Of a stretch of DNA of 44,918 bases, positions 1 through 44,918 are shown piece after piece. A program made the translations under genes and the position numbers. The DNA comes from Candidatus Peregrinibacteria bacterium CG2_30_44_17 (lineage in GTDB: Bacteria; Patescibacteriota; Gracilibacteria; UBA1369; UBA12470): positions 25,656 to 70,573 of the forward strand of contig MNZJ01000045.1 of NCBI GenBank assembly GCA_001873565.1. The letters run 5' to 3'. Numbering within the stretch: the first letter of the stretch is position 1; each line of letters opens with the position of its first letter. The notes under the pieces were generated by a model. The model ran no database searches and was not told the DNA's origin. It saw only the letters and a list, made by a program, of their open reading frames with translations.

Positions 1-94
1 TCGAGCGACTCTGCAGACGCGAAGCGTCGAAGCCCTAAGGGGAATTTTTCTTGTGATTCGAGCGACTCTGCAGACGCGAAGCGTCGAAGCCCTA
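1..94. repeat. 37-bp direct repeat, two copies
   Basis: Two identical 37-base copies start at 1 and 58. Each reads TCGAGCGACTCTGCAG, then a small hairpin GACGC-GAA-GCGTC, then CGAAGCCCTA. Both lie in the open tilS frame and translate as SSDSADAKRRSP each time. A diverged relative sits at about 34281-34316, where the internal hairpin is replaced by CCCGC-GTTG-GCGGG, so this is a dispersed short repeat family rather than part of the enzyme. Confidence 0.85.
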
Positions 95-1272
95 GCGAGA
101 ATCACAAGAAAAATGTCATCCTTGCGTTCTCAGGCGGCGCAGACTCAGTGTACTTACTACATATGCTCTTGGCTCAGGGCAAAAAGCCAATACTAGCTCA
201 CCTCAATCACAGCTTAAGAGGAAGTGAGAGTGATGCAGACGAAAAATTTTGCGTCAAAGTCGCAAAAAAACATAATCTCAAAATCGAAGTGGGAAAGATA
301 CCGCCACCAAAAAACGAAGAAGAAGCCAGAAGCGCACGCTACGACTTTTTGGTAAGAGTTCGTCAAAAACACAAAGCCGCGAAAATATTTACGGCTCACC
401 ATTTGAACGACAGCATTGAGACAATTCTTCTCAACGTCACGCGAGGCACAGGAATTCACGGGCTGACAGGAATCCAAGCAGACAAGATCAAAAGACCTTT
501 ACTGCATACGACAAAAGAAGAAATCTTAAGCTACCTAAAAAAACACCGGATCAATTATAGAGAAGACTCGTCCAACCAAGATCCTAAATTCTCACGAAAC
601 CGCATCAGGCTAAAAGTGTTACCAGAGCTGAAAAAGATAAATAAAAGTCTGGAGAAAACATTTCTCGGCAATATCGAGAACTTCAAGGATATACAAAACT
701 TCATAGACACAGAGTCAAAAAAATACATCCATAGTGACCACATAAAAATCGGCGATTTCGCAAAGCTCCACAAAGCACTTCAGACAAACATCATAATAAG
801 ACTGGCGGGACCAAACACGTCGCAAAAAGAAGTAAGTGAAATTCGCAAAACAATGCTGGGAAATCGCACAGGAACAAAGTGCAAGATAGGAACCATAGAA
901 TATGGCAAGCTAATGCTAAAGCCTTATGCCAAAAGTTTTCCTGTGAAATTTTCGATACTCACAACCAAACCAAAAAAGTTCGCCCAAAAATGCGCATATC
1001 TGAATTTTGATAAAATCAAGGATATTCAAAAGCTAGAGACAAGAACGTGGCAAACAGGAGACCGCATGATCCCAATCGGGATGAAAGGCAGCAAAAAACT
1101 CCAGGACATATTCACAGACAAGAAAATCTCGCAAAGCTCGCGCAAGTCAATACCTGTAATAATTTTTGGCAGCGAGATTGTATCTATAGGATGGATTGCA
1201 ACATCCGAAGCATTCAAAGTAACACCTGAAACTAGACAAATACTCAAAATTACCTTCAAAGATATTAAATAA
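1..1272 (+). CDS. tilS: tRNA(Ile)-lysidine synthase TilS, 5' end not resolved
   Basis: TilS uses ATP and lysine to make lysidine at C34 of the AUA-reading tRNA-Ile. The PP-loop signature SGGADS is encoded at about 130-147, followed by LLHMLLAQGKKPILAHLNHSL, the family's nucleotide-binding core. The C-terminal TilS domain is also clear (TGDRMIP, KKLQDIFTDKKI). The frame stays open to base 1 and has no ATG, GTG or TTG before 148, while a GTG at 148 would remove the PP-loop. The ATG at 113 is out of frame. The true start is therefore probably upstream of the window, and the visible N-terminus includes repeat-encoded residues. It probably heads a plus-strand series with ftsH, hsp20 and galU (gaps of 40-50 bases). 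Confidence 0.9.
   Translation, partial: SSDSADAKRRSPKGNFSCDSSDSADAKRRSPSENHKKNVILAFSGGADSVYLLHMLLAQGKKPILAHLNHSLRGSESDADEKFCVKVAKKHNLKIEVGKIPPPKNEEEARSARYDFLVRVRQKHKAAKIFTAHHLNDSIETILLNVTRGTGIHGLTGIQADKIKRPLLHTTKEEILSYLKKHRINYREDSSNQDPKFSRNRIRLKVLPELKKINKSLEKTFLGNIENFKDIQNFIDTESKKYIHSDHIKIGDFAKLHKALQTNIIIRLAGPNTSQKEVSEIRKTMLGNRTGTKCKIGTIEYGKLMLKPYAKSFPVKFSILTTKPKKFAQKCAYLNFDKIKDIQKLETRTWQTGDRMIPIGMKGSKKLQDIFTDKKISQSSRKSIPVIIFGSEIVSIGWIATSEAFKVTPETRQILKITFKDIK
44..114. repeat. 16-bp perfect inverted repeat around the second 37-bp repeat
   Basis: Arm 44-59 (ATTTTTCTTGTGATTC) is the exact reverse complement of arm 99-114. The second direct-repeat copy forms most of the 39-base loop. The right arm ends 16 bases before the codons of the TilS SGGADS motif, so the hairpin covers the 5' end of tilS. 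Confidence 0.85.
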
Positions 1273-1322
1273 AGGGCTAAGATAGGAAGGCACTACTCAC
1301 TAAATTACTACTGTCTAAACAT

Positions 1323-3164
1323 ATGCAAAAAACTAAAAAAACAAACTCATCCCTTGGGTACATAATTATAATCGCGCTGGTTCTTACATTGGTATACACA
1401 ATGTTCAATCCAAGCCCGACAGCACCTGAGAAGGTGACGTTAGATACATTCTTGTCTGACATAGACGGAGGTATCGTGGATACCATCGAAGTACAAGGCA
1501 GCAAAATATATTACACAACTACCGGAGATGCGGAATTCTACACAGTCAAAGAGACGTCGGAATCACTAACAGCAGTACTGGGGGAACGAGACTATACCGA
1601 TATACAGATTGAGGTAGTCGACACCGAAGCGGGGAGTTTCTGGGTGGAACTTGTGATTTCAGCAGTGCCATTCTTGCTCATAATAGGATTTCTGTTTTTC
1701 ATGATGAGGCAAGCAACAAGCTCAAACAACCAAGCTCTATCATTCGGCAAATCTCAGGCTCGTATTAATGATCCTGAAAAGAAAAAGACAACTTTCAAAG
1801 ACGTAGCAGGAGCCAAAGAAGCAAAAGAAGAGCTAATCGAGGTCGTAGACTTCCTCAAGAACCCGAACAAATACACGTCAATGGGCGCGAAGATACCAAA
1901 AGGTGTGATCCTTGTCGGAGCACCGGGAACAGGAAAAACTTTGCTTGCACGAGCGGTAGCGGGAGAAGCAGGAGTACCATTCTTCAATATATCGGGATCA
2001 GAGTTCGTAGAGATGTTCGTAGGTGTGGGAGCATCGCGAGTCAGAGACTTGTTCAAAAAAGCGAAACGCAACGCTCCTTGCATTATATTTATAGATGAAA
2101 TCGACGCAGTCGGCAGACACAGAGGAGCAGGCATGGGAGGCGGACACGACGAGAGAGAACAGACGTTAAATCAAATACTTACAGAGATGGATGGGTTTGA
2201 ACAGGACACAAATGTCATAGTCATGGCTGCTACTAATCGCCCTGATGTCCTAGACCCTGCCCTACTTCGCCCTGGAAGATTCGATAGGAGAATCGTAATA
2301 GACAGACCTGATATCGAAGACCGAGAAGAGATTTTGCACATACACACACGCAACAAACCTCTGGCGAAGAACATAGACTTAAACAAGATCGCAAGACAAA
2401 CACCGGGATTCTCGGGAGCTGACATAGAGAACTTAGCGAACGAAGCGGCGATCCTAGCTGCAAGCAACAACAAAAAATCAGTCTCTCAAAAAGACTTGGA
2501 GAAATCTATCGAAAAAGTGGTTATGGGACCGGAACGCAAGTCCCGCGTACTAAACAAGAAAGAGAAGGAGATAACAGCCTACCACGAGACAGGACACGCG
2601 ATAGTCGGACACTTGCTTCCTGAATGCGACCCTGTACACAAAGTCTCCATCATATCACGAGGCATGGCACTTGGAGTCACATGGTTTCTGCCAGAAGAAG
2701 ACAAGCATCTTTACTCTAAGACCAAATTCGAGAACGAACTCGCATCTCTGCTCGGAGGATATGCTGCCGAAACGATGATTTTTGGCGAAGTGTCAACAGG
2801 CCCATCTAATGACCTTAAAAGAGCCACAGACATGGCGCGTAAGATGGTTACAAAATATGGGATGAGTGGACTGGGAGCAACTATTTATGGAGACGAGAAC
2901 GACGAAGTATTCTTGGGCAAAGATTTCGGACACGTCCGTAATTATTCCGAGCAAGTCGCCTCAAAAATAGATGAAACAGTCCAAGCAATCATGGGCACAG
3001 CATTGAAAGTTGCTACTACAATTCTCAAAGAGAATGAGGACAAACTGCACAAAGTCGCAAAAGAACTGATCAGCAAGGAGAACCTCGCAAGAAATGAGTT
3101 CATTAAACTGATGGGAGACCTCGAAGAGAAACAAGAATCAGAAGAAGAAATCACCGAAGATTAA
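1323..3164 (+). CDS. ftsH: ATP-dependent zinc metalloprotease FtsH
   Basis: Membrane-anchored AAA+ protease that degrades misfolded and regulatory membrane proteins. It has 613 residues, a normal length. Transmembrane segments lie at about 13-30 and 108-128 around a small extracytoplasmic domain. Walker A GAPGTGKT is at 199-206, Walker B IIFIDEID at 254-261, the second region of homology ([20 protein letters not shown]) at about 303-322, and the zinc site HETGH at 421-425. No Shine-Dalgarno sequence precedes the ATG; the leader reads CTACTGTCTAAACAT, resembling the CTACTGACT leaders of the 18626 and 19675 genes. The acidic tail ([13 protein letters not shown]) is typical. Confidence 0.98.
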
Positions 3165-3165
3165 A

Positions 3166-3192
3166 CCCTATCCCCTACACCCTATCCCCTAC
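3166..3192 (+). repeat. CCCTAYN heptamer array before hsp20
   Basis: About four units of CCCTATC/CCCTACA in exact seven-base steps fill the ftsH-hsp20 gap and end 12 bases before the hsp20 ATG. The complementary strand carries four G-runs spaced for a G-quadruplex. Confidence 0.85.
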
Positions 3193-3204
3193 GTTCTACC
3201 AACC

Positions 3205-3564
3205 ATGACACAAAAAACAAAAAGCCCGGCATCTAAGGAAGGTCAACTTTCTGTGGATGTATTCCAATCGCCTGACGAGATAACAATAGTCGCACCGATC
3301 GCAGGAGTTGATCCAAACGACATCTCGATCACAATCACAGACGACGTTATCACAATAAAAGGAGAACGAGGTCACAAAACGATGCTCAAAAAAGAAGACT
3401 GCTTCATTCAAGAATGTTTCTGGGGATCTTTCTCGAGATCGGTAGTACTGCCGGCCGATACAGACACGTCAAAAGTCGATGCCGAGTGCAACAACAACGT
3501 TCTGGTTGTAAGAATTCCACGCATAGAACGCGTACGAACTCAAATCATCAAGGTAAAAAAATAA
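3205..3564 (+). CDS. Small heat shock protein, Hsp20/alpha-crystallin family
   Basis: A 119-residue ATP-independent holdase. The alpha-crystallin domain covers nearly the whole protein: PDEITIVAPIAGVDPNDISI near 24-43, an ITIKGER strand near 50-56, and the closing NNVLVVRIPR near 102-111. The N-terminal arm is only about 15 residues and the C-terminal extension is short. It sits between ftsH and galU, so it shares context with a membrane protease. The start codon follows a heptamer array and no ribosome-binding site is visible. Confidence 0.93.
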   Translation: MTQKTKSPASKEGQLSVDVFQSPDEITIVAPIAGVDPNDISITITDDVITIKGERGHKTMLKKEDCFIQECFWGSFSRSVVLPADTDTSKVDAECNNNVLVVRIPRIERVRTQIIKVKK

Positions 3565-3570
3565 CCATTC

Positions 3571-3605
3571 GCTACACCCTACACCCCTACTACCCTATCC
3601 CCTAC
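3571..3605 (+). repeat. CCCTAYN heptamer array before galU
   Basis: Units of CTACACC and CCCTACA/CCCTATC, less regular than in ackA, fill the hsp20-galU gap and stop three bases before the galU ATG at 3608. Confidence 0.8.
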
Positions 3606-3607
3606 TT

Positions 3608-4468
3608 ATGATAAAAAAAGCCGTTCTGCCAGCCGCAGGATTCGGAACAAGGTTCTTGCCGGCAACGAAAGCAATGCCAAAAGAGATGCTACCAATCGTA
3701 GATAAGCCAGTTATACAATATATAGTAGAAGAAGCTGTTAAGTCTGGCATAGAGGAAATCATCATTATTACAGGACGCGGCAAAAGAGCCATCGAAGATC
3801 ACTTCGACACATCTTTTGAGTTAAATCACACTCTGGAAGCAAGAGGCAAAAAAGCGCTTCTGAAAGAGGTTAAAAAGGTAGAGAACCTCGCAAAGTTCAT
3901 ATACGTAAGACAGCCTGAGCCACTCGGTGACGGCCACGCAATTCTTTGCGCAAAAGAGATCATAGGAAATGAGCCATTCGCAGTACTGTTCGGCGACGAA
4001 ATAATAGACAACGAGATTCCGGCACTAAAACAATTAATGGAAGCGTACGCAAAGACAAATTCGTCCGTTATAGCACTTGAGCGGATACCAAAAGAGGACA
4101 CAGGAAGTTACGGAATCGTAGCCACAAAGAGCTCCAAAGGGCGCATGCATGAACTTGCGTCGCTTGTGGAAAAACCTCACCCTGACAAAGCACCATCAAA
4201 TCTCGGGATCATAGGGAAATACATTTGCACACCATCTGTTTTGAGACACTTGGAAAAAGCAAGTAGCGGAACACATGACAAAGAGATTCGTCTGATAGAT
4301 GCTTTTAAGTCTCTTATTAAAGAGGAGTCTATATATGGATACGAAGTGGAAGGTACTCGCTACGACACCGGCAGCAAAACAGGCTTTCTCAAGGCTAGCA
4401 TAGACTTCGCGCTCAAAAGACCGGAGATGGCGGCCGAGCTCAAAAAATTCATGAGACAAAGAGTTTGA
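3608..4468 (+). CDS. galU: UTP-glucose-1-phosphate uridylyltransferase
   Basis: Makes UDP-glucose from UTP and glucose-1-phosphate for cell-surface glycans. It has 286 residues, close to the usual bacterial GalU length. The nucleotide-binding motif AAGFGTRFLPATKAMPKEML starts at residue 9, and further family blocks are VEKPHPDKAPSNLGIIGKYI and YDTGSKTGFLKASIDFAL. It ends in TGA, a rare stop in this window; the -35 box of the next promoter overlaps that stop. The sugar-nucleotide product fits the sugar transferase at 5631. Confidence 0.96.
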   Translation: MIKKAVLPAAGFGTRFLPATKAMPKEMLPIVDKPVIQYIVEEAVKSGIEEIIIITGRGKRAIEDHFDTSFELNHTLEARGKKALLKEVKKVENLAKFIYVRQPEPLGDGHAILCAKEIIGNEPFAVLFGDEIIDNEIPALKQLMEAYAKTNSSVIALERIPKEDTGSYGIVATKSSKGRMHELASLVEKPHPDKAPSNLGIIGKYICTPSVLRHLEKASSGTHDKEIRLIDAFKSLIKEESIYGYEVEGTRYDTGSKTGFLKASIDFALKRPEMAAELKKFMRQRV

Positions 4469-4493
4469 AAAACTTAGCATCTTCTGGTATAAT
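4465..4493 (+). promoter_or_regulatory. Promoter of the TPR gene
   Basis: TTGAAA at 4465-4470, a 17-base spacer, then TATAAT at 4488-4493 preceded by TGG (extended -10). The -35 box overlaps the galU stop codon. The -10 lies 33 bases before the ATG at 4527. Confidence 0.75.
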
Positions 4494-4526
4494 GTAGGGA
4501 TTCAAACAATAATCCTTATATTACAA

Positions 4527-5129
4527 ATGTACCAAGACGACACGACAAGCTTTCAGGATCCGCTGGTAGAAGCCGACAAGCTCAAACTGCAAGGTGAACA
4601 TTTGGAGGCCATCGCTATTTGCGAAAAACTTCTCAAAGAAGACTTGGAATACCAAGAAGCTTACGAAGAAATCGGAGATAATTACTTAAGTCTCCGTGAA
4701 TTCGAAAAAGCACTCAAGGCACTTAAGATGGCGCTTAAGATAAACGCACACAGTGCAAATGCTCATTACCTGCTAGGATTCACATATTCGTCTCTTGGAG
4801 AATGGGAAAAATCAATCAGACATTTAGAAGAAGCAAATGAGCTTCAACCTAACCACCCTGAAATATTAAGATGCTTAGGATGGTCGGTTTTCCACAGTGA
4901 CAACAAGGTCAAAGGGCTGGTACTGCTGGAAAGAGCACTAACAATGTCTCCTGACGACGTTCTTATTATTTGCGACTTATCAGTCTGCTATCTTAATGAA
5001 AGAAACTTTGACAGAACGGTCTCGTTACTGACACACGCACTTCAGGTAGAACCTGAAAACGAAAAAGCACGCGACTGCCTCGAAACAGCGCTGTTTTTCC
5101 AGAGGGAGTTCAACAAGCTGGATAGGTAG
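4527..5129 (+). CDS. Tetratricopeptide repeat protein
   Basis: A 200-residue protein built of TPR helix pairs from about residue 13 to the end. Recognisable units include AIAICEKLLKEDLEYQEAYE, KALKALKMALKINAHSANAH and KSIRHLEEANELQPNHPEIL. It has no signal peptide or membrane segment and no catalytic domain, so it is probably a cytoplasmic scaffold. Partners are unknown. It has its own strong promoter and lies just upstream of the RNase P RNA gene. No ribosome-binding site is visible. Confidence 0.85.
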   Translation: MYQDDTTSFQDPLVEADKLKLQGEHLEAIAICEKLLKEDLEYQEAYEEIGDNYLSLREFEKALKALKMALKINAHSANAHYLLGFTYSSLGEWEKSIRHLEEANELQPNHPEILRCLGWSVFHSDNKVKGLVLLERALTMSPDDVLIICDLSVCYLNERNFDRTVSLLTHALQVEPENEKARDCLETALFFQREFNKLDR

Positions 5130-5136
5130 AGTGCTA

Positions 5137-5165
5137 TCGACAAATGAGGATAAAATTGCTAATAT
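5137..5165 (+). promoter_or_regulatory. Promoter of rnpB
   Basis: TCGACA at 5137-5142 (five of six), a 17-base spacer, then TAATAT at 5160-5165 with TGC in front (extended -10). The predicted start, about seven bases downstream, coincides with the 5' strand of RNase P helix P1 at 5173. Confidence 0.6.
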
Positions 5166-5172
5166 ACTATTT

Positions 5173-5587
5173 GCAATGTTCTTTAAAAGTGAGTAGTCAC
5201 CTCTGCCACAAGCAGAGGAGGAAAGTCCGGGCAGCATAAAGACATGAAAGTCTCTAACGGAGACCGAGGCGAAACCTAACAAGATCGTCTTAGGGAAAGT
5301 GCCACAGAGACAATACTAATCCCGCCTAGGCGGGATAAAAGGTGAAAAGTCCCACTTAAGTGGGAACACTTCGGGCGACCGAAGACAACGTCTGCTTCCT
5401 CAGGGCTAAACCCTGACTGGCAGTCCGTGGGCAAACCCTTTCAGAGCTGCAAGGTGAGACTGGCATGTAGGAACAAACCTGTGTCTTTTTACAGGCCGAC
5501 ATGCTCACCGCTCGATCCCGCCAAGGCGGGACTAGATAGATGACTACCTCGACAAAACCCGGCTTATAGCTATTTGAAGAACATTGC
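5173..5587 (+). ncRNA. rnpB: RNase P RNA, A-type
   Basis: Catalytic RNA that removes tRNA 5' leaders. The conserved blocks appear in order: helix P3 (CCTCTGC/GCAGAGG), GAGGAAAGTCCGGGC near 5218-5232, AGGGAAAGTGCCACAGAGAC near 5292-5311, GGTGAAA near 5341, GTGGGCAAACCC near 5427, and the 3' block ACAAAACCCGGCTTATAG near 5552-5569. P1 pairs the GCAATGTTCTT strand starting at 5173 with AAGAACATTGC ending at 5587. Two helices are the same palindrome type, CCCGCC-NN-GGCGGG (5323-5336 and 5517-5530). Ends are inferred from P1 and may be a few bases off. The protein partner rnpA is at the other end of the window. Confidence 0.95.
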
Positions 5588-5597
5588 GTTTTTTTTT
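5577..5597 (+). terminator. U-tract terminator after rnpB, built on P1
   Basis: The 3' strand of P1 (AAGAACATTGC) is followed by G and nine T residues at 5589-5597. The closing helix of the RNA would act as the terminator stem. This rules out an ATG-like start at 5574 for the next gene. Confidence 0.6.
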
Positions 5598-5630
5598 GCA
5601 AGAAAAATCCAGACTATGTACTATGTAGAC

Positions 5631-7082
5631 ATGCGCAAACGCTCTGAAATCATATTCGGCCTTCTCAGAATACCAATGGACTTCTTCATGGTGATCTTCG
5701 CTTTTATGATCGCATTCAAACTGCGCACATATGCCGAGTTGATACCGGGATTTATATTGCCTGTGGACATGATGAACTTCCCGATGCTACAGGAGTATAT
5801 AGGATTCATAGCAAAATGGAGTATCCTGCTGCTTAGCATTTTTGCAATCAACAATCTCTACTCGCTCAAAGTCACAAGCAAGCTATCAAAAGAGGTTCTC
5901 AAAGTGAGCTTTCTCGTATCGGCATGGATCATGGTGCTAATCGCATACTTCTTCTTATCAAGAGAGTTCTTTTTCTCAAGACTTGTACTGGGATATGGCT
6001 GGATCTTATCGACAATACTGGTCTCGTTCGGCCGAATAGCAATCAGAGTAGTCCAAACACTACTTGCAAAAGCAGGCATCGGCCAAAGACGAATGCTATT
6101 TTTGAGTCTCAACCAAGCTACATTGCCGGTATTAAAAAAAATCAAAAAAGATCCTTATTACAAGGTCGTAGGATATATTAAACGCAGCAAAGACCATGAA
6201 ATCCAAGGATGCAAGCTCCTTGGACTGACAAGCGAACTCAAGGAGCTGATTATAAAACACAAAATCGAAGAAGTAGTACAAACCCAATACACTCTCGGAG
6301 ACAACGATGCTCCTGACATTCTAGAGTTCTGCAGATCTCATCACATTCAATACAATTTCATCCCCGATCTGGTTCAAATCCATCAGAAGAACATCAATAT
6401 ACATACAGTAGCAGGATTCCCGCTGATAACTCTCAAACCGACTCCGCTTGAAGGCTGGGGCAAAGTATGGAAAAGAGTTTTTGATATGTGCGGAGCAACA
6501 GTCGGACTTATACTGTTTAGTCCACTTTTCCTGACAATCCCAATACTCATTAAGACAGACTCCAAAGGGACCATACTATTCAAACATCTGGACGATGGCA
6601 GCCGCGTCAAAAGAGTCGGTCAATACGGCAAACTATTCAATTTTTACAAGTTCAGAACAATGAAGCCGGGAACTCATAATATGCGCTACACAGACCTGGC
6701 AGATCAGAACACCAGAGAAGATGGCCCTCTTGTAAAAATCAAAGACGATCCACGTATAACACGTCTGGGGCGGTTTCTACGCAGAACCGATCTCGATGAG
6801 ATACCGCAGTTCTTCAATGTAATCAAAGGCGACATGAGCCTTGTCGGCCCACGCCCTCACTTGCCGGAAGAAGTCGCAAAATACAGCGACAAAGACAAGT
6901 TCGTTCTTGCAATCAAGCCGGGAATCACAGGTCTTGCGCAAACATCCGGACGCTCGGATTTATCTTGGGAAGAAGAAGTCAGACTAGACTCATACTACAT
7001 AGAGAACTGGTCGATCATAGCTGACATCAAAATCATTCTAAAAACCGTATGGGCGGTTTTCCGAGACAGGAAGGCGAGCTAG
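5631..7082 (+). CDS. Polyprenyl-phosphate sugar-1-phosphate transferase (WbaP-like)
   Basis: First enzyme of lipid-linked glycan assembly: it moves a sugar phosphate from a UDP-sugar to polyprenyl phosphate at the membrane. The N-terminal half has about four hydrophobic segments (from [21 protein letters not shown]) followed by a CoA-binding-like domain ([18 protein letters not shown]). The C-terminal catalytic domain begins at [20 protein letters not shown] and has the family blocks [47 protein letters not shown] and [13 protein letters not shown]. The open frame reaches 5574, but that lies inside rnpB; ATGs at 5616 and 5631 are possible, and 5631 (MRKRSEIIF) gives the usual short tail. A weak TTGCAA-17-TACTAT at 5596-5624 would make it leaderless. 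The donor sugar is not known. Confidence 0.93.
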
Positions 7083-7092
7083 AAGTATATCC

Positions 7093-7653
7093 TCAATATG
7101 TTTTAGCGATATCAGACTCTGCTTTACCTTCTTCAGAAGAAGTGCCCTCCGAAACAAAATGATATCTTTCAGAAGGTTGATAAGGGTCGGAAAAGCGACA
7201 CTCAACTCTAATAACGGAGACTCCACCTAGCAGGCCTGTCCGTTTGTATTCCTCGTAAAATTGAGCCTCTTGCCCGGTACAAAGCGTCAAAGATTCATCA
7301 ATACGTCTGTTGAGATCGGCACGACGTGCAGATAAAGCCGATACAGCACCTTCTTCAGTCAACTCACTCACGTCAAGAGATGCTGTACCCGCATCAACCA
7401 AACAACGCCTCATATCGTCTGCAAGATTACAAACATCAGCAGCCCGAGCACAAGCTTGCTCAAAAGTAGTCCATCTATCGAGACACGCATCTCCAGCTTC
7501 CGGAAAAGCAGGAGAAACCATCTCCGAATACGCTTTGGCGGAATCATCAGGAGAAACCTCCCTAGATCCACAGCCGACAATACTCATCGCGGCAACAAGC
7601 ATCACAGCAGCGCGAGGACTTACTGAACTTCTTGATTTTTCTGATGTAGTCAT
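7093..7653 (-). CDS. Putative lipoprotein, unknown function
   Basis: A 186-residue protein, not recognised. The N-terminus is basic, then hydrophobic (AAVMLVAAMSIVGCGS), with a lipobox IVGC whose cysteine is residue 28, so lipidation and outward anchoring are likely. A helical stretch at about 55-90 has four regularly spaced cysteines (C-x10-C-x6-C-x8-C), and two more cysteines follow, suggesting disulfides outside the cell. It converges on the sugar transferase with only a 10-base gap. It ends in TGA. Its promoter is the closest to consensus in the window. Confidence 0.75.
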   Translation of the reverse strand: MTTSEKSRSSVSPRAAVMLVAAMSIVGCGSREVSPDDSAKAYSEMVSPAFPEAGDACLDRWTTFEQACARAADVCNLADDMRRCLVDAGTASLDVSELTEEGAVSALSARRADLNRRIDESLTLCTGQEAQFYEEYKRTGLLGGVSVIRVECRFSDPYQPSERYHFVSEGTSSEEGKAESDIAKTY

Positions 7654-7676
7654 AATGTATTTGATTAAAGAATAGC

Positions 7677-7704
7677 ATTATAATTCCTTCGTAGAATTTG
7701 TCAA
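7677..7704 (-). promoter_or_regulatory. Consensus promoter of the 7093 lipoprotein gene
   Basis: On minus: perfect TTGACA (7699-7704), a 16-base spacer, perfect TATAAT (7677-7682), 23 bases before the ATG. The -35 box overlaps the stop codon of the upstream gene at 7701-7703. Confidence 0.85.
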
Positions 7705-8369
7705 GCCGTATCGCCACCAGATGTTCTCAGATCGAGAATAATATAAAAATGATGCATGGCTTGCAAATCTCTAAGTCTGGTACAAAGCAAGTCTTCCATT
7801 TTAACAAACTCAAGATCTCCAAAATCGGTCAGACCGATTTCACCATCATCTAATACTTTAAAACCAAACAAACTTTTGGAAGGCTCGGACCCGGCAGGAG
7901 CCCCTTCGTCCAGAGACAACGCACCCAAATAAGCTCGATCCAAAAGACCTTGCTGCCTGAACGAATCAAGGATTTCGGAATGATATTTATCAAATCTGAA
8001 AAAGTTGACTTGGCCGGGCTCGGCAATAAGTTCACCATCAGGTTCCGCGTACCTCCTCTCGGCATGAGGCCTCCCATCCCATCCATCATAAACGAGTAAC
8101 GGACTCGACGACGGCAAGGAGACATCCAAATCTGCCAAGCAAGCAGCCATACGCTCCTGAATCATAGCCCGCGCATTATATCTATCCGCAAATGACTGAT
8201 TCCCAACTAAGTCGGCTATCGCCTCCTTCCTATCAGCAAGGGTATAGGGGTTGCAAACCCGGGCGCCCACCCTGCTCAAATGCGATCTCATGGCAGACGG
8301 CGAAGCTTTGTAAGATCCCTCTCTCGGAATCCACCTCCAATCAATCAAAAATTCACATTGTTTCTCCAT
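7701..8369 (-). CDS. Hypothetical protein
   Basis: About 222 residues, not recognised. It looks soluble, with no signal peptide or membrane segment and mixed alpha/beta composition. Notable stretches are CEFLIDWRWIPREGSYKASP at the N-terminus and an acidic C-terminal part (VLDDGEIGLTDFGDLEFVKM). A TTG nine bases upstream (8378) is in frame, but it sits inside the -10 box, so ATG at 8369 is preferred. That places the start codon about where transcription begins, giving a leaderless mRNA. It is divergent from secA and has a TGA stop. Confidence 0.65.
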   Translation of the reverse strand: MEKQCEFLIDWRWIPREGSYKASPSAMRSHLSRVGARVCNPYTLADRKEAIADLVGNQSFADRYNARAMIQERMAACLADLDVSLPSSSPLLVYDGWDGRPHAERRYAEPDGELIAEPGQVNFFRFDKYHSEILDSFRQQGLLDRAYLGALSLDEGAPAGSEPSKSLFGFKVLDDGEIGLTDFGDLEFVKMEDLLCTRLRDLQAMHHFYIILDLRTSGGDTA

Positions 8370-8377
8370 AGTGAACA

Positions 8378-8406
8378 ATTGTAATCAAATGACATCAATA
8401 ACGCAA
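8378..8406 (-). promoter_or_regulatory. Promoter of the 7701 gene, probably leaderless
   Basis: On minus: TTGCGT (8401-8406), a 17-base spacer, TACAAT (8378-8383). Only eight bases separate the -10 from the ATG at 8369. It lies back to back with the secA promoter. Confidence 0.55.
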
Positions 8407-8419
8407 ACAGTTAGAGGCT

Positions 8420-8448
8420 TTGGAAGAAGAGCCCTTTAGTGCTAAAAT
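8420..8448 (+). promoter_or_regulatory. Promoter of secA
   Basis: TTGGAA at 8420-8425, a 17-base spacer, TAAAAT at 8443-8448 preceded by TGC (extended -10). The -10 lies 33 bases before the secA ATG; no ribosome-binding site follows. Confidence 0.65.
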
Positions 8449-8481
8449 CGCACCATGCAAATACTAAAGATTAACAAATAA

Positions 8482-11136
8482 ATGCTAAACACAATTTTTA
8501 AGAAGATTCTTGGAGACTACAACCTTAAGCAAGTCAAAAAACTGGAACCACTCGTTGAGCACATCAATCTACTCGAAGAGAAATGCCAAAAAGAACTCAC
8601 AGACGCAGGCATACCTAAAAAGACACAAGAGTTCCGCGAAAGACTCGCAAAAGGAGAACCGATAGATGATATATTGCCGGAAGCCTATGCCCTTGTTAAG
8701 AATGCATGCAGACGCCTTGTCGGCACAAAATGGGAGGTAAGAGGCAATGAACTTGAGTGGAACATGATTCCTTACGACGTACAGATCGTTGGAGGAATAA
8801 TTTTGCACGAAGGAAAAGTAGCAGAGATGAAAACCGGAGAAGGAAAAACACTGGTATGTACGATGCCGGTATATTTAAACGCGCTTACGGGCAAAGGAGT
8901 ACACGTTGTGACCGTTAACAGCTACCTAGCATCAAGAGATGCTGAGTGGATGGGAGGACTTTACAGATTCCTTGGGCTGACAGTGGGAGTTATCGAGCAC
9001 GGACAAGAAAGAGAAGTAAAAAAAGCAGCTTACGAGTGCGACATCACTTATGGAACAAACAACGAATTCGGATTCGACTACCTACGCGACAATATGTCAC
9101 GAAGTTTAGACAGATGCGTACAGAGGAAACTCCACTACGCGATAGTTGATGAAGTCGACTCAATCCTTATAGACGAAGCCAGAACACCTCTCATAATCTC
9201 CGCTCCTGCAGAGGAGTCAACGAGCAAATATCAGCAATATGCTGGCTTAATAGACCAACTCACAGAGAACACTCACTACAACATAGATGAGAAGGTCAAA
9301 ACCGCAGTCCTAACCGAGGAAGGAATAGCCAAAATGGAACAGCTCCTTGGGATGGAGAATATATACACGGAAGGCGGTTTTCAGGAGGTAAATCACATCG
9401 AGCAAGCTCTCAAGGCACACACGGTATACAAAAAAGATATCGACTACATGGTAAAAGACGGCGAAGTTATCATCGTAGACTCTTTCACAGGACGCCTAAT
9501 GCCGGGACGAAGGTATTCTGCGGGATTACATCAAGCGATAGAGGCAAAAGAAGCCGTAGAGGTAAAACGCGAATCCAAGACACTCGCAACAATCACATTC
9601 CAAAACTATTTCCGTATGTACGACAAACTGTCGGGAATGACAGGTACGGCGCTGACCGAAGCGGAAGAGTTTGCATCGATCTACGGACTGGACACTCTCG
9701 AGATACCTACCAACCAACCGATCACAAGAATCGACAAGCCTGATGCTATTTACAAAAACACAAAAGGGAAATACATGGCAATGGCAGAGAAAATCAAAGA
9801 GCTGCACGAGAAAGGACAGCCGGTCTTGGTAGGAACCGTATCTATCGAAAAATCGGAAGTAATTTCAAAACTTCTCAAAAATAGCAACGTCCCTCACACA
9901 GTACTAAACGCTAAACACCATGAGCAAGAAGCAGAAATCGTAGCAAAAGCGGGAGAAAAAGGAGCAGTCACAATAGCAACAAACATGGCAGGCCGAGGAA
10001 CCGATATCAAGCTCTCGAAAGGAGTGCAAGAACTCGGAGGGCTCTATGTAATGGGTACGGAGCGCCACGAATCACGACGTATTGATAACCAGCTCAGAGG
10101 ACGTTCCGGAAGACAAGGTGATCCAGGGGAAACGCAGTTCTACGTCTCGATGGACGACGATCTAATGCGACTTTTCGGCGCAAGCTCAATCAAGAAAATG
10201 ATGGAAGTCTTAAGAGTCCCCGACGACATGTCTATACAAAACGGCAGAATCTCAAAATCAATCGAGAACGCCCAGAAAGCGGTAGAAGGGAAACATTTTG
10301 ATGTAAGAAAACACCTTGTAGAGTACGACGACATCATGAACAAGCACCGCGAGATCATGTACCGCAGAAGGCGTGACATTTTGGAAGCGGAAAATATTTA
10401 CAACGACATTATTCTCCTTATGGAGCAAGAAGCTTACGACATAGTAATGACTCAACTGCAGAGCGATAAGGTTCAGAAACAAAACGGACCAAAATTCGAC
10501 TATCAAGAGCTGATAGAGACAGTCCACGCCATACACACAGATAGAGTAAGTCCACTTAAGCTTGAGGACATTGAGAGGATAGAAGACGAGGAAAGACTGG
10601 CCGAAATCCTCAAAGACTACCTAATATCGGAATACAAAGAACGAGAGAAAACAATTCCGGATTACAATGAACAAGAAGGATCAAAACTGCTGAGAAGGGC
10701 AGAAAGAGACGTCTATTTCCGCGTCATAGACACCCTATGGATGCAACACATAGATGAGATGGCACATTTGCGTGATAACGTAGCTCTCAGGAGCTATGGT
10801 CAACGCGACCCACTCATGGAATACAAATCAGAGTCTTTCCGCGTTTTCGAAGAACTGCAAAAAAACATCCAAAAAACTACGGTCAACACAATCTTCAAGA
10901 TAAGAGTACGCGAACAAACAGCAAACCCTGTAGAAACAATGCCAACACAGGCAATGCGAACAAACGAAGACCAGATTGAAAAAGTCATGAGTGGCAACCG
11001 CCCACCGGTAGGATCGATCACGCGTAGCACATTCGCTGAGTCGGCAGCACCCGCTCCGGAGGCACCAAAAGCCGGCCGCAACGAACCATGTCCATGTGGT
11101 AGCGGCAAGAAGTACAAAAAATGTTGTGGGAAATAG
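8482..11136 (+). CDS. secA: Preprotein translocase ATPase SecA
   Basis: The motor that pushes unfolded secretory proteins through SecYEG. It has 884 residues, full length. DEAD-motor motif I MKTGEGKT is at 116-123 and the DEVDSILIDEARTPLI block at about 220-235; the preprotein cross-linking region follows. The second ATPase domain carries TNMAGRGTDIKL and QLRGRSGRQGDPGETQFY. The helical scaffold (YMQ-like VIDTLWMQHIDEM) is present, and the C-terminal zinc finger reads CPCGSGKKYKKCC near residues 870-882. Clients in this window include the giant exported protein at 35631 and the lipoproteins. Confidence 0.98.
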   Translation: MLNTIFKKILGDYNLKQVKKLEPLVEHINLLEEKCQKELTDAGIPKKTQEFRERLAKGEPIDDILPEAYALVKNACRRLVGTKWEVRGNELEWNMIPYDVQIVGGIILHEGKVAEMKTGEGKTLVCTMPVYLNALTGKGVHVVTVNSYLASRDAEWMGGLYRFLGLTVGVIEHGQEREVKKAAYECDITYGTNNEFGFDYLRDNMSRSLDRCVQRKLHYAIVDEVDSILIDEARTPLIISAPAEESTSKYQQYAGLIDQLTENTHYNIDEKVKTAVLTEEGIAKMEQLLGMENIYTEGGFQEVNHIEQALKAHTVYKKDIDYMVKDGEVIIVDSFTGRLMPGRRYSAGLHQAIEAKEAVEVKRESKTLATITFQNYFRMYDKLSGMTGTALTEAEEFASIYGLDTLEIPTNQPITRIDKPDAIYKNTKGKYMAMAEKIKELHEKGQPVLVGTVSIEKSEVISKLLKNSNVPHTVLNAKHHEQEAEIVAKAGEKGAVTIATNMAGRGTDIKLSKGVQELGGLYVMGTERHESRRIDNQLRGRSGRQGDPGETQFYVSMDDDLMRLFGASSIKKMMEVLRVPDDMSIQNGRISKSIENAQKAVEGKHFDVRKHLVEYDDIMNKHREIMYRRRRDILEAENIYNDIILLMEQEAYDIVMTQLQSDKVQKQNGPKFDYQELIETVHAIHTDRVSPLKLEDIERIEDEERLAEILKDYLISEYKEREKTIPDYNEQEGSKLLRRAERDVYFRVIDTLWMQHIDEMAHLRDNVALRSYGQRDPLMEYKSESFRVFEELQKNIQKTTVNTIFKIRVREQTANPVETMPTQAMRTNEDQIEKVMSGNRPPVGSITRSTFAESAAPAPEAPKAGRNEPCPCGSGKKYKKCCGK

Positions 11137-11359
11137 CGAGAAATCTGATGCGAAGCGATAAGAAAACGAGCTCCGCCGAGTTTTCTGTAAGCGAAGCAAG
11201 TCGAATCGGAAATTTCGAATTTTTACGCAAGTAAAAACAAGAAAATTCCGAAATGAGACTAAGATTTCCCTATTGCGGGAAATAGCGAGTTTTGCGTTCC
11301 GTAGCGGAGACAGCACGAACTCCGCGAGTGTTCTCGAAGCGCAGGATGATATGTTAGGA
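11137..11359. other. Structured intergenic region downstream of secA
   Basis: No gene seen. At least three hairpins can be drawn: GAAAAC/GTTTTC (11162-11185), TTTTTAC-GCAA-GTAAAAA (11220-11237), and ATTTCCC-6 nt-GGGAAAT (11264-11283). The string GGGAAATAGCGAG occurs both at the secA stop and at 11277, suggesting a local duplication of the gene end. The 16-mer TAGCGAGTTTTGCGTT at 11283-11298 recurs exactly at 34081-34096. Confidence 0.6.
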
Positions 11360-11398
11360 AAAAATATTTGCTCACGCTAAGCGTGAGCGAATATTTTT
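11360..11398. terminator. Bidirectional rho-independent terminator
   Basis: An 18-base stem (11360-11377 with 11381-11398, one G-U pair) with a three-base TAA loop. The GC core GCTCACGC/GCGTGAGC is flanked by A-rich and T-rich arms, so it can end secA on plus and the 11426 gene on minus. Confidence 0.85.
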
Positions 11399-11425
11399 CG
11401 TAGGATATCAGACCATACCCACCTA

Positions 11426-12406
11426 CTACCATCTAACTGTACTACGCCTTGTAGCCAATGCCACTAGCGCGGGATTGCAACCTTCGACGACAGACATATA
11501 CTCAGCCCAAGTCCACGACAAAACAACAGTCATATTACATTCGCGCAGCTCATCAGGACAAGCTGGTGAACTCATATGGAGAAGGATCTTGGTACAATCA
11601 TGTATCATATCAATGACAGAGTGAGAGATGGAATCATCTGCACTATCTCTCAGATCGTTCAGCATACGGACAACTAACAAAGACAGATGAATATCGCCAA
11701 CAATACGATACCATATCTGCCACTCACTCCACGCAGCCGTGATACCGAGAGAAGTGAGAAAACCAGGATAATGCTCCGACAAAACATGAACAACGGCAGA
11801 CGGCACATCCATACGACTTTGCGCAACAACATTTCCTATAACCAAGGCGTTTTCAGCCTGACCACCATTAAGCGCGTTCAAACGAGGTGCAAAACGGCAC
11901 CTATCAGTAGACTCCTGATCTCTAATGACAGCCATATCGAGAACACAAAGCGCCTGCTTATCACCCTGCAAAGCCAGTACATATTGATCAAAACTCAACG
12001 AAAGAAGCGAGCGTATAGCAATCTCGGATGGCAAAGCCAGCAAATAAGCCTTGAGTCTACCTTGCTCAGCTCCTTCGCAGCATAGATCACGCCATATCCG
12101 CGATTGCTCTTCTATAACACGGGCGAAATAAGGGAAATCATATTGGATAGCATCGGCTATATTGGCAACAAGAGCTCTATCACTTAGTACGCGTAGCCAA
12201 GTATCGAGAGACCTAACACGACAATCCACGCCGATGCTACCTCCAAAGTCCGGCCTAGCTTTGTCGAGGAACTCAAGTACAACGTCCATGATGTCGCCAG
12301 AAAAATACAAACCGCCTTCATCAAAATCATTCATGGTCAGAGAAGGACGATCTTCCCAAGCATCATCAGCTCTATCTATAGCAGTATTGCGAGAATCAAG
12401 GTTCAT
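11426..12406 (-). CDS. Hypothetical protein downstream of ftsK
   Basis: About 326 residues, not recognised. It is rich in hydrophobic helices (VLSWTWAEYMSVVEGCNPAL near the end) but has no clear signal peptide, and contains many short alpha-helical leucine/alanine stretches that could form a repeat solenoid. The open frame extends to 12466, but ATG at 12406 (MNLDSRN) is preferred because a promoter-like TTGCGT-16-TAAGAT ends 32 bases before it, the typical spacing here. It lies in the same direction as ftsK and ends at the shared terminator. Confidence 0.6.
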   Translation of the reverse strand: MNLDSRNTAIDRADDAWEDRPSLTMNDFDEGGLYFSGDIMDVVLEFLDKARPDFGGSIGVDCRVRSLDTWLRVLSDRALVANIADAIQYDFPYFARVIEEQSRIWRDLCCEGAEQGRLKAYLLALPSEIAIRSLLSLSFDQYVLALQGDKQALCVLDMAVIRDQESTDRCRFAPRLNALNGGQAENALVIGNVVAQSRMDVPSAVVHVLSEHYPGFLTSLGITAAWSEWQIWYRIVGDIHLSLLVVRMLNDLRDSADDSISHSVIDMIHDCTKILLHMSSPACPDELRECNMTVVLSWTWAEYMSVVEGCNPALVALATRRSTVRW

Positions 12407-12438
12407 AAAAAAAACGCATATAAAATTACAGAAAACAG

Positions 12439-12466
12439 ATCTTACATCAAATATGCGATTACGCAA
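12439..12466 (-). promoter_or_regulatory. Putative promoter of the 11426 gene
   Basis: On minus: TTGCGT (12461-12466), a 16-base spacer, TAAGAT (12439-12444), 32 bases before the ATG at 12406. It supports the internal start. Confidence 0.4.
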
Positions 12467-12483
12467 TAGAAATATGAGAAGGT

Positions 12484-14736
12484 CTAGTCCTCAATCACAT
12501 TCCAATGAATCTCTCTTGGCTTAGCACCGTTTGCAGGACCGATAACTCCATTGTCCTCAAGCATGTCTATCAGACGAGAAGCACGAGCATAACCAACGCG
12601 CAAATATCGTTGTAGTGCACTAGCAGAAGCCTTGCGTGATCTACGAATACATTCCAACGCCTCCATATACATCGGATCATCCGCACCGGCAGCTTCAGCC
12701 GCCATTCGGCTGTCTGGGATACCTATAAGTTTTTTGTTTGCAACATCTTCGGACGTGATTCCGTCATCATAAGAAGGATCGAAGCCAATCTTGATCTTGT
12801 TCGTAACCTTCTCAATCTCCTTGGAACCGACAAAGACTCCTTGAATACGCACAGGCTTACCGGTAGTCCCAGACAGATAGAGCATATCTCCATGACCCAA
12901 AAGATCTTCGGCTCCGATACCATCAATAATAGTTCGGGAATCTATAGAAGACGCGACTGTAAAAGCTATACGCGCAGGGATATTCGCTTTGATAAGACCT
13001 GTGATAACATCAACAGAAGGTCTTTGCGTAGCAATAAGCAGATGCATACCTACGGCACGAGCCATTTGAGCAATACGACAAATCGAAGCTTCAACCTCTT
13101 GCTTAGCGACCATCATCATATCCGCAAGCTCATCGATCACAATGACAATACGAGGAAGCTTCTCTTTGATCTTAGGATCATCATTGTAGTCTTCGATACT
13201 TCTATGTCTGGCATCAGCACAAACCTTGTAACGACGTGTCATTTCCGCAACAGCCCAACGTAGAGCAGTCGCAGCTTTGTCAGGCTCGACAATCACAGGA
13301 GTAAGCAGATGAGGGATTCCATTGTAATTATTAAGCTCAACTCTCTTAGGATCGATCATTATCATCCTAAGATCCTTGGGCGAATTATTATAGAGAAAAG
13401 ACATCAAAAACGAGTTCATCCCAACAGATTTACCACTTCCGGTAGCACCGGCAACGAGCAAATGAGGACATTTTGCCAAATCGGCAACAATAGGTCTGCC
13501 ACTAACACTGCGACCAAGCGGCAATTTGAGCTTACCTTTTAGGTTCTTATATTCTGGAGCATCCATAAGCTCTCTCAAACGAACGGTAGCCCTTTCTTGA
13601 TTAGGAACTTCAATACCAACCAAATCTTTGCCCGGTATCGGCGCTTCTATACGCACTGACGGGGCTGCGAGAGCCATCGCCAGATCATTCTTGAGAGTAG
13701 TGATTTTGGAAAGCTTTACACCATCACTGGGTTTCAGCGAATACTGCACGACTGTAGGACCAACGTGAACATCGTGCATTGCAACTTTGATACCAAACTG
13801 ATCCAATTTATTGCGAATTTTCTCGGCACCATCTCTAAGGACATCTTGATCCAAAGCAATATTATCGACAGTAGCATCAAGCCATGCAAGATCAGGGAAA
13901 GAGTACTCATAATCCTCATCATCATATGAAGTATCTGTGTCTTGTGTCTTGTTATCTGCGTTCTCAAGATCTACTTCAATATCCATATCTTCAGGCTTTA
14001 CTTCCCTTAGAGCTATCTCATCATCACGAATAGCCTCTTTCTGCTCAACCTGAATCTGTTCAGGCTTCACTATATTAATTCCGCTAACATCAAAATCGTC
14101 AAAATAATCTTCCTCTGCTTCCTCGGACTCATCCTTCTCTGTAACTCGCCTACCCTTCGAGACTTGCTCGCTCTTAAACACAGCAATTATTTCCGTAAGA
14201 GAGACGTCGAAGATAAGCAAGATCGAAATAACAATGCTAGCCATAAGCACAACGTAACTGCCAATATTACCCAGAATAGATTTGAGTATAAAACTCGCTA
14301 CAAAGCCGACATACCCTCCGTACTCACCGGCTTTAGCAACCTCCAGAACGTCAGCATCAGGAACAGATAAGTGTACCAACCCCAGGGCGGAACCGGATAG
14401 CAGCACAATACCAAGCCACCTCGTAATACCGACATGGATACTGCGGGACAAAAAACTCATAATAGCCATTCCTATTAGCACAACCGGAACGGCATAAACA
14501 CCCCATCCGAAAACAGGCTCAAGAAAAGCTACCCAAAGCCGCCCGACAACACCAAGATTCCCTCTGATACTCAGGATAGTAAGAACTCCAAGAGTCGCAT
14601 AAAAAACCGCCCAAATATCCTTGAGAACGTGCGCTTCTACATCAAGTTGCATATTATTCTTACTTGAGGCTCTGCGTCTACGCGTTGTTTTAGCAGGTTT
14701 GCGATAAGTGGTTTTCCTTCTTCTGCGAGCTGCCAT
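12484..14736 (-). CDS. ftsK: DNA translocase FtsK/SpoIIIE family
   Basis: Hexameric motor that moves chromosome ends at the division septum. It has 750 residues. A basic N-terminus (MAARRRRKTTYRKP) is followed by about four transmembrane segments between 40 and 185. An acidic linker of about 200-290 is short compared with E. coli FtsK. The alpha domain precedes the RecA-like motor: Walker A GATGSGKS at 430-437, the block MIDPKRVELNNYNGIPHLL, Walker B IVIVIDELADM near 525-535, and ATQRPSVDVITGLIKANIP. The C-terminal winged-helix gamma domain is present (SASALQRYLRVGYARASRLI). Part of the linker coding sequence contains a dispersed short repeat also found at 42076-42106. Confidence 0.97.
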   Translation of the reverse strand: MAARRRRKTTYRKPAKTTRRRRASSKNNMQLDVEAHVLKDIWAVFYATLGVLTILSIRGNLGVVGRLWVAFLEPVFGWGVYAVPVVLIGMAIMSFLSRSIHVGITRWLGIVLLSGSALGLVHLSVPDADVLEVAKAGEYGGYVGFVASFILKSILGNIGSYVVLMASIVISILLIFDVSLTEIIAVFKSEQVSKGRRVTEKDESEEAEEDYFDDFDVSGINIVKPEQIQVEQKEAIRDDEIALREVKPEDMDIEVDLENADNKTQDTDTSYDDEDYEYSFPDLAWLDATVDNIALDQDVLRDGAEKIRNKLDQFGIKVAMHDVHVGPTVVQYSLKPSDGVKLSKITTLKNDLAMALAAPSVRIEAPIPGKDLVGIEVPNQERATVRLRELMDAPEYKNLKGKLKLPLGRSVSGRPIVADLAKCPHLLVAGATGSGKSVGMNSFLMSFLYNNSPKDLRMIMIDPKRVELNNYNGIPHLLTPVIVEPDKAATALRWAVAEMTRRYKVCADARHRSIEDYNDDPKIKEKLPRIVIVIDELADMMMVAKQEVEASICRIAQMARAVGMHLLIATQRPSVDVITGLIKANIPARIAFTVASSIDSRTIIDGIGAEDLLGHGDMLYLSGTTGKPVRIQGVFVGSKEIEKVTNKIKIGFDPSYDDGITSEDVANKKLIGIPDSRMAAEAAGADDPMYMEALECIRRSRKASASALQRYLRVGYARASRLIDMLEDNGVIGPANGAKPREIHWNVIED

Positions 14737-14762
14737 AAAGGTAGGTTAAATTTGCAGAAGGG

Positions 14763-14771
14763 ATTCTAGCA
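14763..14771 (-). promoter_or_regulatory. Extended -10 upstream of ftsK
   Basis: On minus: TGC-TAGAAT, 26 bases before the ftsK ATG. No convincing -35 is seen. Confidence 0.4.
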
Positions 14772-14804
14772 AATATGGGGAAAAGAAGGAAGCCTCAAGA
14801 CATA

Positions 14805-15866
14805 TTAATGATCATCCTGAGCTCCAAGCGTATCCTCTACAGGGAAGCCGGACTCATACCACTGCCCCCAAGTCCCATCAGCTTTCATAGAAGCTTTGAT
14901 CTCGACAACTTTCTTCTTGTACTCCTCCTCGGAATACTCCTTATTCAGTATGCAATACGAAGCATGATTAAGCGAGACGCACAGGAAACAATCATGGCTA
15001 TTGTAAACCAGATCACAGTACTCAAGATCATTGCTATACCAACACCCATAACAGAACATGCAATTCATAAGATTACCTCCACTCATAATCTCATAACAAA
15101 CCTCTGACCAACCAAGATGACTACAATCGTACAAATCTTTCGCATCATCACAGTGATATACATAATAGCAATCTCGTAACCCCTTTGAGTCAAAAGCCCA
15201 ATATGAGTCTTTGCAATTATAGATATTTTCGCCGCTACACCCTTCGTTATTGTCACCATAAAGAGAAACAACAGGAACGGATGTTATAAGAGGCCACATC
15301 ATCTTATAAACCTCTGAAGCCGGAAGTTTACTTAATTCAGCAACCTTTTTCTCATACTCATCTTTGGAAAATTTCTCATTAAAAATATGGTACTCTGCCT
15401 GCCTCAGACCAACACATCCGAAACAGTACTTGCATCCAATACAGAAATGACAGAACAGCGAGTCGGAAACCTGCTTACAGTGATAGCAATAATCGGAATT
15501 ATACGAATTAACGCAATCCACGCACTCATAACAAAGTTCGCACTTCTGACAAAGCGTACAATCATTACAATCCGTACAATAAAAAACACGATGATTATAC
15601 ATACAGTCCTCGGACTGATAACTTGCATACGTCATGTAACAGTTACGACTTTTCTCGGTATACTGACAATAAGGACTGTTCTCGTTCTGAACACACTGGA
15701 GCCCCATGCGTGGCGCTTTCAGTTGAAGCCTGCGGAATTCTTCCAAAAAATTCATGAGTAGTATTGGGTTGTCCGAGTGCAATTCTATCAGGATCCATGG
15801 AAAACTTGCAAACGGAGGCCTCGTCTGTAAACTGTAATAGACTACAACTTGCGCGAAGCGCTCCAC
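14805..15866 (-). CDS. Cysteine-rich repeat protein of the CPR 'zinc-ribbon' type, probably frameshifted at the 5' end
   Basis: The body is a run of short aromatic/cysteine repeats (CxxC and DCYYVYHCDD-like units, several dozen cysteines), matching a family common in CPR genomes, some members of which are auto-annotated as 'caib/baif' proteins. Its function is unknown; metal binding is likely. In this family the repeats follow a block like FFEQFKELQLKVPR. Here the tail of that block (EEFRRLQLKAPR) is in this frame, while DPDRIALGQPNTTHEFF is in another frame starting with ATG at 15870. Removing one G from the TTTTTTGG tract near 15737-15746 would join them as FFEEF. The first 37 residues of this frame are therefore doubtful; ATG at 15755 is the first in-frame alternative. 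Confidence 0.55.
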   Translation of the reverse strand: MERFAQVVVYYSLQTRPPFASFPWILIELHSDNPILLMNFLEEFRRLQLKAPRMGLQCVQNENSPYCQYTEKSRNCYMTYASYQSEDCMYNHRVFYCTDCNDCTLCQKCELCYECVDCVNSYNSDYCYHCKQVSDSLFCHFCIGCKYCFGCVGLRQAEYHIFNEKFSKDEYEKKVAELSKLPASEVYKMMWPLITSVPVVSLYGDNNEGCSGENIYNCKDSYWAFDSKGLRDCYYVYHCDDAKDLYDCSHLGWSEVCYEIMSGGNLMNCMFCYGCWYSNDLEYCDLVYNSHDCFLCVSLNHASYCILNKEYSEEEYKKKVVEIKASMKADGTWGQWYESGFPVEDTLGAQDDH

Positions 15867-15900
15867 TCACTAAATCCTAAGTCCTACATCCTAAGTCCTA
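15851..15900 (+). repeat. GCGC-GAA-GCGC hairpin plus TCCTAAR heptamer array before gltX
   Basis: The hairpin GCGCGAAGCGC at 15851-15861 is followed by heptamers of the form TCCTAAG/TCCTACA at 15871-15900, ending five bases before the gltX ATG. The same hairpin and array order occurs at 31788-31828, and a variant at 21920-21980. Confidence 0.8.
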
Positions 15901-15904
15901 ACAT

Positions 15905-17428
15905 ATGAAAACTCGCTTCGCACCCTCCCCTACAGGATTTCTACATATCGGCGGATTACGCACCGCTCTTTACGCATATCTATTCGCACGCCAGAACAAA
16001 GGAGGGTTCATCCTCCGCATCGAGGACACCGACCAAAAACGCTACACAGAAGGCGCAACCGAGAATCTAATCCGCACACTCGACTGGTTCGGCCTACACT
16101 ACGACGAAGGACCATACCTAGAAAACGGCGGACTCAAAGAGAAAGGCGACTTTGGCCCGTACTTTCAATCTCATAGAACGGAAATTTACAAGAAGTATTC
16201 AGACGAACTAGTGGCGCAAGGACACGCATATCCATGTTTCTGCTCGGAAGAAAGGTTGGAAAAAATGCGCATGCAACAAGCAGCAAATAAACAGGCTCCA
16301 ATGTATGATCGCCATTGCTTGTTCCTTTCTCCGGACGAGGTGAAACAGCGTATTGAGAGAGGAGACCTGTATGTCATCAGGCAGAGAATACAGGAAGATC
16401 CACCAAGGATTGTATTTGAGGACACAGTCCGTGGAAACATGGAATTCGACCCAAAAACGATTGACGACCAAGTTCTGATAAAATCGGACGGCTTCCCTAC
16501 TTACCACCTTGCAAACGTAGTAGACGATCACATGATGGGCATAACTCACGTAATAAGAGGTGAAGAGTGGCTTCCCTCAACACCAAAACACATCGCACTA
16601 TATCAAGCTCTTGGATGGGAACCACCAACTTTTGCGCACATTCCACTCCTGTTAAATCCGGATAAAACAAAACTCAGCAAACGCCAAGGAGACGTCGCGG
16701 CGGAAGACTACATCCAAAAAGGCTATCTCCGCGAAGCGATAATCAATTTCATAGCATTTCTTGGTTGGAATCCGGGTACTGAGGAAGAGTTTTTCTCAAT
16801 GAACGACTTAGTAGAAAAGTTCTCGATCTCAAGAGTGCAAAAAGCTGGAGCAATCTTCAACATAGAGAAGCTGGAATGGTTCAACGGACACTATATAAGG
16901 CAAAAAACACCGGCAGAGCTCGCGCAGCTGATTCTTCCTCGCCTCCAAACCAAGTGGTTCCATGAGTCAGAGTACGGACAAATAACAGAAGAGTCAGTAG
17001 ACAACCCGGATGAAAAGACAAAATACTTCCTAAAAGCCGTAGAAGTCATACAAACCCGAATGAAGACACTGGAAGAAGCGCCTGATATGCTAAAGTTTTT
17101 TCTGGAAGACGAGGTTCCTTTTGACGAAGCATTGTTGATGCGCGAGAAGATGAAAGTAGACAAGGGAGTTGCCATTACGGCATTCACAAAGCTCATAGAA
17201 ACAATGGAAGGTATGTCGGAAGAAGACATCAAGGACGAGGAGAAGCAAAAAGAGATCTTGATGCAAATGATACAAGATGCTGGACTCAAAAACGGCCAAG
17301 TCTTGTGGCCAATGAGAGTCGCCCTAACAGGAGCAGAGTACTCACCAGGCTCGTTCGAAGTCGCAGCAGCTCTCGGGAAAGAGAAGTCTCTACGAAGACT
17401 ACAGGCGTATCTAGACAAACTCAGCTAA
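15905..17428 (+). CDS. gltX: Glutamyl-tRNA synthetase
   Basis: Class I aminoacyl-tRNA synthetase charging tRNA-Glu. It has 507 residues. The ATP-binding HIGH motif is HIGG at 14-17 within FAPSPTGFLHIGGLRTALY; the KMSKS motif is KLSKR near residue 256. The zinc-finger region CFCSEERLEKMR has only part of the usual cysteine set. The C-terminal anticodon-binding domain ends with KRLQAYLD-like LRRLQAYLDKLS. No GatCAB or glutaminyl synthetase is seen here, so discrimination between tRNA-Glu and tRNA-Gln cannot be judged. The ATG follows the TCCTAAR array without a Shine-Dalgarno sequence. Confidence 0.96.
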   Translation: MKTRFAPSPTGFLHIGGLRTALYAYLFARQNKGGFILRIEDTDQKRYTEGATENLIRTLDWFGLHYDEGPYLENGGLKEKGDFGPYFQSHRTEIYKKYSDELVAQGHAYPCFCSEERLEKMRMQQAANKQAPMYDRHCLFLSPDEVKQRIERGDLYVIRQRIQEDPPRIVFEDTVRGNMEFDPKTIDDQVLIKSDGFPTYHLANVVDDHMMGITHVIRGEEWLPSTPKHIALYQALGWEPPTFAHIPLLLNPDKTKLSKRQGDVAAEDYIQKGYLREAIINFIAFLGWNPGTEEEFFSMNDLVEKFSISRVQKAGAIFNIEKLEWFNGHYIRQKTPAELAQLILPRLQTKWFHESEYGQITEESVDNPDEKTKYFLKAVEVIQTRMKTLEEAPDMLKFFLEDEVPFDEALLMREKMKVDKGVAITAFTKLIETMEGMSEEDIKDEEKQKEILMQMIQDAGLKNGQVLWPMRVALTGAEYSPGSFEVAAALGKEKSLRRLQAYLDKLS

Positions 17429-17440
17429 AAGTGGTATAAT
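17412..17440 (+). promoter_or_regulatory. Promoter of the 17468 gene
   Basis: TAGACA at 17412-17417, a 17-base spacer, TATAAT at 17435-17440 preceded by TGG. It overlaps the end of gltX and lies 27 bases before the ATG. Confidence 0.75.
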
Positions 17441-17467
17441 TGAGGCAGTAAAAATAAAAATACCACC

Positions 17468-18193
17468 ATGGAGCCAAATACTGCCGAGAGAGAAGATACG
17501 GACGTTCAAAATACGGAACTCAGCGATCAGCAGGCCGAGCAAGTCGTCGACAAAACTCCTGTGAATACGGAAAGTCTCGAAACAGCTCTGGCTAAGGCCA
17601 AAAAACTTGAGGCAACATTGGATTCGCTGGATGGAAGAGACGACGGAAGCGAAGTGTACAATCTCATAGCGGATGTATTCGAAGCTATTTACGAAAGCGG
17701 CATCTGGAAATCAGCCGAAGGGGTTTGGAACAATCTTTCTCCGGGTATCCAGAAAGCCCTTTTGGGGAAAGGACTCGTAGGATTCACGATCAACAATATC
17801 TCTGTTGGCAGACCGGTAGTAGAAGCGTTCCGCGGACTTGCTCAAACAGGTATGATACAGGCTCCGGAAGGAATCGATCCGGCAAGCTTCACAAAAGACA
17901 CATTAAAGATGCTAAAAGTAGCAAGATGGTTAATTGTCATAGGAGCTTTCGTTCAGCCGGAAATAGCCCCATTAGAAGCGCTGATTCCGGTAATGGAAAA
18001 ACTCGTGGTTAAATACGATCATTTAACGGGAGTAATAAGAGTTCGCATAGAGGAGATAAGCGATAGCGCAAGAGGACAAGCCCAGAAGACACTGGGTTCA
18101 GAGATCATACGCGAAGACACGCCTGGCAACGTCATCCCACTATTCTCGGGAGATACAGACGACCGAGAAGAAGAAGGACGGCTCGCAGCCTAA
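17468..18193 (+). CDS. Hypothetical protein
   Basis: A 241-residue protein, not recognised. The first 50 residues are polar and acidic with a glutamate/glutamine-rich helix, followed by helices that include GIWKSAEGVWNNLSPGIQKA and one hydrophobic stretch, MLKVARWLIVIGAFV, near 155-170, too weak alone to prove a membrane anchor. The C-terminal tail is charged. It is transcribed from its own strong extended -10 promoter and has no ribosome-binding site. Confidence 0.65.
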   Translation: MEPNTAEREDTDVQNTELSDQQAEQVVDKTPVNTESLETALAKAKKLEATLDSLDGRDDGSEVYNLIADVFEAIYESGIWKSAEGVWNNLSPGIQKALLGKGLVGFTINNISVGRPVVEAFRGLAQTGMIQAPEGIDPASFTKDTLKMLKVARWLIVIGAFVQPEIAPLEALIPVMEKLVVKYDHLTGVIRVRIEEISDSARGQAQKTLGSEIIREDTPGNVIPLFSGDTDDREEEGRLAA

Positions 18194-18200
18194 TTTTTCC

Positions 18201-18230
18201 TGGACTTCACTCCGTTAAAGATGCTATAAA
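18201..18230 (+). promoter_or_regulatory. Promoter of the 18259 gene
   Basis: TGGACT at 18201-18206, an 18-base spacer, TATAAA at 18225-18230 preceded by TGC, 28 bases before the ATG. Confidence 0.55.
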
Positions 18231-18258
18231 TAGGTACCAATCATTATAGCCTTTTTGC

Positions 18259-18588
18259 ATGCTTTTCAGGGAATTAAAAAACCTGCTAAAACAGCTCATA
18301 GACGAGACTTCGTGCCCTCATTGTGAAGGAGGTTACAGCGAAGAAGACATTGTAATTATAGGGAGCCTCAAAGATGAGGTGTATTTGCACGTCGGCTGCA
18401 AGAACTGTGATGCGCACATACTTGTAAACGCCGTGATCAACAGAGTCAAAGGAAATAGGGTTCACAAAGGACTGAAAATACGGAACTTGGGCAAAAACAT
18501 AAGCCCTATAACTACAAACGAAGTTATCGAGATACACCAATTCCTTGAAGAGTTCAATGGTGATTTCAAAACACTCTTCTCGGTATAA
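18259..18588 (+). CDS. Small zinc-ribbon-like hypothetical protein
   Basis: A 109-residue protein with two CxxC knuckles, CPHC at 19-22 and CKNC at 47-50, separated by about 25 residues with a predicted strand pair (DIVIIGSLKDEVYLHVG), the layout of a zinc ribbon. The C-terminal half is helical and ends in EIHQFLEEFNGDFKTLFSV. No specific family recognised; nucleic-acid or protein binding would be typical of such ribbons. Confidence 0.7.
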   Translation: MLFRELKNLLKQLIDETSCPHCEGGYSEEDIVIIGSLKDEVYLHVGCKNCDAHILVNAVINRVKGNRVHKGLKIRNLGKNISPITTNEVIEIHQFLEEFNGDFKTLFSV

Positions 18589-18625
18589 AATGGATTTACT
18601 ATAAAAGCTACTGACTAAAATAAAA

Positions 18626-18943
18626 ATGGAAAAACTCACCATTCTACTATCCGCTCTCTACATTACGCTGGCTACTGCAGGCTGCACTCTTAGCGAACAA
18701 GCCTTTAATGTATTCTCAAGCGTATTCACAGAGGCTACCGAAGGGTACGAGAATGTGAAGAGCGAGGTCGATACAAAAACAGCAGCAGTACAAGAGAAGA
18801 TAGACAAGGTTAACAAAGCGGCGGAAGACTTGAGCAACGCAGCGAATGCGGTGGAACAAGCAATCGACAGCGTCCAAGCAATAAACGGCGACCCTACGGA
18901 AGAGACTGCAGGGGGAATCGCAATGGAGGAGGCGGAATCATAA
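18626..18943 (+). CDS. Small putative lipoprotein with coiled coil
   Basis: A 105-residue protein. Residues 1-19 form a lipoprotein signal (LLSALYITLATAGC) with the acylated cysteine at 20. The mature part is one long alanine/glutamate-rich helix (KTAAVQEKIDKVNKAAEDLS), a probable coiled coil, ending in an acidic tail. Its stop overlaps the start of the PHP gene by one base (TAATG), so the two are probably translationally coupled. Confidence 0.75.
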   Translation: MEKLTILLSALYITLATAGCTLSEQAFNVFSSVFTEATEGYENVKSEVDTKTAAVQEKIDKVNKAAEDLSNAANAVEQAIDSVQAINGDPTEETAGGIAMEEAES

Positions 18944-19647
18944 TGCTAGCTTCACTCCATAATCATACCAGTGCGGATCCGATAGACCCAATCCAGTATT
19001 CGGATAAGGATCTTATTGATCATGCCAAGAAGGACGGGTTCAAGATACTTGCGATCACATGTCACAACAAAACAACCGTCACAAAAGAAGCAATAGCTTA
19101 CGCGAAAGAACAGGGCTTGTTACTCATACCGGGGGTCGAACAAACCATAGAACACAGGCATATTGTAATATTAAACGCTGCGCAGGAGGCAGACACAGTC
19201 AAGACATTTAAGAGCCTCAGAGAGTACAAGGGCAAGCACCCTGAATGCTTCATTTTTGCAGCACATCCATACTTCCCAAGTCCAAACTTTTTTCACGACA
19301 AAATAGAACCAAATATCGACTGCATCGATGGTCTCGAACTGTCATGGTGGTATTCCAAGCTGATTGATTTTAACAAAAAAGGGCGAAGGATCGCAAAAAA
19401 ACACAATCTCCCATTCATCGGAACATCGGATACACACTCTATACATTTGCACGGCAAAACCTACTGCCAAATAAGCGCGACATCCCTAACACTGGAGGCT
19501 GTTATAGAAGCTCTTCGCAAAGGGAACTTCAAGAACTTCACCAAGCCCATATCAACATGGCAGATGGCAATGACTCCACTCATAGTCCTCAAAGATAAAG
19601 CTTGGCTCATCAAACAGACTTTGCTAAAATTGTTCAGAGGTCACTAA
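18943..19647 (+). CDS. PHP-domain metal-dependent phosphoesterase
   Basis: A 234-residue PHP-type hydrolase. Metal-ligand motifs are visible in order: HNHT at 6-9, ITCHN at about 39-43, IPGVEQT near 64-70, AAHPY near 106-110 and GTSDTHS near 165-171. Family members hydrolyse small phosphate esters such as histidinol phosphate or 3',5' nucleotide bisphosphates; the substrate here cannot be told. The start is set by a one-base overlap with the previous gene and is preceded by GGAGGAGG, the only convincing Shine-Dalgarno sequence noticed in the window. Confidence 0.85.
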   Translation: MLASLHNHTSADPIDPIQYSDKDLIDHAKKDGFKILAITCHNKTTVTKEAIAYAKEQGLLLIPGVEQTIEHRHIVILNAAQEADTVKTFKSLREYKGKHPECFIFAAHPYFPSPNFFHDKIEPNIDCIDGLELSWWYSKLIDFNKKGRRIAKKHNLPFIGTSDTHSIHLHGKTYCQISATSLTLEAVIEALRKGNFKNFTKPISTWQMAMTPLIVLKDKAWLIKQTLLKLFRGH

Positions 19648-19674
19648 CTACTGACTTCCGACTAAAAAACAAAA

Positions 19675-20697
19675 ATGAAAAAATTTCTGGCAAATATTAA
19701 AACTCAAGCCCGTAAAAACCCTGGACGGATTGTATTCCCCGAAGCCGCATTAGACGATAGGGTGCTCCAAGCGACAGAGATGGTTCTAAAAGAAAGAACG
19801 GCACATCTCATCCTGCTGGGCTCGGAGCTGGAAATCAAAAAACGTGCAAACAAACTCGGAATCAAGTTGACTTCGAAAAAAGTACAAATCATCGATCCTG
19901 ACGATTCGCCATTAACAGAAAAATACGTCAAAGAGTTCATGAAAATACGCAAAGACAAAGGCGTAACAGAGAAAAAAGCGTGGGAGACAATCAGGCAAAT
20001 AAATTACTTCGGGACAATGATGGTACATGTTGGAGACGCTGACGGCATGGTGTCGGGAACAACATGGTCAACAGCCGATACCGTCAGACCTGCCCTGCAA
20101 ATCATCAAAACAAAGGAGAAATTCCACAAAGTATCAGGAGTGTTTTTTATGATATTGGAGAAACGACTTCTGCTGTTCGCGGATTGCGCAATCATGATAG
20201 AACCAAATTCGCACGATCTTGTCGATATAGCACTTGATACGGCGCAAACTGCCGCCGATTTCGGACTGGATCCAAAAGTCGCAATGCTATCTTTTTCTAC
20301 TAACGGATCCGCAAATCACCCACTGGTAAACAAAGTTCGTGAAGCGGTTGCAATGGCACATGACGAATGTCCATGCCTGGCGATAGAAGGAGAAATGCAG
20401 GTCGATGCAGCCCTTGTACCAAGCATCTGTGCGAGGAAATTTCCCAACTCCAGCCTAAAAGGAGACGCGAACGTACTAATTTTCCCAAGTCTCGAAGCCG
20501 CAAACTGCGCTTACAAACTTGTAGAGAGGCTGGGTGGCGCACAGACGATAGGGCCAGTCCTTCAAGGCCTCAAGAAGCCGATCAACGACTTATCGAGAGG
20601 TTGCAAATTTGAAGACATAGCAAACATAACAGCGATCACATCAGTACAAGCACAAGGAAGCGGAAAGGCAAACGTATGTAAGCACTGCAAGAAATAA
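19675..20697 (+). CDS. pta: Phosphate acetyltransferase
   Basis: Converts acetyl-CoA and phosphate into acetyl phosphate. It has 340 residues, the length of the compact Pta form without the N-terminal regulatory domains. Family blocks are RIVFPEAALDDRVLQATEM, DGMVSGTTWSTADTVRPALQ, AMLSFSTNGSANHPLVNKVREA, and the C-terminal GPVLQGLKKPINDLSRGC. It stands before ackA and pflB, giving a route from pyruvate to acetate with ATP gain. The ATG follows a CTACTGACT-type leader. Confidence 0.96.
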   Translation: MKKFLANIKTQARKNPGRIVFPEAALDDRVLQATEMVLKERTAHLILLGSELEIKKRANKLGIKLTSKKVQIIDPDDSPLTEKYVKEFMKIRKDKGVTEKKAWETIRQINYFGTMMVHVGDADGMVSGTTWSTADTVRPALQIIKTKEKFHKVSGVFFMILEKRLLLFADCAIMIEPNSHDLVDIALDTAQTAADFGLDPKVAMLSFSTNGSANHPLVNKVREAVAMAHDECPCLAIEGEMQVDAALVPSICARKFPNSSLKGDANVLIFPSLEAANCAYKLVERLGGAQTIGPVLQGLKKPINDLSRGCKFEDIANITAITSVQAQGSGKANVCKHCKK

Positions 20698-20704
20698 GCT
20701 CCAT

Positions 20705-20750
20705 CCCTACGCCCTACACCCTATCCCCTACACCCTATCCCCTACACCCT
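20705..20750 (+). repeat. CCCTAYN heptamer array running into the ackA start codon
   Basis: Six full units in exact seven-base register (CCCTACG, CCCTACA, CCCTATC, CCCTACA, CCCTATC, CCCTACA) and a last unit CCCTATG whose final three bases are the ackA ATG. This is the most regular array in the window. The complementary strand has seven G-runs of three or four. Confidence 0.9.
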
Positions 20751-21917
20751 ATGATCCTATTAATCATCAACTCAGGCTCGTCATCTTTGAAGTTACAGGT
20801 CATAGACGGAGGCAAGTGGAAAGTACTTTACAAAGGGCATGTAGACGGCATCGGAATGCCATTTTGCGAATACAAAAGCTCTCATGGAAACGAAGATTGC
20901 AAAGCGATAAAGACGCATCACTCTGCTTTTAAACTAGCCACAACGCACTTACTCAAGAGCGGCGTCATAAAAGATTTAAAAGAGATACAAGCGGTAGGCC
21001 ATAGAGTCGTACACGGAGGAGAAAAATACAAATCTGCAATCAAGGTAACTCCAAAAATCCTCGAGGAAATAAAGAAGCTATCCAATCTGGCGCCTCTTCA
21101 CAACCCACCGAACATTGAGGGAATCAAGGCATCACAAACACTTCTGCCAAAGGCTCAGAATGTAGCGATTTTTGACACGGCTTTTCACAGCACGCTGGAA
21201 GAAAAAGCTTACCTTTACGGACTTCCTATCGAGCTTTACAAAAAATACGGCATACGAAAATACGGATTTCACGGAACAAGTCACAAATACGTAGCTGGAG
21301 AAGCGCGAACTTACCTTGGAGCTAAAAAATCCAAGCATATGATCACGTGCCATCTTGGCAACGGAGCTTCGATAACAGCTATCAAAAACGGAAAATCTAT
21401 CGATACATCCATGGGATTCACTCCACTTGAAGGCGTAATGATGGGAACGAGAACCGGAGATTTTGATCCGGCAATAATCTTCCATCTTACAGACAAAGGA
21501 ATGAAGCCAAACAAGATATACGAAATGCTGAATAATGAATCCGGACTCAAGGGCATAGCAGGCAAATCAGACGTAAGAGATCTAAGAGACGCTTGGTTCG
21601 GCAAACAGGACAAAAAAGCCAAACTCGCGCTCGACATGTATTGCTACAGGATTGCAAAATATATCGGCGCATATTTGGTGGCACTCGGCCAATTGGACGC
21701 ACTTGTCTTCACAGGAGGCATCGGCGAAAACGCTTGGTACATACGCAAATGGGTATGCGATTACCTCTCTATTGAACTAAGTGACAAGAAGAACAAACAC
21801 ACGGAATTTCCAAACCAGAAAACAGTCAAAATCTCACACGGGAAACCCGCAGTCCTCGTCATTCCTACAAACGAGGAACTGCAAATAGCCAAAGAGACTT
21901 ACGAAATCATAAAATAG
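20751..21917 (+). CDS. ackA: Acetate kinase
   Basis: Acetyl phosphate plus ADP to acetate plus ATP. It has 388 residues. ASKHA-fold motifs are IINSGSSSLK at 4-13, VGHRVVHGGEKY near 83-94, FDTAFHSTLE near 140-149, YGFHGTSHKYVA near 171-182, HLGNGASITAIKNGKSIDTS near 201-220 and FTGGIGENAWYIR near 322-334. The catalytic arginine, histidine and glutamate contexts look intact. The start codon is part of the heptamer array. Confidence 0.97.
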   Translation: MILLIINSGSSSLKLQVIDGGKWKVLYKGHVDGIGMPFCEYKSSHGNEDCKAIKTHHSAFKLATTHLLKSGVIKDLKEIQAVGHRVVHGGEKYKSAIKVTPKILEEIKKLSNLAPLHNPPNIEGIKASQTLLPKAQNVAIFDTAFHSTLEEKAYLYGLPIELYKKYGIRKYGFHGTSHKYVAGEARTYLGAKKSKHMITCHLGNGASITAIKNGKSIDTSMGFTPLEGVMMGTRTGDFDPAIIFHLTDKGMKPNKIYEMLNNESGLKGIAGKSDVRDLRDAWFGKQDKKAKLALDMYCYRIAKYIGAYLVALGQLDALVFTGGIGENAWYIRKWVCDYLSIELSDKKNKHTEFPNQKTVKISHGKPAVLVIPTNEELQIAKETYEIIK

Positions 21918-21919
21918 AC

Positions 21920-21990
21920 GTTTCGCACAGCGAAACATACCATTCACTAATCCCTACATCCTAAGTCCTAAATCCTAAGCAATCTCCCCT
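21920..21990 (+). repeat. Hairpin plus TCCTAAR array before pflB
   Basis: A perfect hairpin GTTTCGC-ACA-GCGAAAC at 21920-21936 directly follows the ackA stop. Heptamers TCCCTACA, TCCTAAG, TCCTAAA and TCCTAAG follow to 21979, then CAATCTCCCCT and the pflB ATG at 21991. Confidence 0.75.
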
Positions 21991-24297
21991 ATGCCACGCA
22001 TCAAAAATCTCATACCAAAAGACCCCGACAAAAACATAAAAATTCCAAAAATACACCACGCGTTCAAGAAGGGACATTGGCAAATAGACGTCGATGTCAG
22101 GAATTTTATCCAGCTTAACTACAAGCCATACAAAGGCGACCACAAATTCCTCGAAAAACTTTCACGCAATACAAAAAAAGTGTGGAAAAAAATCGAGAAA
22201 CTGCAAAAAACCGAGTTCAAAAGAGGCGGAGTTTACGGGATCGATACAAAAACACCATCTAACATAATCAGCCACAAGCCTGGGTACATCGACAAATCGG
22301 CAGAGGTAATAGTGGGTCTACAAACAGACAAGCCTCTGGTAAGAGCGATCAAACCGAAAGGTGGAGTAAGGCTTGTAGAGACAGCATGCGAATCTTACGG
22401 TTACAAGCTGGACCCAAAAGTCCGAGAGCTATATTCGGAGCACATCAAAACTCACAACGACGCAGTTTTTGATATCTACACAGGATGGAAAGATTTTTTC
22501 ACACTAGAGAAGCATGATCTATTTCGCAAAAAAGGAATAATAACAGGACTGCCTGACAACTACGGACGCGGTAGAATCATAGGAGATTACAGAAGAGTGG
22601 CTCTATACGGAATCGACAGACTCATAAGCGAGAAGTTTGAGGAAATCAACGATGAGTGCACATACATGAACGAGGAGAATATGCTCCTGCGTGAAGAAGC
22701 CAACAAGCAGATCGAAGCTCTGCAGCAGCTCAAAGAAATGGCAGCGTCATACGGGTTCGACATCGGAAGACCGGCAGAGGATACGCGCGAAGCTATTCAA
22801 TGGACTTATTTCGGGTATCTTGGAGCGGTAAAAGAGCAAGACGGAGCAGCAATGAGCTTTGGCAGAATAGACTCGTTTTTTGACATTTACGCAGAAAGAG
22901 ATTTGAAAAGCGGAAAATACACAGAGAAACAAATCCAGGAATTCGTAGACAATTTCGTCCTCAAGCTAAGACTTGTAAGACATTTGCGCGCGCCGGAATA
23001 CAACTCGCTGTTCGCAGGTGATCCAACATGGGTAACATGCGTACTCGGGGGGATGGGCAAAGACGGAAGACCTCTTGTCACAAAGACGTCTTTTCGAATG
23101 CTACACACGCTGGAAAATCTCGGCCCTGCCCCGGAACCCAATCTGACCATTCTGTGGTCACACAATTTGCCGCAAGAATTCAAGGACTACGCATGCTCGA
23201 TATCCATAGACTCAAGCTCGATTCAGTTCGAGAATGACGAACTAATGAGGCCACTACATGGAGACGACTACGGCATTGCGTGTTGCGTCTCGGCAATGGA
23301 AATCGGCAAGGAAATGCAGTTTTTCGGAGCTAGATGCAATTTGCCTAAGATACTACTACTGGCAATCAACGAAGGACGTGACGAAATTGATGATGAACTT
23401 CTTGTAGAAGGAGTACCGAAACTTAAAAGCCAAAAACCACTGGAATACACGGAAGTTAAGAGAGAATTTTTCCATCTTATAGATTGGCTATGCAAGAAGT
23501 ACGTCGAGACGATGAACGTAATTCATTACAGCCACGACAAATACAATTACGAGTCTGAGCAAATGGCATTACATGACCTCAAAATCCACAGATTCATGGC
23601 TTTTGGTATCGCAGGAATATCCATCGTCATAGACAGCTTGTCGGCAATCAGATATGCCAAAGTTACTCCCGTTAGAAACAAGAAAGGAGTCGCAAAAGAT
23701 TTCACGATAAAAGGACAGTACCCTGCGTTCGGGAATGACGATGATCGCGCAGACAAGATGGGCATAGAAATAACACGCAAGTTTATCGAGACTTTGCGCA
23801 AGTACGGAGCTTACAGAAATGCGGAACATACAGTCTCGCTACTCACTATCACAGCAAACGTTGTTTATGGACACCATACGGGAGCAACACCGGACGGACG
23901 CAAGGCTGGAGAACCTTTCGCACCAGGGGCAAATCCGATGGGTGGCCGTGACAAATCAGGCGCACTCGCATCACTCAACTCTGTTGCAAAATTCCCTTAT
24001 GAGTATTGCCGAGACGGAATCTCAAACACGTTCTCAATCACACCGGGTAGCTTGGGCAAAACCGATGATCAACGCATAAACAATCTGCGAGGAATGATGG
24101 ATGGATATTTTCATAAGAAAGGACACCATCTAAACGTCAACGTACTAAATCGAGAGACATTACAAGACGCAATGAAAAACCCAGCAAAATACCCACAACT
24201 TACGATTAGGGTCTCTGGGTATGCCGTACATTTTATCAAGCTAACAAAAGAACAACAGGAAGAGGTCATCTCAAGGACATTCCATAAGAACTTCTAA
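21991..24297 (+). CDS. pflB: Formate C-acetyltransferase (pyruvate formate-lyase)
   Basis: Glycyl-radical enzyme splitting pyruvate with CoA into formate and acetyl-CoA. It has 768 residues, full length. The active-site cysteine pair is C431-C432 in IACCVSAM; the radical glycine is G743 in RVSGYAVHF near the C-terminus. FGNDDDRAD and [25 protein letters not shown] are true PFL blocks, rather than a diol dehydratase relative. It requires anaerobic conditions and the activase encoded at 24754. It overlaps the convergent 24294 gene by four bases. Confidence 0.97.
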
Positions 24298-24725
24298 TAA
24301 GGAAGAGGAGCAATCAAGTGACATTGCACAGCAGATCCAGAACGCAGATTCCTATGGACACTCACACTCAGCTGAAAACCTTGAGAGGCAGTGTCCCTGG
24401 AACTTACTACACGCACCCCACCAAACAGAAATACTACTCTTACGCCACCACGCTTGGCCTCAATAAAAGTCAGCTCACGCAAATCGTAACCAGAAATAAA
24501 ACCACCTTCCCCAAGATCAAACGAAAGCTCATGTCCATAAGCTCCTAAAGCAAAAGTAGAGATCGCCGACTCCAATGCTTCACGCAAGTGAGGGGTATAA
24601 ATATCAAGCGCAGCAGCAGCAGAGATAGCACCATCTAAAGCTGCACCAAAATCCAATGCAGCAACTTCCTCAATCACATGCTCATCATCATCTGAATCAA
24701 AACCGCTGTCGAGACCAGTACCCAT
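24294..24725 (-). CDS. Hypothetical protein between pflB and pflA
   Basis: About 143 residues, not recognised. An acidic N-terminus ([13 protein letters not shown]) precedes an alanine-rich helix and a beta-rich C-terminal half ([17 protein letters not shown]). The frame extends to 24929, but that covers pflA; ATG at 24725 is preferred because TTGTTT-17-TACAAT (minus, -10 at 24749-24754) ends 23 bases before it. ATG at 24737 is the alternative. It is convergent with pflB (four-base overlap) and divergent from pflA. Confidence 0.55.
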
Positions 24726-24753
24726 ACAAATAAACATTAAAGAAAAAGATTGT

Positions 24754-25533
24754 ATGCCTGCCCCAAACAAAAAACAATGCAAAACCCTGACAAAGCGCAG
24801 CACGAAAGGCCGTATCCACTCTTTTGAATCATTCGGTACATTAGATGGCCCTGGGCTTAGATTCGTTGCATTTCTGGAAGGCTGCCCACTAAGATGTCTG
24901 TATTGCCACAATGTCGACATGCTCGACATGTGCGACTACCACGAAATGACTCCTCAGGAGCTTATTAAGATAGTACTACCATACAAGCCTTATTTCGAAA
25001 ATTCCGGAGGAGGAGTGACATTATCCGGAGGAGACCCCGTCATGCAACCGGATTTCGTATATAAGTTTTTCTCGCTCTGCAAAAAAGAAAAAATTCACAC
25101 AACTATCGACACCTCTTGCTACGTAGCGCGAAAAAATCTGGAAAAACTCATCCCCGTAACAGATCTATGGATGATAAGTCTCAAGCACTTCGATGAGAAG
25201 AAACATCTCAAACTTACAGGAGTTGCAAATAGGCCAATACTTGAAAACATCAAATACTTAAGCAAGAAAGGCGCAAAAATCTGGCTCAGATACGTCGTAT
25301 TACCAGGATGGACAGACACATCGAGCAATTTGCGCGCCCTACGCAAATTCCTATATGAAGTAAAATTCGAACAGATAGAACTACTTCCTTATCACACACA
25401 CGGCATTTTTAAGTGGAAAGAGCTTGGCAAAAAGTATGAACTGGGAAGCGTAAAAGAGCCAACTCACAGATCAGTACATAAGATACGGGAAATGCTCGAA
25501 AAAGACGGCCACAAGGTAGTTGTGAATGAATAG
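24754..25533 (+). CDS. pflA: Pyruvate formate-lyase activating enzyme
   Basis: Radical SAM enzyme that makes the glycyl radical on PflB. It has 259 residues. The iron-sulfur motif CPLRCLYC is at 44-51; SGGDP near 93-97 is the SAM-contact block, with TIDTSCYV, and HTHGIFKWKELGKKYEL at the end. The N-terminal HSFESFGTLDGPGLRFVAF is typical. The start is tightly packed against the divergent 24294 gene, and that gene's -10 box overlaps this ATG. Confidence 0.95.
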   Translation: MPAPNKKQCKTLTKRSTKGRIHSFESFGTLDGPGLRFVAFLEGCPLRCLYCHNVDMLDMCDYHEMTPQELIKIVLPYKPYFENSGGGVTLSGGDPVMQPDFVYKFFSLCKKEKIHTTIDTSCYVARKNLEKLIPVTDLWMISLKHFDEKKHLKLTGVANRPILENIKYLSKKGAKIWLRYVVLPGWTDTSSNLRALRKFLYEVKFEQIELLPYHTHGIFKWKELGKKYELGSVKEPTHRSVHKIREMLEKDGHKVVVNE

Positions 25534-25543
25534 AGCCCATCGC

Positions 25544-28500
25544 CTACGCGACAATCGGCCATTTCACACGCCCCTCTGAGTCACGAGCGGCTGCGTTGCC
25601 ATTTGGACCATCCACGTAACGCTTTAGAAGATAAGCAACTTTGGCAAGGGCCGCTTTGGCCGAAACGAGGTAAGCCTCAATTTCGTCAGAAAAAACATCT
25701 CCTTCTTGATAACGATGATCGGGTTTAAGAAGCAGCTTCGCTCGAATACCAGCTTCAGCAAATAAGTATTGACCATAGAAATACCCGATCGAGCAACCGG
25801 TCTCATCATCTTGGAGAGCGAGTATTTTTTGCATCTCGGTGAGATTATCGGGATGGTGATAAATTTTGGCTTTTTTGGCATAACCTCCCGACATATCGGG
25901 ACACTGACCTGCGATATCAACTCGCGAATCTGTAGCTACGCCGGCGTTATAAGTCTTAACCAAACGATGGAGCCACTGCAAACCTGAACGATCCTTGAAA
26001 ATATCATCAACCGTAATATCCTTAGAAAGACGTTCTATAACCGACAAAGGATTATGAGGTTCTCGGAGAGCCACATTGGGCACATGTTCACGCCCGTGAA
26101 CATCTTCGAGCTCCAGAACGACATCAAACGCGGTCAACAAGCCTTGCAAATGGTCATACGCAAGAGTGGACAAATCAAACGAAACAGCTTCTTTGGAGTA
26201 AGGGCCATGTCCGGCCTGAACATAGTATCCGAACACTTCGGCCAAAATTCTTTTGGCGGCGCTGAGATTTTTTGCCTGAGACAACACACCAATGATTAGA
26301 GGCGACTGATCAAGCCGATTCGGGATAAGATCGATAAGATCATCATGTCTCTCAAGCCAACCCATAACAAGCTTCACCTTTTTGGCCGTCTCCGATTGGA
26401 TATCCGCAACGCTTTGCGGCTGACTGACGACCTCGGAAACCATCTTGAGCGCCAACGGATTCCGAACATCCCCGGCTTCGGTTCGCTCGAAAGAGTCCTT
26501 AAGCCTGGAGACATGCGCCTCTTCTGCGAGGCCAAGAGCTCTGGAGAGCGTCGGCGTTAAGCCGATAAAAGCAAATGGCATAGGCTGGGAAGCGGAAGAG
26601 CGAAGAGCACCTATCATGCCATTAAAAGGGACTCTCTTGAAAGCCTCGTCAACAACATCAGTAGTCGCATAATCACGAGCCATCGTCGCATTATCGACAT
26701 CGCAAACCAAATAATAATCTCTACCCATCACCTTGCCGCGACCTTTTAAAGCCTCAACCAAGTGATCCGGCAAAAAATCGGCCGTTGTGGAATCTTTATG
26801 GGGAGTCACAAAAACAACATTCGTTTTCCCTTCTTCCATCTGATCACAGAGCCGAGAAATAACATGGTCCATCTCGGAATGTTCCGTAGTCGTCCAAGGC
26901 GTCTGAACTTTCTTAACGGAAATCCCCGCACTACGAAAAACCTTAAAAGCTGCATCGCTACCGGTGTCATTCACAACTTGAAGCAAATTGACCGAATCTG
27001 TTCTAGCGGCAATAGCTTCGGCTAGCATCCCAATACATTTCAGCCTCGACGATTCAAACCCCATTGCGAATTTATGAGGGACCCCAATCTTGGTTTGAAG
27101 AGCGGAAGTAGCTGCTTGCTGATCTGGAGCACTCATCTCTGAAGAACGATCAATTCCGCGAATTACTTTCGAAATATTCACACCTGTTGAATCGGCAATA
27201 TGGATATCTCGAGCTTCACCATAAGCCTGACAACCCGGATCATCTTTCTGTAAAATCAGAGCTAACGCGGCGATAGCCGGAACATTGGGCACATCGTCGC
27301 ATTCGTAAGGCCATTTGGACCACATTGTATAGAGGTTACCATAAGATGCCTTGTTTGAACCGGCCACCATACCGTCATAAGCCGCTTTTACCGCATTATG
27401 AGGCGCAATCATTATCGAAAGTCCGGGAGGAATCCCAAGCCCGTCAAGCTTAACGACATAAAAAGTATTCGGATCCGCTTTGGAGAAATCCATAACTTCA
27501 ATATTCGCCGCCTCGACCTGGTTAATCTTATAACCGGCCGATTCGTAGTCTCCGAAATTACCGCGAAGGATCACCTCGCAATCATCGGGATGATCCAAAA
27601 AGAGTGGATATTGCCTATCCGTAAGCCCAAACTTAGCATGAATAGTCGCCAAGGTATCGGCAACAAGTCGTTTAACTTCGGGACTACCAACAGGAAGCTC
27701 CGCAAAGTCCAAAATGGCATCCCAGTGAGCATCGACAATGTTCTCTTTATCACTGGTGACGCGATCGCCATTAAGCAGCGCTTTAACACCGCCTGGTGTT
27801 CTCACAACTTTACCCGCCATTTCATGAGGGACTCTTGCTCCCAAAATCGCCATGGCGGGAGTGCCGTCCTCATTATGTGAGTAACCGTTCCTTTGCACCG
27901 AATCAACGTATTCGGCAGCCTGGTCGGGATCGTTGAGGATAAGCCAGTTCCAGTACTCGGCATTGGTAAAACGGCTTTTTTCTGGACACATGATCTCGAT
28001 ACCATAGTTACCATGCAGAGCAAGTAGCTTGCGATAGAGTTGTTTTTGCTTGGCTTTCATGGCAAGCACTTGCTCCGGAGCGTTGTAGCGACTCCCCGGA
28101 TCACTCAGCTCAAAAATAATGCGAATATGAGGATCAATGCCGCCACCGATACCGATACCGGGATGTAAATGACCGTAAACCGCAACATTCATACCATCGG
28201 CGGAATCAAATCCATCGATATAGTCGGCAAAAAGATTAGCGACTTCTTGTCGAGCCAACTCATCTTGCTCAGAATCACCGGAAGTAAATCGTATATTAAG
28301 GTCGCTGGAAGCAGTGACGCCACCAAGATCTTTTGCTTTTTCCCGAGAAGCCGTTGGAGCCCCATGACGCAAGCGGTTCATAATACCAGCCTGCCTATCG
28401 GGGTTGAGAATTGTTAATTCCTCAAGATGGTCATAGATATCATCAGTTTCACACTGACAAATTTCGGATAGAAGAGAGGTGAGCGTCTCAACAGAGAGGA

Positions 28501-29947
28501 GCTCATCAAGGCGACCCTCTCCACCAAAGGAGGAGAACGTGACATAAAGTCCGTAAGGATTTTGCTTGTAATGATTGGACACTTCTTCAAGAGCTCTTTG
28601 CTCATCACCTTGGAATTTCGACAGCGCCATCTCGTAAACATTTTTGGAAAGAGGCTCGATACCGGTCACAAGCAATCCATCGTCATTATTCCCTTCAAGG
28701 ACGCGCCCGGGATCTCTGACCTCCGCATACTTGGACAAAAGCTTCTGCAGCCTGAGCATATTCGTCCACGCTTCGCGTTCATTCTTTCCGGGAACGGGAA
28801 TGAACAAGCTGTATTCGTGTTTGGGAAGCGCCGTAGCCTCAAATTCGGCCTGCATAACGAGTCCTCCCGAGCCATTGAGACCAACGATCTTCCGAGACTC
28901 TTCGAGTGACAAACAAGAAACCTGCGCATCGCCATTTACAATCGTTGCCGACAAGATATCATCCGATGGCTTGGAGCGATTTCCTCCCTCGGCGCCGGTC
29001 GAAATAATGCCGCCTATATGAGCCTCCTTCTCGCTGGTCGGCTCGGACATAAGGGAAAAGCGATATTTATCATGAGGACAAACCTGATTAAGAAACGTAC
29101 GTACGTCCGCCACTTTAGCTCCGGCATGAGCGACAACACGATGAGGATGAGATTTATCCTGAGGGAAGGTCTTGGACTTAAGAATCGCAACAGGCAGCGA
29201 AGGGTGCTTGACAAGATCGTATACAGAATTGTCGAATTCGGGAATAGTCAAAAATTGATCGCAAGGTGACACCTCCGGAGTACGATCATCCATAGAGGGA
29301 TTAAAATCGGCAACTTGAATACCAACAACACCATTCAGGCCTTTTTGCTTCGCCAAATCCATAACTTGAAAAACGCCAAGTGCACTGGTCTTGGAACCGA
29401 TAGGTAGAGCCATAAGTCGATTATCTATACAGAACCGAATGGCACGTTGTGCTTCTTCCACTGTTGCGACTTCGATCTTGAAATTCATTTGCACTTCATG
29501 ACCGCCATCGTCAGTCTCTTGAAGGTAATCAAGACGTCTACTATTGAAAACCGCTTCTTGCTTTATCTGTTCAACACGACGCTGCAACCTGTCTTCAAGA
29601 GCTTGTTTAGCTACATGTTGCGAACCGCTAGACTCTGTATCGTCTTCACCGTTTTGAAGCAACGAAATCGTATCCGTGAGAGGAATAACAATCGCGTCAT
29701 TTTTGACCAAGAAGGCTATATCATCAACTTCTTTAACCCGTAATCCGGCACTTTTAGCCGCATTCCACAACGCCATTCGTTTATCTTTGACATTGCGCAG
29801 GACGGAAATTGCCCCTGGTTTCTGTTGCTTAATACGAGTACTAATCTCGTCGGAAGCCGATGCGATAGCCGAGATAAGCTGTCCTGATTCGCGAAAACAA
29901 AAACGACCGCTCTCAATCAAATGGCTAAGATGGAAACTGGGTAACAT
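25544..29947 (-). CDS. Giant FAD-linked oxidase with aminotransferase-V-like C-terminal half
   Basis: A 1467-residue protein with no signal peptide. Residues about 155-380 look like a PCMH/GlcD-type FAD-binding domain (PIGSKTSALG, HAGAKVADVRTFLN, HIGGIISTGAEGGNRSKP, GLNGSGGLVMQAEFEA). The oxidase C-terminal domain follows to about 660 (VAVYGHLHPGIGIGGGIDPH). Members of this oxidase group act on D-2-hydroxy acids such as D-lactate, glycolate or D-2-hydroxyglutarate. No CxxCxxC iron-sulfur motif is seen. From about 745 the protein has pieces like class V/SerC aminotransferases: FAELPVGSPEVKRLVADTL, GLGIPPGLSIMIAP (833-849), a large-domain stretch at about 955-1090 (YYLVCDVDNA) and a C-terminal piece at about 1205-1280 (YVQAGHGPYSKEAV). 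The usual PLP-lysine position appears to be D or S in both candidate sites, so activity is doubtful. The last 190 residues are unassigned. The base composition looks a little richer in GC than its neighbours. Confidence 0.7.
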   Translation of the reverse strand: MLPSFHLSHLIESGRFCFRESGQLISAIASASDEISTRIKQQKPGAISVLRNVKDKRMALWNAAKSAGLRVKEVDDIAFLVKNDAIVIPLTDTISLLQNGEDDTESSGSQHVAKQALEDRLQRRVEQIKQEAVFNSRRLDYLQETDDGGHEVQMNFKIEVATVEEAQRAIRFCIDNRLMALPIGSKTSALGVFQVMDLAKQKGLNGVVGIQVADFNPSMDDRTPEVSPCDQFLTIPEFDNSVYDLVKHPSLPVAILKSKTFPQDKSHPHRVVAHAGAKVADVRTFLNQVCPHDKYRFSLMSEPTSEKEAHIGGIISTGAEGGNRSKPSDDILSATIVNGDAQVSCLSLEESRKIVGLNGSGGLVMQAEFEATALPKHEYSLFIPVPGKNEREAWTNMLRLQKLLSKYAEVRDPGRVLEGNNDDGLLVTGIEPLSKNVYEMALSKFQGDEQRALEEVSNHYKQNPYGLYVTFSSFGGEGRLDELLSVETLTSLLSEICQCETDDIYDHLEELTILNPDRQAGIMNRLRHGAPTASREKAKDLGGVTASSDLNIRFTSGDSEQDELARQEVANLFADYIDGFDSADGMNVAVYGHLHPGIGIGGGIDPHIRIIFELSDPGSRYNAPEQVLAMKAKQKQLYRKLLALHGNYGIEIMCPEKSRFTNAEYWNWLILNDPDQAAEYVDSVQRNGYSHNEDGTPAMAILGARVPHEMAGKVVRTPGGVKALLNGDRVTSDKENIVDAHWDAILDFAELPVGSPEVKRLVADTLATIHAKFGLTDRQYPLFLDHPDDCEVILRGNFGDYESAGYKINQVEAANIEVMDFSKADPNTFYVVKLDGLGIPPGLSIMIAPHNAVKAAYDGMVAGSNKASYGNLYTMWSKWPYECDDVPNVPAIAALALILQKDDPGCQAYGEARDIHIADSTGVNISKVIRGIDRSSEMSAPDQQAATSALQTKIGVPHKFAMGFESSRLKCIGMLAEAIAARTDSVNLLQVVNDTGSDAAFKVFRSAGISVKKVQTPWTTTEHSEMDHVISRLCDQMEEGKTNVVFVTPHKDSTTADFLPDHLVEALKGRGKVMGRDYYLVCDVDNATMARDYATTDVVDEAFKRVPFNGMIGALRSSASQPMPFAFIGLTPTLSRALGLAEEAHVSRLKDSFERTEAGDVRNPLALKMVSEVVSQPQSVADIQSETAKKVKLVMGWLERHDDLIDLIPNRLDQSPLIIGVLSQAKNLSAAKRILAEVFGYYVQAGHGPYSKEAVSFDLSTLAYDHLQGLLTAFDVVLELEDVHGREHVPNVALREPHNPLSVIERLSKDITVDDIFKDRSGLQWLHRLVKTYNAGVATDSRVDIAGQCPDMSGGYAKKAKIYHHPDNLTEMQKILALQDDETGCSIGYFYGQYLFAEAGIRAKLLLKPDHRYQEGDVFSDEIEAYLVSAKAALAKVAYLLKRYVDGPNGNAAARDSEGRVKWPIVA

Positions 29948-30007
29948 AACAATAAATTACAACATAGGAGAGTGATTTTAGTAGAAATAAACTTAAAACT
30001 CAAACAA

Positions 30008-30172
30008 TAAAGCCGAGTCAAAATAAAATGACATAAAGAACGATGGCGATTTTGTCATAGGGCGAGGTGTCAAAAACGAGGAATAGCAGAGTTATTTAAG
30101 GCTTTTGACAATAAAGCCATATGGCAAAAGGACCTTCTTCCGCTTATGTTATTTTATTTTGACTTGGCTCTA
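30008..30172. repeat. Palindromic structured element, copy 1
   Basis: Outer helix 30011-30034 with 30146-30169: 24 pairs, two of them G-U. Inner helix 30050-30063 with 30116-30129, one mismatch. Third helix GTCAAAA 30069-30075 with TTTTGAC 30103-30109. TA dinucleotides flank both ends (30008-30009, 30171-30172), as in TA-target insertion. It lies in the 351-base gap between two divergent genes. Copy 2 is at 33787-33952. Confidence 0.85.
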
Positions 30173-30298
30173 AACCAAAAATCCATCTTCATAATTCGAA
30201 GGAGCTCTGTTAAACTGGAACTTGATTTTAGGAAAAAGCAGGAAGTAGCAAAATAACACTACAACCCTATCCCATATACCATATAAAAACAAAAACAC

Positions 30299-31777
30299 AT
30301 GCTCAAACTCATACCAAACCGCATAGAAATCAGAAGTGGAAACCAATACATAGTGCTTCTGAACGAGACAACAGCTCACATTTTGGATCTCCACATCGGC
30401 GACCGCGTCAAAGTTAAGAATGGAAAATACGAGGCTACGGCTATTTTGCAAATTTCCGAAGATGGCATAAAAGACGGCCACATCGGACTCTACATGGAAG
30501 CATGGAAAGAGCTCAGAGCTCGCAGAGGACAGCGCATAACGTTGTCTCTCGCGGACAAACCGCTTGCAACAAAATACATACGCAAAAAACTCGACGGCGG
30601 AAGATTAACAACAGAGGAAATAGACGAAATCATCAAAGACATTACCGATGACAACCTAAGTGACATTGAGCTTACATATTTCGTCTCGGGATGTTATATA
30701 CATGGACTCGATAACCACGAGACGGCGGAACTGACAAAATCCATAGTCAAACACGGCTCCAAACTCGACTTTGGAAACAGACTGGTACTCGATAAACACT
30801 GTATCGGTGGAGTCCCCGGCAACAGAACAACAATGGTGGTAATACCAATAGTCACAGCTGCGGGCTTACTAATGCCAAAAACGTCGTCCAGAGCCATCAC
30901 AAGCCCTGCCGGTACAGCGGACACGATGGAGGTTTTGGCAAATGTAAAAAACGAGGCTCCAAAACTAACAAAGATAGCTGAAAAGATAGGAGGATTCATC
31001 ACGTGGGGAGGCGGAGTAGACTTAGCTGCGGCGGACGACCACATGATTAAGGTCAGGCATCCATTGTCGCTTGATCCGGAGGGAATGCTACTGGCATCCA
31101 TCATGGCGAAGAAACATTCCGTAGGAGCAAAGAGGTGCCTGATCGACATTCCAGTTGGAGAACAAGTCAAAGTACAAGACATCAGGAGAGCAAAACATCT
31201 GAGAGCAAGATTTATACAGATTGGAAAAATTCTGGGCATTAAAGTCAAAGTGATATTTTCCAACGGCGAACAGCCTATCGGAAACGGCATCGGCCCTCTT
31301 TTGGAGGCTCAAGATGTAATGAAAGTACTTGCGAACGCTCCTGATGCACCTGCAGATTTGCGTGAAAAATCTCTCTACATGGCGGGCATCTTGCTGGAAC
31401 TTGGTGGCAAAGCGATGTCAGGCTTCGGATACCGAAAAGCTAAGAAAATCCTGAAAAAAGGACAAGCACTCGAGCAAATGAACAAAATTATAGACGCTCA
31501 AGGTCGCAAGAGACTGCCAAAAAACGCGAGCCTTATATACAAAGTCAAATCAGGCAAAGAAGGTAAAGTCAGTTACATCAACAACAAAGCAATATCGAGA
31601 CTGGCACGCGTTGCCGGAGCTCCTCTTGATGCAGCCGCAGGTATTTATCTCAGAAAAAAACTTGGCGACACGGTCAAAAAGAATGAGGTTCTATACGAAA
31701 TCCACTCAAACAACGCAGATCGTGCAGAATTCTCAAAAGACATGTCAAAGAAAGAGTCCGGATACACAGTCAAATAA
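30299..31777 (+). CDS. deoA: AMP phosphorylase (archaeal-type DeoA family)
   Basis: Nucleoside-phosphorylase family member. The archaeal-type enzyme converts AMP and phosphate to adenine and ribose-1,5-bisphosphate. It has 492 residues, about 60 longer than bacterial thymidine phosphorylase because of the extra N-terminal domain (1-85), the mark of the AMP-type group. Motifs: DKHCIGGVPGNRTTMV at 165-180, SSRAITSPAGTADTMEVL at 196-213, and GGFITWGGGVDLAAADD near 231-247. The next gene is the isomerase for its product. A TATAAA at 30282-30287 lies only 11 bases before the ATG, without a clear -35. Confidence 0.9.
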   Translation: MLKLIPNRIEIRSGNQYIVLLNETTAHILDLHIGDRVKVKNGKYEATAILQISEDGIKDGHIGLYMEAWKELRARRGQRITLSLADKPLATKYIRKKLDGGRLTTEEIDEIIKDITDDNLSDIELTYFVSGCYIHGLDNHETAELTKSIVKHGSKLDFGNRLVLDKHCIGGVPGNRTTMVVIPIVTAAGLLMPKTSSRAITSPAGTADTMEVLANVKNEAPKLTKIAEKIGGFITWGGGVDLAAADDHMIKVRHPLSLDPEGMLLASIMAKKHSVGAKRCLIDIPVGEQVKVQDIRRAKHLRARFIQIGKILGIKVKVIFSNGEQPIGNGIGPLLEAQDVMKVLANAPDAPADLREKSLYMAGILLELGGKAMSGFGYRKAKKILKKGQALEQMNKIIDAQGRKRLPKNASLIYKVKSGKEGKVSYINNKAISRLARVAGAPLDAAAGIYLRKKLGDTVKKNEVLYEIHSNNADRAEFSKDMSKKESGYTVK

Positions 31778-31787
31778 TTGGTAATTT

Positions 31788-31869
31788 GCGCGAAGCGCGG
31801 TGTCCCTAATCCCTAAATCCTAAGTCCTCCGTACAACCCTACACCCTATCCCCTACACCCTTCCCCTAC
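31788..31869 (+). repeat. Hairpin plus both heptamer array types before the R15P isomerase gene
   Basis: GCGCGAAGCGC hairpin at 31788-31798, identical to that before gltX. Then a TCCTAAR-type stretch (31804-31828), followed by CCCTAYN units (31837-31869) directly abutting the ATG at 31870. It is the only site in the window with both array types in tandem. Confidence 0.85.
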
Positions 31870-32730
31870 ATGGACTTCCAACAAACAGTACAAGGAATCA
31901 AAGATTTAAGCATCCAAGGAGCAACGGCAATCGCAGTCGCAGCAACGGAAGCTTTGGCTCAAAAAATCGCACAAGGAGCAAGCGAAGAAGAGCTGAGATC
32001 AGCAACGAAGGAACTCGTAGAAGCTCGAGCGACAGAACCTGCACTGAGAAACGCCCTAGCTTACTGCCTTACAAACTACAAAGCTGATCCGGAGGCGGCA
32101 CAAAAAGCGGCTGAGCACTTCAACGACGCCAAAAAGAAAATTACAGAGATAGGAGCAAATCGCATAGAAGATGGAATGACGGTTTTTACTCACTGCCACT
32201 CCTCAACAGTAGAACGCATAGTGATAGAAGCCCACAAACAAGGTAAAAAAATACGCGTCCGCAACACCGAAACAAGACCCAAGTTCCAAGGACGCATCAC
32301 TGCGCAAAAAATATCAGAAGCTGGTATTGAGGTGGATCACTATGTGGATTCCGCAGCGACAGAAGCGATACGAGGAGCCAACATATTCTTGTTCGGATGC
32401 GATGCAATCACGTCAGACGGACGGATCATAAACAAGATCGGAACTGCTTTGATGTTAGACATAGCAGAAAAATACGACGTACCATCATACTCATGTACGG
32501 ATTCATGGAAATTCAATCCAGCGACAATCATGGGACACGACGAAGAGATAGAGCAGCGCGAACCTGCGGAAGTATGGGAAGACGCTCCAAAAGGGGTGAA
32601 AATCCACAATCCGGCATTTGAAGTATGCTCTCCGGACAGCTTAACAGGGATGATATCCGAATTGGGAATTTTTAAGCCAGAAGCACTTATAACAGAGATC
32701 AAAGTGGCATATCCATGGTTAATCAACTGA
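31870..32730 (+). CDS. Ribose-1,5-bisphosphate isomerase (eIF2B-alpha-like family)
   Basis: Converts ribose-1,5-bisphosphate to ribulose-1,5-bisphosphate in the AMP-to-RuBisCO route. It has 286 residues. Helical N-terminal domain to about 95, then the Rossmann-like part. Expected active-site residues are present: cysteine in THCHSST (C109) and aspartate in FGCDAI (D178), followed by NKIGTALMLD. Closely related sugar-phosphate isomerases (MtnA, eIF2B subunits) share the fold, but the AMP phosphorylase next door supports this assignment. It ends in TGA, seven bases before the next gene. Confidence 0.9.
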   Translation: MDFQQTVQGIKDLSIQGATAIAVAATEALAQKIAQGASEEELRSATKELVEARATEPALRNALAYCLTNYKADPEAAQKAAEHFNDAKKKITEIGANRIEDGMTVFTHCHSSTVERIVIEAHKQGKKIRVRNTETRPKFQGRITAQKISEAGIEVDHYVDSAATEAIRGANIFLFGCDAITSDGRIINKIGTALMLDIAEKYDVPSYSCTDSWKFNPATIMGHDEEIEQREPAEVWEDAPKGVKIHNPAFEVCSPDSLTGMISELGIFKPEALITEIKVAYPWLIN

Positions 32731-32737
32731 CAAGACA

Positions 32738-33721
32738 ATGCATTTCCTAAAGATCCAACTTGAAAAAACCAAAGGGATTAAGATACCTTACAAAATCTTT
32801 GAAGGGGAAAAAGCTGGGCCAACTTTCGTGATTTCCGGGGGGATGCACGGCGACGAACTCAACGGAATTGCTTTGGTGAAAAAACTAATAGACTATTGTA
32901 CAAGACATAAAATAGAGAAAACACTACATGGCAAACTAATTATATTACCGATACTCAATCCAACGGGTTTCGAGAAGAAGAGAAGGACGGTGCAGTACGA
33001 CAAGAAAGATCTCAACCGCAGCTTTAACAGGAAAGAAAAAAGTCCTAGTAATATCATAGCAAACGCACTAGTCAAAGAAATATACAGCCAAGCGGACTAC
33101 GCGATAGACTGCCACGATTCCGGCCACCGAAATGTCCTAATCCCGCATGCACGAATTCATGACAGCCAACGAACAACCTGCAAAAGATGTACACGTAACA
33201 TGGCGCAAGCATTTGGATCAAAGATCATCATAGAGCGAGAAGGCAAGGCAGGGATGATAGCAGTCGAGATGGAAAGGAAATTCAACTTGCCTGTACTAAC
33301 AATCGAGACGGGTGGCGCACTCAAACTATTCGACAATTTCGTCAACAAAGGACTCGACGGAATAATCAACATACTAAGATTCTACGGGATGCTGCCTGGA
33401 GAGGTGAAAATTCCGAATAAACAATATTTCCTGAAATATCGGTTTGGTATCAAAGCACCTGCAACCGGCATTATGAAATTTATCAAGAAACTGGGACAAC
33501 GCGTACATCTAGGTGACAAAATCGGCGAACTTTACATCCCAATGCGTAATAGAACGATAGATCTGATAAGCCCGATGTGTGGACTACTTTTCTCCATACA
33601 ATACGGGGAATCTGTCGCAAAAGATGAGATTGTATATTCCGTCTTGGAAGATCGCAAATGCCATGTAAAAAGACGCCACACAACAAGCATGTTCGAAGAA
33701 GTGGAGAACATCGTCATGTAG
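32738..33721 (+). CDS. M14-family zinc amidohydrolase, succinylglutamate desuccinylase/aspartoacylase-like
   Basis: A 327-residue protein. Zinc-site motif HGDE at 37-40 (H37, E40) with the third ligand candidate H126 in IDCHDSG; DLNRSF at 91-96 and the catalytic glutamate E190 in TIETGG. A C-terminal barrel-like domain (PATGIMKFIKKLGQRVHLGD) resembles that of aspartoacylases. Such enzymes cleave N-acyl amino acids; the substrate is not evident. It starts seven bases after the isomerase stop, so the two are probably co-transcribed although a link to nucleotide salvage is unclear. Confidence 0.85.
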   Translation: MHFLKIQLEKTKGIKIPYKIFEGEKAGPTFVISGGMHGDELNGIALVKKLIDYCTRHKIEKTLHGKLIILPILNPTGFEKKRRTVQYDKKDLNRSFNRKEKSPSNIIANALVKEIYSQADYAIDCHDSGHRNVLIPHARIHDSQRTTCKRCTRNMAQAFGSKIIIEREGKAGMIAVEMERKFNLPVLTIETGGALKLFDNFVNKGLDGIINILRFYGMLPGEVKIPNKQYFLKYRFGIKAPATGIMKFIKKLGQRVHLGDKIGELYIPMRNRTIDLISPMCGLLFSIQYGESVAKDEIVYSVLEDRKCHVKRRHTTSMFEEVENIVM

Positions 33722-33786
33722 AGCCAATCGGCAAATAGGATTGTGGGCATAGGCGAAAGAACGTACTTTACGTAAGTGAATGAGCC

Positions 33787-33952
33787 TATAGCCGGGCTAC
33801 CATAAAATGGCATAAAGAGCGGAGGCTATTTTGTCCATATGGCAAGGCAGCAAAAACGTAGACTAGCAGCGCTAATCAAGGCTTTTGATAACAAGGCCAT
33901 ATGGCAAAAGAGTCTTTGAGGTTTACTGCCGTTTTATGGTAGTTCGGCTATA
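33787..33952. repeat. Palindromic structured element, copy 2
   Basis: Outer helix 33787-33812 with 33927-33952: 26 pairs, three of them G-U. Inner helix 33829-33843 with 33896-33909, with one bulged base. It aligns end to end with the element at 30008 with few gaps, sharing the apical AAAAACG, TAGCAG and AAGGCTTTTGA strings. Five outer-helix pairs differ from copy 1 on both strands yet still pair. TA steps flank the arms. Confidence 0.85.
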
Positions 33953-33969
33953 CACCCAAAATCCACTCG

Positions 33970-34454
33970 GAAGCCCTAGCGAAGAACATAATCATAAAGC
34001 CGTTAATTCGTTTTGATTGTCGAGCGAGTATCAGCAGTGCTCATAGTCTTTTGAGAGCGTACATGCTAGCTCGAATGTAGTAGCGAGTTTTGCGTTTGGC
34101 AGCGTAGGCAAAGAAACCGATTTTTGCCGAAGCGAACAATCATTTTCAAGAAATTAGGAGAATAATTCTAAAAGAATCTATTCGACTAATTTAGTAGAAA
34201 ATGAAGCAAAACCCTATTGCAAAAAGACAGGAAGCGATGCCACGAGCAAGGCAATCACCATAAAGAATTTATTTTTTATTCGGAGCGGCTCTGCAGTCCC
34301 GCGTTGGCGGGGCGAAGCCCTAGCGAAGAACATAATCATAAAGCCGTTAATTCGTTTTGATTGTCGAGCGAGTATCAGCAGTGCTCATAGTCTTTTGAGA
34401 GCGTACATGCTAGCTCGAAAAAGACAGGAAGCGATGCCACGAGCAAGGCAATCA
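33970..34454. repeat. Nested direct-repeat cluster
   Basis: The 740-base gap 33722-34461 holds no gene that I can support. Repeat A, 106 bases, is identical at 33970-34075 and 34314-34419; it contains an inverted TCGAGC/GCTCGA pair. Repeat B, 37 bases (AAAAAGACAGGAAGCGATGC and on), is at 34221-34257 and 34418-34454, so the second copies of A and B are fused. A relative of the 37-base repeat from the window start lies at about 34281-34316. At 33748-33789 there is also an imperfect hairpin (ATAGGC/GCCTAT around ACGTA/TACGT). Confidence 0.9.
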
Positions 34455-34461
34455 AAACAAA

Positions 34462-34962
34462 TTAATTCTGGTCCAAATGCCCCTCCCTCACCACAGTAAA
34501 TCTGCCGGACTCAGTATCAAGATCGTAGATATTGAAATTCGTCTTAATATCAAACCCTGCTTCATGAGAAGCAAAGTTAATGTTTTTAGAACCTGCTTCC
34601 CCACTTTTAACACGATGAAAGACGTGCGTATCCCAATGCAGGATAGCGGGACCATCATGCACAACCAAACCATTATGGATGATCTTATCGGGATAAACCT
34701 CAAAAGACTCCACTTTCCCGTGTGACAAAGTATACAGATCAACATATCTCTTCCCTACCAGTACGATCAGATTGTCTTGCTGATGCGGATGCATATACCA
34801 AGGCCGCTCAACGTCACCGACACTACCGGGAGACAATGCGTTAGGCCCATGATTAACATTTGTGATCTCTTTCAAGTCCTCTACAAGAGGGATATCATAA
34901 AATTCGACCTTATCGGTCTTACGAAACTCCTTGAACGGTATAACTTTATAGAAACTTGGCAT
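34462..34962 (-). CDS. Cupin-fold protein, RmlC-like
   Basis: About 166 residues. Cupin-type strands with candidate metal/substrate residues: WYMHPHQQDNLIVLVGKRYV, then GLVVHDGPAILHWDTHVFHRV. It resembles sugar 3,5-epimerases and other small cupins, but no defining catalytic set can be fixed, so the role is open. The open frame reaches 34992; ATG at 34962 (MPSFYKVIP) is chosen because its -10 box lies 31 bases upstream, as is usual here. Confidence 0.7.
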   Translation of the reverse strand: MPSFYKVIPFKEFRKTDKVEFYDIPLVEDLKEITNVNHGPNALSPGSVGDVERPWYMHPHQQDNLIVLVGKRYVDLYTLSHGKVESFEVYPDKIIHNGLVVHDGPAILHWDTHVFHRVKSGEAGSKNINFASHEAGFDIKTNFNIYDLDTESGRFTVVREGHLDQN

Positions 34963-34971
34963 AGTGTTTTG

Positions 34972-35022
34972 GTTTAAATTTGAGGCTACCACGATTATAA
35001 TGGAACAAATACACCCAGTCTA
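34972..35022. promoter_or_regulatory. Divergent promoters sharing one -10 box
   Basis: The palindromic ATTATAAT at 34994-35001 contains TATAAT on both strands (plus 34996-35001, minus 34994-34999). Plus -35: TTTAAA at 34973-34978, 17-base spacer. Minus -35: TAGACT, at 35017-35022 on plus coordinates, 17-base spacer. The two genes cannot both be opened at once. Confidence 0.65.
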
Positions 35023-35041
35023 TCAAGCTAAAACAAAAAAT

Positions 35042-35572
35042 ATGCAAATAATAGCGCACAGAAGAAAGACGAAAAACTACATAAAGACAAGTAAGAAAGC
35101 ACTGACAGATGCAGATCATGAGTTTTTAAAAAAACTGGTCGAAACGCAGAAGAAGTCCGAATGCCTAAGAGCACACGTAGCCTCGATAGTAGTCAATGCC
35201 GATGGAGAAATAATAGCAAAAGCAACTAACTCACCTCACAAGATATACAGCTGCAAAAAAATCGGCTGTATCCGCGACATAAGAAAAGTACCATCGGGCA
35301 GCAGAAGAGAGATATGCTATGGAATTTGCGCGGAACAATATTGCTTTGTAGAAATGGCAAAGAAAGGAGTCTCCTGCAAGGGTGGAACAATTTACGTAAC
35401 ATCACATCCATGCCGCATATGCGAATCAATGATTGCGGAAAGCGGCATCAAACGCGTTGTATTTATCAAGGGTTACCCTGATATGATCCCGGAATATGAC
35501 ATCCTCCCGGATTACAAAATCGAGGTTGTCCAAGCAAAAGAGTATGGCGACACAAAACCTCACACAATTTAA
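35042..35572 (+). CDS. Deoxycytidylate-type deaminase
   Basis: About 176 residues of the zinc-dependent CDA/dCMP deaminase fold. Zinc site: CAEQ followed by PCRIC about 40 residues later (GGTIYVTSHPCRICESMIAE). The insert CKKIGCIRD...PSGSRREICYG is characteristic of dCMP deaminase-like proteins, although the first ligand is cysteine, not the usual histidine of HAE. It would supply dUMP for dTMP synthesis if active on dCMP. The frame opens at 34964, and an ATG at 35000 overlaps the -10 box; ATG at 35042 gives a 40-base distance from -10. Confidence 0.85.
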   Translation: MQIIAHRRKTKNYIKTSKKALTDADHEFLKKLVETQKKSECLRAHVASIVVNADGEIIAKATNSPHKIYSCKKIGCIRDIRKVPSGSRREICYGICAEQYCFVEMAKKGVSCKGGTIYVTSHPCRICESMIAESGIKRVVFIKGYPDMIPEYDILPDYKIEVVQAKEYGDTKPHTI

Positions 35573-35607
35573 AAAGAAGCGTAGCCACCATAAGGGGACC
35601 ACGCTTC
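35571..35607 (-). terminator. Terminator of the giant surface-protein gene
   Basis: On minus: stem GAAGCGT.../...ACGCTTC (35576-35607) extended by further pairs around a TTAT loop, then five T residues at 35575-35571 that overlap the deaminase stop codon. On plus there is no U-tract. Confidence 0.75.
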
Positions 35608-35630
35608 CTATAACTTATTTGAGAGAGTCC

Positions 35631-38600
35631 CTAGAAGGTATCGATCCAAACTCCATCAATGTAGATCTCACTACTGCTACCTTCATAAACAGTAAATCGT
35701 GCGAAATCTATGGCCGTCCAGTCTACAGAGCCATAAACAGTAGAACTTGGCAGGCTGACAGAATAGTAATGCCAATCATTATCGGTAGGCATAGACGAAA
35801 CATCACCATAAATATAATGAGTATTAGAATCTCCAACTGCAATCCTCAAGCCACTCACCGCAGTATAATCATCTGTCTTCATCCAGAAGCCTATATGTCC
35901 GGTTGATGGCTTACCTGAAGTTTTTCCCAGAAGAGTGGAGAAATCATAAGGACCGCCTGGAAGAGTCCATGTAGACTGAGGTTTCCATGTAGCTTCACCT
36001 ACCGACGAATGACTCCAGTTGAACAGAGCACAATAACTACCCTGCATGCAATCCGTACTGGAAACATTTGCAGTATTAGCATCGTCATAATAATGATAAA
36101 CACCACTAATAGAACTCCAAGAGCTGTACTCCATTTGATCCACATAAGAATAATCCGATGAATCATCGATAGCCGGATCTGTACCATAATAGTTGACCTC
36201 ATGCCCATCAAGGAGTCCATCGCTATCAGAGTCCGTAGAAGTAGGATCCGTACCGTATGTATTGACCTCGTCACCATCGGAAAGACCATCATCGTCAGAG
36301 TCAGTATCTGTCTCGTCGGAACCATAGTAGGCTTCCTCGTCATCATACAGTCCGTCTCCGTCCGTATCATCGATACAGCCGTCGGCATCATCATCGTAAC
36401 CCGTAGCATCCTCAGTCGGACATAGGTCGTCGACGTCATTGACGCCATCTCCATCACTATCAGAAGGATAATCGGAAGCATCAGTAGGATCGGTAGCGTA
36501 AGTAACCTCAACGCCATCTGAATAGCCGTCGGCATCACTATCGGAATTGTTCGGATCGAGAGAAGACGCGTCAGCTCCACTCCAACCGAAATCGGAGATA
36601 ACGTCGTAAGTCACGATTTCTTCATAGTCTGTAAGACCGTCGGAATCGCTGTCGGAGTCGTTAGGATCTGTTAAGTACGTGATGACTTCTTCGTAATCGG
36701 TAAGCGAGTCATCATCACTGTCCGTATCGTTGGGATCTGTAGCGTAAGTAACCTCAACACCATCGATAAGAGAGTCTCCGTCCGAATCTTGAGTGGTAGG
36801 ATCTGTTGAGTATGTTTTTACCTCCTCTCCATCGGAGAGACCATCCGAGTCGCTGTCAGGATTAGTAGGGTCCAAAGTATAAGTACCCGTATACGTACCG
36901 GCATAAGTCACAACCTCTTCATAATCATCAAGAGAATCGGCATCGGTATCAGGATCACAAGGATCTGTACCGGCGGTATACTCTTCCATATTGGTAAGCA
37001 GGTCTGAGTCACTATAATCGTCTGCGTCATACGTGTAAGCATCAACACAGGTATATCTAGCCTCCCATGCATCATCCATGCCATCAAGATCGGCATCGGT
37101 AGGATAATCGGAAGCATCCGTTGGGTCTGTTGCATATGTAACAACTTCGACTCCATCACTATAGGAATCTCCATCGCTATCGGAATTATTCGGATCGAGG
37201 GAAGACGCATCAGCTCCGCTCCAACCGAAATCGGAGATAACTGCGTATGTCACAACTTCCTCATAATCGGTAAGAGAGTCGTCATCGCTATCGGAGTCGT
37301 TAGGATCTGTGAAATAAATAGCAATCTCCTGATAATCCGTCAGGCTATCGCCATCACTATCGGAATTAGATGGATCAGTACCATAAGTTTCAACCTCATC
37401 CCAATCGGAGAGGCCATCCGAGTCGCTATCCAGAGTATCGGGAGTTTCGGAAGAGTCGTTAGGATCACTACCGTATTCGATCTCGACATCGTCATTATAG
37501 CCATCGGCATCGCTGTCAACATCCGTAGGATCGGTATAATACGTATCAACCTCATCTCCATCAGATAAATTATCACCATCAGTATCGGAATCGTTAGGAT
37601 CAGTACTTTCTAAATACTCTTCCAGATTAGTCAAACCATCGATGTCAGGATCCAAAGCACTATCATCGATGCCGACGGAGAGTCCGTTATCCCCTTCCCA
37701 AACATCGTCCATGCCGTCCGCATCCGTATCGACAAACGAAGGGTAGTCGGAAGAGTCCGTAGGATCGGTTCCGTAAGTATATTCAATCAAATTACTGTAA
37801 CCATCGGCATCTGGATCGGAAGATGCGTCATCGGTATTCGGATCCAAATCAGGTGAGTAAGAGACCTCCCAGGCATCATCCATACCATCGGAGTCTGTAT
37901 CCGCATCAGATGGATCGGTACCATATACGGAAACCTCATCACCATCAGGTAGCGTATCATCATCGCTATCCGTATCTGTCGGACTGCTGCCATAGACCTC
38001 CGCTTCATCTCCGTCAGAGAGAGTATCTCCGTCAGTATCCTGATCGGTAGGATCACTTGCGTAGGTATTGACCTCTTCGCCATCATCAAGTCCGTCGGAA
38101 TCCGTATCGCCATTAAGTGGATCAAGCGCCGATGCATCGGCTCCGCTCCAACCCATCGCTGCCGTATCGGCATACGTCACAAGCTCCTCGTAATCCGTAA
38201 GAGAATCATCATCAGTATACGAGTCGCAAGGATCCGTACCTGCTTCATACTCTTCTATATTGGTAAGTCCGTCAGAATCGCCATCATCATCTGCATCATA
38301 AACAGACGAGTCTACACATGCGTAAGAGTCCTCCCAAGTATCATCCATATGATCCAAATCCGCATCGTCCGGCACACTGGTCGAATCGAGAGGATTGCTG
38401 CCTCCGTCGATTTCTTCGGCATCATTGTAAGAGTCACCATCCGAATCCGCGTCAATAGGACTAGTGTTATAGAGTAGAACTTCGTCACCGTCAGAGATTG
38501 AATCACCATCGGAATCAACATTCGCTACATCCGCTCCCCATCCGCTTTCCGCTTCATCCCAAAGTCCATCCGCATCGGTATCGGAAGTCAAAGTCACCTC

Positions 38601-41600
38601 CATAGCACCCATATCGGCACCGCCTCCCATACGAGCAACGCCGTACATATCGGTTGCAGGGCTGACGCTGCTATCCGCCGAATCAACGCCAAAAGAAGTC
38701 ATCTCAAGCATATAATCGCCACCGGAAGGATCGGCATAAGGATAGTAGTCGTACCAAGCAAGCTTATTGTGGCTGTCTATAGCACGCAAAGCCTCTTGTT
38801 CCTCAAGAGAGTAATCGTTGTAACTTGAATAGTAAGAATAAATCGATCCATCTCCAGGAGTAGAAGATCCGGTATATTCGACCAGAACGTAGTCGGTCAT
38901 GCCACCCTCCATCGGATAGAGGTTGTAATCCAAATCAATCAGCGAAAAGACATCAGCACTCACAAGCACAGGGAGTGATTTACCGTCAATCGCTGAGAAA
39001 ATATTGTTGTAGGCGCTTAACCCGCCTGAGCTCAATCCATCAACGACAATGTCATTATAATTCGTGCCAAAGCTGTTGTTTACAACGGAGGCATCGGAAT
39101 TCAAATAAACAATCTCGACACCGACATCACCGTTTGTAAGCAGATTATTATATACATCGTTAACTTCCGTAGAATTGAAGCTCATAGCGGTATCAGCCCA
39201 ATCAGATTTATTTCCTGAAACTTCAAGAGCGCTACCACCTTCAAACAATATAGGAGCAGCAACACGATAAAACGTATTCCCACTCAGGCTATCAACATCC
39301 GTATCTACGGCATCAATAGCCGTAACCACTCCAGAGGAGAAATCATTGCGATCAATATTCGCCACATCAACCTCATCCAAATCCAAAGCCACATCGCATG
39401 TCGGCATATAGTTCCCGGATATACTGGTGACCGTAGCAATTCCGGAACTAGGAGTTGCATCCAGTTTTATACAACTGCTGGAATTATAGAAATTATTACT
39501 ATCAATTTCGGCAAACATAATGTCCCAATTATTAGTAGCGGCATGGAAACCATTAGGCGCCCCTTTGAATTCATTATTAATAAAATATCCAGTCGTAGAC
39601 CCTCCATAAAAAGCATCAATAACGATATCGGTGTCCGTAGACAAGAATTCATTACCGTCAACGGTGTCAAAATACCCACCATCAATATAAATGGTCTGCA
39701 GATAAATAGGATCATTTGATGATAATTGGTAAAAACGATTCCCTTTATAAATATCAACATAAGAGTCCTCACCAGTTACAGCAGCGTAATCAGAAGTCCA
39801 ATCATACATATAAGCCCCTGTTTCATTCGATTCGACAGAATCAATAACAGAGGAAATAAACATCATAAGCTTCTCGATACCATACTGATCAGCCGCTTCT
39901 CCACTTACGGAAGGCAAATTGAAAAATCGGTTCTGGAAAATATCACCAATAGCAGCACCATCGGAGTAGATGCCTACCGATGCGTTGCCATAAAGACCGC
40001 TAATAAAATCTATATTGCTTATAGATCCAACAGTAGAAGGACCTGTATAATCTAAAGGAGGAGGTGTCCCATCGTTAGGATCATCACAATAATCTTCGCC
40101 GTCGCCACAAGGAGTGCCGAATCCAATGATAACAATTCCATCATCAAACTGAGTGATATTCACATCGTGTATCGCATCAACCTGTGAGCTATTCGCTATA
40201 TAAATACCCGTTTCAACAGCCGAAACGGACGAATTCGAAATTTCACCGACATACGCGCCAATGATGCTAATCCCATAAGTACCAGGCTGCCAATCGACAC
40301 CCGAGATCATACTTCCATAAATATTGACATCGTCAACGGAGACAACATCATTACGCAAATATATTGCCGTATCACCAACATTGCCATACACGTCACCGGA
40401 TATGGAATTAAGCGAACCGACCCAAGAAAGAAAAATACCAAAATCAAATCCGCTATAAGTGTTGCCAGATATAGAATCAACATTGCCAGAGATAGTAATA
40501 CCTCTGATATCAGTTGCACTACCACCACTTAGTACAGAGAAAGCATTATTAGTAATAGACCCGACATCTCCATCTATCACATTTACTTGAGTACCGTCCG
40601 CATTAGAAGTAGCTTCAAACGTATTGCCATCGATTGAACCTACAGAGCCCGATGCCGTTTGCACAACAACGCCTCTTTTGTGATTCACAAAAGAATTGCT
40701 TTGAATAGTACCTACAGATCCGCTCATAACACGAACACCTGCTGAGAAATGACCGGGAACAGTGTCGTAAACCGTATCGGCATACTCGAAATTATTATTT
40801 GTAATTTCAGAAATAGTTGGGCTCCAACTACCAGGCAAACCCATTACAATCGCATATTCATTGTAGAAATCATTTCCATCAATCAAATCAATATTCCCAT
40901 TCGCAAGGTACAAACTGCCAGGAGCACCGAAAGTTGATGTATAAACATTGAACGTATTATCAACAATTTCATCAACATCGGCATGACTATCACCTACATA
41001 TGTCCTCGATTCATTAAATATATTATTACGGACAGATGAGACATGCGTTCCAATATTAAGATTAGTGTAATTAAATGTATTTAAATACACTTCCACGTCA
41101 GAAACAGGATAAGAACCATAAGGATTGCCTAGACTCAAAACCCCCCTGTTGTAAGAAGTTCCATCAAAAGTGTTGTTATAAATTTTTATTGCATCAGCAA
41201 CACCACCATGCAACACCAACCTACCACCAATACCAAAATTGTTACTACTAACAACCAGCTCTTCATGATTCATCGAAGCAAAACCAAAAACCTGCAAACC
41301 TGCCGATGCAGTGGCGCTAAAATCAAAACCAGAATAATTCAAATATTCGACTCCGTTACCCTTAGATGACGGATATGCAACACTCATACTACCAGTTTTT
41401 GGGCCACAACCACGCGAATAGTCCACCCATGGCTCAACCCAAACGTTTATGTTGCTTGGGTAAGGTTCTGTTGTTGACCCAGAATAACCTCCACTTGGAC
41501 TGCAATATTCAATAATTACATCATTGTAACCGCTTGCACTAGCTGCATAAATCGCAGCTTCAACCGAACCATAAGGATCAGCTGTAGTACCCCATGTAGT

Positions 41601-41807
41601 TTTCGGTGGCCTGCCCGAAGACTCACGGGTCGTACCATGATAAGTCAGAGAAACACTATCATCAACATACAACACCAATGCTGATGCAGCATGAGTAGTC
41701 CCTGACAAAACAGGTACAAGGCCAATAAACAGAATAGCTACGATCAAAGTAGCTACAAATCCTTTTAGGAGTGTCTTCACATTCATATTGAGGGGGTTAA
41801 AATCCAT
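35631..41807 (-). CDS. Giant exported surface protein: beta-helix, TSP3 repeats, C-terminal binding-like domain
   Basis: 2058 residues. Signal peptide or anchor at about 8-42 ([20 protein letters not shown], then THAASA). About 45-1070: right-handed beta-helix of NosD/pectate-lyase type with asparagine ladders ([23 protein letters not shown]). About 1075-1880: a long series of aspartate-rich thrombospondin-type-3/calcium-loop repeats, DxDxDGxxDGxE spaced about every 20-30 residues with YGTDP or YATDP tails. About 1885-2058: a jelly-roll-like module ending in [11 protein letters not shown], perhaps carbohydrate-binding. Very acidic and poor in lysine. No sortase motif or membrane anchor at the C-terminus. 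Likely secreted through Sec and held in a calcium-stiffened surface stalk. ATG at 41786 (MNVKTLLKG) is an alternative start. Confidence 0.9.
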
Positions 41808-42110
41808 ATAAATATCTTGCCAAATAGAGATTTCGAAATTAACTATCGAAACCTCTTTATTGTTTAATCCAAGAGAGAACGTATTGAAACGTTTCTGAGC
41901 AATTATTTTTTACGGGCCCGCCCAAGTTAAGCCCAAAAGCCATTTTTACAAAGGTTGCAAATATAACTCAATAATTACGGCATGTCAATCAATCAATCAA
42001 TTAAGCTTGGATTCTAGCCGGAAACAGGACCAAATGAGTCATGCAAAAAAAACCACACACTCTACTCTCTGCGTCTTGCAGTCTGTTATCTGTATCTTGT
42101 TATCTGCTCT
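41808..42110 (-). promoter_or_regulatory. Promoter and long leader of the giant gene
   Basis: On minus: TTGAGT (41966-41971), 17-base spacer, TAAAAA (41943-41948), giving a leader of about 130 bases, long for this window. The leader has palindromes GAAACGTTTC (about 41886-41895) and GGGCCC with G-rich partners (about 41912-41935). Further away are CAAT tetranucleotide repeats at about 41994-42010 and, next to the following gene, a TATCTG/CTTG repeat stretch at 42070-42110. No coding gene is seen. Confidence 0.4.
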
Positions 42111-44060
42111 CTAATAACCATAGTACCAAACCTTGTCTCCGGTAAGCAGGTACATCCTGTTCTCCGCTTGTGATATGTAGATGTCTCGTATGTCGTCAAG
42201 ACCTTCAAAGACATACTGGGTAGAATAAACCAAACCTCCTGTCTTAGCATCCTTGTTAAAAACCAAAACTCGACTATTAGCAGGATCAAGAACATAGAGC
42301 TGACTCATCTCATAAGCTGTATGAATCTTGGTCGCACCTGCAAAACTCGTAAGCGGAGATCTGTCGATATTGAAATCCTCCTCGACACCACTTAGGAGCT
42401 TGGTAATCGTGCCATCACTATTAAGAATCCAGACAGAACCATCTATAGACATCGAGACAGCACCACTCAAATCCACGTCGTCAGCTAGCAAATAAGACTC
42501 AGCTGACCCATAAGATGCCCTTTGGCGATAATATTTCCAGATTTGTGACCCGATAGGGTCCAGAACATAAACCTTGGTAGCATAAGGAACGACATCGATG
42601 CCGCTTTTAAATCCGGACTCGGCATCCATAAAATTAAAGACAAAGCCATCGTACTCAATGATTCCGCCATCTTCCGTATAGAATAGTATACTGTTCTGGT
42701 CTTCGAAAGCAGCACCATCAATAACAACTTTCTCATCATCGATAGTCAAAGGATCTTGAACCTCGCCAAGTTCAATCTCATATAGCCCATTGTATTCATA
42801 AACATACAAACTACCATCGTAAGGTATGATACCAAGCGCACTTACGGTAGACCTCTTTTCTGACAAATCAGCGTACATGGTGACCTCAGGAACCCTAATT
42901 ACATTGTCCAAATAATCACGCTGCTCTTCAATGGAACTCAAATATTGACTAGCGCTAGCCCTCAAATAACCCGAAGCGAGAACCTCCATCGCCATATCCT
43001 CTGCATCATTTAAAAGTTTCTCAGCACTACTTTTGTCATAAGTGCCTTTTGTCTCAGCTTCATCAATTTTATCAGAAACGGAAACAAGTTGCGCTTCAAG
43101 ATCCTCAATATACTGCTGCTTATGGCCTTGATTACGAACAAGATAAATACCTGCAACAAGCACAATAACAACCAAAATCAGTGATAACAGAACCTTATCT
43201 CGACCAAGACGACGCCATTCTGAAAGAGCACCTTTATTCTCCACCCATTTATCAAGCAAATGCCTAAGATCAGCGATCTTCTCAGATACAAACGATAGGA
43301 CTTTATTATCGGCAAAAACTCCTGAGAACTTAGAATACCAGCCTCCTTTCGCCCTCTTAGGCTTAGAATCGGGAATCTCAGCTACAGGCGCATGTCCTTC
43401 GCCTCCAACAATGCCTACCGCGCAAACAGAGATTCTATCTGTAGCATCCATAGAGACAAAGCCATGGAGATCAACCAGACTATCTTTCAAATCATTATCG
43501 GAAAAAATCTTAGCCATATCCATTTTCGTCACATATCGATAAAGCCTCGCCGTACTATAAACAAGCCTATCACCGGGAACAACGCCTCCACTGGCGATAT
43601 TAGCAAAAAGCTCCTTACCCGAAGTAGTACCCTCATGCAAACCTTCGCTAATAATATTCACGTGCCTCTTTCTAACCAAATATGCTTCGGCGTCGCCATG
43701 TTGAGACAAATACAAAGTCCCTCCAGTAACAACAGCTACAACGGTACTCATATTTGGCAAAAACTTAGTGCCATATTCAGACTCTTTCTCAACAATAATA
43801 TCGTTCATCATCTTGAGACTCTCCTCAAAGCGCGAATAAGGATCTTTCTCCAAATCCTGAAAAAAATTATTTTTAAAAACATCGAAGAGCTCGGCAGCCA
43901 CCTCTTCACCAGGTATAGAAGTACTTCTAATATCAATATTCAAGATTAGCTGAGCAGCGTCATCGCCCAAGTCCTCATCCCATTCGGCATGGTAACACTT
44001 GGAAAACCCCACTTTTTCTTTACCAATGAACGCGTGCTGATACACAGGCTTCCTAAACAT
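42111..44060 (-). CDS. Membrane protein with degenerate PPM phosphatase domain and C-terminal propeller-like domain
   Basis: 649 residues. Residues 1-225 resemble a PP2C/SpoIIE-type phosphatase (MSTVVAVVTGGTLYLSQHGDAEAYLVRKR; final DATDRISVCAVGIVG). Key acids are missing: no DGMGG-like motif, and the usual SDGL segment reads STARL, so it is probably a pseudophosphatase. One transmembrane helix at about 290-310 (LLSLILVVIVLVAGIYLVRN) is followed by a coiled coil (IEDLEAQLVSVSDKIDEAET) and, from about 390, repeats of LYVYEYNGLYEI / VYVLDPIGSQIWKYY type, a likely beta-propeller outside the cell. It stands upstream of the giant surface protein on the same strand. Confidence 0.7.
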   Translation of the reverse strand: MFRKPVYQHAFIGKEKVGFSKCYHAEWDEDLGDDAAQLILNIDIRSTSIPGEEVAAELFDVFKNNFFQDLEKDPYSRFEESLKMMNDIIVEKESEYGTKFLPNMSTVVAVVTGGTLYLSQHGDAEAYLVRKRHVNIISEGLHEGTTSGKELFANIASGGVVPGDRLVYSTARLYRYVTKMDMAKIFSDNDLKDSLVDLHGFVSMDATDRISVCAVGIVGGEGHAPVAEIPDSKPKRAKGGWYSKFSGVFADNKVLSFVSEKIADLRHLLDKWVENKGALSEWRRLGRDKVLLSLILVVIVLVAGIYLVRNQGHKQQYIEDLEAQLVSVSDKIDEAETKGTYDKSSAEKLLNDAEDMAMEVLASGYLRASASQYLSSIEEQRDYLDNVIRVPEVTMYADLSEKRSTVSALGIIPYDGSLYVYEYNGLYEIELGEVQDPLTIDDEKVVIDGAAFEDQNSILFYTEDGGIIEYDGFVFNFMDAESGFKSGIDVVPYATKVYVLDPIGSQIWKYYRQRASYGSAESYLLADDVDLSGAVSMSIDGSVWILNSDGTITKLLSGVEEDFNIDRSPLTSFAGATKIHTAYEMSQLYVLDPANSRVLVFNKDAKTGGLVYSTQYVFEGLDDIRDIYISQAENRMYLLTGDKVWYYGY

Positions 44061-44195
44061 ATTGAGAGATTAAAAACTCGGAGAAAAGATACTATCTCAG
44101 CCTCTAATTCGCAATAGAAAGAGCCACAAAATGCCTTTACAATACGAGAAATCAGCGAAAAACCGCATCGGGCAGCCATCGCAGATAAAATTGCC

Positions 44196-44224
44196 TTGTA
44201 GCAAGATATCTCTTCCGCTAGAAT
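44196..44224 (+). promoter_or_regulatory. Putative promoter of rpmH-rnpA
   Basis: TTGTAG at 44196-44201, 17-base spacer, TAGAAT at 44219-44224. The -35 matches only half of consensus. The leader to rpmH would be about 85 bases and contains a heptamer array. Confidence 0.4.
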
Positions 44225-44277
44225 ACCTCAGCATAAATTCAGAAAGGTGGTTGCGTACATACGCACAAACTACAAAA

Positions 44278-44310
44278 CCCTACGCCCTATACCCTACACC
44301 CTAAACCCTA
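44278..44310 (+). repeat. CCCTAYN/CCCTAAA heptamer array before rpmH
   Basis: Units CCCTACG, CCCTATA, CCCTACA, CCCTAAA and CCCTAAA in seven-base register end six bases before the rpmH ATG. The last units equal the plant-type telomere repeat. Confidence 0.85.
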
Positions 44311-44316
44311 AAAATT

Positions 44317-44454
44317 ATGTTAAGCAAAGCCAGTACCAGAAGACGAGCTAGAAGACATGGATTCCTAAAAAAGAGTGATTCGCCGGGAGGAAAGAACGTT
44401 CTAAAAGCTAGGCGCCAGAAAGGACGCAAGAAGCTAACCCCTAATCAAAAATAA
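44317..44454 (+). CDS. rpmH: 50S ribosomal protein L34
   Basis: 45 residues, very basic ([20 protein letters not shown] ... [14 protein letters not shown]). The central RRHGFLKK and the ending [10 protein letters not shown] are the L34 signature; the N-terminus is shorter on the usual KRT(F/Y)QPS side. It is followed by rnpA, the near-universal bacterial order. The ATG lies just after a heptamer array, with no Shine-Dalgarno sequence. Confidence 0.95.
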
Positions 44455-44555
44455 CTTTAGACTTTTCGTCAAAGCCCTTTTGCCGACAAATGTCGCACTT
44501 CCTGATAAACTCACAAAAAGGGAACACAGCTCCAAGTGCTAACACCGCTAATTCA

Positions 44556-44918
44556 ATGCTAGCCAAGCAGTACAAACTTACAAAAGCGGACAACATCAAA
44601 GGCATCTTAAACAAAGGCAAACAGTATTCATCTCAGTATTTCGTTATCAAGACGCAAGAGACAGAGGAACCAATCAGCCGTTTTTCAATAGTAATAAGCA
44701 ACAAGATTTCGAAAAAAGCCGTAATCAGAAACAAGCTAAGAAGACAACTTTTCGAAATAATCAGATTGCACCCGGAAGAAACCTCACTAAAAAAACCACA
44801 CAAGATCGTGATACTACCAAGGACTAGAGCATTACAGCTTGATTACAACAGATTGGAAACCGAGCTAATACAAACCTTTAAGGCTAAGCCTGTGCAAAAA
44901 GACCTACCCACCTACAAT
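44556..44918 (+). CDS. rnpA: Ribonuclease P protein component, 3' end cut by the window
   Basis: 121 codons visible with no stop. MLAKQYKLTKADNIKGILNK matches the RnpA N-terminus, and RFSIVISNKISKKAVIRNKL followed by RRQLFEIIR matches the RNR signature that binds the RNase P RNA. It is the protein partner of the RNA at 5173-5587. The start is taken at ATG 44556, about 100 bases after rpmH; that gap holds no gene I can support. Confidence 0.93.
   Translation, partial: MLAKQYKLTKADNIKGILNKGKQYSSQYFVIKTQETEEPISRFSIVISNKISKKAVIRNKLRRQLFEIIRLHPEETSLKKPHKIVILPRTRALQLDYNRLETELIQTFKAKPVQKDLPTYN

Follow-up and report, generated by a model that had tools for sequence, protein, structure and literature searches.

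The window, i.e., the whole stretch of 44,918 nt analyzed here (contig C34:25656-70573 of a 1.17-Mb genome assembled in 51 contigs), contains two near-palindromic elements of 165 and 166 bp, hereafter A34 and B34 (Table 1). A34 is flanked by a 1467-aa minus-strand ORF and by an AMP/thymidine phosphorylase gene, and B34 is located downstream of a deacylase-like gene. No ORF of at least 60 aa occurs inside A34 or B34, and no transposase gene is carried by the 164-166-bp element.

Several other features were observed in the same region. The phosphorylase gene (AMP_phos just under cut-off) adjoins a ribose-1,5-bisphosphate isomerase-like gene (ribulose_e2b2 below cut-off), the two being the pair of the CPR/archaeal AMP pathway. 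Exact 106-nt direct repeats come right after B34, as do, after it, 44-nt direct repeats that are 93% identical, and a long minus-strand ORF of 2058 aa with many degenerate internal repeats bears a weak similarity to CglD. Finally, the 7-nt unit (C/T)CCTANN is repeated in tandem in arrays found in the window and at loci L099-L123. Most arrays examined end 0-12 nt before a start codon, start codons being counted for open frames of at least 80 aa, and the heptamer pattern has 119 (overlapping) matches genome-wide vs. 1 for the reversed control pattern. Heptamer repeats placed where the ribosome binds seem unusual.

Table 1. Window coordinates of the two palindromic copies, their terminal inverted repeats and other features.
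Feature	Position	Strand	Details
Putative MITE copy A34, subfamily A	30008..30172	+	165 bp; outer ends TA...TA; covariance model match
Left terminal inverted repeat of A34	30008..30036	+	TAAAGCCGAGTCAAAATAAAATGACATAA
Right terminal inverted repeat of A34	30144..30172	-	TAGAGCCAAGTCAAAATAAAATAACATAA on minus strand
Putative MITE copy B34, subfamily B	33787..33952	+	166 bp; outer ends TA...TA; covariance model match
Left terminal inverted repeat of B34	33787..33812	+	TATAGCCGGGCTACCATAAAATGGCA
Right terminal inverted repeat of B34	33927..33952	-	TATAGCCGAACTACCATAAAACGGCA on minus strand
Phosphorylase and isomerase-like genes	30299-32730
Exact 106-nt direct repeats	33970-34075; 34314-34419
44-nt direct repeats	34221-34264; 34418-34461
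2058-aa ORF	35631-41807	-
Second dispersed intergenic repeat	11280-11348		C34:36935-37003
Heptamer arrays	3166-3193; 15875-15902; 20705-20753; 21952-21979; 31804-31857; 44278-44312

Fold, Copies and Insertion Sites of the Element

The near-palindromes reported in the preliminary description were recovered at the coordinates of Table 1, and a covariance model matches exactly these two places in the window. A34 and B34 align end to end, as had been claimed. Their terminal inverted repeats are 26-29 bp long and 88-90% complementary, and each copy forms a single long hairpin, far more stable than expected by chance (z = -10.4 for A34 and -9.6 for B34 on the plus strand). The minus strands fold nearly equally (z = -8.2 and -9.2), which points to palindromic DNA and gives no evidence for one transcribed strand. 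At least five paired changes had been announced between the two copies; six both-sided changes from one Watson-Crick pair to another were counted, at pair positions 11, 12, 14, 15, 24, and 63. The accompanying statement that the remaining single changes are mostly G-U holds in part, given that 11 of the 24 one-sided changes are Watson-Crick/G-U and the other 13 are not, 3 of them being Watson-Crick/A-C and the rest other mismatches.

DNA searches with each copy and with a degenerate end pattern, which has 34 matches genome-wide against none for its reversed control, revealed about 19 related places in this one genome. Nine are full-length copies of 164-166 bp, and C5 is a 170-bp variant whose left interior is replaced. 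Internal deletions have shortened five others to 71-104 bp while sparing both ends (C22, C13, C20, C23, and C17), and the last four are truncated or broken (C1, C35, C45s, and C2p). The flanking sequences differ from copy to copy and show no relation, the presence of multiple dispersed copies being a feature of MITEs. Among the 15 copies with both ends readable, TA is found at both outer ends in 12 and at one end in 3; in three full-length copies, one end reads TA and the opposite one CA. Two end subfamilies can be distinguished, TAKAGCC-RARTCAAAATAAAATGACA (A-type, copy A34) and TATAGCCGAACTACCATAAAAYGGCA (B-type, copy B34), both of which are present in this window.

The most direct evidence on the origin of these copies comes from C48, which sits inside another dispersed intergenic repeat. 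When the flanks of C48 are joined with one TA and searched against the genome, the 96-nt query aligns in full with C50:5386-5481, with one mismatch. The empty C50 site has a single TA, whereas at the filled C48 site the element is flanked by TA on either side, which is how a mobile element duplicating TA would leave them. Insertion of the element with TA duplication is therefore directly documented at one empty site, located in a paralogous repeat of the same genome, not in a sister strain. According to the preliminary description, many copies with TA duplications would favor a MITE, and this is the situation encountered: about 19 places, TA ends, and a duplicated TA where an empty site is available. 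The second repeat itself (AGTAGCGAGGATTGCGATCCGTAGCGGAG...) has 11 matches in the genome, one of which holds the insertion; its places include the C50 stretch, C48:7139-7195, and one locus in the window.

Genome-wide, most copies are intergenic or located at gene ends, several of them between convergent genes, and their orientation is not fixed. This bias would agree with a MITE-born hairpin kept as an mRNA 3'-end element, with proposed roles in RNase III/RNase E processing, as a stabilizer, or as an insulator between convergent genes, a reading that adds to the mobile-element explanation and does not exclude it. At C32 and C20, neighboring reading frames extend into the element or as far as its edge, and ERIC and NEMIS copies affect neighboring mRNAs in other bacteria (PMC2229807). 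Nevertheless, we consider such a role unlikely: the distance to genes and the orientation vary, many copies are decayed or deleted, any tolerated insertion would show the same intergenic bias, and no terminator-like T-tract follows the full hairpin. In a separate scan, terminator-like sites were fewer than in shuffles and none coincided with the full hairpin, which led us to reject the terminator idea.

Origin of the Paired Changes

Both-sided changes affect 14 pairs among the nine full copies, compared with 6.0 in shuffles; none of 500 shuffles attained 14, and the signal is abolished by sliding the pairing partners, which indicates that the palindrome is maintained. The first choice of the preliminary description was selection on an RNA fold. 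For a non-coding RNA, regulatory or other, whose fold would be under selection in two or more gene copies, the strong hairpin together with this covariation speaks in favor. In the outer helix alone, G-U events also outnumber A-C events (11 vs. 3, uncorrected and from copies that are not independent); this excess is the best remaining hint, albeit a weak one, of an RNA role or of a strand-specific constraint. In the whole palindrome, however, the excess of G-U over A-C events (23 vs. 14) is not significant (p = 0.19), an A-C mismatch being a G-U mismatch as seen from the other strand. Moreover, 9 of the 20 both-sided changes from Watson-Crick to Watson-Crick are transversions. Since transversions cannot pass through G-U, and given the lack of a significant G-U excess, RNA compensation is disfavored as the main cause. 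With both strands folding nearly alike and a TA-duplicating insertion at the empty site, selection on an RNA fold is not supported as the first choice, and a non-coding RNA gene appears very improbable.

Private paired transversions, such as those of C45 at pair 14 and C37 at pair 18, would be expected if one arm had served as the template of the other. In addition, outer-arm identity within a copy reaches 0.89 vs. 0.77 for randomly paired arms (p = 2e-4); the same test gave 0.03 within subfamily B and nothing within the three copies of subfamily A. As an account of the covariation, arm-to-arm copying combined with a requirement for matching ends is preferable to RNA compensation. The arms of the long palindrome would be re-copied from each other by template switching on an extruded hairpin, and both ends would also have to remain compatible with the same transposase. 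Any hairpin formed in read-through transcripts would then be a by-product, possibly with local effects on neighboring mRNAs.

Covariation also extends inward, to pairs 63-103, 64-102, and 77-89. These interior pairs lie beyond what a transposase need recognize and count against the mobile-element explanation. The whole length could be kept palindromic because the transcribed hairpin functions, for example by processing or protecting mRNA 3' ends, transposon homogenization and RNA selection acting together; we regard this combination as quite unlikely. More generally, when a palindromic mobile element is present in several copies, the paired differences among them strongly imitate RNA covariation, here to an extent that none of the 500 shuffles attained. 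For palindromes present in multiple copies within a genome, insertion sites and the balance of G-U and A-C changes should consequently be checked before an RNA is claimed.

Distribution and the Probable IS630 Connection

The end pattern is present in one of the 89 genomes of the order, namely this genome, and in none of the 88 others. Likewise, a covariance model built from the nine full copies matched this genome only and none of the 379 others of a 380-genome phylum sample, under strict filters by which weak matches could be lost; this search of relatives went against the RNA reading that the preliminary description had put forward. Such a distribution is the pattern of a recent arrival, not that of a conserved RNA gene, and absence from all sampled relatives further weighs against a non-coding RNA. 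No Rfam family reached threshold for the element. The weaker idea of a 6S-like RNA was abandoned, as RNase P was the sole family at threshold in an Rfam scan of the window and as occurrence in a single genome, in multiple copies of insertion type, is wrong for 6S. Exact end patterns were absent from viral contigs, and a search of 84,980 species genomes with the end pattern returned four stretches, one of which is a terminus of a degenerate Pseudoalteromonas IS630. The other three, L053 6217-6242 and L055 3201-3226 from the Peregrinibacteria MAG PFOK01 and L056 1441-1466 from Aliikangiella, are single exact matches to this pattern in other lineages and may be decayed elements of the same group.

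A DDE_3 search of the genome identified two pieces, on C47 and C43, which overlap with 309/310 identity; both are located at contig ends, so that the complete element is not seen. The combined IS630 of about 0.9 kb contains an HTH_Tnp_IS630 ORF (110 aa; PF01710, E = 9.5e-23) and a DDE_3 ORF (157 aa; PF13358, E = 6.7e-31), flanked on each outer side by a TIR-like sequence (TATAGCTATTTCTGAATAATCTGGCATA and TATAGCCGATTCTGAATAATATGGCATA). Its right end matches the terminal repeat of either subfamily at 21 of 28 positions, a score not attained in 200,000 shuffles, and its left end at 17/28 (subfamily B) or 19/28 (subfamily A). The interior has no similarity to that of the short element, and no IS630 with identical ends was found in the genome. 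Given the weak match of the left end and the dissimilar interior, this particular IS630 may not be the mover. The degenerate Pseudoalteromonas IS630, with 37% amino-acid identity over the DDE part, carries an end (TATAGCCGAATCAATATAAAATGACATA) matching 24/28 positions of subfamily A and 23/28 of subfamily B (0 of 200,000 shuffles). Together, the end matches to both IS630 elements indicate that the end sequence belongs to an IS630 group, although no exact partner for the short element was found. The IS630 protein was found in 2 of the 380 genomes of the phylum sample, and the IS630 relative in G167 showed no obvious matching ends by eye. At L052 1156-1720, an IS630 is encoded in two frames around an A-run (ATAAAAAAACC near 1447), possibly through a programmed frameshift, which occurs in some IS630 elements.

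On the basis of these sequence comparisons, the most likely mover is an IS630-type transposase like the one encoded in the same genome. An element of the REP/BIME type, mobilized not by IS630 but by a Y1 (RAYT/IS200-like) enzyme, would also be palindromic, intergenic, and multi-copy. However, the length, the terminal repeats starting with TA, the TA duplication, and the IS630-like ends are at odds with IS200/IS605 and RAYT elements, which are not known to leave a target duplication, making this possibility extremely improbable. Very probably, A34 and B34 each represent a copy of a MITE, a mobile element 164-166 bp in length that is non-autonomous and of the IS630 type. Both terminal repeats would be bound by a transposase, either that of this IS630 or that of a lost relative whose ends are closer, which would mobilize the element in trans and insert it at TA. 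A MITE with TA target duplication and homogenized arms, which the preliminary description had listed as an alternative, thus gains support from copy number and unrelated flanks, and further from the empty site, the deletion derivatives, and the presence in the same genome of an IS630 with related ends.

Comparison with Known Mobile Repeats

What is added here is a MITE related to IS630 and inserting at TA, carried by a small CPR-like genome; among the open-access papers searched, none names both MITEs and IS630 in connection with the Candidate Phyla Radiation. The same traits are listed in a review of small bacterial mobile repeats, which measure 100-200 bp, give long stem-loop transcripts, and have TA at their termini (PMC2229807). 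Among them, RUP (repeat unit of pneumococcus), mobilized by IS630-Spn1, is likewise a small, mostly intergenic non-coding repeat inserted at TA, with ends related to an IS630 of the same genome (PMC2229807). RUP nevertheless differs by its 107 bp and 108 copies, compared with 164-166 bp and about 19 copies here, and the present element has longer end repeats (about 26 bp), forms one hairpin over its whole length, and displays two end subfamilies.

The Correia/NEMIS elements of Neisseria resemble it by their size of about 155 bp, by a shorter form of 107 bp devoid of an internal part, by their long RNA hairpin, by 24-bp end repeats, and by TA at the termini (PMC2229807). In contrast, their sequence and host differ, and the IHF site and promoter are not features shown for the element described here. 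Their copy number in Neisseria is also far higher. With the IS630 family (Tc1/mariner superfamily), the element shares the TA target and ends starting with TATAGC, and an HTH_Tnp_IS630 plus DDE_3 transposase is present in the same genome; it differs by being gene-less and by an interior dissimilar to the IS630 seen here. By its sequence features, the element appears to work like RUP/Correia-type repeats and displays most of the MITE features tested; with its weakly matching left ends, it is a candidate for the MITE of this particular IS630. It is an ordinary kind of bacterial repeat, a RUP/Correia-like TA-inserting MITE, and not a new regulatory RNA.
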